Virus record (IMG/VR): IMGVR_UViG_3300046048_000634
Span: 1-45,788 of that record
DNA: 45,788 nucleotides
Reading direction: 5' to 3' (one strand)
Source: a virus
In this document: positions 1 through 45,788 of the stretch, in pieces
How the letters are laid out: every line of letters begins with the position of its first letter
Position numbering within the stretch: the stretch's first letter is position 1
The notes under the pieces: generated by a model
The model's input: only the letters and a program-made list of their open reading frames with translations
What the model was told of the DNA's origin: nothing
Database searches by the model: none
Made by a program: the position numbers and the translations under genes

Positions 1-389
1 AACGAAGTGCCGTCCTGGATGATGATGTCATCGAACCTCGCAAATGGACCATCGCGCAGGGGGGCCAGAACCTGCACGCAAAGCGTGTCGAGCATTGTCT
101 GGAACACAGCCTGCATCAGCCGAGGGAAACACGGCGTATCCAACTTCTCGTAGTACGGTTTGTAGTGCACGGAGCACTCCTGGTCGAAGTTGAAGTCGCG
201 AACCAGGTCGGCAATCGTCTCGATATCGTGCCCTGCGAGCGATTTGAGGAGACTCGGGACGAACCGATCCGCGGTAATCGTGCGCTCCCGGATTACAAAC
301 CCACTGTCTTCACCAAGTCGTCGAAGTGTGGAGCGGCCCACGGTCTGTTGCAGTTGTTGAGAAACTAGACGAATCTGTCGCTCGTGCAC
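1..389 (-). CDS. IS4-family transposase, N-terminal part (cut by window edge)
   Basis: The frame is open from a GTG at 389 to base 1 with no stop (129 codons visible). AAAGGAGG lies six bases upstream of the GTG and decides this start. The visible end reads FDDIIIQDGTS, which matches the region around the first catalytic Asp of IS4-type DDE transposases; the preceding 110 residues are helical, as in that family's N-terminal DNA-binding region. The rest of the element is outside the window, so terminal inverted repeats and intactness cannot be judged. The identification rests on motif resemblance alone. Confidence 0.72.
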   Translation of the reverse strand, partial: MHERQIRLVSQQLQQTVGRSTLRRLGEDSGFVIRERTITADRFVPSLLKSLAGHDIETIADLVRDFNFDQECSVHYKPYYEKLDTPCFPRLMQAVFQTMLDTLCVQVLAPLRDGPFARFDDIIIQDGTS

Positions 390-1074
390 GGGTTGCCTCC
401 TTTGGTGGTTTGGCGATTACCTCTGGAGGTAACCCGTTGCCGATCTTCAGGAAAGCCCTGTCGTCGCCGAGCCGCGCGGCTAAAGATCCTGCCTATGAGG
501 TATGCGTAGTCTGCCGGTAAAATCGTACCTGATTTTCTATCGGCCTCTCGAAAATGGGATCGAGGTCGTGCGTGTACTCAGCGGTTACCGAGACATCGAA
601 TCTCTGTTCTGACCTCCAATCCTGGAGCCGTGCGACGCCCAATGAAAAAAGACGGCCGGCGCCGCTACAAGCTCGGCGCAGGTGGGTAGCACAGCACGCC
701 TACGCAGTGGGGGTTTTAGGGTTTGAACGCATGTTGTCGAAGCGGCGACCCGAGCGCAGGCGCGGCGGCGGCGCAGCCGCCGTGCGCCGCAGCGAGGGCC
801 TTGCGGCCGTCTTTCGTTGGGTGACAGCCGCCTTCTCATTCTGGCCAAACACGCGTAACACACTGTCAGGACAGGGGTTTTCGTTGGTCTGGATCGGCAG
901 CCCGGGCGAGAGCGTGGGGCGGCGCTCGAACTCGACGTCGGTTATGGACCGACCGCCCCCTGCGCTGCGACACGAGCAGCCCGGGCGAGAGTGTGGGGGC
1001 GGCGCTCGACCTCGAAGACAGCGATGGACCGACCGCCCCCTGCAAGTGACATCCGGCGCCGCCAGGAGGATGCC
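390..1074. other. Gene-poor interval
   Basis: I see no convincing coding region here. The open frames present (for example 554-1090 and 585-863) are arginine-rich, lack ribosome-binding sites and look like shadows of high GC content. The interval presumably contains one end of the insertion sequence whose transposase starts at 389. It also holds a short GC hairpin (stem GGCGGC 767-772 with GCCGCC 776-781) and the tandem repeat at 898-1043. Confidence 0.5.
898..1043. repeat. Imperfect tandem duplication, unit about 79 bp
   Basis: Two adjacent copies begin at 898 and 977. Both open with CAGCCCGGGCGAGAG and both close with ATGGACCGACCGCCCCCTGC (ending near 963 and 1043). Between these they differ by a few substitutions and one inserted G. 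The second copy ends about 30 bases upstream of the small ORF at 1075. Its function is unknown; it may be a regulatory duplication or replication slippage. Confidence 0.8.
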
Positions 1075-1230
1075 ATGCTGGACCAGCTGATTCACGACCT
1101 CGAGGTCGCCCTACTCGCTTGCCGTCGGTACCAGGCCGAGCCCCACGAGCTCAATCGCCGGGTGATGGCGGAGGCGGTTCGGCGGCTGGGGGGGCCTCCC
1201 AGCCAACCGGGTCGAACTCGGGAAGGGTGA
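1075..1230 (+). CDS. Small hypothetical protein (51 aa)
   Basis: ATG at 1075 has AGGAGG five bases upstream, the strongest start signal in this flank. The product begins MLDQLIHDLEVALLACRR and looks like one or two amphipathic helices followed by a basic, Pro/Gly-rich tail. It overlaps the 3' end of the convergent membrane-protein gene by 80 bases, so one of the two ends may be misjudged. I recognise no family. Confidence 0.4.
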   Translation: MLDQLIHDLEVALLACRRYQAEPHELNRRVMAEAVRRLGGPPSQPGRTREG

Positions 1231-1954
1231 CAGCGTGTGCCCGCCCTAGCTTGGCCAGGCGTTCATGGAGCGAGTAGAACCCCGCCGCGTTGGACACCAT
1301 CCTGTATTCAGCCCTCAAGCGCAGGCGCGTTCCCTCGTCCACGTTGGGAGCGAGGATTTCAATGGAGCGTTCCACGTACGTGCAGGCCCTGCGGACATAG
1401 CCATCCCTGGCCAAAAGGAGGCCCCCGTTTGCCGCCGTAAGAACTGAACCGAAGAACACCACCGTGGCGAAAGCCCGAACGCGGGAAGCCCTGCGCACCA
1501 TTCCCCCTAGACGCAGATCAAGGTTGGAGTACTCCAGTTGCTCGTCGTCGTGTTCCTCGTCACCGGGTGCTTTGTCTTGTCCGTCGTTGGCTGCCCCGCC
1601 AGCCTCCTCGGCCAACGCGAGGATCTGGGCTCGATCTGAGTTCACGTCCCACCAAAGCGCTCCAGCCAGAAGCGACGGCCCGAGAGTCAATGCGGCTAGG
1701 AACAGAAGGTACGGGATCACGGTAAGTTGATCCTGGTGTGCCTTTCCGATCTCGTGGTGAATGAAGTCGGCGTACGACACCGAGATCCCGGCCATCACCT
1801 CAAGCGAGAAATTGGCCACGAACAGGAGGGCGTCCCGAAGGGCGACGTCCCATAGGGCGTTCCCCAGGATCGCGAGGAAGAGAGTCCCCAGCACCCATCG
1901 CGTCTTGACTCCCAGCGGAGAACGGCCACGCCCGGGGATCTCGGCAGACGTCAT
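1151..1954 (-). CDS. Membrane protein of unknown function (267 aa)
   Basis: Three hydrophobic segments are visible, at about residues 20-50, 78-102 and 160-182. A long acidic cytoplasmic-type loop (about 105-150, rich in D/E) separates the second and third. The C-terminal 70 residues are soluble and end in a proline-rich tail. The start is ATG at 1954 with only a weak upstream purine stretch. I do not recognise the family. Position and composition suggest a host gene outside the phage. Confidence 0.65.
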   Translation of the reverse strand: MTSAEIPGRGRSPLGVKTRWVLGTLFLAILGNALWDVALRDALLFVANFSLEVMAGISVSYADFIHHEIGKAHQDQLTVIPYLLFLAALTLGPSLLAGALWWDVNSDRAQILALAEEAGGAANDGQDKAPGDEEHDDEQLEYSNLDLRLGGMVRRASRVRAFATVVFFGSVLTAANGGLLLARDGYVRRACTYVERSIEILAPNVDEGTRLRLRAEYRMVSNAAGFYSLHERLAKLGRAHAVTLPEFDPVGWEAPPAAEPPPPSPGD

Positions 1955-2134
1955 CGCAGCTGTCTATCAGAGACCCGGGCTGCGGAAAAGATGGAGGCGG
2001 TGCCGACCACCCCTTACGTGGAGGGACCTACCCCCGCCCGCTCCTGCCACCCTCAGGCTTGCCGGGGATGAACGGCTCCGGCAGCCGACGCGAGCTCGAC
2101 CGCGGTCGCGCCGGTCAACATCGATACGGGATGG

Positions 2135-2536
2135 TCAGCGCACCGCATCCAGAGCCGCGCGCACGGCGGACATGAGCTGTTGCATCGTGAACGGCTTCTC
2201 GAGGAGTAGTGCGTCCGCACCAAGAGCACCGCTCAAAATGGCGGTCTCCGCCGGGTAGCCCGAAGTGTAGAGGACTCGAGTCTCTGGGTGAATGCGGCCG
2301 AGACCCTCGGCCAGGTGACTGCCGTCCATCCGGGGCATCATCACGTCGGTCACCAGGAGGTGAATCTCGTCCGCGTGTTGCTGTGCGTTCTGCAGCGCAA
2401 CTTGGCCGCTGGGAGCCCTAAGGACGTTGTACCCTGCGCGCGACAGCACGCGCGAGATAAAGGTCAGCAGCTGACAGTCATCGTCAACGACCAACACCGT
2501 CTCAACGCCCCGACACGGTGAGTCCCCGCGGCCCAC
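2135..2536 (-). CDS. Receiver-domain (CheY-like) response regulator
   Basis: A single receiver domain fills the protein. VLVVDDD supplies the acidic pocket, LLVTDVMMPRMDG carries the phospho-acceptor Asp, YTSG supplies the conserved Thr/Ser, and LLEKPF supplies the Lys. There is no output domain, so it would act by protein contact in a phosphorelay. The first ten residues resemble the linker that precedes C-terminal receivers of hybrid histidine kinases, but an in-frame TAG lies just before the GTG start at 2536. It is therefore either a free-standing receiver or a remnant of a truncated hybrid kinase. It is probably host DNA. Confidence 0.8.
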   Translation of the reverse strand: MGRGDSPCRGVETVLVVDDDCQLLTFISRVLSRAGYNVLRAPSGQVALQNAQQHADEIHLLVTDVMMPRMDGSHLAEGLGRIHPETRVLYTSGYPAETAILSGALGADALLLEKPFTMQQLMSAVRAALDAVR

Positions 2537-2584
2537 GATCTACCCACCTCAAATCGCCCCATGCCCACCGCTGAGTATACGGAC

Positions 2585-2615
2585 CGCCCCTCCACTCGAC
2601 AAGGGCGGAGGGGCG
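2585..2615. terminator. GC-rich hairpin, possible bidirectional terminator
   Basis: CGCCCCTCC (2585-2593) pairs perfectly with GGAGGGGCG (2607-2615) across a 13-base loop. It lies between the receiver gene and the end of the phage late operon. There is no clear U-tract, so termination activity is an inference from position. Confidence 0.4.
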
Positions 2616-2644
2616 CGCCTACAATCGAGCGGGGCTAGGCCCCA

Positions 2645-2691
2645 GGGCGGCCGGCGACCCCACCCCCTCCCCCCGGGGAAGTCGGCCGCCC
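2645..2691 (-). terminator. Hairpin just downstream of the endolysin stop codon
   Basis: GGGCGGCCG (2645-2653) pairs with CGGCCGCCC (2683-2691). The loop is C-rich on the plus strand and contains a second short GC stem. It lies a few bases past the endolysin stop on the minus strand, where a late-operon terminator is expected. No T-run follows. Confidence 0.4.
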
Positions 2692-2697
2692 GCTTGG

Positions 2698-3321
2698 CTA
2701 CGCCCGATTGCTGCCCGAGGGCTCCGGCACCCCCTCGCAGTCGACCATGTCGTCGATCTCGTCGCCCATGCTGGCGAGCTCGGCGAGAGGGTCGTCGGTA
2801 GCGACTGGATGCGCGTGACGCGGCTCGAGCGATTGCACCGCAGTCACCAGCGCGTCGAGCAGCCGCCGGCCCCAGTTGCTGCCATAGACCGACCAGCGCG
2901 GGAGGCTCGTGTAGTGCAGGAGCCGATGCAGGGCCATCTCCCGCAGCAGGCGCTCCGGGCGGGACCCCCAGGCTCGCCGCGCGGCCTCGAGGGTATTCGG
3001 GCCCGGGACGCCGTCCACCGCGGCGCCACAGGCCTCCTGGAGGCACCGCACCGCGCGCTCGACGCCCTGGTTGACGGCGGCATCGAATACCAAGAGGGCC
3101 AGCGGCGACGGCATGTGTTCGCATGCCGCCGGCGTCCAGTAGTCACGGCGGTAGATCTCGACGACGTCCTCGGGCGCGAGCGCGGCGATGTCGAGCTCGG
3201 GGTAGGCCCGCTTGCTGATCCCGTGGTTTGTCTCGCCGCCGGGGTCGCGCGGGTCGTTGATGTAGCCGCCCTCCCAGTGCAGGACGAAGGCCAGGGCGCG
3301 ATCGAAGGCTGAGAGGGTCAC
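2698..3321 (-). CDS. Endolysin: GH108-type peptidoglycan muramidase
   Basis: This 207-residue enzyme should cleave the glycan backbone of peptidoglycan at the end of the phage cycle. The N-terminus shows the GH108 signature: E17 in HWEGGY is the expected catalytic acid, followed by NDPRDPGGETNHGIS at about 22-36. The C-terminal part (about 90-185) fits the peptidoglycan-binding type 3 domain usual in this family. There is no signal peptide, so export depends on the holin encoded upstream. I place the start at GTG 3321 because the family homology begins there, GGAG lies upstream, and the GTG overlaps the TGA of the preceding gene. It is the last gene of the late operon. Confidence 0.88.
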   Translation of the reverse strand: MTLSAFDRALAFVLHWEGGYINDPRDPGGETNHGISKRAYPELDIAALAPEDVVEIYRRDYWTPAACEHMPSPLALLVFDAAVNQGVERAVRCLQEACGAAVDGVPGPNTLEAARRAWGSRPERLLREMALHRLLHYTSLPRWSVYGSNWGRRLLDALVTAVQSLEPRHAHPVATDDPLAELASMGDEIDDMVDCEGVPEPSGSNRA

Positions 3322-3512
3322 CAGGGCCTCCAACCGGCGGACCAGGCGGCGAGGACCCCACCGAGCGCCGCAGCGGCCGCCAGGACGCTGAGGATTGCGG
3401 CTACCACCCACCACGGAGGGTGATGGCATGGACAATCGCACCACGAGGCTGCGCAGGACTCATGGGCCGAGCGGCGGCAGGCGCGGCTTGTCTCTCCGGT
3501 GCCCATGGTCAC
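3318..3512 (-). CDS. Small Cys-rich single-span membrane protein, lysis cassette
   Basis: The protein has 64 residues. A short N-terminal part contains several Cys and His residues (HESC, WCDCPCHH) and is followed by one hydrophobic segment at about 34-58. Its GTG start overlaps the stop of the upstream lipoprotein gene and its TGA overlaps the endolysin GTG, so translation is probably coupled on both sides. A second holin, antiholin or lysis accessory role fits this position. No family is recognised. Confidence 0.55.
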   Translation of the reverse strand: MTMGTGETSRACRRSAHESCAASWCDCPCHHPPWWVVAAILSVLAAAAALGGVLAAWSAGWRPW

Positions 3513-3931
3513 CGCCCCGCGGCCGAGCCGACGCCCCAGACGATCAGCACCGTCGCGCCGGCGCCGGCGGCGAAGCCCGCGGCCCCGATCAGCAGGCGGC
3601 CCTCCGCCGAGTCCCAGAACGACGGCGCGGAGGCCGCGACCACCTCCGCCAGGCGCGCCTCGAGGGAGCGCGCGTCACTGTCCCGCACCAGGAGCTTCTC
3701 GAGGTCGATCCGGTGCAGCAGGTAGGACTTGGGGAAGGCGAGGAGCTCGCCGGTGCGCGCGTCGATGCCCTTGGCCTCGAGGACCAGCGCCGGCGGGTAG
3801 TGGTCGGGCCAGCCCTCCGGGGGTGGGAGCTCGAGCGCCGGCGAGGCGGCCGGGGCGGGCGGTGCCGCCGGCGACGCCGCGCAGCTACAGATCAGCGAGC
3901 AGGCTAGTAACGTCGTCGAGAAGCTCCGCAT
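3509..3931 (-). CDS. Putative spanin-like lipoprotein with C-terminal membrane anchor
   Basis: The 140-residue product starts MRSFSTTLLACSLICSC, with lipobox-like sequences ending at C11 or C17. A proline/alanine-rich segment follows (about 20-45), then a helical middle. A strongly hydrophobic stretch lies at about 112-135. An outer-membrane lipoprotein joined to an inner-membrane C-terminal helix is the layout of unimolecular spanins such as phage T1 gp11. Alternatively, the proline-rich lipoprotein start inside the upstream coiled-coil gene resembles an Rz/Rz1 pair. Either way a role in outer-membrane disruption is plausible, but there is no direct proof. Confidence 0.55.
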   Translation of the reverse strand: MRSFSTTLLACSLICSCAASPAAPPAPAASPALELPPPEGWPDHYPPALVLEAKGIDARTGELLAFPKSYLLHRIDLEKLLVRDSDARSLEARLAEVVAASAPSFWDSAEGRLLIGAAGFAAGAGATVLIVWGVGSAAGR

Positions 3932-4127
3932 CGGGCTTGCTCCTTGCTTCGACCCGCGCCCGCACGCCCGACAGCTGGGCGGCGAGGGCGGCGTTGGCGA
4001 GCTCGAGCTCGGCGTTGCGTCGCCGGGCCGCGCCGAGGATCAGGTAGAGGACCAGGATCCAGATCCCCGCCCCGCCAGCGAGGATCAGGACCAGGTACAC
4101 GAGCCCCTTAATCGTCGCGGGGTCCAT
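3885..4127 (-). CDS. Small membrane protein with coiled coil, i-spanin-like
   Basis: The protein has 80 residues: one N-terminal membrane helix (about 8-33), an RRR stop-transfer patch, then a heptad-rich helix (about 36-62) and an acidic end. This layout matches inner-membrane spanins of the Rz type, although short holin-like proteins share it. The ATG at 4127 overlaps the stop of the holin gene, and the next gene begins 47 bases before this one ends. That nested arrangement is common for spanin pairs. Confidence 0.55.
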   Translation of the reverse strand: MDPATIKGLVYLVLILAGGAGIWILVLYLILGAARRRNAELELANAALAAQLSGVRARVEARSKPDAELLDDVTSLLADL

Positions 4128-4564
4128 CAGCCCTCGGCCGCGACCTTGCGCGTCACCGAGTGACCGAGGATGGCCTCGACGACGACCTCGTGACCAAACA
4201 CGGCGCTTGGTCCGCTCAGCAGTCCGACGACGACCGCCTCGAGCCACGGTACGCCGCCGGCGATCGACGCCAGGATGCCGGCGACGCCGCCCAGGACGAT
4301 CGGAATCACGACGCGCCAACGGGCGGGGATCTTCCGCACCAGGGCCCCGGTCCACTCGGCCTTGAAGAGCTGCACCAAGATGGTGATCACCGTCGACGCG
4401 ATGGCGATCGCCTGACCGGCCCGGACGGCGTTGATCAAGTCGCCAACGCTCTGGCCGATGTCGCCGGCGCCGTCGCCCTGGGCGAGCGCGATGACGGGAA
4501 CGAGCAGCAGAGCGGCGAGCATGCAGGCCGCCGCAGCGGCGAGCAGGGCGCGTGTGACTTTCAT
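4127..4564 (-). CDS. Putative holin
   Basis: The 145-residue protein has a cleavable-looking signal sequence (AAAAACMLAALLLVPVIALA then Q) and three further hydrophobic stretches at about 48-66, 84-105 and 108-125. Such proteins form the membrane lesions that release the endolysin. Its place directly ahead of small membrane proteins and the GH108 lysin supports this. GAGGAGA lies upstream of ATG 4564, which overlaps the previous stop as ATGA. The assignment is by topology and context. Confidence 0.6.
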   Translation of the reverse strand: MKVTRALLAAAAACMLAALLLVPVIALAQGDGAGDIGQSVGDLINAVRAGQAIAIASTVITILVQLFKAEWTGALVRKIPARWRVVIPIVLGGVAGILASIAGGVPWLEAVVVGLLSGPSAVFGHEVVVEAILGHSVTRKVAAEG

Positions 4565-4893
4565 GATTCTCTCCTCAGTTTGGTTTCGAGCCGGACCACC
4601 TCGACCCGGACCTCGGTTAGCTTCTCGGCTTGGATCCTCACCTGCTCGGCCAGCGTCTTGGTCGAGTCGCGCAGGTCGCGCGTTGCGTCGGTCTGGTACC
4701 TCAATGCCTCGGCGATCCCCGCGTGCGCGGCGTCGGTTGCATCGGCGTGGGATCTGATCTGTTTGTGGATGGCCCCGAGTGTCGTCGCCGACGCGCCGTT
4801 GCTCTTGCCCCGAATGCTCTGCACCACGTCGTGCACCGCCTTGCCGATGTAGAGGCCGGCGGCTCCAATCATGGCGTAGTCGGTGGGGGTCAC
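4561..4893 (-). CDS. Coiled-coil phage protein with possible membrane-associating N-terminus
   Basis: This 110-residue protein has a short moderately hydrophobic N-terminal segment (DYAMIGAAGLYIGKAV) followed by about 60 residues of continuous heptad-patterned helix. GTG 4893 overlaps the upstream stop as GTGA, which sets the start. The position beside the holin suggests a lysis or virion accessory role. No family is recognised. Confidence 0.55.
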   Translation of the reverse strand: MTPTDYAMIGAAGLYIGKAVHDVVQSIRGKSNGASATTLGAIHKQIRSHADATDAAHAGIAEALRYQTDATRDLRDSTKTLAEQVRIQAEKLTEVRVEVVRLETKLRRES

Positions 4894-5624
4894 TGCGGGT
4901 CGAGCTCCTCGTCGGTGGGAAACGGTTTCAGGTGCGCAGTCTTTGCCCACGCCTGCCCCTTGCCGCGGTCGGTGCAATAGACCATTTTCGAGGTGCCGGT
5001 CGGGGAGCACGTCGCCAAGTCGCCGTTGGGCAGCACGCCGCCCTGCCCGGGCTTGTATTCCAGCCCATGCCGGCACCGTGTGATGCCATCGCCCTGCAGC
5101 CAGCAATCGTTGACGCCGCGGAACATCGCCGAGCACTGCGCCGGCGTGAAATCTGGATCGGCGAGGCAATGGGCCGGCGCCTCGAGCATCCCCTCCCAGA
5201 ACCGGATCGCGCCGTCCAGTGGTCCGGTGGCGCCGGCGCTTTCGGCCGCAGCCTGCCGCCACCCGACGGCGAAGTAACTGCCGGTGTCGATCATGTAGAG
5301 CCGAGCGCCGGCGACGAGCGGCGAGCGCACCCAGCGATAGACCGCGCCGGTGCCGGCCCAGGGGATCGAACACTCGCCGTCGATCTCGCAGTCGCCGAGG
5401 ATCCGCTTGCTCGTCACCGACGGCACGGGCGTGCCCACCTGAACGACGACGAACAGCGGTTGCCGCCCGCGGGTCACGGCCTCGCGTCCGACGTGGGACC
5501 ATTCCATGTGTGTGAACGGTCGCGCCTGGGCTTGGTTGGCGTCGCGCAACGCCTCGGAGAGTGTCGCGCCTGCGGTCACGCCTGCGATCGTTGCCGCGGC
5601 GAGTAGCTGTAGTCGCTGCTTCAT
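4890..5624 (-). CDS. Exported Cys-containing protein of unknown function (244 aa)
   Basis: A signal peptide is apparent (MKQRLQLLAAATIAGVTAGA). The mature part has about eight cysteines (CEID, ECS, HCL, QCS, DCW, RCRHG, TCS, YCTD), suggesting disulphide bonding in the periplasm or outside the cell. Tryptophans and tyrosines are frequent. ATG 5624 overlaps the stop of the LamG-type gene as ATGA. A cell-surface or virion-tip role is possible; no family is recognised. Confidence 0.65.
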   Translation of the reverse strand: MKQRLQLLAAATIAGVTAGATLSEALRDANQAQARPFTHMEWSHVGREAVTRGRQPLFVVVQVGTPVPSVTSKRILGDCEIDGECSIPWAGTGAVYRWVRSPLVAGARLYMIDTGSYFAVGWRQAAAESAGATGPLDGAIRFWEGMLEAPAHCLADPDFTPAQCSAMFRGVNDCWLQGDGITRCRHGLEYKPGQGGVLPNGDLATCSPTGTSKMVYCTDRGKGQAWAKTAHLKPFPTDEELDPQ

Positions 5625-7699
5625 GGTGCCCTCACTCGCGGATAGATCGTGACTTCGTCGATGTAGCCATTGAACTGTGCGGTCCCTGACGCGCTAGAGC
5701 CGATGCCGATCGTTTCGATCACGGTCGATGGGTTGACGCTCGTGTCCTGAGCCTCCTGCGTCGTTCCGTTGTAGATTCGCAGATCGTTGAGCGTCCAGGT
5801 AAAGGTGGTCGTGTGGGTCGCGCCGTCCAGGACGTCGGTGGTCCCATCCGCAATCCCATCATTGGCGACGTTCCAGAGTCGAGCGCGCGGGAGATTTGTG
5901 TTTCGGACAAACGTGGTCTGCGACTGCACCACCCCAACTGTCCCCCATTTCTGCACCAACGCCAGATCTAACTGCGCGTCCAATGGGGCGATCGACCGAT
6001 AGGTGATTGTGAAAGTCCCCTGGCCGGTGGCACCGTCCGCATCGTTGCCGGTGTTGGCTACAAATTCGAGCACGTCGGGCTCGCGAGTGCATGTCGACAC
6101 CGCGCCGGACTCGCACAGCGGCGTCGGACGGTCGCCCTCCTCAACTTGCGCGCTGTCGAAATAGACCATATCGCTCACGGCATCGCCCGTGACTGTGCAG
6201 TCCCCGTCTCCGTCACAGGCGTAGAAGCGGACGCCGGTTGCGGCCGTGCCATCGGCAAACGACGTGCCGATCCAACACCAGCCGCTCGCCTGTGGGATTG
6301 CAAACACCGTCAGCGGCGCCGCGCCGAAGTTGTTTTGGGTGCCGTCGCAATTGGTAATGTCGATGTATGCGCCGGCCGCTAGCCCTAGCACGTAGATGGC
6401 CGCCCACGGATGCGTCCCGGGCTTGGCCGAAACGCTCACGGTCAAGGGCTTTCCCGCCACGGGGGTGAACAATTGTTGAAGGAATTTCGCGCCGTCGACG
6501 GCGGTGCCGACCGCCCCGTCTCCTGTGTCATGGATGCTCGACGGCGATCCGTTGCCTGACGTGGTGACGGTCGTGCAGCCGCTGCACGTCCATGCCCCGG
6601 AGAAATCGGTCGCGTCCAGGATCAGATTCTCGATCGCGCCAAGTGGGTAGTATTCGCCGCCGATGGTGTTCAGCAGGTGGGGTCCGACGGTGAACCGCGC
6701 GCCATTCTTCCACACTGTCTGAAGGGAATCGCGCGTCGCAGTGCTCGGCAGTGGGTCGCCCCAGGCGACATCAGGATAGGTGCCGGTCAGCATCGCCTCG
6801 CGCTCGGCCGCCACCACCGCCCATTGCGCTGGGCCGCTGGCGCCGGCTGCAAACCAGTCATCTAGCGCCCAGATCTCGAAATGGGCTAACCGCCCGGTCA
6901 TCCAGCTCGCGACCCCGCCAGTCCGCGATCCGAGAGTGAACGTATCGCCATTGTCGAGAGTCGCCGCTGCTGTCGACATATTTGCGCCGGTGCCGGACGC
7001 GTCGCCGTTAAGGTACCACTGGCAACCGTTCGCAGAATTCTCATCGCGATTCACGAATACAAGCCCGTTATAGATTGACCCGACGCTTGCCGACGAGGCC
7101 CCGCTGTCGCACGCGACCGAGCCGCCGCCTTGGTCGATCGTCAACCGAAACTGGTCGCTGCTCATGTGCACGACGTCATAGCCCGGGCTTCCCGAACCGG
7201 TCCGCGTCGAAGCCATGAGCGCGATCGCCGCCGCGTACTCCCCGAAGAATTCGATCGCGATGTCCTCGGTTGCGATCTGCGCTATCAGTCCTGAGCTGGC
7301 AGCAAAGCTAGACGCGCCATCGAAGTAGACCGACCGATCAGCGGCTCCGGCCGAAGGGATCTCTTGGTCGAGTGTTGGCGAACCGCTCTTGGTGAGCGTG
7401 TCGGCGTCGATGCCGCTGCACTCCCAGTCTGTCCCGGCCGCGTTCTTGGCGTCGCACCTGAGCAGTGATGTCGTCTCCTTGTTGTTGACCCGCATCCGTC
7501 TGGGAAGCGCGTCAATGCCTCTTCGCTCGAATAGGAGCTGGAGTGACGGCCCGGCCGCATCGCGCGGGCGCATCAGATTGGAAAGGGCCTGTTGGCGCTC
7601 AAAACGCCGCAGCTCAAAGCGTGTGCGCTCGAATCCGCCCGGACCCGGTTCGACCGCTGCCAACGCGAGGACGCCGGCGACAATAGCGAGTGGCCGCAT
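5621..7699 (-). CDS. Large exported protein with LamG/concanavalin-like domains
   Basis: This 692-residue protein has a hydrophobic start (RPLAIVAGVLALAAV) like a signal peptide. Two regions look like LamG/ConA-type beta-sandwiches: about 115-285 (SVYFDGASSF, GRLAHFEIW) and about 555-690 (FTITYRSI, YIDEVTIYPR). Between them, about 360-540, lies a carbohydrate-binding-like beta domain (FSGAWTCSGC, VYFDSAQVEEGD). Such domains in phage tails bind host surface glycans. A Sec signal is unusual for a tail protein, so this may instead be displayed on the infected cell. It is coupled to the next gene by an ATGA overlap. Confidence 0.65.
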   Translation of the reverse strand: MRPLAIVAGVLALAAVEPGPGGFERTRFELRRFERQQALSNLMRPRDAAGPSLQLLFERRGIDALPRRMRVNNKETTSLLRCDAKNAAGTDWECSGIDADTLTKSGSPTLDQEIPSAGAADRSVYFDGASSFAASSGLIAQIATEDIAIEFFGEYAAAIALMASTRTGSGSPGYDVVHMSSDQFRLTIDQGGGSVACDSGASSASVGSIYNGLVFVNRDENSANGCQWYLNGDASGTGANMSTAAATLDNGDTFTLGSRTGGVASWMTGRLAHFEIWALDDWFAAGASGPAQWAVVAAEREAMLTGTYPDVAWGDPLPSTATRDSLQTVWKNGARFTVGPHLLNTIGGEYYPLGAIENLILDATDFSGAWTCSGCTTVTTSGNGSPSSIHDTGDGAVGTAVDGAKFLQQLFTPVAGKPLTVSVSAKPGTHPWAAIYVLGLAAGAYIDITNCDGTQNNFGAAPLTVFAIPQASGWCWIGTSFADGTAATGVRFYACDGDGDCTVTGDAVSDMVYFDSAQVEEGDRPTPLCESGAVSTCTREPDVLEFVANTGNDADGATGQGTFTITYRSIAPLDAQLDLALVQKWGTVGVVQSQTTFVRNTNLPRARLWNVANDGIADGTTDVLDGATHTTTFTWTLNDLRIYNGTTQEAQDTSVNPSTVIETIGIGSSASGTAQFNGYIDEVTIYPRVRAP

Positions 7700-7710
7700 G
7701 GCTCGCGTCC

Positions 7711-8196
7711 CTATCGGCGAATGGTGGCGGTGACGACGATGGTGCCCGTGCCGTCGTCCGGATCGTCGAAGACGCAGATCGTGAAGTAGTCACGGATCGT
7801 CACAACCACCGACGAGGTCGGGATCCCGGTCGCCGTTGTGACATCGGGGAAGTTCAGGACCTGCTTTATGCAGCTCGCGGTGCCGGAGTCGGAACACCAC
7901 GGGATCCAGTGCGTTGGGGTGCTGGTGGGCCCGTCCTTGCAGGAGACGTTCATCTGCGTAGTCGACCCGGGCGTGATCGTGAAGTCGAACTTGATCGTAC
8001 CGCCGACCCACTGTGCGGTGACGGGGATCGCCGCGGTGGAGAGAGTATCGGCGAGATCTCCGCCGTTGGTTGTGCCAGCGCCAGTACCGCCGGCGACCTC
8101 GGCAGCGGTGAGCTTCCGGATCTGCTGTGCTGACGCGGGAGCCGCCAGCAAGAGGGTAGTGGTTGCGAGGACGAGGGCGGCGAGAATCGATCGCAT
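7711..8196 (-). CDS. Exported beta-rich protein of unknown function (161 aa)
   Basis: There is a clear Sec signal peptide with an ASA-QQ cleavage site at about residue 24. The rest is short, polar and beta-strand-rich, with four cysteines (SCKDG, WCSDS, SCIKQ, ICVFD). AGGAG lies just upstream of ATG 8196. The conserved GGCRTTCAGT motif lies about 55 bases upstream with a TAGAAT hexamer between, so this gene may have its own promoter. No family is recognised. Confidence 0.65.
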   Translation of the reverse strand: MRSILAALVLATTTLLLAAPASAQQIRKLTAAEVAGGTGAGTTNGGDLADTLSTAAIPVTAQWVGGTIKFDFTITPGSTTQMNVSCKDGPTSTPTHWIPWCSDSGTASCIKQVLNFPDVTTATGIPTSSVVVTIRDYFTICVFDDPDDGTGTIVVTATIRR

Positions 8197-8250
8197 GAGA
8201 CACTCCTGTGGTGCTGGCGTCGATTCTACGGAGCGGCACCCGAGCGCGGT

Positions 8251-8260
8251 ACTGAATGCC
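8251..8260 (-). promoter_or_regulatory. GGCATTCAGT motif upstream of an exported-protein gene
   Basis: On the minus strand GGCATTCAGT is followed after 22 bases by TAGAAT (8223-8228), a good -10 match. The gene at 8196 starts shortly after. This is one of six similar sites in the window (23357, 28092, 30219, 38978, and reversed at 35490). Confidence 0.5.
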
Positions 8261-8273
8261 GTTCTGGGGCTCG

Positions 8274-8600
8274 CTACCCGTCGAGGACGTGCCCCAGCCC
8301 ACGCGTCTCCAAAAAGGTCTTGGCCACGCGGCTGTCGATTGTGACGCCACCCTCGTCGGAGATGAGGCAGACGGTCCGCCCCGATAGGGACTCCCGGACG
8401 TGTCCGGTCTTCGCCCGCACCGTGTAGCCGCGGGAATCGGCGAGGTCCTGGTCGTGGGGATTGTAGACGATCGTGTGCTGGCCGAGCTCGAGCTCGGTGA
8501 CGAGGTCGGCGACGGCGGTGAAGTCCGGCCGACGCTGCAGCTGGTCGAGCAGCTCGGCGTAGCGGGGCTCGGCACTGGGCTTCCTGGTCCGTCGTCTCAT
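8274..8600 (-). CDS. Phage hypothetical protein (108 aa)
   Basis: ATG 8600 overlaps the stop of the tail-hub gene as ATGA. The product has a basic start, a helical segment (AELLDQLQRRPDFTAVADLV) and a C-terminal part that reads like a small alpha/beta fold. It has no signal peptide or membrane segment. A tail-tip accessory or chaperone role fits the position, but nothing in the sequence identifies it. Confidence 0.6.
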   Translation of the reverse strand: MRRRTRKPSAEPRYAELLDQLQRRPDFTAVADLVTELELGQHTIVYNPHDQDLADSRGYTVRAKTGHVRESLSGRTVCLISDEGGVTIDSRVAKTFLETRGLGHVLDG

Positions 8601-11600
8601 TGCCCCGCCTCGTTCATGGCGATGTGAAGGTATTGCTTCAGGCGGCCGCCGGCCGTGGTAGTGGCGCGGCTGCTCAGGATGTAGATCTCGACCAGGTCGT
8701 CCTTCGACAGATCGAGAACGGCCGCGCAGGTCAGCTCGTGATCGCCGTTGGCGCCAATGACCAGGGCGACCCCGGTCTTGACCTGAGTGCTGTTGACGCG
8801 CACGCCCACCTCGAGCGTGTCGCCGGTCTGCAGGCTCTCCGCAGTCACCCCTCCCTGCACGACATACTGGCCCGGCACCAGGCAGCGGAAATAGCCGTTG
8901 CCCAGGTCGATGCCGTATTGGGTCGCGCTGATGACGATGTCGCCCTGCTCGAAATCGACCGCGTTGAGGTTGATCGGAGTCACCGTGGCCGCGGAAATCG
9001 CCTGACCCGACGTGTGGTATGCCTCGGCCGACGGCCCCCCGCGCGTGACCATGAGGTAGTCGACGTAGACGGTCTGACTGGAGCCGGCATTCCGACTGAC
9101 CCGGATCTTGAAAAACCGCGCGGAGTCACTGATGTCCCGGGGATAGAGCCAATCGCTAAAGGTCTGCCAGGTATCGGTGGCACCCAGCGACGGGTTCGAG
9201 AGCGCCTGCGTGCCGAGCGAGGCCTTGTCCTTGTCGAAGGCCTCGACGGTGATCGTGGCCCGCACCGTCGTGTTCGTGCTCCGCACCCGCCACTCGATGC
9301 GGTAGAGCACGTCCAGCGAGACCGGTATGTAGGCGCTCTCCTGATAGCCGGTCGTGACGCTGTCCGGCATCTTGATCGAGCGCCCGCCGGTCTGCGCGAT
9401 CGTCGTCTCCTCGAGGAAATCGGTCCCCCAGGCGTCGGTCACCACGGTCCAGCCGTCGGGCGCGTTCGTCGCGATGGGAAGGGTGGCCTGCCCAAACTCC
9501 CCGTTCGGGCACAAGTTGCGCTTCTGGGCGTCGGGGTTCTCGTGGTACGCGCCGACGGTCTGCGTCGCGACCCGCACCTGGTGACCGGCGTTGCTCCGGT
9601 TTCCGCTCGAGTCGACGGCGATGAGCTTGACGAAGTACGTCACCCCGGGGGTCAGGCCATCGATCTTGAACAGCGTCGTGCGCCCGAGGTCGGCGAGCGT
9701 CGTCTCATCGGGCGTGAAACCGTCGCTCGTGCTGACATGGCACTCCGTCAGCACCCAGTCAGGGACCGGAGGATTGCCGCCCCGGGGGTCGTCGTAGACG
9801 ACCGTCAGGCTGCCCATGCCCGGGATGCCGACGGCGTTGGTCGGCTGTGCGTCAATGTAGAAGTCGTTCTGTGGGCCGACGCCGTCACGCGCTTCGAGCG
9901 ATAGCCAGGCGTCGGCTCCTCCGGAGGGCGTGCCGCGGGTCGAGATGATGGTTCTCGTGCGGCCGTCCTGAAACACGTGCTGGTACCCCACCACGGCCAG
10001 CGACTGGTCTGAGTCGTAGTGCACGCCATTCGCTGCGTAGGTGTAGTAGTCGCCGAGCTCCACCGGCCAGAAGTAGGGTTGCTCGGCAACGTGGTCCGCC
10101 GTCGGCTCCTTCAGGTCATCCAGGATGGCGTCCGCCATCGATCGCGCTTCCGTGAGGCTATCGATCTGACTCGTCGACGCCTCCGCGACTTCCATGAAGC
10201 GCCGCCCATACTTGGCGATCGACGCGCTGTCGTCGACCTCGACGGACGTCCGGTCCTCGGGCCTCTGTCCGTACTGCACCCGGACCACATTGCGGATCCC
10301 GGCGCGACTGATGCTGAGCTTGTTGAGCTTGTAGTACTCGTCGGCCGTGAAGGTGCGGTCGACGGCGAGATCGGTGCCAGCGCGCGTACCGCCCAGAGAG
10401 CCGCTGCCGTTCGCCGTCGCGTTGGTCATGCTCTCGCCGAACGTGATGCCGTTGCCGACGCTGCCCTTCGTCAGCCACTGGATGATGACACCGTCTTCCC
10501 GGCCGGCCCTTGTGCCGCCGAGGGTGCCGCCGCCATCCATCGTGACGTTCGACATCGATTCGGTGAACACGATCGAGTTGCCCGCGATGCCAGCCGCCGT
10601 TGCGCCGATGCGCAGAGTCGTCGGCGTAACGCCCTCGGTCTCAACCGAGCCGAGCCCGCCGCCGTACGCCTGGACGCGGTTCATCTGCAGCGCCACCGAG
10701 TAGGCGAGGTGCTGGATTGTTGTGGCGACGTTGGCGCCGATCTCGAACTCAGTGACGACAGCGGGGTCTGCGGTTGTCTTCGCGGTGTAGGTGGTCGAGT
10801 CGATCACCAGGGTGTCGTTGTTCGAGGGCTGGCCGGTGAAGGTGATCGTGCCTGAGGCGTGCGCACGGTACGCCTTCCACGCGATGAGGTTCGCGGCCTC
10901 GCTCCCCGTGTTGAGCATCGCGACGATGTTGTCGAGGGTGTCGTCGATCGTCGTGCCGATGTTGAACTCGTCCGCGCCGGCGCCGCTCGTCTTCGCTGTG
11001 AATGTCGTCAGGTTGACGTCGAACGTCTCGTTGTTGAGTGGCTGCCCGATCAGCGTGAGCTCGCCACGCGCCGCCAGCTGTCGTCCAGGCTCGAAGAACG
11101 TCAGCTGGAACGCCCCGGTGCTGGCATTCCAGCGATAGCGCACCTGGTAGCCGATTTGACGCGCCAGCACCTCGAGGGCAGCGTTGATCGTCTGCTTCTT
11201 CTGGATGTATTCCGCGATGTTCCAGCCCGGGGAGTCGGCCGACTGGAACGGTGTGCCGCCCGTCCCGGTGATGCTGTAGAGCGTCACTCCGCCAATGTGG
11301 TCGTCGAGGATTGCCTGCATGACGTTCTCGACCGCGTCATCGCTCGCCGGATCTGCCGGATACTTCACCTGCGTCTCGATGAAGCGGTCGAGGGCGCCGC
11401 CCTTGTCGCGGCAGCGCAGAACCATGGGCGATGCCTCCCACTCGACCTCGTCGATCTCGCCGCGGAAGGCCTCCACCCAATCGCCCGCGGCCGGCGCCAC
11501 ACCCTCCGGCATGGTCGCCGTCTCGATGTAGATGGGATGCCCGATGTCGATGAGCACCCCGCTCGCATTGAGCTTCGACGTGGTCCTCAGGGTGGCGAGG

Positions 11601-11815
11601 GATAGGCCCTCCACCTGCAGATGGAGGGAGATGGTCGCGGTCAGGCCGGGGGTGTCGACGGTTTCACCGCAGACGAAGCCCTTCAGCCAATCGCGCCCCT
11701 CGAGGTTCGAGAGGTTCACCCAATCGGAGGCCCCACGGTCGACGAACATGCGAGCGTAGACGCTGCGATGCTTGCTCGACAGTGCAGCGTCTTGGGCCGC
11801 GGTCATGGCGCGCAT
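8597..11815 (-). CDS. Tail hub / tip attachment protein with FN3 and C1q-like domains
   Basis: This 1072-residue protein sits after the distal tail protein, where the central tail hub is expected. Residues 1-250 and 481-640 look like the conserved hub (FFEPGRQ, then VDRTFTADEYYKL and RNVVRVQYG). The stretch between, 250-480, is an inserted module that is itself nested. An FN3-like domain follows at about 668-752 (LTPGVTYFVKLIAVDSSGNRS), then a carbohydrate-binding-like jelly roll at about 765-925. A C1q/TNF-like beta domain closes the protein (about 935-1068; CLVPGQYVVQGGV, DDLVEIYI). The C-terminal domains probably contact the host surface. GGAGG six bases before ATG 11815 supports the start. 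Confidence 0.78.
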   Translation of the reverse strand: MRAMTAAQDAALSSKHRSVYARMFVDRGASDWVNLSNLEGRDWLKGFVCGETVDTPGLTATISLHLQVEGLSLATLRTTSKLNASGVLIDIGHPIYIETATMPEGVAPAAGDWVEAFRGEIDEVEWEASPMVLRCRDKGGALDRFIETQVKYPADPASDDAVENVMQAILDDHIGGVTLYSITGTGGTPFQSADSPGWNIAEYIQKKQTINAALEVLARQIGYQVRYRWNASTGAFQLTFFEPGRQLAARGELTLIGQPLNNETFDVNLTTFTAKTSGAGADEFNIGTTIDDTLDNIVAMLNTGSEAANLIAWKAYRAHASGTITFTGQPSNNDTLVIDSTTYTAKTTADPAVVTEFEIGANVATTIQHLAYSVALQMNRVQAYGGGLGSVETEGVTPTTLRIGATAAGIAGNSIVFTESMSNVTMDGGGTLGGTRAGREDGVIIQWLTKGSVGNGITFGESMTNATANGSGSLGGTRAGTDLAVDRTFTADEYYKLNKLSISRAGIRNVVRVQYGQRPEDRTSVEVDDSASIAKYGRRFMEVAEASTSQIDSLTEARSMADAILDDLKEPTADHVAEQPYFWPVELGDYYTYAANGVHYDSDQSLAVVGYQHVFQDGRTRTIISTRGTPSGGADAWLSLEARDGVGPQNDFYIDAQPTNAVGIPGMGSLTVVYDDPRGGNPPVPDWVLTECHVSTSDGFTPDETTLADLGRTTLFKIDGLTPGVTYFVKLIAVDSSGNRSNAGHQVRVATQTVGAYHENPDAQKRNLCPNGEFGQATLPIATNAPDGWTVVTDAWGTDFLEETTIAQTGGRSIKMPDSVTTGYQESAYIPVSLDVLYRIEWRVRSTNTTVRATITVEAFDKDKASLGTQALSNPSLGATDTWQTFSDWLYPRDISDSARFFKIRVSRNAGSSQTVYVDYLMVTRGGPSAEAYHTSGQAISAATVTPINLNAVDFEQGDIVISATQYGIDLGNGYFRCLVPGQYVVQGGVTAESLQTGDTLEVGVRVNSTQVKTGVALVIGANGDHELTCAAVLDLSKDDLVEIYILSSRATTTAGGRLKQYLHIAMNEAGQ
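10376..11068 (-). repeat. Nested pair of homologous inserted domains in the tail hub
   Basis: Copy A starts at residue 250 (GELTLIGQPLNNETF, FNIG, GSEAAN) and breaks off near residue 320. Copy B, complete, occupies about 321-438 (GTITFTGQPSNNDT to GGGTLGGTRAG; bases 10502-10855). The missing C-terminal half of copy A then resumes at about 439-480 (VIIQWLTKG, SGSLGGTRAG). The uninterrupted copy in the head-tail adaptor (18919-19239) shows the two outer pieces to be one split domain. Confidence 0.85.
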
Positions 11816-11816
11816 G

Positions 11817-13325
11817 CTACGCCTCCATCAACTCGAATTGGGTCCGTTGGGCGTTGTTCACCCAGGCGCCGCCATCGCTGTATCCCAGGAAGTTGGCGTC
11901 CTTCAGATCGCCTTCAACGGTGTAGCTGTCCCCGTCCACAGCGCCGCCGCTGGCGCGCAGTCCTGGGAGATCGGGGAAGGCCGTCGTCTGCTCGTTTTTC
12001 CAGGCCAGCACCATCGCCGCCGGCGCCGCGAACGGAACCACGAGCATCGGCCCTATGAGGCCGGCGAACTGGGTCGCGCCGTTGTCGTTCCCGAGCCAGA
12101 GCTTCGTGAAAGACGAGGAATCGAGAGCCGCGGCGCTCGTGTCGCTATCGGCGAGGACGCCATCCTCGTACAGATACACCGCGGCCGTGGAGGCGTCGGT
12201 CTGGTAGTAGGCCAGCGCGACGTGGTGCCACGCGTCATCGGCGAGGCCCGTGTCGCCCGCGAGACTCGCTACGAGGGATCCGGCCGTGTTGTAGACCTTG
12301 GCTGTAAATCCGTTGTTCGTGCGCTCGAGCTTGATGTGGTTCGTCAGATCCGTTCCACCGCGTAGGCTCGCGATCGTCGTGGTTCCACTGGCGGATGGCA
12401 GCCGCACCCAGCAGGAGATCGTGAAGGACCGGTGCTTGGTGAGAAACGACGGGGAGAAGAGCAGATCCGTGGCGGCTCGCACGGATCCGCCACGCACCCA
12501 CGCCGAGCCCACGGCCTGTCGCTCGAGCGCCCAGGCGTCGGCATAGAACACGATGGCACTGCCGTCGTTGCTGACGACGTCGATATAGCCTGTGGCAGCC
12601 GCGCCGTTCGTCGTGCCCAAGACCTCGACCCGGGTCCACTGAGTCGCGGTCAGGGTTGCGTTCTGGCTGCTGACGAGCCCGATGTCGTCGTAGAGCCGAA
12701 CGGTGACGGCCTCGGCGCCGGCGTCGCCCTTGAGATACACGACGCCTGTGTAATCCGCGGCGGAATCAACCGAGACCGCGTCGGTCTTCGCTCCGTCACC
12801 GGATGCCGCTGCCGTCACCTTGAGCGACTTCGTGCCCTCGACATAGTTCGAGGTGTCAGCCGCCAGGACCCCGCTGACCACCGCCGCATAGCCGGTGGGT
12901 GCGTTCTCGGCATCTGAGGAGTCGCCGCTCAGGTTGTTCTGCGTCGACGGGAAGGGGTCGAGAGACCCCGCGCTGCCGAGCAAGGACTCGGACTCGCTGC
13001 TGCCGAAGTCGTTGACCAGGGCGCCATCTCCAGCGATCCCCCACCGGATCCCCACCGTGCTCGAGAGCGGGACGAGGCCCTTGCCACTGTAGAGATCGCC
13101 GTCCCAGCGCCAGTTGTGCCCGAGACCGAGCAGCAACCCCCGCAGGGCCAGCGCGTCGATCGCCTGCTGGATGCTCGAGGTGAACCTCCAGCGGTCCTTG
13201 ATGACTCGCCGGTCCCGCATCAGCGTGCCGGCAAAGGACCGACCATCGTCGCCCACGATCACCGGCTGGCGCCCACCACCGGGCACGACCGGGACGGTCC
13301 ACCCATTGAGCGCGAGGAAAGGCAC
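11817..13325 (-). CDS. Distal tail-type protein with carbohydrate-binding and LamG-like domains
   Basis: The 502-residue protein follows the tape measure gene, the usual place of the distal tail (Dit) protein. Residues 1-105 may form a Dit-like N-terminal fold. About 130-280 looks like a CBM-type jelly roll (SLKVTAAA, VVYLKGD, VEVLGTT). About 290-445 looks like a LamG domain (FTISCWVRLP, HHVALAYYQ, KLWLGND). The add-on domains suggest glycan binding during adsorption. GTG 13325 shares a base with the tape-measure TAG, and the next gene starts one base after this stop. Confidence 0.68.
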   Translation of the reverse strand: MPFLALNGWTVPVVPGGGRQPVIVGDDGRSFAGTLMRDRRVIKDRWRFTSSIQQAIDALALRGLLLGLGHNWRWDGDLYSGKGLVPLSSTVGIRWGIAGDGALVNDFGSSESESLLGSAGSLDPFPSTQNNLSGDSSDAENAPTGYAAVVSGVLAADTSNYVEGTKSLKVTAAASGDGAKTDAVSVDSAADYTGVVYLKGDAGAEAVTVRLYDDIGLVSSQNATLTATQWTRVEVLGTTNGAAATGYIDVVSNDGSAIVFYADAWALERQAVGSAWVRGGSVRAATDLLFSPSFLTKHRSFTISCWVRLPSASGTTTIASLRGGTDLTNHIKLERTNNGFTAKVYNTAGSLVASLAGDTGLADDAWHHVALAYYQTDASTAAVYLYEDGVLADSDTSAAALDSSSFTKLWLGNDNGATQFAGLIGPMLVVPFAAPAAMVLAWKNEQTTAFPDLPGLRASGGAVDGDSYTVEGDLKDANFLGYSDGGAWVNNAQRTQFELMEA

Positions 13326-15886
13326 TAGCCGCCCCCGAACGGAGGCGTGTCGATCGGCGTACCGTTCTTGGCGAAGCGCTGGAAGCGCGCCTCCCGTTCG
13401 AGCTGCTCGCGAAAGCCCTTCACATCCGGTGTGACGATCGTCACGTTGCCGGTGAAGGTGATGCCACCGCCTCCCCCACCGCCTCCCCCGCCATCACCGC
13501 CGCCAGCGATGGACGGTCGATTGTCCGCATCGGTCATGATGGCGGCGAAGCGGGCCGCGGCAACCTTGAACCCCTCGGGGACATTCGTCAGCGCCTCTGT
13601 GGTCTCCTTGATCGTTTCAGAGAAGAGGCTGATAGCGTCAGCGGCTTCCCCCAGCGGACCTTGCACCTGGGCCTGGCTCGCATCCATGACGCCGAACAGA
13701 TCCTTCAGACGACGCACCCACTCATCCGTGATTTGACTGGGCAGCAACTCACCGCCCTGCCCGAACATCTCCTTGAGACGCTTCTGCGCATCGTCGAAGG
13801 TGGCGCCGGAGCGCGCCATTTCATCGAACAGTCCCACGAGCTTCAGCGGACCGTTTTCCGCGCCAAATAGCGCTGCCTCCAGAGCTTTGAAATTCGGCCC
13901 CCCGAACAGCTCGTCCTCCAGATCTTTGGTCGCGATCTTGGTCGCTTCTTCAGCCGCTGGGCCGATCTTGCCGAGCTCGTCAAACCCCTCCGCGATTAAA
14001 GTGACCCCCGACAGCGCATTGCCGAAATCCGTCGCGATCTTGATGAGTGGGGATATGGCATCGAACAAGCCACCGAGGATCTTCTGCACGGGCTCGAGGC
14101 TATCCTCGAGCGTGGCCATGATCTTTCCAAAGCCTTCGGTGGTCGAGGACAGGCCAGCGATCGCACCAATGATGGCTCCGAATATCCCGCCGGACTGGAA
14201 GCCCTCGCTTGCACCGCCAAGAACTGCGGAGGTCCTCTCGCCGGCCTGGGCCATTGCGGCACCGGTCAAGATCCCTCCGGCAATGCCCAGTATCTGATTG
14301 GCCGAGGCGCTCAAATCGGTGAACTGATCCCGCACCGAGTCAAATACCGCCGTGAGAATATTGCCCGTTCGTTCGAGCCCAGCACTGACCTTTTGCTCAA
14401 ACGACGTTCCGGCGATGTCCCACTCGTGCTGAATCGAGCCAGAGAGGTCATCGAACGCCTTGCCGAACGCTTTGCCGGTCTCGTCGATGCCGGCAAAATC
14501 GAAGCCGTCGTTCAGGTCGCCTTCGAGATTGGCAACGAACTCCTCCCCAAATCCTTCAAATGGCAGGCTCTCGAAGTCGAAGCCACCGCCTGCTCCTCCG
14601 CGCATGATCTTGTCTATTTTCTTGGAGGCGTCGCCAAACGTCTTCGATGCTTCATCGGTCTTCTTGCCGAAGTCCGAGAGGTTATCGGTGGCGGCCTGCA
14701 GCACGCCCTCAAGAGGACGAAAGAGGTTGGCGAACGAGGTCTTGATGAACTCCCCGGCGAAACCCATCACGTCGCCCTCGTTGCGTGCACCTTGGAGACC
14801 GGCCACACGCTGCGACGCCGCCGCACGCTCCTCCGGCGTCGCTTCTAGGTAGCCGCGGGCGATCATCGCATCGCGAAGTGTGATGACCGCCCCGATCGCC
14901 GCGGCGACAGCGAGGATCGGTGCGAGTATCTTGGTGAAGGCCATGCCGAAGGTCTTGATGGCGGTCGTCGTAGCTGCGAAGCCGGCCTTCAGGGCTGGCA
15001 GCATCTTCACCCAGGCGGCGCCAGCGGCAACAAGCCCGGAGAACGCAGTGCCCGCAGCCAGCACGACAGCGCCCACAGTCTTGACCGGCTGCGGCAGTCG
15101 AATCATCAGCTTCAGCATCCCGCTGATCGCAGCCAGCACGCCTTCGGCCGCCGGCAAGAGCGCCTCCCCAAACTTGGCTGCGAGGTCGCGCACCTGACCA
15201 GCGACTTTCTTGGTCGCATTCGCATAGCCGCCGGCAGTCCTCGCAGCGTCCCCCTGGGCGAGCGCGGTCCTGTCCATGATGAACTGATACCGAAGCGCGA
15301 CCTTCTGGGCTTCGTTCATCTCACGGACCGACCCACTGATCCCCTTCGACAAGGCAAATGCCTGCAGGGAGGCCTCGGTCATCACCGCGCCGAAGCGCCG
15401 CATGGGTTCACTCGAGCCGATGAGCCCAGCCTTGAGCGCCTGCAACGCTTCGTCGTCAGCGACGTTGTAGTAGCTGCCGAGGTCCACGGCCAGCTGCGCG
15501 ATCTGCGTGGACATCTCCGCAGCGGCTTCCCGCGCGCCGACCATCGGCGCCAGCATCGCTTGGGTCGTCCCCGCGAACTCGCGCATCTGGAAGACGGATC
15601 GGCCGACAGCGTCCGCCGTGGCATCGGCCCAGCTGAGCACCGCGGGCGTGAGGTCGCCGAACGAGCTCTCGATGACGTTCATCTGCTCGGCGGCGTCGGA
15701 CGCGACGCTGATCATCTTGCCGATGCCGATGGCGCCGGCGGCGAAGGCCGCGGTCGCAGCGAGCCCCACGCTGTCAGCGAGGCCCTCGATGTTCTCGAGC
15801 TCCTTCTCCGCCTTCTTCATCTCGGCGTTGAACTTGGTGGCGATCGCGTCGAGGGTGACGCTGAGGGTTCCGAGGCTCTCGCTCAT
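13325..15886 (-). CDS. Tail tape measure protein
   Basis: The 853-residue protein lies directly after the two-frame tail chaperone, the hallmark position. It has an alpha-helical, alanine-rich body, a TP901-type start (LDAIATKFNAEMKKAEKELENIEGL), central hydrophobic stretches (about 270-345) and repeated helical segments. Near the C-terminus a run of more than ten glycines precedes a short beta segment. At the roughly 1.5 angstroms per residue known for tape measures, the tail would be about 130 nm long. It overlaps both neighbours by 1-4 bases. Confidence 0.9.
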   Translation of the reverse strand: MSESLGTLSVTLDAIATKFNAEMKKAEKELENIEGLADSVGLAATAAFAAGAIGIGKMISVASDAAEQMNVIESSFGDLTPAVLSWADATADAVGRSVFQMREFAGTTQAMLAPMVGAREAAAEMSTQIAQLAVDLGSYYNVADDEALQALKAGLIGSSEPMRRFGAVMTEASLQAFALSKGISGSVREMNEAQKVALRYQFIMDRTALAQGDAARTAGGYANATKKVAGQVRDLAAKFGEALLPAAEGVLAAISGMLKLMIRLPQPVKTVGAVVLAAGTAFSGLVAAGAAWVKMLPALKAGFAATTTAIKTFGMAFTKILAPILAVAAAIGAVITLRDAMIARGYLEATPEERAAASQRVAGLQGARNEGDVMGFAGEFIKTSFANLFRPLEGVLQAATDNLSDFGKKTDEASKTFGDASKKIDKIMRGGAGGGFDFESLPFEGFGEEFVANLEGDLNDGFDFAGIDETGKAFGKAFDDLSGSIQHEWDIAGTSFEQKVSAGLERTGNILTAVFDSVRDQFTDLSASANQILGIAGGILTGAAMAQAGERTSAVLGGASEGFQSGGIFGAIIGAIAGLSSTTEGFGKIMATLEDSLEPVQKILGGLFDAISPLIKIATDFGNALSGVTLIAEGFDELGKIGPAAEEATKIATKDLEDELFGGPNFKALEAALFGAENGPLKLVGLFDEMARSGATFDDAQKRLKEMFGQGGELLPSQITDEWVRRLKDLFGVMDASQAQVQGPLGEAADAISLFSETIKETTEALTNVPEGFKVAAARFAAIMTDADNRPSIAGGGDGGGGGGGGGGITFTGNVTIVTPDVKGFREQLEREARFQRFAKNGTPIDTPPFGGG

Positions 15887-16203
15887 TCGTCGTCTCCGAA
15901 GGGGCGGCGCGGCATGGGATCGCCGGCCTTGCCGAATGTCCGCGAGAAGAGGGCTGCGCTGTATTCGGCTATGGCCTGCACCTGTCCCAGCCTCCTGCGG
16001 TGCCCCTTGATCTGGAGCATCACCAAGTAGATCGGCATCGATCCGACGTCAGTGGCGGCGATGCCCGCGGCTACCCCCTCAGTTCGAATGGCGCCCCAGT
16101 CCCATGTCAGTCGCTCGCGCTTTGCTCGGGGATCGGAGGGTCCTCGGCGCTGGCGCCGACCTCCTCGAGTTCCTTCGGCGACGGGTCCGGGTTGCCGGTC
16201 CAC
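15883..16203 (-). CDS. Tail assembly chaperone, downstream (T-like) frame
   Basis: This frame overlaps the preceding chaperone gene by 97 bases and is in the -1 frame relative to it. The part after the upstream stop begins LTWDWGAIRTEG and contains MPIYLVMLQIKG, resembling T-type extensions of tail chaperones. No ATG lies near the overlap; the only standard start is GTG 16203 deep inside the upstream gene. Expression as a G-T fusion by -1 frameshifting is therefore likely. Its end overlaps the tape-measure ATG. Confidence 0.65.
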   Translation of the reverse strand: MDRQPGPVAEGTRGGRRQRRGPSDPRAKRERLTWDWGAIRTEGVAAGIAATDVGSMPIYLVMLQIKGHRRRLGQVQAIAEYSAALFSRTFGKAGDPMPRRPFGDDE

Positions 16204-16496
16204 GTGAGATTGACTGCCCGCGTGATAGCCCTCAGGTAGTCGCCGAACTTCGTCATGTCGATCAGTTCGCCGGTCTCCTCAGGTGAGAAGTCGCCTCCGG
16301 CGCCGGCAAGCCCCGCCCAGACAAACGCTCGCAACGCCTTGACCCCGAACTTCGTCTGGTTGGTGCGCAGACTTTGGAGATAGGCCATGACGGAGTCGAT
16401 ACCGAGCATGGTCTCGACGGCCTCGAGCTCGTTGGCGCCGAAGGCGATGACCTTACGGGCGCCGCCCTTGATGGGAATCGTGATCTTGGTGGCCAC
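16107..16496 (-). CDS. Tail assembly chaperone, upstream (G-like) frame
   Basis: The 129-residue product (MATKITIPIKGGARKVIAFGANELEAVETMLG) is of the size and kind of siphovirus tail assembly chaperones. These coat the tape measure until the tube polymerises and are absent from the virion. It lies between the tail-tube and tape-measure genes and is followed in the -1 frame by the T-like ORF. The overlap has no canonical X-XXY-YYZ slippery heptamer. The C-run around 16128-16133 (minus-strand ATCCCC) is one candidate slip point. Confidence 0.75.
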   Translation of the reverse strand: MATKITIPIKGGARKVIAFGANELEAVETMLGIDSVMAYLQSLRTNQTKFGVKALRAFVWAGLAGAGGDFSPEETGELIDMTKFGDYLRAITRAVNLTWTGNPDPSPKELEEVGASAEDPPIPEQSASD

Positions 16497-16523
16497 GGGA
16501 CCTCCCTTTCCGCCGCTCTGCGG

Positions 16524-16940
16524 CTACTGGTTGGCGTAGGTGACGACGCCGTCGGACTTCGCGGAGAAGCTCGCCTCTTGGATGCCGCCGGTGGCGCCCG
16601 AGATCTTGAACGACGTCACGACCGCCTGGAACCGTGCCTCGCGCTCGCCCGAGGTGCTCTTGGGACGGAAGCGGAACCACAACTTGGTCTTGCCCTCGAA
16701 CGCTTGCTGGAGCTCGAGCTGACCGGCGTCGGTGTGGTCGTAGTTCATCGTCCCGGACAACGCGGCACGCGACTGACCGTATTCGGTCTCGTCTGACCCG
16801 CCGCTGTCGTTGTCGCTGGCGTCGATCTCGTCGTTCGACGGATCGAAGTCGACGGACTTGAGGAAGCTGAGCTCCGTGTACCCGGAGTCGGCGTTGCTGA
16901 CGGCAATATCGGCCTCACGGCCAATGCGCTTCGCTACCAT
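16524..16940 (-). CDS. Major tail tube protein
   Basis: The 138-residue protein has the TP901-1-like tube pattern: a short N-terminal arm, VDFDPSNDEIDASDND, an acidic loop, GTMNYD, then LWFRFRP and a C-terminal strand pair with SFSAKSDGVVTY. Hexameric rings of this protein form the non-contractile tail. GGAG lies ahead of ATG 16940 (GAGCAGGAGAGCACT). It lies between the small structural proteins and the tail chaperone, as expected. Confidence 0.82.
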   Translation of the reverse strand: MVAKRIGREADIAVSNADSGYTELSFLKSVDFDPSNDEIDASDNDSGGSDETEYGQSRAALSGTMNYDHTDAGQLELQQAFEGKTKLWFRFRPKSTSGEREARFQAVVTSFKISGATGGIQEASFSAKSDGVVTYANQ

Positions 16941-16958
16941 AGTGCTCTCCTGCTCTTG

Positions 16959-17306
16959 TTACGGTGGGGTTTGGGTGACGACCGCGGCGGAAATCGACGT
17001 GCCTGTGTCCCAGGCGATGGCCGGCGCAGTGCCGAAGATCTGGGTTGGGAACGGCCCCAGCTGCCCGGTGTCACCGCCTGCGACCGTCAGGGTCTTGGTC
17101 CACGCCTTGTTGAAGGTCTCGCGGTTGGCAGCGGCTGTGACCGTGCAGACGACGTTGCCACCGGAGGCGTTTTTGACCAGAACGATCTCCTTGCCGGTGT
17201 TGGCAAAGTCGTTGCCGTTGGGCTGGTCGACGGACTCGTAGCCGACGTCGGCGATGCCTTCGCCGAAGGCTGCAGTGGCGACCTTGGTGAGGGTGGTGGC
17301 TGGCAT
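16959..17306 (-). CDS. Small phage structural protein, beta-sandwich-like (115 aa)
   Basis: It belongs to a common type of siphovirus protein (GNDFANTGKEIVLVKNASGG, VVCTVTA) found between the tail terminator and tail tube genes or near the capsid. The sequence is strand-rich with no membrane segment. A decoration or tail-adjacent role is usual for such proteins but is not proven. It starts three bases after the previous stop. Confidence 0.6.
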   Translation of the reverse strand: MPATTLTKVATAAFGEGIADVGYESVDQPNGNDFANTGKEIVLVKNASGGNVVCTVTAAANRETFNKAWTKTLTVAGGDTGQLGPFPTQIFGTAPAIAWDTGTSISAAVVTQTPP

Positions 17307-17309
17307 GGT

Positions 17310-17570
17310 CTACTCCTCCGGCTCGTCAACGGTGAGGGGCTCGCCGTCGTCGTCGAGGACATCGACGGGCGGCGTGGGATCGAGCTCCGGGTTCGGCTCC
17401 GGCTCGATGACCTGATTGTCGAGCGTCGCGCGCTTCGCTGACCCATCAGCGAAGCAGTGCTCGGCGACGTCGTCGGGCAGGTTGACGAAGCGCCCGGCTG
17501 GCGCCTGCTTGACGACGCCGGACTTCTCGAGCGCGTACTCGACGGGCTTGGTGGTGTAGACACGCATCAT
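17310..17570 (-). CDS. Small acidic-tailed phage protein (86 aa)
   Basis: The N-terminal 45 residues look like a small fold (VYTTKPVEYALEKSG, FVNLPDDVAEHCF). The C-terminal 35 are proline- and acid-rich and probably disordered. It is packed tightly between the tail terminator and the next structural gene. No function can be given. Confidence 0.6.
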   Translation of the reverse strand: MMRVYTTKPVEYALEKSGVVKQAPAGRFVNLPDDVAEHCFADGSAKRATLDNQVIEPEPNPELDPTPPVDVLDDDGEPLTVDEPEE

Positions 17571-17573
17571 CGG

Positions 17574-17990
17574 CTACTCCTCGAACTGCAGCTTGAGGTT
17601 GATGGACCACTCGTGATGCCCCGCCTCGTCCTCGCCGAGATAGAGCGGTTCCTGGAGCAGCCCGATGTCGATGTAGTCCGCGGTCAGGGGCTGGTGGTGG
17701 AGAGCGTTGCGGACGCTGGTGCGCAGCGCATACCCGCCGGCGTAGTCGCCGGGGTTGCTGCGGACCCGCACCTGCACCGAGGGCTCGTCGAGCTCGACGG
17801 CGGAGCCGCCGGCGTAGGCCAGAGGGGCGGGGCCGCCGCTGGCCATCACGAAGACCGCCTGGTGCGGCACGTAGTCGCCCGGAGGCTCGACCTTGCCCGG
17901 AAACAGGTTCCGGCTGGCGCCGCTCTTGTTGAGGGCCGCCACGGCGCTGTCGAGGCGATCCACGACGTCGGTTTCGGGGACGGCAACCAT
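17574..17990 (-). CDS. Tail terminator / minor capsid-type protein
   Basis: This 138-residue protein is of the type annotated as phage minor capsid or tail terminator protein. It shows an N-terminal helix (VVDRLDSAVAALN), PHQAVFVMASGG, a strand with VQVRVRSNPGDYAGGY, and a final strand (EWSINLKLQFEE). Tail terminators cap the tube and join it to the head-closure ring. The head-closure and gp10-like genes immediately upstream fit the usual connector order. Confidence 0.68.
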   Translation of the reverse strand: MVAVPETDVVDRLDSAVAALNKSGASRNLFPGKVEPPGDYVPHQAVFVMASGGPAPLAYAGGSAVELDEPSVQVRVRSNPGDYAGGYALRTSVRNALHHQPLTADYIDIGLLQEPLYLGEDEAGHHEWSINLKLQFEE

Positions 17991-18395
17991 CTAGCCCTCC
18001 CCCGGCGTCGAGCCGCCCATGCGGCCCCGTTTGAAGTTGGCCCAGGCTCGGCGCGCGACTCGATCCGTGTAGCCTTGCTTCGCCGCGTTGACCGGGTCCT
18101 CGAGAAACTTCGCCTTTCCCACTGGGTGGCGCACCTCGAGGCGCTCATGGACCGGGAGGGCGTAGCGCGTGCCGTAGCCCATCGAGACCATGGGGCCGCG
18201 TACGGTGGGCCTGGGCTTGGCGACGTAGCCGGTCTGCCGCAGCCGGCCGGTGTCAACGGGGACCTCCTGCTTCGACTGGGCCATGATGGCGAGCGCCTCC
18301 TGGTGGATGGCGTCGCCGAGGGCGCTCTCCATGGTTCTGCCGGCGCGGCGCATGTTGCGGACGACGACCGCGAGGCTCTTGCTGGTGGCGCTCAT
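17991..18395 (-). CDS. HK97 gp10-like tail/head completion protein
   Basis: The 134-residue protein contains VPVDTGRLRQTGYV, the signature of the HK97 gp10 family, preceded by a long helix and followed by YGTRYALPVHER. Members take part in tail completion at the connector. Its ATG overlaps the head-closure gene's stop, and its own stop abuts the tail terminator start. Confidence 0.8.
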   Translation of the reverse strand: MSATSKSLAVVVRNMRRAGRTMESALGDAIHQEALAIMAQSKQEVPVDTGRLRQTGYVAKPRPTVRGPMVSMGYGTRYALPVHERLEVRHPVGKAKFLEDPVNAAKQGYTDRVARRAWANFKRGRMGGSTPGEG

Positions 18396-18724
18396 AGATA
18401 GGCCTCGAAGAGCGTGTCGCCGCCACCGGGGGTCGACGCCTTCTGAGTGGCGATGACCCGGCGGCCGGCATTGGCGTCGGCGGTATCGTCGCCTGGCACC
18501 CAGACCTTCGACCCGCGGGTGATCTCGCTCTCGGTCACGATGACGTGGTCGGCCTGGACTTCATTGCCGTCGGGGCCCACCAAGGTCTTGACCTTGTGCT
18601 CGACGCGGCCCGGCATCGTGGTCTGAGCGCCGAAGCTCAGGTCGCCGGCGGGGGCGCCGGCGGCGATCCCCGTGACGGCCGCAACGGTCACCGTGTCGGT
18701 CAGGATGTGCTCCCAGCGACCCAT
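18392..18724 (-). CDS. Head closure (stopper) protein
   Basis: The product has 110 residues from ATG 18724, which overlaps the upstream stop as TGATG. The strand-rich sequence with MPGRVEHKVKTLVGPDG and VWVPGDD fits head-tail joining proteins of the SPP1 gp16 type. These plug the portal after packaging. The gene order adaptor, closure, gp10-like, terminator is canonical. Confidence 0.7.
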   Translation of the reverse strand: MGRWEHILTDTVTVAAVTGIAAGAPAGDLSFGAQTTMPGRVEHKVKTLVGPDGNEVQADHVIVTESEITRGSKVWVPGDDTADANAGRRVIATQKASTPGGGDTLFEAYL

Positions 18725-19677
18725 CAGGTGAGCCTCCGGTAGGTGTCGAGGGTACGGCGCACCGCCGGGGGCCAGCTGTCGGTGTCGCCGAGATAGGTGG
18801 CGCTCCAGCTGAGGAGCCTCTCGGCCTTGACGTTGGGGTCGCGCTTCTTGCCCGCACGAATCGCCCGCACGAGCTCGATGCAGGCCTCCTCGATGTCGTC
18901 GGGGAGGCCGCGCGTCTGCCCGGCCTGGGTTCCGCCGAGGGTCCCAGAGCCGTCGAGGGTCGCGTTGCTGAGCGCGGATGTGAAGATGACGGTGTCGCCG
19001 TCGGTGCCGGGCTCGAGCCACTCCACGACCACGGTCAGACCGACGCGCCAGGCGCGGACGTTCGCCGCCTCTGAGCCGGCGTTGATCGCGGCGACCAGGT
19101 TGTCGCAGGTCACCCGAACCGAGGCGCCGATGTTGAATTCGTTCGCCGCCGCGCCCGTGGTCTTTGCGGTGATGGTCGTGTTGTTGATGACCATCGTTTC
19201 GTTGTTGGCGGGCTGGCCGGTGAAGGTGATCGTGCCACGGGCCTTCGACTGCTCGGGCGTGTACCAGCCGCCATCGTAGGTGACGACGACCAGGGCCCGC
19301 TCGGTGCCGGCCAGGGGCCCCTGGGAGACGTCGTTGCGGTAGTGGGCATCCCAGCGCCAACCGTTGACGCGCGCGATGAGACCGGCCTCGGCGTTGTCGA
19401 TCGAGTAGCTGTCGGAATCGACCGTACTGCCGTTGTCGACGATGCTGGCGATGCTGTTGATCGGCGCGCGGTCAACGATCAGCTTGTCCCACCCGCTCGC
19501 CTTCGCCGTCTCGACAATGGCCGTGTTCCGGAAGAAGATCCGGCGGCAGTGACGTTCCATGGCGCCGGAGGCGGCGTTGATGTAGCGAGCGAGGGCAGGT
19601 TCAGCGCCTGCAGAGATCCCCAGGTCTTCCTCGACCGTTGTCACAGTCGTCAGTGCGTTGGCCGCCAGTTCGACCAT
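18724..19677 (-). CDS. Head-tail adaptor (gp6/gp15-like) with an inserted domain
   Basis: The helical connector core is seen at both ends. Residues 1-145 (LARYINAASGAMERHC, VDRAPINSIASI, VVVTYDGGWY) and 254-317 (LPDDIEEACIELVRAI, RRTLDTYRR) together make a protein of about 210 residues, normal for the family. Between them, residues 147-253 form an extra domain homologous to the two in the tail hub. The core normally runs from the Y-x-G-G-W strand straight into LP-x-x-I, so the domain sits in the loop between them. Confidence 0.8.
   Translation of the reverse strand: MVELAANALTTVTTVEEDLGISAGAEPALARYINAASGAMERHCRRIFFRNTAIVETAKASGWDKLIVDRAPINSIASIVDNGSTVDSDSYSIDNAEAGLIARVNGWRWDAHYRNDVSQGPLAGTERALVVVTYDGGWYTPEQSKARGTITFTGQPANNETMVINNTTITAKTTGAAANEFNIGASVRVTCDNLVAAINAGSEAANVRAWRVGLTVVVEWLEPGTDGDTVIFTSALSNATLDGSGTLGGTQAGQTRGLPDDIEEACIELVRAIRAGKKRDPNVKAERLLSWSATYLGDTDSWPPAVRRTLDTYRRLT
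18919..19239 (-). repeat. Third copy of the shared inserted domain (in the head-tail adaptor)
   Basis: Residues 147-253 of the adaptor read GTITFTGQPANNET, TAKTTGAAANEFNIGA, AINAGSEAAN and DGSGTLGGTQAG. These align with both hub copies. At DNA level, 27 bases at 19210-19236 are identical to 10825-10851 in copy B, which points to relatively recent exchange between the two genes. Confidence 0.85.
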
Positions 19678-19705
19678 ACAGGTCCCTCGTCATCGCGCTG
19701 CCGGA

Positions 19706-20224
19706 TCAGGAAGCGTCGCTGCCGTCGCCTTCGGTGCCATCGGCGCCATCGGCGCCATCGTCGCCATCGCCGGCGGTCAGCTTCTCGAGCTGCTTTTCGA
19801 CGGCGGCCTTGACCGAGGCGCGGTCCTCGGTATCCAGCCAGCGGCCGAGCTGCTCGAGGTCGGTGGTTGCCTCGACGGTCTTGACCGCCTGCTGCCAGGT
19901 CTCCCCGGGGACACGGCCGGCCGTGTCGGACTCGCCGGCGCCGGCGCCCGTGCCGCCCTGAGCGTCGCTGCCATCGGCTGCGGCTGCGATGTCGTCGGGG
20001 TCCTCGGACACCGCCAGGCCGCGTTTGATGAGCTCCTCGGCCTCCTCGAGGGGCAGGCCGATGTGCTCACCGCCGTTGAAGACGCCCCACCGCTCCTTGA
20101 GCCGGATGGGCTTGACGGCCTTCTTCGCGCCGCTGTTGCCATCGGCCAGGATGGCGAGGGCCTCCGCCCGCGGCAGCGTCTGCAGCGTGCCGTCGACGAG
20201 CTTGAGCGTCATCACGTCGGACAT
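19706..20224 (-). CDS. Phage hypothetical protein with acidic low-complexity tail (172 aa)
   Basis: ATG 20224 is preferred over the GTG two codons earlier because GAGGAG sits five bases before it. Residues 1-75 form a compact region (TLKLVDGTLQTLP, RWGVFNGGEHIGLPLEEAEELIKRG). A Gly/Asp/Ala linker, a helical segment (about 108-150) and a collagen-like DG-repeat end follow. It lies between the adaptor and the capsid-proximal gene, so it may be a head accessory. No family is recognised. Confidence 0.6.
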   Translation of the reverse strand: MSDVMTLKLVDGTLQTLPRAEALAILADGNSGAKKAVKPIRLKERWGVFNGGEHIGLPLEEAEELIKRGLAVSEDPDDIAAAADGSDAQGGTGAGAGESDTAGRVPGETWQQAVKTVEATTDLEQLGRWLDTEDRASVKAAVEKQLEKLTAGDGDDGADGADGTEGDGSDAS

Positions 20225-20267
20225 GGTCACTCCTCAGCCGGAAGGGTTCGCGGTCAGCGTGCCGGCG

Positions 20268-20741
20268 CTACTGGGGCAGCCGGTCGTAGCCGCCGAGGAC
20301 CGCCTCGGTGTGAAACGTCGCGGTGTCCGTGGCGGTGTTGCTGAGGTCCGCCGTGACGTTGATGCGGACGTAGCGGGCGAGCCCACGCAGGTCGAGGTTG
20401 TGCTCGTCGACACCGCGCTTGTTGCCGGCGCCGGTGGCCTTGACCGCGGCCGCCTCGATCGCGACCGCCGTGTTCCAGCTCGAGCCGTCGTCAGAGTCCT
20501 GATACTCATGGGCCAGACTCAGCGTCTTGGCAGCGGTCAGGGCGGCCAGGTAGGCGGTCGAGATCACGGCGCTCTGCGCCATGCCACCATCGCTCGACAC
20601 GCGGTCGATCGTCTGGCCGGTGACCTTGACGTTGTCGAGGCCGCCGGCGGCGGTGATGACCGACGGTGCACCGCTGCTCTCTGACGAACAGGCGTCGTGG
20701 GTGGTGACGTAGCCGCCGATGTTTCCGGGGGAACGCAGCAT
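20268..20741 (-). CDS. Capsid-proximal structural protein of unknown function (157 aa)
   Basis: Strand-rich sequence with DSDDGSSWNTA and a final ARYVRINVTADLSNTATDTATFH pattern, read in two pieces. The pattern is typical of phage proteins encoded just downstream of the major capsid gene, some of which decorate the head. AGGAG precedes ATG 20741. The function is inferred from position only. Confidence 0.55.
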   Translation of the reverse strand: MLRSPGNIGGYVTTHDACSSESSGAPSVITAAGGLDNVKVTGQTIDRVSSDGGMAQSAVISTAYLAALTAAKTLSLAHEYQDSDDGSSWNTAVAIEAAAVKATGAGNKRGVDEHNLDLRGLARYVRINVTADLSNTATDTATFHTEAVLGGYDRLPQ

Positions 20742-20786
20742 CGTGATTCTCCTTGGATCGGGTCCTTGGTCTCGAGGTTCAGCCGA

Positions 20787-22028
20787 CTACGCGGCCCAGC
20801 GAACGCCCTTGAGGCAGACGATCTCGTTGCCGACGCGACGGGCTGCCAGGTCGTGCTCCATGCAGACCTTGATCAGCACCTCACCGCGCTGGAACGTGTG
20901 ATAGGTGACGCCGCCTTGCACGTAGGAGGCGTGCTCCGAGGTCTCCACCTCCATCGTCTCGGTCTCGCCGATGACGACGTCGAAGAAGTCCGCGAGGTAG
21001 ACCTCGGAGTCGTCGCTCGAGCCGCTGACGTTGACGGTGTTCGGGATCGAGGTCGTGCGCTTCCAGGGGATCCCGAGGATGGTGCCCTGCATCAGCTCTT
21101 CTTTGAAGATGAAGTTGCTGTTGCTGTCGAGCAGCGTCAGGAACTTCCGCCAGGTCCGGTTGCTGAACAGCCACCCCGGACGGACCATCCGGATGTTGCT
21201 GTCGAGCAGCGTCTGAATCATGCGCCCGAGGTCGGCGATGATCTCCGGGGCCGTCGAACCGTCGGCGCTCGCTGCGGCGTTGGTCGCCGTCAGGATGTTG
21301 GCCGCCAGCGCCAGATAGTAGAGGCCTCGCGGCGTGTTGGCGGAGCCGTCCGAGCGGATGAAGGTCGAGTCCATCTTGACCTTGGCCGCCATGATGAGGT
21401 CGTCCTGGATGTATTCTGCGGCCGCGCCGCCGGTGCGCCGCATCAGCTGCTTGGTCACCGGCGCCATGACGTCGAGGATGCGGGTGTTGAGCTCGACATC
21501 GCCGAAGGTCATCTCGGAGACGGCCGCATTGGCCGCTTCGCCGCGATAGGAGGCGCTGGCGCCCGTGGCACCACGGTTGATGGTGAGCTTGCCGCTCTCC
21601 ATCGGCATGACGCGCGCGCCGCTTTCGACGATGACGGTCGCGGCGCGAAGCACCTCGACGAACTCGGGGGACGTCTCTCCGTCGATCAGGACGCCGCCGG
21701 CGCTCAACGTGCCGGTTTGCAGCGACTTCGCGATCGGGACCAGGTCCTTGAGGCGCGGACTGGCTTCGACGAGCTTGACGACCTCGGCCGGGTCGTTCTT
21801 GGCCTGGGCCAGGAGCTGCACGAGCGTGCCGAGCTGGTGACCGACCACCGCGCGCCGCTCCGGCGGCATGCGAGCATCGCGCCGGGCCTTGGCGGTCGTC
21901 GCCTCGAGGATCTCCTCGCGGAAGTCGTTCTGGGCCGCGTCGTGGCGGTCCTGCAGGTCCTTCGCGAGCTTGGCGATCTGCTCACCGCAGGCGTTCTCGA
22001 TGTGCTTGAGCAGGTCTTCCTTCTTCAT
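20787..22028 (-). CDS. Major capsid protein, HK97 fold
   Basis: The 413-residue protein has a charged coiled-coil N-terminal region (about 1-100), probably a scaffolding delta domain removed by the protease encoded upstream. The capsid body follows, with SAGGVLIDGETSPEFVEVLR, VMPMESGKLTINR, PVTKQLMRR, RPGWLFSNRTWRKFL and the C-terminal FQRGEVLIKVCMEHDLAARR. All are landmarks of HK97-type capsids. GGAG lies before ATG 22028, and the order protease then capsid is standard. Confidence 0.9.
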   Translation of the reverse strand: MKKEDLLKHIENACGEQIAKLAKDLQDRHDAAQNDFREEILEATTAKARRDARMPPERRAVVGHQLGTLVQLLAQAKNDPAEVVKLVEASPRLKDLVPIAKSLQTGTLSAGGVLIDGETSPEFVEVLRAATVIVESGARVMPMESGKLTINRGATGASASYRGEAANAAVSEMTFGDVELNTRILDVMAPVTKQLMRRTGGAAAEYIQDDLIMAAKVKMDSTFIRSDGSANTPRGLYYLALAANILTATNAAASADGSTAPEIIADLGRMIQTLLDSNIRMVRPGWLFSNRTWRKFLTLLDSNSNFIFKEELMQGTILGIPWKRTTSIPNTVNVSGSSDDSEVYLADFFDVVIGETETMEVETSEHASYVQGGVTYHTFQRGEVLIKVCMEHDLAARRVGNEIVCLKGVRWAA

Positions 22029-22037
22029 CGGTGACTC

Positions 22038-23240
22038 CTAGGCGGGTAGCTCGCCAGTGAGTTGGGCCCGCGCATTGGCGACCACCGTGGTCACGTGCTG
22101 GGCGATTTCTTCGGGGGTGATGTCGATCTCGTCGTCGTCGGCGAGCTCGAATTCGGCGCCGAGGGCATCGAGGTCGACCTCGTCGCCGCCGGCGACGGCC
22201 TTCGGTTCGAGCGGGTCGGGCTCGGCGTGGATCTCCGCGGGCTCGGCGGGGTCAGCCACGAGGTCCGCCAGGGAGAGGTGCGCTTTGCGCAGCACTTCGA
22301 GCTGCTCGTCGGTGAGGGCACGGCCGTGACGCTCGATGACGGTCACCAAGCGCCCAATCTTCGTCACCGCGTCGCTGAGGTGCTGGTCGATGGCTTTGGC
22401 GGCCCGCTCAATCTCGTCGCAGTCGGCGTCTTCGGCCGGGTTGTCGGCGCCCTCGGCCAGGGGCTCGGTGGTCGGGTCGTCCGCCGCACCGCCCGTCTCG
22501 CCGCCCTCGGTGCCGGCTGCCGCCCGAGTCACGAGCACCGAGGTCTTGGCGGCCGAGTCGAGGAAGATCTCGAGGTCGTCGGTGGGCACCAGCAGCCCGG
22601 TTTCCGGGTCGTCCCGCAGCGTCTCGGCGTAGGCCAGCATCGACTCGACGGCGATCCCCTTGGAGCGGGCGATCTGGAGGGCGTCGCGGTTCGCTGGCAC
22701 GGGCACCGCCGAGCCCTCGAGGAGCTCCTGGCGGAGGAAGTTCATCGCGAAGAAGCCACGGTCATCGGCGAAGGAGTACTCGAGCGGGAGGAAACCGGCG
22801 GACGTCGACTTGAGCAGGTCCTCGTCGTACATCCGCATGATCGTGTGGCCGAAACCCTCCCCCATCGGATGAGGCATGTCCGCGGGCGCGAACCGCACGT
22901 CGATGACGAGCGCCTTGCCAAACCGGGGAACGTCCCGGATCTCGGCAGCGATCGGGTCGCCGATGGGCGGCAGGTGGTTGTTGTGAGCCCACAGGAAGAC
23001 ACCGGCCTCGCGGAAACTCTCGAGGTCCCAGCCGTCCTGGTCGATGACGTCGCCCTCCCGATCGACGGAGCCGGTCGAGAGGATGAAACGACGGACGCGA
23101 TCCCCCGGTTCGCCAACGGCCTTGGCCTCGGCCGAGCGGCACGGGACCGCGAGGGCCACCTTCGATTCCGGGAGCTCGTCCTTCTTGGCGAGCTCCTTGA
23201 ATCGCTTGGACGTCAGTCTCTGGAGGGTCTCTTCGTGCAC
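22038..23240 (-). CDS. Prohead protease (S78-type) with C-terminal scaffold-like extension
   Basis: The protease domain (about 45-200) shows STGSVDREGDVIDQDGWDLE, LWAHNN (expected catalytic His), LKSTSAGFLPLEY and the GSAVPVPAN segment carrying the likely nucleophile. About 200 further residues are acidic and helical (from about 200 to 400), as expected of a scaffold fused to the protease. It should cleave the capsid delta domain after prohead assembly. The start is GTG 23240 with GAGG upstream. A motif-plus-TAGGGT candidate promoter lies about 90-125 bases upstream. Confidence 0.87.
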   Translation of the reverse strand: MHEETLQRLTSKRFKELAKKDELPESKVALAVPCRSAEAKAVGEPGDRVRRFILSTGSVDREGDVIDQDGWDLESFREAGVFLWAHNNHLPPIGDPIAAEIRDVPRFGKALVIDVRFAPADMPHPMGEGFGHTIMRMYDEDLLKSTSAGFLPLEYSFADDRGFFAMNFLRQELLEGSAVPVPANRDALQIARSKGIAVESMLAYAETLRDDPETGLLVPTDDLEIFLDSAAKTSVLVTRAAAGTEGGETGGAADDPTTEPLAEGADNPAEDADCDEIERAAKAIDQHLSDAVTKIGRLVTVIERHGRALTDEQLEVLRKAHLSLADLVADPAEPAEIHAEPDPLEPKAVAGGDEVDLDALGAEFELADDDEIDITPEEIAQHVTTVVANARAQLTGELPA

Positions 23241-23342
23241 AGTGCCTCACCGTCTCGCTTGCTCCTCTGGGCCACTTGGAGCGGTGGGCACTGGCTATTT
23301 GGGCGAGTTCGTTTCTACGTGGCTCTGACCCTAGCAGATCGG

Positions 23343-23534
23343 TCAACCCCCGGCATACTGAACGCCGTTCCACGTCCCGCACCGCGGACATTTCCACGAA
23401 AACGGCGTTTTGAAGCGTCCTACGAGCGTTTTGCCGCACGGCGTCCCGGCGAGGCGGCCTTTTTTGTGCACGCCGCTGCACGCCGGGTTGTCGACGGTCT
23501 TGGCCGGGCGCTCGCGCTGGAGAGCCGCGCTCAT
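23343..23534 (-). CDS. Com-like zinc-finger microprotein (63 aa)
   Basis: The C-terminal half carries C19, C33 and KCPRCGTWNG, the Zn-binding pattern of Mu-type Com translational regulators. Here the first pair is split by a 13-residue insertion (GVHKKGRLAGTP). ATG 23534 overlaps the portal stop as ATGA. Mu Com activates translation of the mom DNA-modification gene by binding its mRNA; whether this protein binds RNA is unknown. Its 3' end contains one copy of the dispersed GGCRTTCAGT motif. Confidence 0.68.
   Translation of the reverse strand: MSAALQRERPAKTVDNPACSGVHKKGRLAGTPCGKTLVGRFKTPFSWKCPRCGTWNGVQYAGG
23357..23366 (-). promoter_or_regulatory. GGCGTTCAGT motif upstream of the prohead protease gene
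   Basis: On the minus strand the motif is followed after 23 bases by TAGGGT (23328-23333). A TTGACC also lies within the spacer. It sits inside the last codons of the Com-like gene. The context GAACGGCRTTCAGTA is shared with the site at 8251. Confidence 0.45.
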
Positions 23535-25693
23535 GCGGCACCTCGGCGTTCGGCGAGCTGCCGCAGGGTATCGATCGTGTCCGCCTCTTGCGATCTGAAG
23601 CCAGCCCGGAATGCCGACTCGGCCCTGCCGCTCCAGGAGTCGAGATCGTCCTCGAACCCCCTGACCAGGTAGATCTTCCGAGTGCCGCCCGGCGCCGCCT
23701 TGTCCTCGATCACCGCGTATGTCGTGCACCGGCACTGGATGTCATGGTGCGCGACACCCGACCCGCACGGGTACATGGTTTCGACGCCGTCGGAGAACCG
23801 GAACGCCTCGCCCAGCGCGACCTCGACCTGGTTCATCTCCTCGTGCATTGGCCGTGCACGGCCATCGAGCGTCGATAGCCAGCCCCGGCGGGACACGACC
23901 CCGGACTGCCTGTGCGCCTGGTACGTGGCGAAGTTGGCGCTGATCGCCGGCTCCGTCCTGGCGATCAGCGTCGCCCGGCGCATCGTCGCGTCGCTGAAAA
24001 CGTCTCGCACCCGGCGGCGCAAGGCGCGGTAGTCCTCGCCGGCCTCGACACCTTCGAGCAGCTGGGCCCGGATCGCCGCCTGGGTCGTTTCGTTGATGCC
24101 GCTGATCCGCTCGCCACCGAAGGCCTCGAGGTGCTGCAGCACCGCCGGGTTGAGCAGGTCGAATGCTGCCTCGATGCCGAGCTCCGCCAGCACACCATCG
24201 CCCCACTGCCGCAGCTCATCCTCCCAGAGCGCGGTCGTGCGCTCAGCTAGGTGCGCCGCGGTCACGGCATCCACGACCAGGTCGATGTCGCTGAAGTCGA
24301 TGCCGGACGCCTTCCGGGCCGGGCCGGCGCCGATCCGCTTCGACTCGTCGACCATCGCCTGGGTGGGCCGCGGCGGTGTGGGCGTCCGCGGTGGTTGCAT
24401 CTCGCCGGCGGGTCGTCGAACCTCGGTGGCCAGCATTGTGTAGGCCTCCCCGTCGTCGACGGGCTCGAACCCCTGCACCTCGCGCCATTCGTTGTCCTTG
24501 ATGGTATACGGCGCCGCCTTCATCGCGTTCAGTCGATGTTCCTTGTCCTCCGGTACTGGGCTCTCGTAGCCGATCAGCTTGCGCTCATCGAAGTCCGGCG
24601 CCACCTGAGCCTGCAGCGCCCCCATCCACCGTTGGCAGCGCGGCACCAGGAGCCATTGGGCAAAGATGAAGCCGGCGGCCTCGATGGTCGCCCGGTTGCT
24701 GTCCTCGATGACGCCGACGATTTCTGGAGGAATACCCCATGTCTCGCGCGAGACGCCGCGCAGGAACTTCCGGAGCTCGACGACGCCTTGGTCCTTGTAG
24801 CCGGCATCGAGCACGTTGACGTCGGCCTTCTGGCCGAAGAAGTGCCAGAGGAAGCCACGCTCGGCACCGCGGTGCTGCTCCTTCCACTGCTCCTCGAAGC
24901 GGTCGATCTCAGGTTGGCCGACGTTGTCGAAGGACACGATCCCGCCCGGCGTACCGTGATTGTAGAAGAACGCCTTGCTGAAGGTCGCGGCGTATTCGTC
25001 CGTATCGATCTCGTCGGCGAGGCTCATGGCGATCCCGGCCCCGCGGCCGTATGGGCTGAACGGATCGGAGATCCGGATCCGGAGGATGTCGCGCGCCGGT
25101 AACTTGCGCTCCGTGCCGGAAGTGATGCGAACCCGGTATGTATCTTCGCCCGGTTGTGGGACGTCGATCACCCACGTGGGGACCAGGGGCCAGAGCCGCA
25201 CCGGCTTCCCGAACGCGTCACGTTCCTTCCAGGCGATTGTCTCGCCCACGAGTTCGAGGTGCTTGCCCATGAGCTCGCGAGTCTCGAACCCGCTCATGTG
25301 GGTGTTGCCTGCGTCGAGGAAATCGAGCAGCGGGTCGTCGGGGAGCTCTTCGAGGTCGCCCGCGCGCTTCATCGCCAGGATGTGCTTCTGCCGCATCTGC
25401 ATCGGCATTCGCTCGAGCTTGCGAGACCGCACCGACTTGCCGCCGGCGCCGACTACCCGCGACACGGTGAAGGGGACGGACGCTGTGCTCTCGGCGATGC
25501 GTGAGACGACCTGCATGACCATCGGGAAATTGTTGGCCTGCTTGAGCATCTCTCGGACGCCGCGCCGTGGGGGAGTGCGGCCTGCCGCGACGGCGCCAAT
25601 GAAGGCCTGGCCCTCGGGCGTCAGTTCGCCGCCCTGCGCCTTACCTCGCGGAGCAACCCATCGCGCAATGCTACTGCGTAGGGACTCTAACAT
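23531..25693 (-). CDS. Portal protein fused to a MuF-like C-terminal domain
   Basis: Residues 1-430 are an HK97/SPP1-type portal (LMGKHLELVGETIAWKERD, DPFSPYGRGAGIA, NHGTPGGIVSF, RGVSRETWGIPPEIVGVIED), the dodecameric DNA gate. A proline-rich linker (about 431-445) leads to a helical part and a MuF domain (about 540-660). The MuF part shows RATLIARTEPAISANFATY, WLSTLDGRARPMHEEM and the terminal CRCTTYAVI pattern. In SPP1 the portal and gp7 (MuF) are separate proteins and gp7 is ejected with DNA. Here they are one 720-residue chain. Confidence 0.88.
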   Translation of the reverse strand: MLESLRSSIARWVAPRGKAQGGELTPEGQAFIGAVAAGRTPPRRGVREMLKQANNFPMVMQVVSRIAESTASVPFTVSRVVGAGGKSVRSRKLERMPMQMRQKHILAMKRAGDLEELPDDPLLDFLDAGNTHMSGFETRELMGKHLELVGETIAWKERDAFGKPVRLWPLVPTWVIDVPQPGEDTYRVRITSGTERKLPARDILRIRISDPFSPYGRGAGIAMSLADEIDTDEYAATFSKAFFYNHGTPGGIVSFDNVGQPEIDRFEEQWKEQHRGAERGFLWHFFGQKADVNVLDAGYKDQGVVELRKFLRGVSRETWGIPPEIVGVIEDSNRATIEAAGFIFAQWLLVPRCQRWMGALQAQVAPDFDERKLIGYESPVPEDKEHRLNAMKAAPYTIKDNEWREVQGFEPVDDGEAYTMLATEVRRPAGEMQPPRTPTPPRPTQAMVDESKRIGAGPARKASGIDFSDIDLVVDAVTAAHLAERTTALWEDELRQWGDGVLAELGIEAAFDLLNPAVLQHLEAFGGERISGINETTQAAIRAQLLEGVEAGEDYRALRRRVRDVFSDATMRRATLIARTEPAISANFATYQAHRQSGVVSRRGWLSTLDGRARPMHEEMNQVEVALGEAFRFSDGVETMYPCGSGVAHHDIQCRCTTYAVIEDKAAPGGTRKIYLVRGFEDDLDSWSGRAESAFRAGFRSQEADTIDTLRQLAERRGAA

Positions 25694-25695
25694 CG

Positions 25696-27114
25696 TCAGG
25701 CGCTCCCGAAGGCGAGGGTGTTGCGCTGCAGGGCGATATAGCCGGCGGCGGCGCCGTCTACCTGGTCGTCCTTGTCGGCGTCGGGGAAGTTTTCATGCTC
25801 CGCGACGAACGGTGCGTTCCAGGGTCCCTTGAGTAGCAGCGCGCCGTTGTTGGTGACCTCCGAGCTCCAGGGGCCGGCGGACGTCACCTTGTCCTTGGTG
25901 GGCCGCGTCTCCTGGAGACGATACCCCTGCAGGAGCCGTCGCATGTGGGCGATGTCCACCTTCCCCGCCTGCCCAGGGTCCTGAAAAACGCCGATTGCCA
26001 CATCGCGACCATCCTGGCTGGCGATGGCCTTCATCCGTCTGTCCACCACGGAGGGCCCGCCGCGGAACCGCTCGACGTGCAGAACTGCGAACCGTCCATC
26101 TTGGAGGCGGGCCATCTTGATCCCCGCTGTCCAGTCCGGATCCGGGTTCTTCGGCGAGGGCTCGGTCGCTGCCTTGTCCCACCACCGCACGACCTGCTCG
26201 ACCGGCGCCGGCAGCTTGGACACGATTTCGAACTGGCTGCTCTGGAAGTACAGGCCGGCGGCGGGCCGGATCTTCCAGTTGCCGCGGAGTAGGCGTTCCT
26301 GCTCCACCCGCGTCATCGCGAGCAGCTTGCCCCGATAATCCGGGTCGGCGCGCATCATCGCCGGGTTGTCCTCGAGCTTCCCGGGGATGAACGTCAGCGT
26401 GCGGGGTGAGAAGTCCTCCTCCGGGATCTCCGGGAAGCGTTCTCGCAGCTCCTCCGGCGAATCGCCCCAGTGCAGCTCGTCGTTGAGGCGCAGGAAGTAG
26501 CGGATGACACCGCCCCGCTCTGGGATTGGATACCCGGTCTCCTGGTCGATCCACCACTCGATGAGCTTGGCGATGAAGCTGTCGGGGTCTGGATTGCAGG
26601 TGACCCGCATGTAGGGCCGGACGCCGCAGCTGCTCCGGTTGCGGCTGAACATGTACCAGAACTGCGACTCGTCGAAGTGCGTCCCCTCTTCGAAGATGAT
26701 CAGCGCGTAGGCCTTCGACTGGTGCTTGCGAACGTCGCTCGCGAGCTGCAGGTGAGACAACTTGACCGACGCCCCACTCGGGAATCGCCAGTCGAGCGTG
26801 GGCTTCTCGCGGGCTCCCGCGCCGAACGCCGGGTAGAGCTTCTGCGTCTCCTCCCAGATCGAGCCGGCACCGGTCAGCTCGTCGGACGTGCGACGGAAGA
26901 TGATCGCGGAGAAGCCGGGGACGTTGTGGAACCGCAGCGGCTCGACCGCTGAGCACCAGCTCTTGCCGCACCCCGCGCTGCCTCCGGCGATGACGATGTC
27001 CGCCGACGAGGCGAGCACCGACTCCTGGAACCCCGGCTGCGGTCGGATCTCGATCCGCTCGGGCTCTTGCGCGGCGCTACTCATCGCCGCGAGTGCAGCC
27101 ACCAGGAGCCACAC
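25696..27114 (-). CDS. Terminase large subunit
   Basis: The ATP-driven packaging motor and nuclease. Numbered from GTG 27114, it has a Walker A at 44-53 (GGSAGCGKSW), Walker B at about 137-144 (ALIIFEEG), CNPDP at 173-177, and the C-terminal nuclease with WWDKA (311-315) and acidic DKDDQVDGAA (447-456). AGGAG at the right distance favours GTG 27114. That adds a signal-like MWLLVAALAAMSSA, odd for a cytoplasmic enzyme. ATG 27084 would remove it but has no good ribosome-binding site. Confidence 0.9.
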   Translation of the reverse strand: MWLLVAALAAMSSAAQEPERIEIRPQPGFQESVLASSADIVIAGGSAGCGKSWCSAVEPLRFHNVPGFSAIIFRRTSDELTGAGSIWEETQKLYPAFGAGAREKPTLDWRFPSGASVKLSHLQLASDVRKHQSKAYALIIFEEGTHFDESQFWYMFSRNRSSCGVRPYMRVTCNPDPDSFIAKLIEWWIDQETGYPIPERGGVIRYFLRLNDELHWGDSPEELRERFPEIPEEDFSPRTLTFIPGKLEDNPAMMRADPDYRGKLLAMTRVEQERLLRGNWKIRPAAGLYFQSSQFEIVSKLPAPVEQVVRWWDKAATEPSPKNPDPDWTAGIKMARLQDGRFAVLHVERFRGGPSVVDRRMKAIASQDGRDVAIGVFQDPGQAGKVDIAHMRRLLQGYRLQETRPTKDKVTSAGPWSSEVTNNGALLLKGPWNAPFVAEHENFPDADKDDQVDGAAAGYIALQRNTLAFGSA

Positions 27115-27118
27115 GCGC

Positions 27119-27340
27119 CTACTCCTGGTCCTGGGCGTCGACGGGCCCCTCGGCATCGATGGGTACCACCTCGATGCGCTTCACCAGAACGGTCAACGTC
27201 GCCTTGTGGTACTTCTCGACCCCGAAGTCGAGGCGTACGTCAGTGACCGCCAAGTGGACGCCGTCGAGTTCTACCGACGAGCTGCCGTCGCAGCGCACGC
27301 TGACGTCGGTCAGCTTCACCTTCAGCAGATCATGTGCCAT
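27119..27340 (-). CDS. Small phage protein (73 aa)
   Basis: A short strand-rich product (VKLTDVSVRCDGSSSVELDGV, given in part) ending in an acidic tail. It lies between the terminase and a structural gene. Such small proteins are common beside terminases, but I recognise no family. Confidence 0.55.
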   Translation of the reverse strand: MAHDLLKVKLTDVSVRCDGSSSVELDGVHLAVTDVRLDFGVEKYHKATLTVLVKRIEVVPIDAEGPVDAQDQE

Positions 27341-27343
27341 CGG

Positions 27344-28057
27344 CTACTCCCCGGCGAGCACGGTCGACGTGTACTCGAGCCACGCGTCGAGCAGGACCGC
27401 GTCGGATGCGTAGGTGTCCGTGGTCATGTCGCGCTTGAGTTCGAGCGAGAGCAAGTCGCCGGCGGCGAGCGGCTGATCGCCGTCGTCGTAGTCGATGGTC
27501 AGAGACGTGACATGGATCTCCTTGTCGGTCCCCGGATCGGCTGCCTCGGTGTAGGTCGTAGCCGCGGCGCCGGCGGTACCGGCGTCAGCCGCTTCGGCCT
27601 CGGCCTTTGAGCGCCAGTTGCCGTTCCACTCGACGGTCTCGCCGTTGGCGATCGCGGTGGACGGCTGGTTGCACCAGGCGACCTTCAGCGCCAGGTCGCT
27701 GGCGCCGTCCCAGTCGCTTGGGACGCGCAGGGCGTTGTAGAGCGCCTCGGCATCGGCGTCGAAGGCCAGGCCCTGCAGGAGCCCTACGACAGACGCGGTG
27801 GGCGGGGTGCTGGCGTGCGGGGTCCAACCGCCGAGCGGCAACGGGACGCGGCGTGTGCGGCTCGCGACGGTCCCGGCGACGTCGCCAGCGCTGATATCGC
27901 CCGGGACGGCCAGGTCCCCGGTGCCGGGCAGCACCATGTTGCCGTTGCGCTGGAACTTGTGGAGCTGGGCGTTCTGCAGCAGGAGCACGGCGTCGCCGTT
28001 GCCATCCATGAACAGACCGTTGCCTTCTTCGGGGCTGAGCGGGATCAGAGGTGCCAT
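27344..28057 (-). CDS. Putative virion surface/fibre-like protein (237 aa)
   Basis: The N-terminal 30 residues are a short adaptor-like segment (NGLFMDGNGDAVLLL). Glycine-rich strands and a jelly-roll-like C-terminal region (about 100-235; VPSDWDGASDLALKVAW, DYDDGDQPLAAGDLL) follow. Head-fibre or decoration proteins have this look. The dispersed motif lies 35 bases before ATG 28057. No signal peptide is present. Confidence 0.55.
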   Translation of the reverse strand: MAPLIPLSPEEGNGLFMDGNGDAVLLLQNAQLHKFQRNGNMVLPGTGDLAVPGDISAGDVAGTVASRTRRVPLPLGGWTPHASTPPTASVVGLLQGLAFDADAEALYNALRVPSDWDGASDLALKVAWCNQPSTAIANGETVEWNGNWRSKAEAEAADAGTAGAAATTYTEAADPGTDKEIHVTSLTIDYDDGDQPLAAGDLLSLELKRDMTTDTYASDAVLLDAWLEYTSTVLAGE

Positions 28058-28091
28058 GGTGGCACCGTGCCAGAGCCGGTAACGGTTGGGT

Positions 28092-28101
28092 ACTGAATGC
28101 G
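28092..28101 (-). promoter_or_regulatory. GCATTCAGT motif upstream of the putative fibre gene
   Basis: The minus strand reads GGCGCATTCAGTA just ahead of ATG 28057. It matches nine of ten core bases of the dispersed motif, but no convincing -10 hexamer lies at the same distance as in the other copies. Confidence 0.35.
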
Positions 28102-28121
28102 CCGGGGGGGCGTGGGTGTGG

Positions 28122-28463
28122 TCAGCCGACCAGCCGATACCACAGGCTAGCGGCCGCGGTGGTCGCCGCCACCCAGTATCTCGCGGCTCCGAGAATGATA
28201 CGGCCCGTCATCGTGCGGTTGGCCTGGCGCTGAAGCTCGCCCCAGGCTTCCTCGGCCTCAATCATGACAATGCACATTCGGCACCGTGTCGCCGGCGAGT
28301 TCTCCTCATCCAGCAAAGGGCCTGCGCATTCCACGCCGCAGAAGGCGCGGCGGCTCCCCTCCGGCAGCGCGTGTGCGTAGCCAAAGAGGTTGAAGGCCAA
28401 CAACCGCTCTTCGAATACCCACCGCGCCGGCGGCAACGGGGGCTGCTGTGGCGCCTTCTGCAT
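28122..28463 (-). CDS. Small protein with Cys pairs and C-terminal membrane helix (113 aa)
   Basis: A cysteine-containing N-terminal region (FCGVECAGPLL, RCRMCIV) could bind a metal ion. A hydrophobic segment (about 88-108) ends the protein. TAATG overlap with the upstream gene's stop fixes the start. Unknown function. Confidence 0.55.
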   Translation of the reverse strand: MQKAPQQPPLPPARWVFEERLLAFNLFGYAHALPEGSRRAFCGVECAGPLLDEENSPATRCRMCIVMIEAEEAWGELQRQANRTMTGRIILGAARYWVAATTAAASLWYRLVG

Positions 28464-28828
28464 TACTCCCTGCGGCGACCACTTCCGCCGAGCCTTACGT
28501 TCTCCGTGCTGAGCCGCTCGACCTCAGCTTCCAGCTTCCCCACGATGCTGTCGCGGCGTGCTCGCGACTCGTCCTTCCGGTCGAGTTCCGCCAACAGCCC
28601 GCTCATCTCCGCCTTGTGCCACTGATCTCGAAGGCCGGCGTAAGTGCTTCGGAGGCCATTGAACCGCCCGAGCAGGCACTGGGGGCATACAAGGCGCCGG
28701 TCGTCAAGAACCGCCGGGTCCGGCCGGGGGCCGACAGACTCGTCGTCTGTCCGGATGACTGCGAGTTCGGTGCCGCAGACGCTGCATCGCTCGCACTTCA
28801 GTACGGATTCCTTCAACTTCTTCTGCAT
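28463..28828 (-). CDS. Zinc-ribbon plus coiled-coil phage protein (121 aa)
   Basis: ATG 28828 is chosen because GGAGGG lies seven bases upstream; longer versions add only an arginine-rich stretch. Two CxxC pairs (CERCSVCGTEL, VCPQCLLG) form a likely zinc ribbon in residues 10-55. A helical coiled-coil region with many charged residues follows. It may bind nucleic acid or partner proteins. Confidence 0.6.
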   Translation of the reverse strand: MQKKLKESVLKCERCSVCGTELAVIRTDDESVGPRPDPAVLDDRRLVCPQCLLGRFNGLRSTYAGLRDQWHKAEMSGLLAELDRKDESRARRDSIVGKLEAEVERLSTENVRLGGSGRRRE

Positions 28829-28904
28829 CTCACGACCCTCCCTGTTGTCCAAATAGACCGCTATCGCAGCTCTGGCAACTGGTGGGGGAGAGGCGAATGG
28901 ACGT

Positions 28905-29147
28905 CTACACGCCCCGGGGACCCGGAATTGGTGTAGGCCGCGGCCTTGGCGGCGGAACCCCGACAATGCCGACCAGGATCGGCTGACCGTTCACCGGGCA
29001 TGATCTCCAGTGGGTGAGAGCAGCGCTGTCGCGCGTCTCCATCGGATAATCGAGCGGCTCGAACTCGAGGTGCTGGTGGGAGCCGTAGCACCTGGGGCAT
29101 CGGTCCATCGACACGACGATGTTATCAGACTGATTTGTGCCTACCAT
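28905..29147 (-). CDS. Small zinc-ribbon protein (80 aa)
   Basis: RCPRCYGSHQHLEF followed by THWRSCPVNGQPILVG makes a C-x2-C, H/C zinc-ribbon pattern that recurs in small phage proteins. A proline-rich tail ends it. ATG 29147 overlaps the last codons of the upstream gene. Role unknown. Confidence 0.6.
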   Translation of the reverse strand: MVGTNQSDNIVVSMDRCPRCYGSHQHLEFEPLDYPMETRDSAALTHWRSCPVNGQPILVGIVGVPPPRPRPTPIPGPRGV

Positions 29148-29437
29148 TCGTCTTCCCCGTTCTTGCACAGGCCTCGATGTTTTGGCTCGAGCTCGCAAAG
29201 CTGGGCCTCGTTGAGGAGGTTCGCGCTGCCGCAGCAGTGCTCGCGCAAGTAGGCGGCTTTGACCTCAGCATCGGCGGCCTGGCGCTGGCGGGCCGACTCC
29301 TCGAGCGCGTCGGCGGTGGCATCGGCGATTCGCGCCGCCCTCCTGCCGACATCGGGCTCGTGGGCGGGTAGGAGGTCACCTCTGCGCAGAAGCCCCTCGA
29401 GCGCCACCTTCGCCAACTCGAATCGTTCGTGGTTCAT
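29141..29437 (-). CDS. Small helical phage protein (98 aa)
   Basis: A helical protein with an alanine-rich middle (RRAARIADATADALEE) and three cysteines near the C-terminus (HCCGS, LCELE, LCKNG). It starts at ATG 29437 with a modest purine stretch upstream. No family recognised. Confidence 0.55.
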   Translation of the reverse strand: MNHERFELAKVALEGLLRRGDLLPAHEPDVGRRAARIADATADALEESARQRQAADAEVKAAYLREHCCGSANLLNEAQLCELEPKHRGLCKNGEDEW

Positions 29438-29448
29438 CGCTTGCCCTT

Positions 29449-29742
29449 TCAGTTTACCAGGTCCGGCGCCGGCTCACGCTTCCGCCGGACTACCGTGACG
29501 AGGTAGCTCTCGTCCCGGCGCTCCGCGTTCTCATCGATCGCCTCGACTGCCCACATGAGGCCCTGCGGCACCGACCGTACCCGCGCGAACTCGACAGACC
29601 GCTGTGCGACCGCCAGCGCTCGGTAGACCTCTCCGGCCTCCTTGGCTCGTTGTCGCTCGGCCACCACGCGGACCCACCGGCCGGCCAGGAACGCGGCGAC
29701 CAGGGAGCCAGTCCACAGCGCGGTGATGGCGAGCGGCGTCAC
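29449..29742 (-). CDS. Small N-anchored membrane protein (97 aa)
   Basis: One membrane helix (about 5-25; ITALWTGSLVAAFLAGRWV) precedes a soluble helical domain. GTG 29742 overlaps the stop of the terminase small-subunit gene as GTGA, so it is probably translated with it. Function unknown. Confidence 0.55.
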   Translation of the reverse strand: MTPLAITALWTGSLVAAFLAGRWVRVVAERQRAKEAGEVYRALAVAQRSVEFARVRSVPQGLMWAVEAIDENAERRDESYLVTVVRRKREPAPDLVN

Positions 29743-30182
29743 TTCGTCGGCCCGCGCTGATTGTCGGGGAGGTAGACGCGGACCTCGGCCTTGGCCGATA
29801 CGTTCGCGTTGAGATCGACATCGTGCCTGTGGGTCGGCGCCGGGAAGGTCGCGGGCATCATTCGCTCGAGGAGCCAGCGGACTGTCGCGGCGTCACCGGA
29901 GTGCAGCGCTCGCAGCAAGCCGTACTTGGCGCGAGCCAACGCCTCGCCTTTCCAGCGCTCGGCTGCTTCGTCGAGGGCCTCCCGCCACCACTCGGAGTCT
30001 TTCCAACTCCGGACCGTCCGCTCCGAGCAGCCTGCCGCCTCTGCCGCGTCCGCCATCGTACCACCAAGGGACACAACGTAGGCTGCCATCACAGCTTTTT
30101 CCCGTGACTGCGGCTTGTCGACCGTCTGCTTGCTCCGGCAGTTCTCGGCCGGCTTCTTCGCCTGTTTGTCCTTCTTCGCCAT
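29739..30182 (-). CDS. Putative terminase small subunit
   Basis: The 147-residue protein has a basic start and a clear helix-turn-helix (ADAAEAAGCSERTVRSWK) followed by a helical oligomerisation-type region (WWREALDEAAERWKGEALA). This is the layout of terminase small subunits, which recognise the packaging site. The large-subunit gene is seven genes downstream on the same strand, farther than usual. The candidate promoter motif lies about 40 bases upstream. Confidence 0.68.
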   Translation of the reverse strand: MAKKDKQAKKPAENCRSKQTVDKPQSREKAVMAAYVVSLGGTMADAAEAAGCSERTVRSWKDSEWWREALDEAAERWKGEALARAKYGLLRALHSGDAATVRWLLERMMPATFPAPTHRHDVDLNANVSAKAEVRVYLPDNQRGPTK

Positions 30183-30193
30183 CGCCTACATTC

Positions 30194-30622
30194 TCAACCG
30201 CGCGGACCGTCGCCGTGCACTGAACGCCGCCCCAGCCTTCCGGCCTCGCGCTCGCCAAGCGGGGTAAGGGCCAGACCGCGCACCGTCGCCGGGGCTCGCA
30301 CGATGCAGCCCTTGCGCTCGAGAAGGACCACGTGACACGCCACGGCGTTGGTCGAGCTCACCGACAGAGCCCTGGCCAACTCGAGGTATGTCGGCGAGCG
30401 CCCGTGCTTGCGTGTGTGTCGGAGCACCGCGCGCAAAACCTCGCGCTGGCGGTCGGTTACTGGGAGGTCGGTCTCCGGCTCGATGGTTTGACTTCGCTCC
30501 GCAGCTCGGCAGAGCTCGCGCGCCCGCCTCGCATGAGTCCCGAGGCGCTCGGCGATCGTCTCATAGGCCGCCCCGTGCCGACGCCGCATGCGGAGGGCGA
30601 CCGCAAACTCGCCCATGGCCAT
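30194..30622 (-). CDS. LexA-type winged-helix regulator without protease domain
   Basis: The N-terminal half (about 1-50) looks like a sigma-like or HTH segment (MRRRHGAAYETIAERLG). The C-terminal half matches the LexA DNA-binding domain: LPVTDRQREVLRAVL, HGRSPTYLELARAL, SSTNAVACHVVLLERKG, RGLALT. The LexA autoprotease domain is absent, so it cannot be RecA-inactivated in the usual way. ATG 30622 overlaps the preceding stop. It directly precedes the late region and could regulate it. Confidence 0.75.
   Translation of the reverse strand: MAMGEFAVALRMRRRHGAAYETIAERLGTHARRARELCRAAERSQTIEPETDLPVTDRQREVLRAVLRHTRKHGRSPTYLELARALSVSSTNAVACHVVLLERKGCIVRAPATVRGLALTPLGEREAGRLGRRSVHGDGPRG
30219..30228 (-). 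promoter_or_regulatory. GGCGTTCAGT motif upstream of the terminase small-subunit gene
   Basis: The minus strand has the exact core followed after 23 bases by GAGAAT (30190-30195). The site lies in the last codons of the LexA-like gene and about 40 bases before ATG 30182, so it would mark the start of the late region. Confidence 0.5.
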
Positions 30623-30945
30623 CACCGGGCTGCCTCAAACACGAAGCTGCACACCTCGACGTCGATGCGCAGGCTGCCGTCTGCTTCGGGCTCATCGACG
30701 GTGAACACCGCTTCGCATCGCCGGGGATAGCACTCGAACAGGCGCTCGACGCTGCAGCAGGCGGCCGTGCCGATCCCTGGCTCTGGGTTTTCTCGCTCGA
30801 TGCGTTCGGTCACCGACACGCGCCCCACACCCGTGGCTATGTACTCGAGTCGATCACAGTCGACCGAAACGGGATCCCAGGACTGCGGTGCGGCCGAGCC
30901 ACAGCCAGCAAGAACAGCGGCCGCGACCACCGCCGCGTCAATCAT
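30622..30945 (-). CDS. Small lipoprotein (107 aa)
   Basis: Starting at ATG 30945 the product begins MIDAAVVAAAVLAGCGSA, a compact signal peptide with lipobox LAGC. The mature part has several cysteines (DCDRL, ACCSV, ECYPRRCEA). Longer frames upstream lack a signal and are arginine/serine-rich. A short o-spanin-like or envelope role is possible; no family is recognised. Confidence 0.62.
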   Translation of the reverse strand: MIDAAVVAAAVLAGCGSAAPQSWDPVSVDCDRLEYIATGVGRVSVTERIERENPEPGIGTAACCSVERLFECYPRRCEAVFTVDEPEADGSLRIDVEVCSFVFEAAR

Positions 30946-31129
30946 GTTCACCGCCCTCCTCCCGCAGCAGCGCGTCGAGTTGCTCGAGGCGCCGACGGTG
31001 CTTCTTGATTTGCCTTGCCCGCTCCTGCACATCCACGACGAGCCCTCTTGGCGCCGGCGTATCCGGCACGCAGGACCTCGCCCACTGCAGCCACCACAGC
31101 AGCTTCGCGCGACCGGTCTTCTTTGCCAT
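30938..31129 (-). CDS. Small basic phage protein (63 aa)
   Basis: ATG 31129 has GAGAGG upstream. The C-terminal half is a charged coiled-coil-like helix (ARQIKKHRRRLEQLDALL). Third-codon-position GC is higher here than in the competing frame of 30948-31310, which supports this frame being the translated one in the shared stretch. Confidence 0.5.
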   Translation of the reverse strand: MAKKTGRAKLLWWLQWARSCVPDTPAPRGLVVDVQERARQIKKHRRRLEQLDALLREEGGEHD

Positions 31130-31310
31130 CAGCGATCCTCTCGAGCTCGACCATCTTCACCAGCAGCGTCTCGCAGTCGGCGAGGATCTCGGCCCTCGTG
31201 GCGAGATCGCCGCACTCCCTCGCCTCCTGGCGCAGCTCGAATGCGAGCGCGTGGAGCAGCTCAGCTGCCCCCCGCAGCCGCTCGCGCCAGCAGTGCGACC
31301 TCGCAATCAT
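30948..31310 (-). CDS. Helical phage protein (120 aa), overlaps the next gene heavily
   Basis: ATG 31310 follows a GAGGTG purine stretch just past the resolvase stop. Residues 1-65 are a regular charged helix pair (GAAELLHALAFELRQEARE). After about residue 85 the composition becomes less biased (GAKRARRGCAGAGKANQE), while the other frame (30938-31129) looks coding. The real protein may end earlier through a frameshift, or both frames may be used. Confidence 0.45.
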   Translation of the reverse strand: MIARSHCWRERLRGAAELLHALAFELRQEARECGDLATRAEILADCETLLVKMVELERIADGKEDRSREAAVVAAVGEVLRAGYAGAKRARRGCAGAGKANQEAPSAPRATRRAAAGGGR

Positions 31311-31314
31311 CACC

Positions 31315-31812
31315 TCACGCGGCCTCCGAGATGACGAGCTCCGAGCAGCCCTCGCCGCGACCGGCCTTGTGCTGCTCGTACGCCGCCACGAGCCACGCCG
31401 GGCGATCGTCGTAGAGCACTCCGACGTGCACCAGTGCGTCCACGACCGCCTTGCAGCCGCCGATCAGGTTACCCTCGTCGAGCTCGCCGGCACTGAAGCG
31501 GCGGATGACTACCTGCCGGCGCGCCGGCTGCAGACGTGTCTGCAGGTGCAGCAGACACCACTCCAGGCGACGTTCGTCCGTCTGCACTGACGGTTGTGGG
31601 CAACCATCGACGCGACACCGCCCCTTGAGGAGCTTCGCCGTCTTCCGGTCCAGCTTCGTAGGCCACCGTACCAGCGGGTCGCCCATCTCGAGGAGCCGCT
31701 TGTGGATGACGTCTGTGCAGCGCTCGCGAAACCGAGCCTGACGCAGGTGGTGCCAATGCCCGTACGTGTTTTGGCTCGGCGTCGCGAACGGTAGGCGGAT
31801 CGTCACGCTCAT
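31315..31812 (-). CDS. RusA-like Holliday junction resolvase with zinc insertion
   Basis: The 165-residue protein shows the RusA pattern: an N-terminal strand, SQNTYGHWHHLRQ, and the acidic core LDEGNLIGGCKAVVDAL with VLYDD (D112, D125, D135, D136). RusA cuts four-way junctions during recombination and packaging. Between residues about 46 and 98 is extra sequence with C66, C71, C86 and H89, a probable zinc knuckle absent from the 120-residue E. coli enzyme. It lies three bases after the next gene upstream and belongs to the early leftward operon. Confidence 0.72.
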   Translation of the reverse strand: MSVTIRLPFATPSQNTYGHWHHLRQARFRERCTDVIHKRLLEMGDPLVRWPTKLDRKTAKLLKGRCRVDGCPQPSVQTDERRLEWCLLHLQTRLQPARRQVVIRRFSAGELDEGNLIGGCKAVVDALVHVGVLYDDRPAWLVAAYEQHKAGRGEGCSELVISEAA

Positions 31813-31814
31813 CG

Positions 31815-32363
31815 CTACTGCGCCCGCACCGGCTCCAGGTTGCCGTGACGACCGGGTTGCTTGCGGATGGCTGGCGGCGCTGTGCCAGGCACCTGCGCTT
31901 GCTTGTCCGAAACGAACTCGACATCGACGACCTCGCCGGCGAGCATGCCGAGCGCGCCGAGCTGGGTGGCATTCTCGATCATCAGCGGGAGGTCGATCTT
32001 GACGCTGACCTTCGAGCCCCCCTTCTGCGGATAGACGCCCTTGAATTCCGGCTGCACACCGAACGGGCCGGCACCGCCGAGCCTCACCGTGTGCATCGAG
32101 AAGTTGTACTGCGGCTCGAACTTGCCGACGCGCCACTCGCCCTCCTCGGCGGGCTCGCCTTCGACCTCGATCTTGAGCTGGGGCGATCGGATGAATGCCG
32201 CGTAGATGATGTCGGTGATCTCCTGACCGAAGCGCTTGACGAACTGCTCGCGATCCATCGGGAACGCGATCGTCACCGTCAGCATTCGCAGCTTCGTTTC
32301 CTCGTAGAATCGCAGCTTCACTGCGGGCTCGATGTCGGCTTTGAATTTGGCGTCAATACGCAC
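31815..32363 (-). CDS. Conserved-looking early protein of unknown function (182 aa)
   Basis: The start is GTG 32363, with AGGAGG six bases upstream. A strand-rich middle (MHTVRLGGAGPFGVQPEF) is followed by KVSVKIDLPLMIENA and LGALGMLAGEVVDVEF. Its place between a DNA methyltransferase and a resolvase suggests a DNA-metabolism role. I do not recognise the family. Confidence 0.6.
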   Translation of the reverse strand: MRIDAKFKADIEPAVKLRFYEETKLRMLTVTIAFPMDREQFVKRFGQEITDIIYAAFIRSPQLKIEVEGEPAEEGEWRVGKFEPQYNFSMHTVRLGGAGPFGVQPEFKGVYPQKGGSKVSVKIDLPLMIENATQLGALGMLAGEVVDVEFVSDKQAQVPGTAPPAIRKQPGRHGNLEPVRAQ

Positions 32364-32910
32364 GGAAGACCTCCTGGACAGTGGTTGTGGGATACGTGGC
32401 CTGGTCCCCGTGGGCATCCCAGCCCGGCGGGAGCACGCCACGCGCAAAGAGCTCGAGCCGCGGTACCGGGCCGAACATCTCGACGGCGAGGTTGCGGAAG
32501 AGCGGTGGTTTCGCGCTGTGCTCGGTCGGTGGTTCGCGGTGCACCTGCTTGGGGTGGCCACAGACCGCCGGCGAGCCGCGGGTGCCGAGCAGCACGTACT
32601 CGGAGCTCGGCAGCGAGTAGTGCCCCTGGGTGTTTCGCTCACCCTCGCCGTCGTTGGTCGACTTGCACCAAACGAAGGCGACGGTCTTGTAGGCGAAGCC
32701 CCACGACGCGAAGAGGTGCGTCGCCTCGAGCATCTTCGGGCCGGTCGCCCAGAGCAGCAGCGCGGCATCGTCGGCGGCGAGTCGCTGCAGCGCCGGCCCC
32801 ATCGCGCGCAGCTCGCGCGGGCGCATGCGCTGGTAGGTCTCGGGCCGGTGTTTCTGCCGGTCCGAGTACCACCAAGGGCAATCCGAATAGATGAGCTGGT
32901 AACGCGGCAT
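32353..32910 (-). CDS. MT-A70 family adenine methyltransferase
   Basis: The 185-residue protein has the catalytic motif as SDCPWWY (residues 9-15), a DCPW variant of the usual DPPW. LLLWATGPKMLEA and the C-terminal substrate region RLELFARGVLPPGWDAHGDQ follow. Family members transfer methyl groups from SAM to N6 of adenine in DNA. In a phage it may protect the genome from host restriction or mark DNA. It overlaps the next gene by 11 bases. Confidence 0.85.
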   Translation of the reverse strand: MPRYQLIYSDCPWWYSDRQKHRPETYQRMRPRELRAMGPALQRLAADDAALLLWATGPKMLEATHLFASWGFAYKTVAFVWCKSTNDGEGERNTQGHYSLPSSEYVLLGTRGSPAVCGHPKQVHREPPTEHSAKPPLFRNLAVEMFGPVPRLELFARGVLPPGWDAHGDQATYPTTTVQEVFRAY

Positions 32911-32917
32911 CGCCGTC

Positions 32918-33586
32918 TCACACGGGGCAATCGTCGACCACAGGTTGTGGGTTGGGTCGATCGGTTGCGGCCGCCCGGCGGTAGGCGTCGGCGCGAGCCT
33001 TGTGCTCGGCGTGGGTGGCGTGCGCTCGCGGGATAGACTTGAACCCGCCGTGGCTGTCCCACATCTCGCGCAGGTCGCGCATGCGACGCCTGCCTACCTC
33101 TTGCGGGGTGATGCCAACCGGCCCCACCCCGAGGCGCCGGCTCTCGCCCTCCCACGCGCGGGCAAGCTGCTCGAATACGTTGTTGTCGGTGAGACCCGCC
33201 GGGGCCTGCGGTCGGTTGCCCGGAAATGTCTCGATGGTCTCGCCAGCGATCAGCTCGACTAACATCCCGAATGTCGGGAACCGGGGGCACTCGACTGGGC
33301 AGCGGCGGATCCCGTACAGCGTCGCCTTCGGCGTGAACCCTCGATCGCGTAAACTGACGGCGAATCCCCGCGCCGTGTTGAAACGCGTGCAGGCGTCGTC
33401 GCACCGCGAGTTACCGACCATCTCCTCGCGGCTCCACCCGTACACCGCGCCCAGCAGGACGACGATCGCCTCGATGCGAGCCGCCGCGGCGTCGTCGATC
33501 TTGTCGGGTAGCTGGATCCGCAGCGCACCATCGACAGCGCTGTAGAACGCATCCCGCGCCACCGTGGGGAGTGACTCCTGCTGCAT
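32918..33586 (-). CDS. Early-region protein of unknown function (222 aa)
   Basis: A mainly helical protein with NSRCDDACTRFNTARGF and a C-terminal basic helix (RADAYRRAAATDRP). Its TAATG overlap with the replication-initiator-like gene makes coupled translation likely. Phage helicase loaders often hold this place after the initiator, so that is a possibility. No diagnostic motif (such as Walker A) is present. Confidence 0.55.
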   Translation of the reverse strand: MQQESLPTVARDAFYSAVDGALRIQLPDKIDDAAAARIEAIVVLLGAVYGWSREEMVGNSRCDDACTRFNTARGFAVSLRDRGFTPKATLYGIRRCPVECPRFPTFGMLVELIAGETIETFPGNRPQAPAGLTDNNVFEQLARAWEGESRRLGVGPVGITPQEVGRRRMRDLREMWDSHGGFKSIPRAHATHAEHKARADAYRRAAATDRPNPQPVVDDCPV

Positions 33587-34578
33587 TACTTGACTCCGGC
33601 CTCATCCAGGAGGCGGTTGACCTCGGCCTGGTGCGCAGCATCGGCCAGAGCGCGTTGGTGTCGCCGCTCCGCCTTGCTCACGGGTGAGTTTTTGCTCGCC
33701 TCCGCAGCGAACTGCCGGCGGTCGAGCTCCACGCACCCGAGAAAGAACGAGGCCCTGCTGTCGGCGCCAAGGTCGGCCTTCTCGTCCGTGGTCTTCTTGG
33801 CGCTTGCCCACTCCTCGGCACCAATGGCTCCGGCATCGATGACGCGCCTCGCCTTCCCCCGGAGCCTCCCGACCATGGTCCCCGCCGCTACCCACCCCCA
33901 CTGAGCGCACGCCGCCTCGAAGTCGGAGACCGACGTGATCTCGTCGCCGGACCAGGGCCTGGTGGTCGGCTCTGTCCGGATCGGGACAGCGAGCGGCCGC
34001 GGCGGCGCGCCGACCGGTTCCCTGGCTCCCTGGCTCCCTGGCTCCCTGGCTCCCTGGCTCCCTGGCTCTCCGGAGCATCGAGAATTCGGGACATTCGGCT
34101 CCTGACCCGGGACATCCTCCGGACATTCGCCGGTGGGGTCGGGACATTGCGGCACGAAGCCGGGACAGTCCGGATCACACCATTCCGTCCAGGTGTGGGC
34201 CTGGCCCTTTGACCTCCACCGCCGGTGAGCCTTCCGCTGCGCCTCGCGAGCCCGCTGATCCGCGCCGACGGCCCAGGGCTGGTGATCCCCCCAGTCGTGG
34301 ATCCGGTAGGAGCCCGGCTCGCCGTCGAGGAGCTCGACGTCCGGATCCGTCAGAGCGCCGATGAAGTCATCCGGCGCTCCTGACCATCCTGCGGCAACTG
34401 CGATGGCGCGATTGCTCATGCCCGATAGGTTGCCGTCCGGTCGGCGGTCGGCGCAGTAGCCCCACAGATCCACGACCGCAAGGGACGCATCGCGCCCAAG
34501 GATCGACTCGAGGATCTTGCGCTTGTCGCTCGTGCGCCAAGACGTCTCGACCCGGTAGTCACGAACCCCCCGTGGCAT
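33586..34578 (-). CDS. Replication-initiator/replisome-organiser-like protein with slippage repeat
   Basis: The N-terminal 105 residues (ILESILGRDASLAVVDLWG, MSNRAIAVAAGW, YRIHDWGDHQPW) look like the winged-helix start of phage replisome organisers. A Cys-rich linker (about 133-155) and a GSQGAREP repeat (about 171-187) follow. The C-terminal part is helical (about 215-330). The repeat is encoded by an 8-bp unit, so changes in copy number shift the frame. Functional assignment rests on fold resemblance and on position in the early operon. Confidence 0.6.
   Translation of the reverse strand: MPRGVRDYRVETSWRTSDKRKILESILGRDASLAVVDLWGYCADRRPDGNLSGMSNRAIAVAAGWSGAPDDFIGALTDPDVELLDGEPGSYRIHDWGDHQPWAVGADQRAREAQRKAHRRWRSKGQAHTWTEWCDPDCPGFVPQCPDPTGECPEDVPGQEPNVPNSRCSGEPGSQGAREPGSQGAREPVGAPPRPLAVPIRTEPTTRPWSGDEITSVSDFEAACAQWGWVAAGTMVGRLRGKARRVIDAGAIGAEEWASAKKTTDEKADLGADSRASFFLGCVELDRRQFAAEASKNSPVSKAERRHQRALADAAHQAEVNRLLDEAGVK
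34019..34068. repeat. Octanucleotide tandem repeat (CCTGGCTC) x6 in a coding sequence
   Basis: Six perfect units occupy 34021-34068, preceded by a partial unit TC. Because eight is not a multiple of three, gain or loss of one unit changes the reading frame of the replication-initiator-like gene. Three units together encode GSQGAREP on the minus strand. Confidence 0.95.
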
Positions 34579-34752
34579 CTATCCCCGCGCCCCCTTCGCC
34601 CTGCGCTGCGCCTCACGATTCCTCGCCCGGCCACACTCGCCGCGCGAACAGTACCGCTGGGTCGGGTGGTTGCGCCGGTAAGCGAGCCCGCAGGCCTTGC
34701 ACGTCGCCGGCTCACCGCGCCGCGACCAAGAGCATTTCGGTGTTGTTGTCAC
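34579..34752 (-). CDS. Zinc-finger microprotein (57 aa)
   Basis: Starting at GTG 34752, which overlaps the upstream TGA, it encodes four cysteines in two pairs (TCKACGLAY and YCSRGECGR) and a very basic C-terminal helix. This is a classic small DNA- or RNA-binding finger layout. Its stop is directly followed by the initiator ATG. Confidence 0.6.
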   Translation of the reverse strand: MTTTPKCSWSRRGEPATCKACGLAYRRNHPTQRYCSRGECGRARNREAQRRAKGARG

Positions 34753-34958
34753 GGACGCGGCGCCCGTCCCTTCACCTTCGGCCCAACGTCCTTGGTGAGG
34801 TGCCACTGGCCGCACCATGGGCACTCGTAGGTCCTGAGCATCGGGGCCCCGGCTCGTCGCCGCTTCGCCGCGATGGCGCCGGCGGTACGCGCGCTGCGGT
34901 ACCCCCGCTTCCGCCAGCAGTCCGACCTCACCCGCGGGATGATGTCCGAGAGCCTCAT
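34749..34958 (-). CDS. Zinc-binding microprotein (69 aa)
   Basis: A basic N-terminal helix is followed by YECPWCGQWHLTK, a C-x2-C...H motif common in small phage proteins. ATG 34958 overlaps the stop of the CII-like gene as ATGA. Probably a nucleic-acid-binding accessory. Confidence 0.6.
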   Translation of the reverse strand: MRLSDIIPRVRSDCWRKRGYRSARTAGAIAAKRRRAGAPMLRTYECPWCGQWHLTKDVGPKVKGRAPRP

Positions 34959-35473
34959 CGACGCGACGCCCCTTCGGTCTTGACCACGCGCAGCGTCGAG
35001 CTCCGCGCCAGCGCCCGGAGGTGCTCCGCTCGCCGCTCGAGCTCGTCGGCCGCGCGTTCGAGGACGCTGCTCTCGACGTCGGTGAGGACGCCATCGCTGA
35101 CCGCTTCGAGGGTCGCGCCCTGAAGCTGTCCTGATGCCTCGCCCACACGCACCGCCGCCTCGAGCACGTCGCCGCCGGCGGCCCCCACGACGGGGCGCCG
35201 CATGACGAGCAGCTCGTTCCGCTCGGCGTCGATTACCGTCTCTGCGATCTCAATGCCGACTTCGGGCGCGCCGCGGATGATGTCGCCGACGCGTGACACG
35301 GGGATCGGCGGCCAGCCCGCGAGGTGGGCATAGAGCGTGGACTCGGAGATCCCAGCACCGGCGGCCACCTCGCTCTTGGGGAGCTTGCGCTCGGTGATGA
35401 CGTGGTTGATGCGGCGCGCGATCTCCTTGTCGCGTCGCGCGGTCTCTGGATCGAACGGCTTGCGTTTGCTCAA
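34955..35473 (-). CDS. CII-like phage regulatory protein
   Basis: Start TTG 35473 has AGGAG six bases upstream. Residues 15-60 contain a helix-turn-helix (KSEVAAGAGISESTLYAHL). The C-terminal half (LEAAVRVGEASGQLQGATLEAVSDG and following helices, in two parts) matches the CII-type phage regulators of proteobacterial prophages. Such proteins steer early transcription towards lysogeny or replication. A reversed copy of the dispersed motif lies just upstream of its ribosome-binding site. Confidence 0.65.
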   Translation of the reverse strand: MSKRKPFDPETARRDKEIARRINHVITERKLPKSEVAAGAGISESTLYAHLAGWPPIPVSRVGDIIRGAPEVGIEIAETVIDAERNELLVMRRPVVGAAGGDVLEAAVRVGEASGQLQGATLEAVSDGVLTDVESSVLERAADELERRAEHLRALARSSTLRVVKTEGASRR

Positions 35474-35489
35474 GGTGATCTCCTGTCGA

Positions 35490-35499
35490 GGCGTTCAGT
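35490..35499 (+). promoter_or_regulatory. Reversed copy of the GGCGTTCAGT motif before the CII-like gene
   Basis: GGCGTTCAGT is on the plus strand here, 17 bases upstream of the minus-strand TTG start, so it faces away from that gene. No good -10 lies at the usual distance on the plus strand. It could be an operator rather than a promoter element. Confidence 0.35.
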
Positions 35500-35546
35500 A
35501 GACCGATTCCCCGCCAGTTCCGGGCGCACTGGCGCTACGCTTCGGG

Positions 35547-35747
35547 TCATGGCCGCCCTCCGCAGCCGAGGTCGTTCGCCACGGACCGGCACATCTGGAC
35601 GCCGGCGCCGGGGACATCGACGACACAACCCGCAACGAGCGCCGGGCACTGGGGGCCGCCGGCGGCGAAGGCGAGCAGCGCCAGGACGACCGCCAGGGCA
35701 GCGAGGAAGAGGAGGATCTCGAGCTGGAGCCAGGACCGGATCTTCAC
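35547..35747 (-). CDS. Small membrane/exported protein (66 aa)
   Basis: GTG 35747 has GGAGG five bases upstream. A single hydrophobic segment (LLFLAALAVVLALLAFAAG) is followed by a short part with four cysteines (QCPAL, GCVVD, MCRSV, LGCGG). No family recognised. Confidence 0.5.
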   Translation of the reverse strand: MKIRSWLQLEILLFLAALAVVLALLAFAAGGPQCPALVAGCVVDVPGAGVQMCRSVANDLGCGGRP

Positions 35748-35887
35748 GCGGGCCTCCGGCTGCCACGGCTGGACGGCGACAGGCTCACCACCCCACCTCG
35801 CAGGGCCTTGCGGCGGCGGCGGGGCTTGCCCTCCGGACCGCTACCGGGCGACGCTCCGAGCCATTCAAAGCTCAGGAGACCTGAACC

Positions 35888-36382
35888 ATGCGAGCCATCA
35901 AGCTCCTCATGATTGGATTCGGATTGATCGCGGTGACTTTGGTGGCGGCCGTCATCGCCAATTGGGACGCCCCTCGCCACGGCGGCGCCAGCGACCAGGC
36001 GGCGCAGGCGGCAACTAAGCCCGCGAAGCGGCCCCTCTGCGCGCCGGCCTCGCAGGAACAACTCACCCAGCTGATGCAGTGGCGCTTTTCCGGGGGCACG
36101 AAGCCGGTTGGGCCGGTCTTGGCTGTCAGGTCCGGGAGCCACGAGCGGGCCCAGTACATAGGTGCGCGCGTGCTGGGGCCGGGGCTCGAGGACGGGCCCG
36201 TTGGCGTGTGGTTCATGACTGGCTCCGCAAAACGCCCGTCGGGGATGACTCTTGCGGTCAACGGCATAGCGCGCGAGTTCTCGGACGCGCCCGACGGGTG
36301 CCGGACCAAGGCCGAGACGTGTGCAAGCGACGACGAGGTGCACCTCCTCGAGGCGTGCTTCCGTCAGATGGGTGGGAAGTGA
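35888..36382 (+). CDS. Exported or membrane-anchored protein, antisense to the early operon
   Basis: CAGGAG lies before ATG 35888. The protein (164 aa) begins with a membrane helix (LLMIGFGLIAVTLVAAVIA). A soluble domain with four cysteines follows (LCAPAS, GCRTK, TCASD, ACFRQ). It is the only plus-strand gene inside the leftward early region, which is typical of a separately expressed moron gene. A superinfection-related envelope role is possible but only inferred. Confidence 0.65.
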   Translation: MRAIKLLMIGFGLIAVTLVAAVIANWDAPRHGGASDQAAQAATKPAKRPLCAPASQEQLTQLMQWRFSGGTKPVGPVLAVRSGSHERAQYIGARVLGPGLEDGPVGVWFMTGSAKRPSGMTLAVNGIAREFSDAPDGCRTKAETCASDDEVHLLEACFRQMGGK

Positions 36383-36408
36383 CCAACCCACCGCCGCCGC
36401 GGCCACCC

Positions 36409-36663
36409 TCACGAGGCCCTCCCGCCCGTTCCGCTCCACCGCGACCAGGCCAGCTGAGGTCGACGCTCAACCCACGAGCGCTCGGCCGCCGCGATCGTCT
36501 CGGCGTCAACCGGCCCGCCTCCCAGCGATTCGGGCGATGTTGCCGGGGTGGCTGCGGCTGCGGCAGCGTGAGCACGGACCGTCCGAATGGCGCGACCGGC
36601 GAGCAGCGCCGCGTTCAGCGCCATGCCCAAGGCGCCAAGACCAATTGCGATCAGTTCGATCAC
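36409..36663 (-). CDS. Small N-anchored membrane protein (84 aa)
   Basis: One hydrophobic helix (ELIAIGLGALGMALNAALLA) is followed by a basic patch and an alanine-rich soluble tail. GAGGTGA lies before GTG 36663. It follows the Cro-like gene by nine bases and would be co-transcribed with it. Unknown function. Confidence 0.55.
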   Translation of the reverse strand: MIELIAIGLGALGMALNAALLAGRAIRTVRAHAAAAAATPATSPESLGGGPVDAETIAAAERSWVERRPQLAWSRWSGTGGRAS

Positions 36664-36672
36664 CGTCTCACC

Positions 36673-36900
36673 TCACGAGGCCCGGCGGCGACGGAGGAGC
36701 GTGTACGGGCTCAGCCGGAGGGCGTTCTCCAGTGCGCGCGCTTTAGATACGCCGGGGTCCTTGATCGAGCCTTTTTCGATCTGGGAGATGTAGGCCTGGT
36801 CGACATGGGACCTGCGACCCAGCTCGGACTGGCTCCACCCTCTTGCCGTACGCTCCTCCCTGAGACGCCTGCCAAACACAGAGATGATGATGTTGGACAT
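36673..36900 (-). CDS. Cro-like XRE-family repressor
   Basis: The 75-residue protein is almost only an HTH domain: FGRRLREERTARGWSQSELG then the recognition helix region DQAYISQIEKG and IKDPGV. It is first in the leftward early transcript and divergent from the larger repressor gene, the arrangement of Cro and CI in lambdoid switches. ATG 36900 was preferred over GTG 36963 because the HTH needs no more and the extension would cross the operator. Confidence 0.75.
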   Translation of the reverse strand: MSNIIISVFGRRLREERTARGWSQSELGRRSHVDQAYISQIEKGSIKDPGVSKARALENALRLSPYTLLRRRRAS

Positions 36901-36910
36901 GCCCCACTGG

Positions 36911-36958
36911 TAGATGAATACATATCTTCCGTCAACGCAAAAGATATGAATTCGTCTA
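36911..36958. promoter_or_regulatory. 48-bp operator: inverted repeat between divergent repressor genes
   Basis: TAGATGAATACATATCTT (36911-36928) and AAGATATGAATTCGTCTA (36941-36958) match at 16 of 18 positions as inverted arms around 12 bases. The minus strand reads TTGACG from the centre, a possible -35 for the Cro-like gene. The AT-rich content contrasts sharply with its surroundings. The HTH proteins on both sides are the likely ligands. Confidence 0.75.
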
Positions 36959-36987
36959 TTCACCCGTAATTGCGGCCCTATTAGAAT
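36959..36987 (+). promoter_or_regulatory. Candidate promoter of the CI-like gene
   Basis: TTCACC (36959-36964) and TAGAAT (36982-36987) are separated by 17 bases. Only nine bases remain before GTG 36997, so the transcript would be leaderless or nearly so, as known for lambda cI from PRM. The -35 touches the operator's right arm, so bound repressor could modulate it. Confidence 0.45.
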
Positions 36988-36996
36988 CCTTGTACC

Positions 36997-37401
36997 GTGC
37001 TAGTTGTTGTGGCCAGGCAAGCAGACAAGCGAGGGCCGAGCGCCATTGGAGCAGCCGTTCGCCGAATTTGCACCGAGCGTGGCCTTACGCAAAAAGCCAT
37101 CGAGCGGGCCACCGGGTTGCAGCAGGCCTACCTCTCTCAGATCGAGCGCGGGGAAATCCAAGACCCGGGGGTTACCGTGCTCAAGCGAATCGCCGACGCA
37201 TGCAAGGTCTCGCTCTTGGATTTCTTCGATGACCCTGCGCCCGGCCGTCACGCCAGTCTCGATGAGTTCCTCAAGTCGTCGATGGCGGCAGACATCACGC
37301 CTGAGGAACGGGCTCAGTTGTCGACCTGGCGGTCACCCAGCGGCACGCCCAACCAGACCACCTGGTACCTCGTGCTCCAGGCCATAAGGTCAGCCCAGTA
37401 G
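36997..37401 (+). CDS. CI-like XRE-family repressor
   Basis: The 134-residue protein has an HTH at about 22-70 (RRICTERGLTQKAIERATG, QQAYLSQIERG, IQDPGV) and a C-terminal part of about 55 residues that is too short for a LexA-type protease. The recognition-helix region is nearly identical to that of the divergent Cro-like protein, so both should read the same operator. It is probably the lysogeny repressor; induction would need a mechanism other than RecA-stimulated self-cleavage. A GTG at 37009 is an alternative start. Confidence 0.72.
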   Translation: MLVVVARQADKRGPSAIGAAVRRICTERGLTQKAIERATGLQQAYLSQIERGEIQDPGVTVLKRIADACKVSLLDFFDDPAPGRHASLDEFLKSSMAADITPEERAQLSTWRSPSGTPNQTTWYLVLQAIRSAQ

Positions 37402-37417
37402 TTGAACGGGTGGCAAA

Positions 37418-38044
37418 TTGCCGAAAACTGCGCCCGCACTACTTGTTGTGCCATTACTCATGGCCGGATGCGCTGGGCGGCAGGGCCCAAAACCGGGGCT
37501 TGTGTATTTCGGTCTGGACTTCTCGCGGGCAACCTTCAACGATCCAAACTTCGATCCCAGCGACGTCGTACGTCAACACATCCCCAACTGGAACGCCGGC
37601 GCCACTCCCGGCGTTCTGGACAAACTTGGCCGGGAATTCGACGTCGCACTCGACGACCAAGCAGCGCGACTTGCAAATACAGGCGTCACCCCGAACGCCT
37701 TCGGCGTCTACCTCACGGACAACGACCGCGCGCGACGCGCAACCACCGACGAGATAGAATCAGCGCTCCAACCGCGTTGCTCCAAAGACGGCCCGCGGTT
37801 GGGTCTTGTCTTGCTCGTGCATTTTCTGACCAAGAGGGAGGGCGTCGGCGCCTTCGGCATCCTATTCGATCGACGCGCCTGTGAAATGATAGCGATGTCA
37901 CTGGCGCATAAACACGACCCGGAGTGGGGCAATGTGTTCAGCCACTACCGCGAATCTGTCAGGAAAGCCGCCATGGAAGCCGCGTGGCTGATGACGCGCC
38001 CCCAGTACCTCGACATGCTCGCCGCCTATCTCACCCCCATCTGA
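37418..38044 (+). CDS. Lipoprotein of unknown function behind the repressor (208 aa)
   Basis: Starting at TTG 37418 it begins LPKTAPALLVVPLLMAGCAG, a signal peptide with lipobox MAGC; the later ATG would remove it. The mature protein is alpha/beta-like with two cysteines (PRCSKD, RRACEM). It lies 16 bases after the repressor gene and is probably expressed in the lysogen. Lysogenic conversion of the cell envelope is a reasonable guess. No family recognised. Confidence 0.58.
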   Translation: MPKTAPALLVVPLLMAGCAGRQGPKPGLVYFGLDFSRATFNDPNFDPSDVVRQHIPNWNAGATPGVLDKLGREFDVALDDQAARLANTGVTPNAFGVYLTDNDRARRATTDEIESALQPRCSKDGPRLGLVLLVHFLTKREGVGAFGILFDRRACEMIAMSLAHKHDPEWGNVFSHYRESVRKAAMEAAWLMTRPQYLDMLAAYLTPI

Positions 38045-38047
38045 CCC

Positions 38048-38824
38048 TCACCCGCCGCTATTGCCAGCAACAAGCTGTGCGACGATGTCCGCCACAGTTG
38101 GGGCGACAGCATCAACAAGTCGGTCCTCGTCTTTCGGCGTGAGGCTGGTGCTCCGCGCAACCACTGACATTGCGGATGTGGCGACAACGTTGACAGCGAA
38201 GCTGTACCTCGACCCGACCGCCGTGATGCCACCGTAGAGAACGAGATCCACGCCCAGGGCGCCGCCGATCTCGGCGGCGCACGCCGTACTATCGCAACCC
38301 ACGAAGTCCCGCATCTTCTCGAAGCCGAGGAGCGCGTCAACATCGGCAGCGCTTACCGTCGACAAGTGCTCGACAGCCTGCAGCTGCGCCAGAAGAACGG
38401 AGGTGGCAACAACCCCGAGACGATCGCCGCCATCATCCACATCCGCTCGGAGGTCCAAGACTAGCATCTTGAGGGGCTGGCTCAGCCGAGCAACGATCCG
38501 TTGTGGGGCGGAGCCTCTCGACGCGAGCTCCGCCGCCGGGACGGTCTGGGCGTCGACCCTGCACTCGAAGGTCGCGCGGTCGCCCTGCTGGCTGCCGGGA
38601 ACGAGAACGGCATGTCGGGCGCCATGCCTCTGGCACTGGCCCTCCGCCAGTCTGACCGCGGCGCTCAGGTTCGTGTCCGTGACGTTGCTCAACAGAACTG
38701 CGCCTGGGCTCGAGGCCTCCACCAACGGAGCATTGCGTTGGCTGACGCCATACGTGGTGTGTCGCTTGTTCCACGCGCAGGCGGTAACTGCCGTAAGGAT
38801 CACGATGACGGCAACTCGCAGCAT
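38048..38824 (-). CDS. Myxococcota-type lipoprotein (258 aa)
   Basis: ATG 38824 gives a signal peptide with lipobox VTAC. The C-terminal half (about 120-258) holds KMLVLDLRADVDDGG, VSAADVDALLGFEKM and GCDSTACAAEIGGALG followed by YGGITAVG. This pattern is familiar from Myxococcota/Deltaproteobacterial envelope lipoproteins with a TolB-N/CsgG-like fold. It is convergent with the preceding lipoprotein, with a three-base gap. The motif GGCGTTCAGT and a TACAAA hexamer lie upstream. It appears to be a host-derived cargo gene. Confidence 0.68.
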   Translation of the reverse strand: MLRVAVIVILTAVTACAWNKRHTTYGVSQRNAPLVEASSPGAVLLSNVTDTNLSAAVRLAEGQCQRHGARHAVLVPGSQQGDRATFECRVDAQTVPAAELASRGSAPQRIVARLSQPLKMLVLDLRADVDDGGDRLGVVATSVLLAQLQAVEHLSTVSAADVDALLGFEKMRDFVGCDSTACAAEIGGALGVDLVLYGGITAVGSRYSFAVNVVATSAMSVVARSTSLTPKDEDRLVDAVAPTVADIVAQLVAGNSGG

Positions 38825-38952
38825 CCAAACCCCCCCGTCGATGTTGCAATACCCAATGCCATGGATCGCGACGTCGGTACCATGCAAGAGGAGTTTCCAC
38901 CTGCGCAAAATCGCGGGCTTAGGACGGGCACGCGATCTGCAGCAGAGGTTGA

Positions 38953-38987
38953 TTTGTAGGGGGTCTGCGGCCCTTCCACTGAACGCC
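38953..38987 (-). promoter_or_regulatory. GGCGTTCAGT motif and -10-like hexamer before the host-type lipoprotein gene
   Basis: The minus strand has the motif at 38978-38987 and TACAAA at 38953-38958, 19 bases apart, slightly closer than the other copies. About 130 bases of leader follow to ATG 38824. The remaining sequence to 39035 holds nothing else I can name. Confidence 0.4.
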
Positions 38988-39035
38988 GGTTTAGTCAGGG
39001 GGTGGTGCTAACTTTCAGATCCCAGCGGGGGCTTC

Positions 39036-39260
39036 ATGGCTGGGCCGGCGATGAAACAGGCATTCACGCTATCGGTAGGAGGACGAGAGTTCTCCGTTGT
39101 GGTGGTTCCTGACCTAGGTAGCGTACCGGCAATGGTAGGGCCGTCAACGGCCCTTGTCGCCGACGCTGGCTCTCCTGCGCACAACCGCGAACTGGCCCGC
39201 GAGGCCATCCTTCGTGTTGGCGCGTTCGTCTGCAACCCCGCGCCACATACAACGAAATAA
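39036..39260 (+). CDS. Small hypothetical protein (74 aa)
   Basis: A GGGG purine stretch precedes ATG 39036; ATG 39051 is an alternative. The product begins with strands (FTLSVGGREFSVVVVPDLG) and ends with a helix (NRELAREAILRVG). It precedes the rightward operator. Function unknown. Confidence 0.45.
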   Translation: MAGPAMKQAFTLSVGGREFSVVVVPDLGSVPAMVGPSTALVADAGSPAHNRELAREAILRVGAFVCNPAPHTTK

Positions 39261-39307
39261 GAATACATCTTTTTTTCGTTGACCGGATAGACGAATACAT
39301 ATATCTT
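39261..39307 (+). promoter_or_regulatory. Second operator module and promoter of the rightward operon
   Basis: GAATACATCTT (39261-39271) and GAATACATATATCTT (39293-39307) repeat the half-site of the 36911 operator, and TTGACCGG lies between them. TTGACC (39279-39284) and TATCTT (39302-39307) are 17 bases apart and form a plausible -35/-10 pair. The half-site covers the spacer and -10, so repressor binding would block transcription of the genes from 39333. Confidence 0.65.
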
Positions 39308-39332
39308 CCTCCCCGTCACCAGGGAGGTCGTC

Positions 39333-39554
39333 ATGCCGAGTCGCCGGAGCGCTCAGTCCGCTCAATCCACCGCCGCCGCGCCGCGCATTGAGCGCATCGG
39401 GTCCGCGCCAGTCCGGAAAATTGGTGAGCCCCTGCGGGTCAAGGGCCGCGATTGGGAGACCTACGTCCCGCGCGACGATGACGACCGCCGCATCTGGGAG
39501 GTCTGCCTCCAGACCGGCGAGGTAGTCCGCACAGACGGCGGAGCCGCGGCATGA
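39333..39554 (+). CDS. First gene of the rightward operon, small basic protein (73 aa)
   Basis: AGGGAGG lies before ATG 39333. The N-terminal half is Ser/Ala/Arg-rich; the C-terminal half (WETYVPRDDDDRRIWEVCL) is charged. It overlaps the next gene as ATGA. No function can be assigned. Confidence 0.6.
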   Translation: MPSRRSAQSAQSTAAAPRIERIGSAPVRKIGEPLRVKGRDWETYVPRDDDDRRIWEVCLQTGEVVRTDGGAAA

Positions 39555-39802
39555 CCCGCCGCGAGCAGCTCACCGCCATCGAAGCACTCAACCGCGCATC
39601 CCGCGCCGCCCTCGCGGCCCGGCTGGCCGGCAACACCGACGCCGCCGACCGTCACCAAGCCGACGCGGACACCGCGCGGCGCCGCCTCGGCCGCCTGACG
39701 CCGTCGCGCCCCCGCGGCCCATCGTGCGGGCACCCCGCCTGCTCGCAGCACTACATCGACACCGGCAGCTCAGCGTGTGTGGCGGCCTGGTGGCGGCGAT
39801 GA
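39551..39802 (+). CDS. Small helical protein with Cys/His end (83 aa)
   Basis: An alanine/arginine-rich helix pair (ALNRASRAALAARLAG, ADADTARRRLG) precedes SCGHPACSQHYIDTG, which could bind zinc. It overlaps both neighbours by four bases. Unknown function. Confidence 0.55.
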   Translation: MTRREQLTAIEALNRASRAALAARLAGNTDAADRHQADADTARRRLGRLTPSRPRGPSCGHPACSQHYIDTGSSACVAAWWRR

Positions 39803-40020
39803 CCACCGCGCCCCGCATCATCACCCGCCGGCCCTCGGTAACAGTCGTCGGCTCTGCTGCCGGCCGCGACGCACACTGGCTCCGCGCCGACGACCCGGCA
39901 GTGCGCGCGGCGCACCGCAGGCACGGCCGGTGGGTGCTGGTCGTCGGCGCCGCCGCGCTCCTGATCTCGGTGACCGCGCTCGTATTCGCCGCCGGCGTCC
40001 TGGTCGGGCTGACGATCTGA
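39799..40020 (+). CDS. Small C-terminally anchored membrane protein (73 aa)
   Basis: ATG 39799 overlaps the previous stop as ATGA. A basic soluble region (about 1-44) leads to one strong membrane helix (WVLVVGAAALLISVTALVFA). Tail-anchored topology is likely. Function unknown. Confidence 0.55.
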   Translation: MTTAPRIITRRPSVTVVGSAAGRDAHWLRADDPAVRAAHRRHGRWVLVVGAAALLISVTALVFAAGVLVGLTI

Positions 40021-40028
40021 GCCGCGCC

Positions 40029-40259
40029 GTGATCCGCGACGACGAACAGCACCGCCTCGCCGAGCTCGCTGGCGCACTGCCGCAGTCGGACGCCGACGCT
40101 CTGTTCGACCTCGCCGTCGACGATGCCCGTGCCGCGGCTTCGCTCGCAGGTATCGACGACGCGATCATGCGGCTCAGCCGCATGGCGGATCGGCTGGAGC
40201 GCCAGAATCAGGCCGCGCGCGCGATCCTCCGCGGCGACCCCACGACCGAGATCGACTGA
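40029..40259 (+). CDS. Small helical protein (76 aa)
   Basis: Starts at GTG 40029 eight bases after the previous stop. The product is wholly helical with charged faces (EQHRLAELAGALPQSDADAL, MRLSRMADRLERQNQAAR). No family recognised; it may support the recombination genes that follow. Confidence 0.5.
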   Translation: MIRDDEQHRLAELAGALPQSDADALFDLAVDDARAAASLAGIDDAIMRLSRMADRLERQNQAARAILRGDPTTEID

Positions 40260-40287
40260 CACCAATCACTCACCAGGGAGAAAGACC

Positions 40288-41340
40288 ATGGCATCCAGCA
40301 AAGCACTCACTCACCGCGCCCAGCCCGGCGCCCTCACCAGCGTCCGGACCACAGCCCAGATCTTCGAGGCGTTTCCTGATCAGCTGTACAACGTCCTCGC
40401 GCCGATCACCCACATGGCCGCGCTGCCGGCCGGGACGCGGCTCGCGCTCACCGAGGTTCGGGTCGACGTTCAGGCCGACACCTTCCCGCTGCCGGGAGGT
40501 GCGCGCCTGATTGGCAAGCCGAAGCTCGATCAGATCGCCAACGGTGGCGGGATCTCCTGGCTCGAGGAGAAGCGCGTCGACAACGCGCGTAGTCCTCACT
40601 ACGTCGAAATGTTCGTGCGCGGGCGCATCACGGATTTCGACGGCACGGTGCGGGAGATCACCGGGACCAAGACGATCGACCTCCGCGAGGACGCAGGCGA
40701 CGGGATACCGGGGAAGGACTACGACGAGATCGTCTCAAAGGCGAAGGCGAAGAAACGCGACTACCGCAGCCAACTCATGGAAGCGCGGAAGTTCATCGCC
40801 GAGATCGCGGCCTCCAAGGCGCGGAACAGGGCCATCGCGTCCGCGCTCGGCATCAAACGGTCGTACACGCCGCAAGAGCTACAGCGCCCGTTCATCATCC
40901 CGAAGCTCGTGCCGGACACCCAGGACCCGGACGCGAAACGGATGGTGCAGGCGACGATGGCCGGCGCCGCGGGCCTGCTGTTCGGCGGCCAGGCCGTTCA
41001 GTCCTCGGTCATTGATCAGGCCTTTGACCAGCCGACCCAAACCTTCCCTGGTGAGGCCGGTGAGGAGGTGGACGAGGTGCCCGCGCACCAACAAGCCTCG
41101 TCCACCTCCAACACCGAGCCGGAGGCCACCGGCACCCGCGAGGTCCTCGACATCGTTCTCGGTGCGTGGGCAAAAGCGTCTGAGGCCGGGATGGCCGCCG
41201 ATGGCTTTCGCAAGCTCTGCGAGAGCAACACCGGGAAGGCGTCCAAGGACGCAATGACCCTCGTCGACGCCCAGGCGGTCGCGCGCGCCGTCGAGGCCTA
41301 CGTCGCCACCTCCGGCGATGACCAGGGCTGCCCGGTCTGA
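40288..41340 (+). CDS. Putative phage recombination/annealing-type protein (350 aa)
   Basis: GGGAG precedes ATG 40288. The core (about 60-215) has GKPKLDQIANGGGISWLEE, HYVEMFVRGRITDFDGTV, EITGTKTIDLRED and KARNRAIASALGIKRSYTP. This is a layout seen in phage proteins next to recombination nucleases: substrate-type beta strands, then an R-N-R-A-I helix and K-R-S-Y. A linker and a small helical domain (about 280-350) end it. I infer a single-strand annealing or DNA-binding role from its place before SbcD/SbcC; no catalytic motif proves it. Confidence 0.5.
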   Translation: MASSKALTHRAQPGALTSVRTTAQIFEAFPDQLYNVLAPITHMAALPAGTRLALTEVRVDVQADTFPLPGGARLIGKPKLDQIANGGGISWLEEKRVDNARSPHYVEMFVRGRITDFDGTVREITGTKTIDLREDAGDGIPGKDYDEIVSKAKAKKRDYRSQLMEARKFIAEIAASKARNRAIASALGIKRSYTPQELQRPFIIPKLVPDTQDPDAKRMVQATMAGAAGLLFGGQAVQSSVIDQAFDQPTQTFPGEAGEEVDEVPAHQQASSTSNTEPEATGTREVLDIVLGAWAKASEAGMAADGFRKLCESNTGKASKDAMTLVDAQAVARAVEAYVATSGDDQGCPV

Positions 41341-41348
41341 GGCCCGCC

Positions 41349-42530
41349 ATGTTCATCGCTCACACCGGGGATTCCCACATCACGGCGCGCGCCGGCGAGA
41401 CCGGCATGACGCTCGAGGAGCAGGTCGAGCTGCTGCAGTGGATCGGCACCGATGCATACGAGCACGGGGCCGAGATGTTGATGCACGGCGGCGACCTATT
41501 CGATCAGCTGAGCTCGCCCGACGAGCGTCTCGCAGCGATCCGCGTCGTGACGGCGTGGGCGCGGCTCATGCCGGTGGTGATCGTCCGTGGCAACCACGAC
41601 CGTCTCCGCGACCTCGCGTACCTGGCTGCGATCCGCTCCGACAACCCGGTCCACGTCATCGAAACGCCGAAGGCGGTTGTGGTCCGCGGGGCGACAGTCG
41701 CCTGCCTCCCATGGCCACGAAAGGCCGAGCTCGTCGAGGCGCTGGGCTCGGTCGACCCCCTCGAGGTGCAGGCCGTCGCCGGCGACGCCATGCGGGCCGT
41801 TCTGCGAGGCTTCTCCGTGGAGCTGCAGCGCACAACCGGCCCGCGGATCCTCCTGGCCCATGCCGAGCTCGGCGCCGCCGTGATGGACAACGGCCAACCG
41901 ATCGCCGGCCGATGCGACATCGAGCTGGGCGAGACAGATCTCCTGGGCGTCGGCGCCGACTACGTAGCCCTCGGTCACATCCACCTGCACCAAGTGATCG
42001 GCGGCCAGCTCTGCTATGCCGGGTCGCCGCGGCCGACGGCATTTCCCGCCTACACCGGGTCGCCGCGGTCGCACGGTTACTGTTTGGTCGACGTTCGCCG
42101 CGGCCAGGCGCCCGAGATCACTCACCGCCGCACGCCGTACCGTGAGCTGGTCACGATCGAGGCGTCTTGGGACACCGACGTCGGGGCACTGCAGGGCGAG
42201 GTGGGCCTGCCACTGGTGCAGGTGAGCGTTTCCGCCATCGCCGGCGCCTCGGTCCGACTCAAGTATGCGGTGACCGACGGGCACCGCGCGGCCGCCGCCG
42301 AGATGGCGGACCAGGCCCGGCGAGCGTGGATGGACGCCGGCGCCCACGCGGTGAAGATCGACGCCCAGACCGTCCCGACCTACCGGTTGCGCTCGACGAA
42401 GATCCAGCAGGCGCAAACGACGGCAGACCGGCTGCGCGCCTACTGGGACGAGCGCGGCAACGCGCCGGCTGCGGCCGACGCCACGAGACTGCTCACCAAG
42501 CTCGGCGAGCTCGAGGAGACTGCAGCATGA
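41349..42530 (+). CDS. sbcD: SbcD/Mre11-like nuclease subunit
   Basis: The metallophosphoesterase motifs are all present in order: GDSH (7-10), GDLFD (48-52), GNHD (81-84), H171 in LLAHAELG, and GHIH (209-212). The protein (393 aa) should bind two metal ions and cut DNA ends with the SbcC-like ATPase encoded next, with ATGA overlap. The C-terminal part (about 270-390) would form the capping and SbcC-binding region. In phages such pairs process replication or recombination intermediates. Confidence 0.88.
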   Translation: MFIAHTGDSHITARAGETGMTLEEQVELLQWIGTDAYEHGAEMLMHGGDLFDQLSSPDERLAAIRVVTAWARLMPVVIVRGNHDRLRDLAYLAAIRSDNPVHVIETPKAVVVRGATVACLPWPRKAELVEALGSVDPLEVQAVAGDAMRAVLRGFSVELQRTTGPRILLAHAELGAAVMDNGQPIAGRCDIELGETDLLGVGADYVALGHIHLHQVIGGQLCYAGSPRPTAFPAYTGSPRSHGYCLVDVRRGQAPEITHRRTPYRELVTIEASWDTDVGALQGEVGLPLVQVSVSAIAGASVRLKYAVTDGHRAAAAEMADQARRAWMDAGAHAVKIDAQTVPTYRLRSTKIQQAQTTADRLRAYWDERGNAPAAADATRLLTKLGELEETAA

Positions 42531-44878
42531 AGCTCAAGGCCCTACGGTTCGGCGGCATCGGCCGCTTCCGGGACGATGTCGACGTACCCATCGCGGCACT
42601 CGGCGATGCGGCACTGGTCGCTGTGGTCGGTGACAACGGCGCCGGCAAGACGACCTTCCTCGAACTGCTGCCAGCCAGCGTCTATCGGTGGACCCCGAGT
42701 CGCGGCCCCGTCGCCGGCATGGCCAACCGGCGCGACAGCTACATCGAGGCCGTGGTCGAACTGCTCGGGCACGACTACACGATGCGCCAGCTGATCAACG
42801 GCGTTGCACGTCGGCCGACGACTGAGGCGTATCTGACCCGCGACGGCGAACAGATCGCCACAGGCAAGGTGCGGGACTTCGACGCCTTGGTAGCCGAGCA
42901 CTTCTCCGGTCGCGACATCTACTTTGCCAGCGGTTTCGCCGCCCAGAACGGCGAGGGCCGGTTCCTGGAGATCCCGCCGGCACGTCGCAAGGACCTCTTC
43001 GCCGAGCTGCTCACTTGCGGCCGGCTGCAGGTGATGTCCGACGCCGCCGGCGAGCATTCGCGCGGGGTCGATAGCCGAATCCACGGCCTCCGCGGCCACC
43101 TCGAGGCTCTCGACGCCTGGGCCGCCGAGATCCCGGACTGCGAGACCAAGCTCGCGGCGAACGAGCGGATCCTGGCCGACGCAGCGTCGCGTCGTGACGC
43201 CATCGAGCACGAGGCGCAGCAGGCCGTCGAGGCCCTCGAAGCGTGGCACAGCCGCCGCACCGCGTTGGCCGAGGACCTGTCAGACGCGAAGGCCGCGCTC
43301 GAGCGGGCCAGCCGGGCAGCCGGAGAGCACCGCCGGCGCGAGGACCAGCTCGGCGAGGATCTCGCGACCAAGACGGCGCGTCGCGCCCGCCTCGAGGAAC
43401 GCGTGGCGCAGCGCGACGCACTCGAGCGCCAGGTCACCGATGCCGCTGGCATCGAGGCCTCGATCACGGCGGCCAAGGACGAGCTCGAAACGCTGCGGGC
43501 CTGTCAGGAGGATCACCGGACGGCCGCTGCGGCCTGGCGTCAACGACTGACCGACGCCCAAGCTCTGGCCAGGGAGACAGCTCAAGCCCGCGACGCTGCG
43601 CACGCCCAGACGAAGGCCGAGCTCGCCCAAGCCAAGAAGGACCTGCAGCAATTCGAGCAGCAGGCGGCCGGACTCAGCAGAGTGCCGTGCGGCGGCAGCG
43701 GGGAGTACTCGACGTGCCCACTGATTGCGGGTGCCACCGCGGCGCGCGAGCGCCTCGAGGCGCTCCGCTACCTGGTCGAGAAACTCACAGACGCCGTCGA
43801 CGGTGACCCGCCGGGAACCGATGAAGCCGATGCCGCCCTTGCGGTGTTGGAGAAGATCCGAGCTGAGGAGCCGACCGAGCCCAGCGACCCGAATGAGGTC
43901 CAGGAGGTGGAGCAGCGAATAGAGGCGCTGCAGGCGAGGGCCGCCGGCGCTGCTACGGCGCGCGCCCTGCTGGATGAGACCCGCCAGCAATCAGACGAGG
44001 CGGCCCGCCTCGACCGAGAGGTGAGCGCCACCCGCACCGACCTGGCCGCCGTGCGCAAGCTGCTCCCGGACCTTGGGCAGGCGGAGCACAATGCCGTCAA
44101 CGCCCGCCGGACCAGAGAGACGGCTCTATCGGAGCACGATGCGGCAAAGCCGGCCGCCGCCTCCGAGGACGCCCTCCGCGCTGCCCGCGAGGTCGAGCGT
44201 GAGGCTGAAATCGCGGTGCAATTCGAACGCACTCGTCTCGGGAAGCTGCGCGAGGCGGCCGCTTCCGTGGACGCACGCCGCGCGGAGCTCGACGAGGCCC
44301 TGACCGACCTCGACGACTGGAAGCACCTGCAGACGGCTCTGGGCCGCAACGGGATCCAGGCGCTGGAGATCGATGCCGCCGGCCCGGAGGTCTCGGAGCT
44401 GACCAACGAGCTGCTCCACGCCTGCTACGGGACGCGGTTCTCGGTGAGCCTCGAGACCTCGGCACTCAAGGCTGACGGCAAGGGCACGAAGGAGATCTTC
44501 GATCTGCATGTCATCGACACCGAGCGCGGCACCGACGGAAGTGCGGACCTACTCAGTGGCGGCGAGAAGGTGTTGATCAGCGAGGCGCTCTCGCTCGCGA
44601 TCGCCATCTACAACGCGCGCCGGTCGTCCATACCCATCGACGACTTGGTGCGCGACGAGTGTGCAGGGGCCCTCTCGAGCGTCAACGCAACACGCTACAT
44701 CGAGATGTTGCGGCGCGCGGTGGACCTCGGCGGCTTCCACCGCTGCTACTTCGTTGCACACCAGCCTCACCTCTGGGACCTCGCCGACGCGCGGCTCCTC
44801 GTCGACGCCGGCACGGTCACCATCGCCGACGCCAACGAGATCGTCGTGCGTCCCGCGATGGAGGGAGCGGCAGCGTGA
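42527..44878 (+). CDS. sbcC: SbcC/Rad50-like ATPase
   Basis: The 783-residue protein has a Walker A at 35-42 (GDNGAGKT), long coiled coils (about 180-380 and 410-610), the ABC signature LSGGE (676-680) and a Walker B-like DDLVRDECAGAL near 705-715. At the apex of the coils lie C388 and C397 in PCGGSGEYSTCP, a C-x8-C pair followed by PLI instead of the usual Rad50 C-x2-C hook. It is translationally coupled to the SbcD gene and should form the SMC-like partner that regulates the nuclease. Confidence 0.87.
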   Translation: MKLKALRFGGIGRFRDDVDVPIAALGDAALVAVVGDNGAGKTTFLELLPASVYRWTPSRGPVAGMANRRDSYIEAVVELLGHDYTMRQLINGVARRPTTEAYLTRDGEQIATGKVRDFDALVAEHFSGRDIYFASGFAAQNGEGRFLEIPPARRKDLFAELLTCGRLQVMSDAAGEHSRGVDSRIHGLRGHLEALDAWAAEIPDCETKLAANERILADAASRRDAIEHEAQQAVEALEAWHSRRTALAEDLSDAKAALERASRAAGEHRRREDQLGEDLATKTARRARLEERVAQRDALERQVTDAAGIEASITAAKDELETLRACQEDHRTAAAAWRQRLTDAQALARETAQARDAAHAQTKAELAQAKKDLQQFEQQAAGLSRVPCGGSGEYSTCPLIAGATAARERLEALRYLVEKLTDAVDGDPPGTDEADAALAVLEKIRAEEPTEPSDPNEVQEVEQRIEALQARAAGAATARALLDETRQQSDEAARLDREVSATRTDLAAVRKLLPDLGQAEHNAVNARRTRETALSEHDAAKPAAASEDALRAAREVEREAEIAVQFERTRLGKLREAAASVDARRAELDEALTDLDDWKHLQTALGRNGIQALEIDAAGPEVSELTNELLHACYGTRFSVSLETSALKADGKGTKEIFDLHVIDTERGTDGSADLLSGGEKVLISEALSLAIAIYNARRSSIPIDDLVRDECAGALSSVNATRYIEMLRRAVDLGGFHRCYFVAHQPHLWDLADARLLVDAGTVTIADANEIVVRPAMEGAAA

Positions 44879-45012
44879 CCACCAGGCGACCCTCGCAATT
44901 CGGCGGGGCGCAGGCAGGGGGCGAGTTTGGATCCGGCGACTACATTTATTTCTCCCGCCCCCTGCCTTCCTCACGTCCCGGATGGTCCGGGCGTGGCGGC
45001 GGGCGTTGGTGA
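44875..45012 (+). CDS. Possible small Gly/Arg-rich protein (45 aa)
   Basis: GTG 44875 overlaps the SbcC TGA as GTGA, like other couplings in this operon. The product is rich in Gly, Arg and Pro (FGGAQAGGEFGSGDYIYF) and resembles a disordered peptide. Part of its end lies in a hairpin arm. It could be an artefact of GC-rich sequence. Confidence 0.3.
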   Translation: MTTRRPSQFGGAQAGGEFGSGDYIYFSRPLPSSRPGWSGRGGGRW

Positions 45013-45038
45013 TTTTTCATGACTGGGCGCCCGCCGCC
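44995..45038 (+). promoter_or_regulatory. 11-bp perfect hairpin upstream of the Gp37/Gp68-like gene
   Basis: GGCGGCGGGCG (44995-45005) pairs with CGCCCGCCGCC (45028-45038) around a 22-base, AT-richer loop that contains GATTTTTCATGA. It follows the SbcC region and precedes the ribosome-binding site of the next gene by about 20 bases. It could be an attenuator, a processing site or a terminator; there is no T-tract after the stem. Confidence 0.5.
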
Positions 45039-45074
45039 TTTCGCCGCCGGAGACTGACAGGGAGACAAAAACCG

Positions 45075-45788
45075 ATGGCTGGGGACACCAAGATCGCATG
45101 GGCCGACAGCACGGTGAACCCGTGGATCGGCTGCGCCAAGGTCGCGCCGGAGTGCGATCACTGCTACGCCGCAACGCTCTCCGGCCGCTACAAGTGGGCG
45201 AAGTGGGGGCCGCGCGAACCGCGCCGCGTCCGCATCGACGCCGCGATCAAGGAGCTGCGCGCGATCGCCAGACGCGGCGATAGGGAGGGCAAGCCGCGCC
45301 GGGTTTTCATCGGCTCGCTGTGCGACGTGCTCGACAACCACCCGGACGTGCACGACGCGCGGCGGATGCTGTTTGCCGAGCTGCAGGCGCTCAATGGTCG
45401 CGTGATCGCTATGCTGCTGTCCAAGCGCATCGGCAATGCGAATCGGATGATGCCGAATGAATGGCGCGTCGATCCGCCGCCGTGGATCTGGTGGGGAACG
45501 AGCGCAGGGACGCAGGAGCGTTGGGACTCCGAAGCGCCGAAGCTGCTCGATGTCAGCGCGGCCGTGCGGTTCGTCTCGGCCGAGCCGATGCTGGGAGCGA
45601 TGAAGATCCGCGAGTCACTTCTCTCGTCCGCGCTTCCCGCTCAATGTACGTGTGGACACGGCCACGCGTTTAACCGCTGCCCGAACTACGGCGCGGTTAG
45701 CAAGGACTGCCACCACCAAGGGTGCACGTGCCACGGCTTCATCCGCAGCCCCGGCACCGGGTCGATCGACTGGGTTATTGCCGGCTGC
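45075..45788 (+). CDS. Gp37/Gp68 family (DUF5131) protein, C-terminus beyond window
   Basis: AGGGAGA precedes ATG 45075; 238 codons are visible with no stop. NPWIGCAKVAPECDHCYA gives Cys20, Cys27 and Cys30, the three-cysteine motif of phage Gp37/Gp68 proteins, which look like radical-SAM-type iron-sulphur proteins. RVFIGSLCDVLDN, WIWWGTSAG and FVSAEPMLG are further family landmarks. A Cys/His-rich insertion (about 190-222; QCTCGHGH, RCPNYG, DCHHQGCTCH) precedes IDWVIAGC. The biochemical role of the family is not established. Confidence 0.85.
   Translation, partial: MAGDTKIAWADSTVNPWIGCAKVAPECDHCYAATLSGRYKWAKWGPREPRRVRIDAAIKELRAIARRGDREGKPRRVFIGSLCDVLDNHPDVHDARRMLFAELQALNGRVIAMLLSKRIGNANRMMPNEWRVDPPPWIWWGTSAGTQERWDSEAPKLLDVSAAVRFVSAEPMLGAMKIRESLLSSALPAQCTCGHGHAFNRCPNYGAVSKDCHHQGCTCHGFIRSPGTGSIDWVIAGC

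Follow-up and report, generated by a model that had tools for sequence, protein, structure and literature searches.

A putative tail hub protein encoded by a viral sequence of 45,788 nucleotides (IMG/VR record IMGVR_UViG_3300046048_000634; this whole stretch is called the window here) carries one complete copy of a ~110-residue module inside a second, homologous copy, the two halves of which lie on either side of it. We consider nested insertion the best explanation of this arrangement, and hold it with good confidence. A sequence-only reading of the window had placed such a nested domain at 10376-11068; our analysis confirmed it at 10373-11071, the earlier borders thus being right to one codon. 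An uninterrupted copy of the module is present in the head-tail adaptor of the same virus (Table 1), and no further open reading frame of the window carries it convincingly. Promiscuous accessory domains of phage particles are a known kind; a module not catalogued in Pfam that repeatedly inserts into itself is a variant of this kind for which open-access text yielded no earlier description.

Table 1. Module copies encoded in the window, and split copies in self-nested proteins of other viral loci.
Feature	Position in window	Strand	Description
Tail hub-like protein, 1072 aa	8597..11815	(-)	Single open reading frame; encoded downstream of the tape measure protein
Outer module, N part (hub residues 249-317)	10865..11071	(-)	HMM positions 1-69; strands 1-4, helix, strand 5; predicted EEEEHE
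Inner complete module (hub residues 318-439)	10499..10864	(-)	HMM positions 1-113, E 4e-40; interrupts the outer module at its beta-hairpin turn
Outer module, C part (hub residues 440-481)	10373..10498	(-)	HMM positions 74-113; strand 6 onward
Head-tail adaptor, 317 aa, one uninterrupted module	18724..19677	(-)	phrog_442 head-tail adaptor, E 1.2e-23, in two stretches
Adaptor module (residues 146-255, after ...YDGGWYTPEQ)	18913..19242	(-)	HMM match; structure predicted, pLDDT 83.9, pTM 0.77
L114 (Dit-like)			Positions 1-44, a complete copy, then helix onward; split at HMM position 44
L188			Split 27/32
L171, L178, L186 (one homologous family)			Split about 33/34
L073			Split about 46; contig ends soon after; probable case

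The hub was scanned with an HMM built from ten module members, the three window copies included, which divided the nested region into the three parts listed in Table 1; a broader HMM of 89 copies divided it similarly (positions 1-63, 1-117 and 79-117). The outer N part amounts to about 60% of one module. The borders of the two outer parts are complementary (69/74), with no element missing or doubled, and when joined by script these parts scored 62.6 bits as one whole module over the full model. The sequence-only reading would have fallen if the outer halves had matched the adaptor copy no better than chance. They matched it far better, with local scores of 210 for the N half (shuffles 31 ± 6) and 108 for the C half (30 ± 5); the rejoined outer copy scored 300 (36 ± 7) and the inner copy 238 (37 ± 6), and in none of these comparisons did any of 1000 shuffles reach the observed score. 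The outer C half is 45% identical to the last part of the adaptor module. Both hub copies terminate in G-G-T-R-A-G, as had been claimed.

The identity of the host protein is less firmly established than its anatomy. No similarity emerged when the hub backbone was compared directly with Mu gp44, and the term ‘hub’ is therefore based on the order of the genes and on weak matches to tail proteins, such as that of the related protein L013 to phrog_1887 ‘tail protein’ (E 1e-4).

A second hub in the nested state was not found among the collected relatives, so the exact arrangement rests on one contig, and its repeats contain many G, T, A and N residues. On these grounds one could suspect misassembly, a frameshift, or an accidental resemblance between low-complexity stretches. 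However, the hub frame is open throughout the gene, GC3 is uniform (0.86-0.93) over the backbone and the module parts, and at the DNA level the copies are only ~58% identical, indicating that the nesting event is old and the reading frame real. Together with the shuffling results and the independent nested cases in other proteins described below, this makes an artefact scarcely credible.

Comparison of the insertion site among related hubs revealed an empty, a single and a nested state. Six hub loci, comprising three isolate-genome records (L013-L015) and three Myxococcus contigs (L039-L041), have no module at the site and show the junction FSEPNRTNPTLAWAFGPGDY. The hub of L016 (IMG/VR 3300008012_000611; L007/L016), the backbone of which is 47% identical to the window hub over the N part, carries one uninterrupted copy at the same site. 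Deleting residues 249-481 from the window hub joins FFEPGRQ to ...VDRTFTADEYYKL, and the earlier expectation that excision would restore a continuous hub was borne out by the six relatives, which have that empty junction. Stepwise insertion predicts such a series. The arrangement also satisfies two criteria for nested insertion, namely that the insert is absent from relatives and that the host module is whole once the insert has been removed.

The L016 copy also provides the main support for a different pairing of the halves, in which outer N would belong with inner C, and inner N with outer C, as two interlocked domains. Its C half is 62.5% identical to the inner C half and 52.5% to the outer C half, and a MAFFT alignment of the two hubs alone places it with the inner C half, whereas its N half is 58% identical to the outer N half and 39% to the inner. 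The gap between the C-half similarities corresponds to only four of 40 residues, however, and the inner copy is one contiguous full HMM match, which leaves the interlocked arrangement very improbable. The mismatch of the L016 C half may be noise over 40 residues or an old conversion; neither conversion nor drift can be excluded.

An N-N-C-C order could also mimic insertion if a three-copy tandem array had lost the C part of its first copy and the N part of its third, or if two separate partial duplications had occurred, of the N half and then of the C half. Tandem arrays of intact modules are indeed common in the family (L076, L110, L012, L063 and L102), and copies without C ends exist: in the four-module array of L079:2782-4950(+) the first three modules have no C-terminal strands. 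This array, which may be either a truncated tandem or a multiply nested series, was excluded from the nested count, as no matching C pieces were found. Against a degraded array in the hub, the N halves of the two hub copies are only 39% identical, among the least similar pairs, and each is nearer to the adaptor copy (59% for the outer, 53% for the inner), so the inner copy is not a local duplicate; L016, moreover, has one intact copy. The borders complement each other not only in the hub but also in three other families, which are split at different positions, and random truncation would produce matching borders in four families with p about 1e-4. We accordingly regard the tandem origin as unlikely, although it is the strongest competitor of nested insertion.

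Together with the hub, these families (Table 1) show that the module has been nested in itself at least four separate times. The rejoined outer copies of the self-nested proteins scored 38-114 bits each over the whole model, and every split point maps to one of three loops: that following strand 3, that preceding the helix, or the hairpin of strands 5 and 6. The earlier suggestion that the module spreads within genes is supported by at least three further families with a whole copy in a split copy, and by the tandem arrays. In L189:2452-5082(+), a tail protein that, like L013, weakly matches phrog_1887, the strand 5/6 hairpin of the module is split by a Laminin_G_3 domain (LamG lectin; residues 319-461, E 1.5e-19). 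As this is the hairpin used by the inner module of the window hub, it looks like a general acceptor site. Separately, the inner modules of L114 and L073 end alike and in an unusual way (TTLGTTTLG and VTLGTTTAG), and in both proteins the outer copy is interrupted ahead of the helix, which hints at a common nesting route.

AlphaFold2 was applied to the adaptor copy with 46 relatives aligned, and the predicted order of elements was E6-11, E20-23, E26-31, E39-41, H46-59, E66-71, E74-79, H84-87, E90-93 and E98-100. The hub break maps between E66-71 and E74-79, in the hairpin turn of the predicted adaptor module, and all three classes of split point lie in loops of the model. In the model of the nested region, the outer N part was predicted as EEEEHE and the outer C part as E-H-E-E, with the inner copy (EEEEHE...) between them. 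The EEEEH start of the inner copy was obtained despite almost no aligned relatives, with block mean pLDDT mostly 83-89; the model as a whole reached pLDDT 63 and pTM 0.47, and much of the inner C half lies below 50. A single non-repetitive fold over residues 250-480, which would have refuted the sequence-only reading, was thus not what the prediction showed. The alignment for this model had been built to cover the outer halves and was anchored by fragments of the hub itself; other alignments misplaced the outer halves. The model is consequently consistent with nesting, and gives no independent proof of the N-C pairing.

Scans of IMG/VR with alignments as queries returned well over 100 loci. 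After removal of repeats, 128 distinct proteins carried the module, with one full copy in 110, two in 13, three in three and four in two; these proteins are a non-random sample, and the counts are not prevalences. An HMM search for host proteins had been proposed as a check, and it placed the module in at least eight types of virion protein. One HMM family is found in sheath (L036), tubes (L034 and L010), Dit (L114), a DUF2460 / GTA-type distal tail protein (L022), cement (L024), an Ad1-type adaptor with three copies (L012), adaptor (window and L006) and hub (window and L016), which supports the proposal that the module spreads between virion genes. It interrupts or extends these proteins, being internal or at their ends. 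In the DUF2460 protein of cultured phages the match fell in two pieces with a target span of ~208 aa, too short for the module, and these proteins appear to be without it. Among 146 genomes sampled from the phylum to which one Myxococcus genome belongs, two contained the module.

The module is not catalogued in Pfam: of 47 members, one matched PF17481 (best E 0.011) and two matched PF07196 (best E 0.046). A tblastn search of annotated phages with the nested region, the adaptor, the module consensus and a small module protein gave no match; by structure search, the fold was found in named phages, e.g., RcTitan. The PHROG collection contains it in PHROG 28344, a family of unknown function with 205 positions, of which ~85-195 correspond to the module and the first ~75 are unmatched. 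This family was matched by the adaptor (E 2.6e-9), the L016 hub (E 7e-7) and the window hub (E 7.6e-4), and also by L036, L024 and L018. It is unannotated and gives no information on mobility or nesting.

The source of the inner copy could not be traced. The inner copy most resembles the adaptor copy of this phage (46%), with the L016 copy next (45%). Identical-codon counts were at expectation for all copy pairs, as is the case with saturated synonymous sites, so neither the source nor the time of the insertion is recoverable and there is no basis for inferring a recent transfer or conversion. The possibility that the inner copy is a fresh duplicate of the outer was rejected, as the two are 37% identical, the outer copy ranks fifth among the matches, and there is no excess codon identity. 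A 27-base exact word common to the inner and adaptor copies was considered as a sign of recent transfer and set aside (identical codons, z 1.2). Derivation of the inner copy from either the adaptor of this phage or the outer copy has thus not been demonstrated.

Foldseek searches with the predicted module revealed its closest fold matches among the outer domains of contractile phage tail sheaths (PF17481, Phage_sheath_domII). The top match was the sheath of phage A-1(L) (8kee; E 5e-4, prob 1.00, TM 0.66), followed by Milano (8fop), 7-7-1 and Mu (gpL). At the sequence level, residues 118-174 of the Milano sheath could be aligned weakly with module positions 33-100 (profile E 0.24; hhalign probability 57%, with P 1e-4 for the comparison with this single protein). 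Sheaths consist of a conserved core with added outer domains, some formed from two regions of the chain, which are located at a distance from the assembly core and may contribute to stability or adsorption (PMC9230969). In contrast to Phage_sheath_domII, the window module resides in a hub and an adaptor and not in a sheath, and its family also occurs in Dit, tube and cement proteins and in itself, with a single relative (L036) being a sheath. Insertion domains are also known from the Dit of roseophage R4C, where they have been proposed to bind carbohydrates (PMC10276861).

Phage Ig-like domains resemble the module in being accessory and common to unrelated virion proteins, with a presumed role in adhesion or particle stability. 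Their promiscuity on phage particles was reportedly described by Fraser and colleagues in 2006. The module differs from them in fold, being mixed alpha/beta and sheath-like and not an Ig beta-sandwich; Ig folds were retrieved by Foldseek only at E > 1, and in the predicted module strands 4 and 5 are connected by a 14-residue helix. Ig-like domains are described as terminal or inserted once, and are not known to be nested in each other. Nesting is familiar from flagellin, in which D3 is inserted in D2 and D2 in D1. Flagellin outer domains were weak structural matches both to the module (FliC D2/D3, 8erm, E 0.11) and to the nested model (Helicobacter pylori FlaA, E 5.6e-3). Matches to Flagellin_IN (PF07196) were nevertheless limited to the two modules mentioned above, and the hosts here are phage virion proteins. 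In open-access text, the only literature covered, no description was found of this module or of self-nested homologous domains in virion proteins.

The top PDB match of the nested model was chain M of the tail tip of mycobacteriophage Bxb1 (9d93; E 3e-5, 265 columns), a structure said to come from Freeman and colleagues in 2025. Its length makes gp23 the probable identity of this chain; gp23 is a minor tail protein of 685 aa with a PHROG profile of only 329 positions. In gp23 (L201:6928-8985(+)) we observed N units at residues 268-327, 329-388 and 389-446, then C units at 513-554 and 555-595. The N units match each other far above shuffles, as do the C units, and PHROGs of sheath and major tail proteins are matched by the units as well. 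Read from the sequence, this N-N-N-C-C pattern suggests nested copies of an analogous fold in a tail-tip particle of solved structure; no sequence relation between gp23 and the module was detectable with hhalign (probability 0.1%).

We hypothesize that an alpha/beta domain (beta-beta-beta-beta-helix-beta, then beta-short helix-beta-beta) entered a surface loop of a module-free ancestral hub, and that a second, already diverged copy later entered the beta-hairpin turn of the first. The first copy would then fold from two separated segments of the chain, with the second copy at its outer end. In this view the module behaves as a mobile display unit of the phage particle that tolerates insertions, its own loops accepting further copies or another binding domain. 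By analogy with known accessory domains, the nested pair is inferred to protrude from the hub, where it would lengthen or vary the contacts of the surface, in adhesion or ring stabilisation. At the DNA level, illegitimate recombination that left no trace and transfer via homologous flanks were not resolved. More tentatively, and with rather more doubt than belief, self-nesting could be a general mode of growth of particle surfaces, in which loops of the module are favoured by its own relatives and by lectins and discontinuous outward spikes are built on hubs, distal tail and neck proteins, the Bxb1 tail-tip protein being a triple example in an analogous fold.

Virion proteins often remain unannotated because inserted accessory domains break up their core folds. 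With the module present in so many kinds of virion protein and yet missing from Pfam, defining it would aid the annotation of many of them. The empty, single and nested hubs also form a natural series in which to study how a domain made of two chain segments can still fold correctly around an insert with its own fold, and to ask whether nested surface display helps phages to meet new hosts.

Some minor observations were made on the hubs and on neighbouring genes of the window. The last ~130 residues of the L013, L014 and L015 hubs (GTCVAPWEPVLLGDGTELPAEMLKPGMRVLTM...) resemble a Hint/intein-type domain by eye; for L013, no Pfam match to such a domain was listed at E 0.1. Directly upstream of the window hub, 11817-13325 (-) encodes a 502-aa protein with a LamG match (E 3.4e-15) and a match to the carbohydrate-binding family CBM_4_9 below the cut-off, likely a surface-binding tail protein. 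Two adjacent genes at 20787-23240 (-) match consecutive parts of PHROG 617 (major head protein, 626 positions), the first half in 22038-23240 and the second in 20787-22028, suggesting a split protease-capsid fusion. The 720-aa product of 23531-25693 (-) matches portal proteins over residues 44-428 and head morphogenesis families over 507-667, and is thus a portal / head-morphogenesis fusion.
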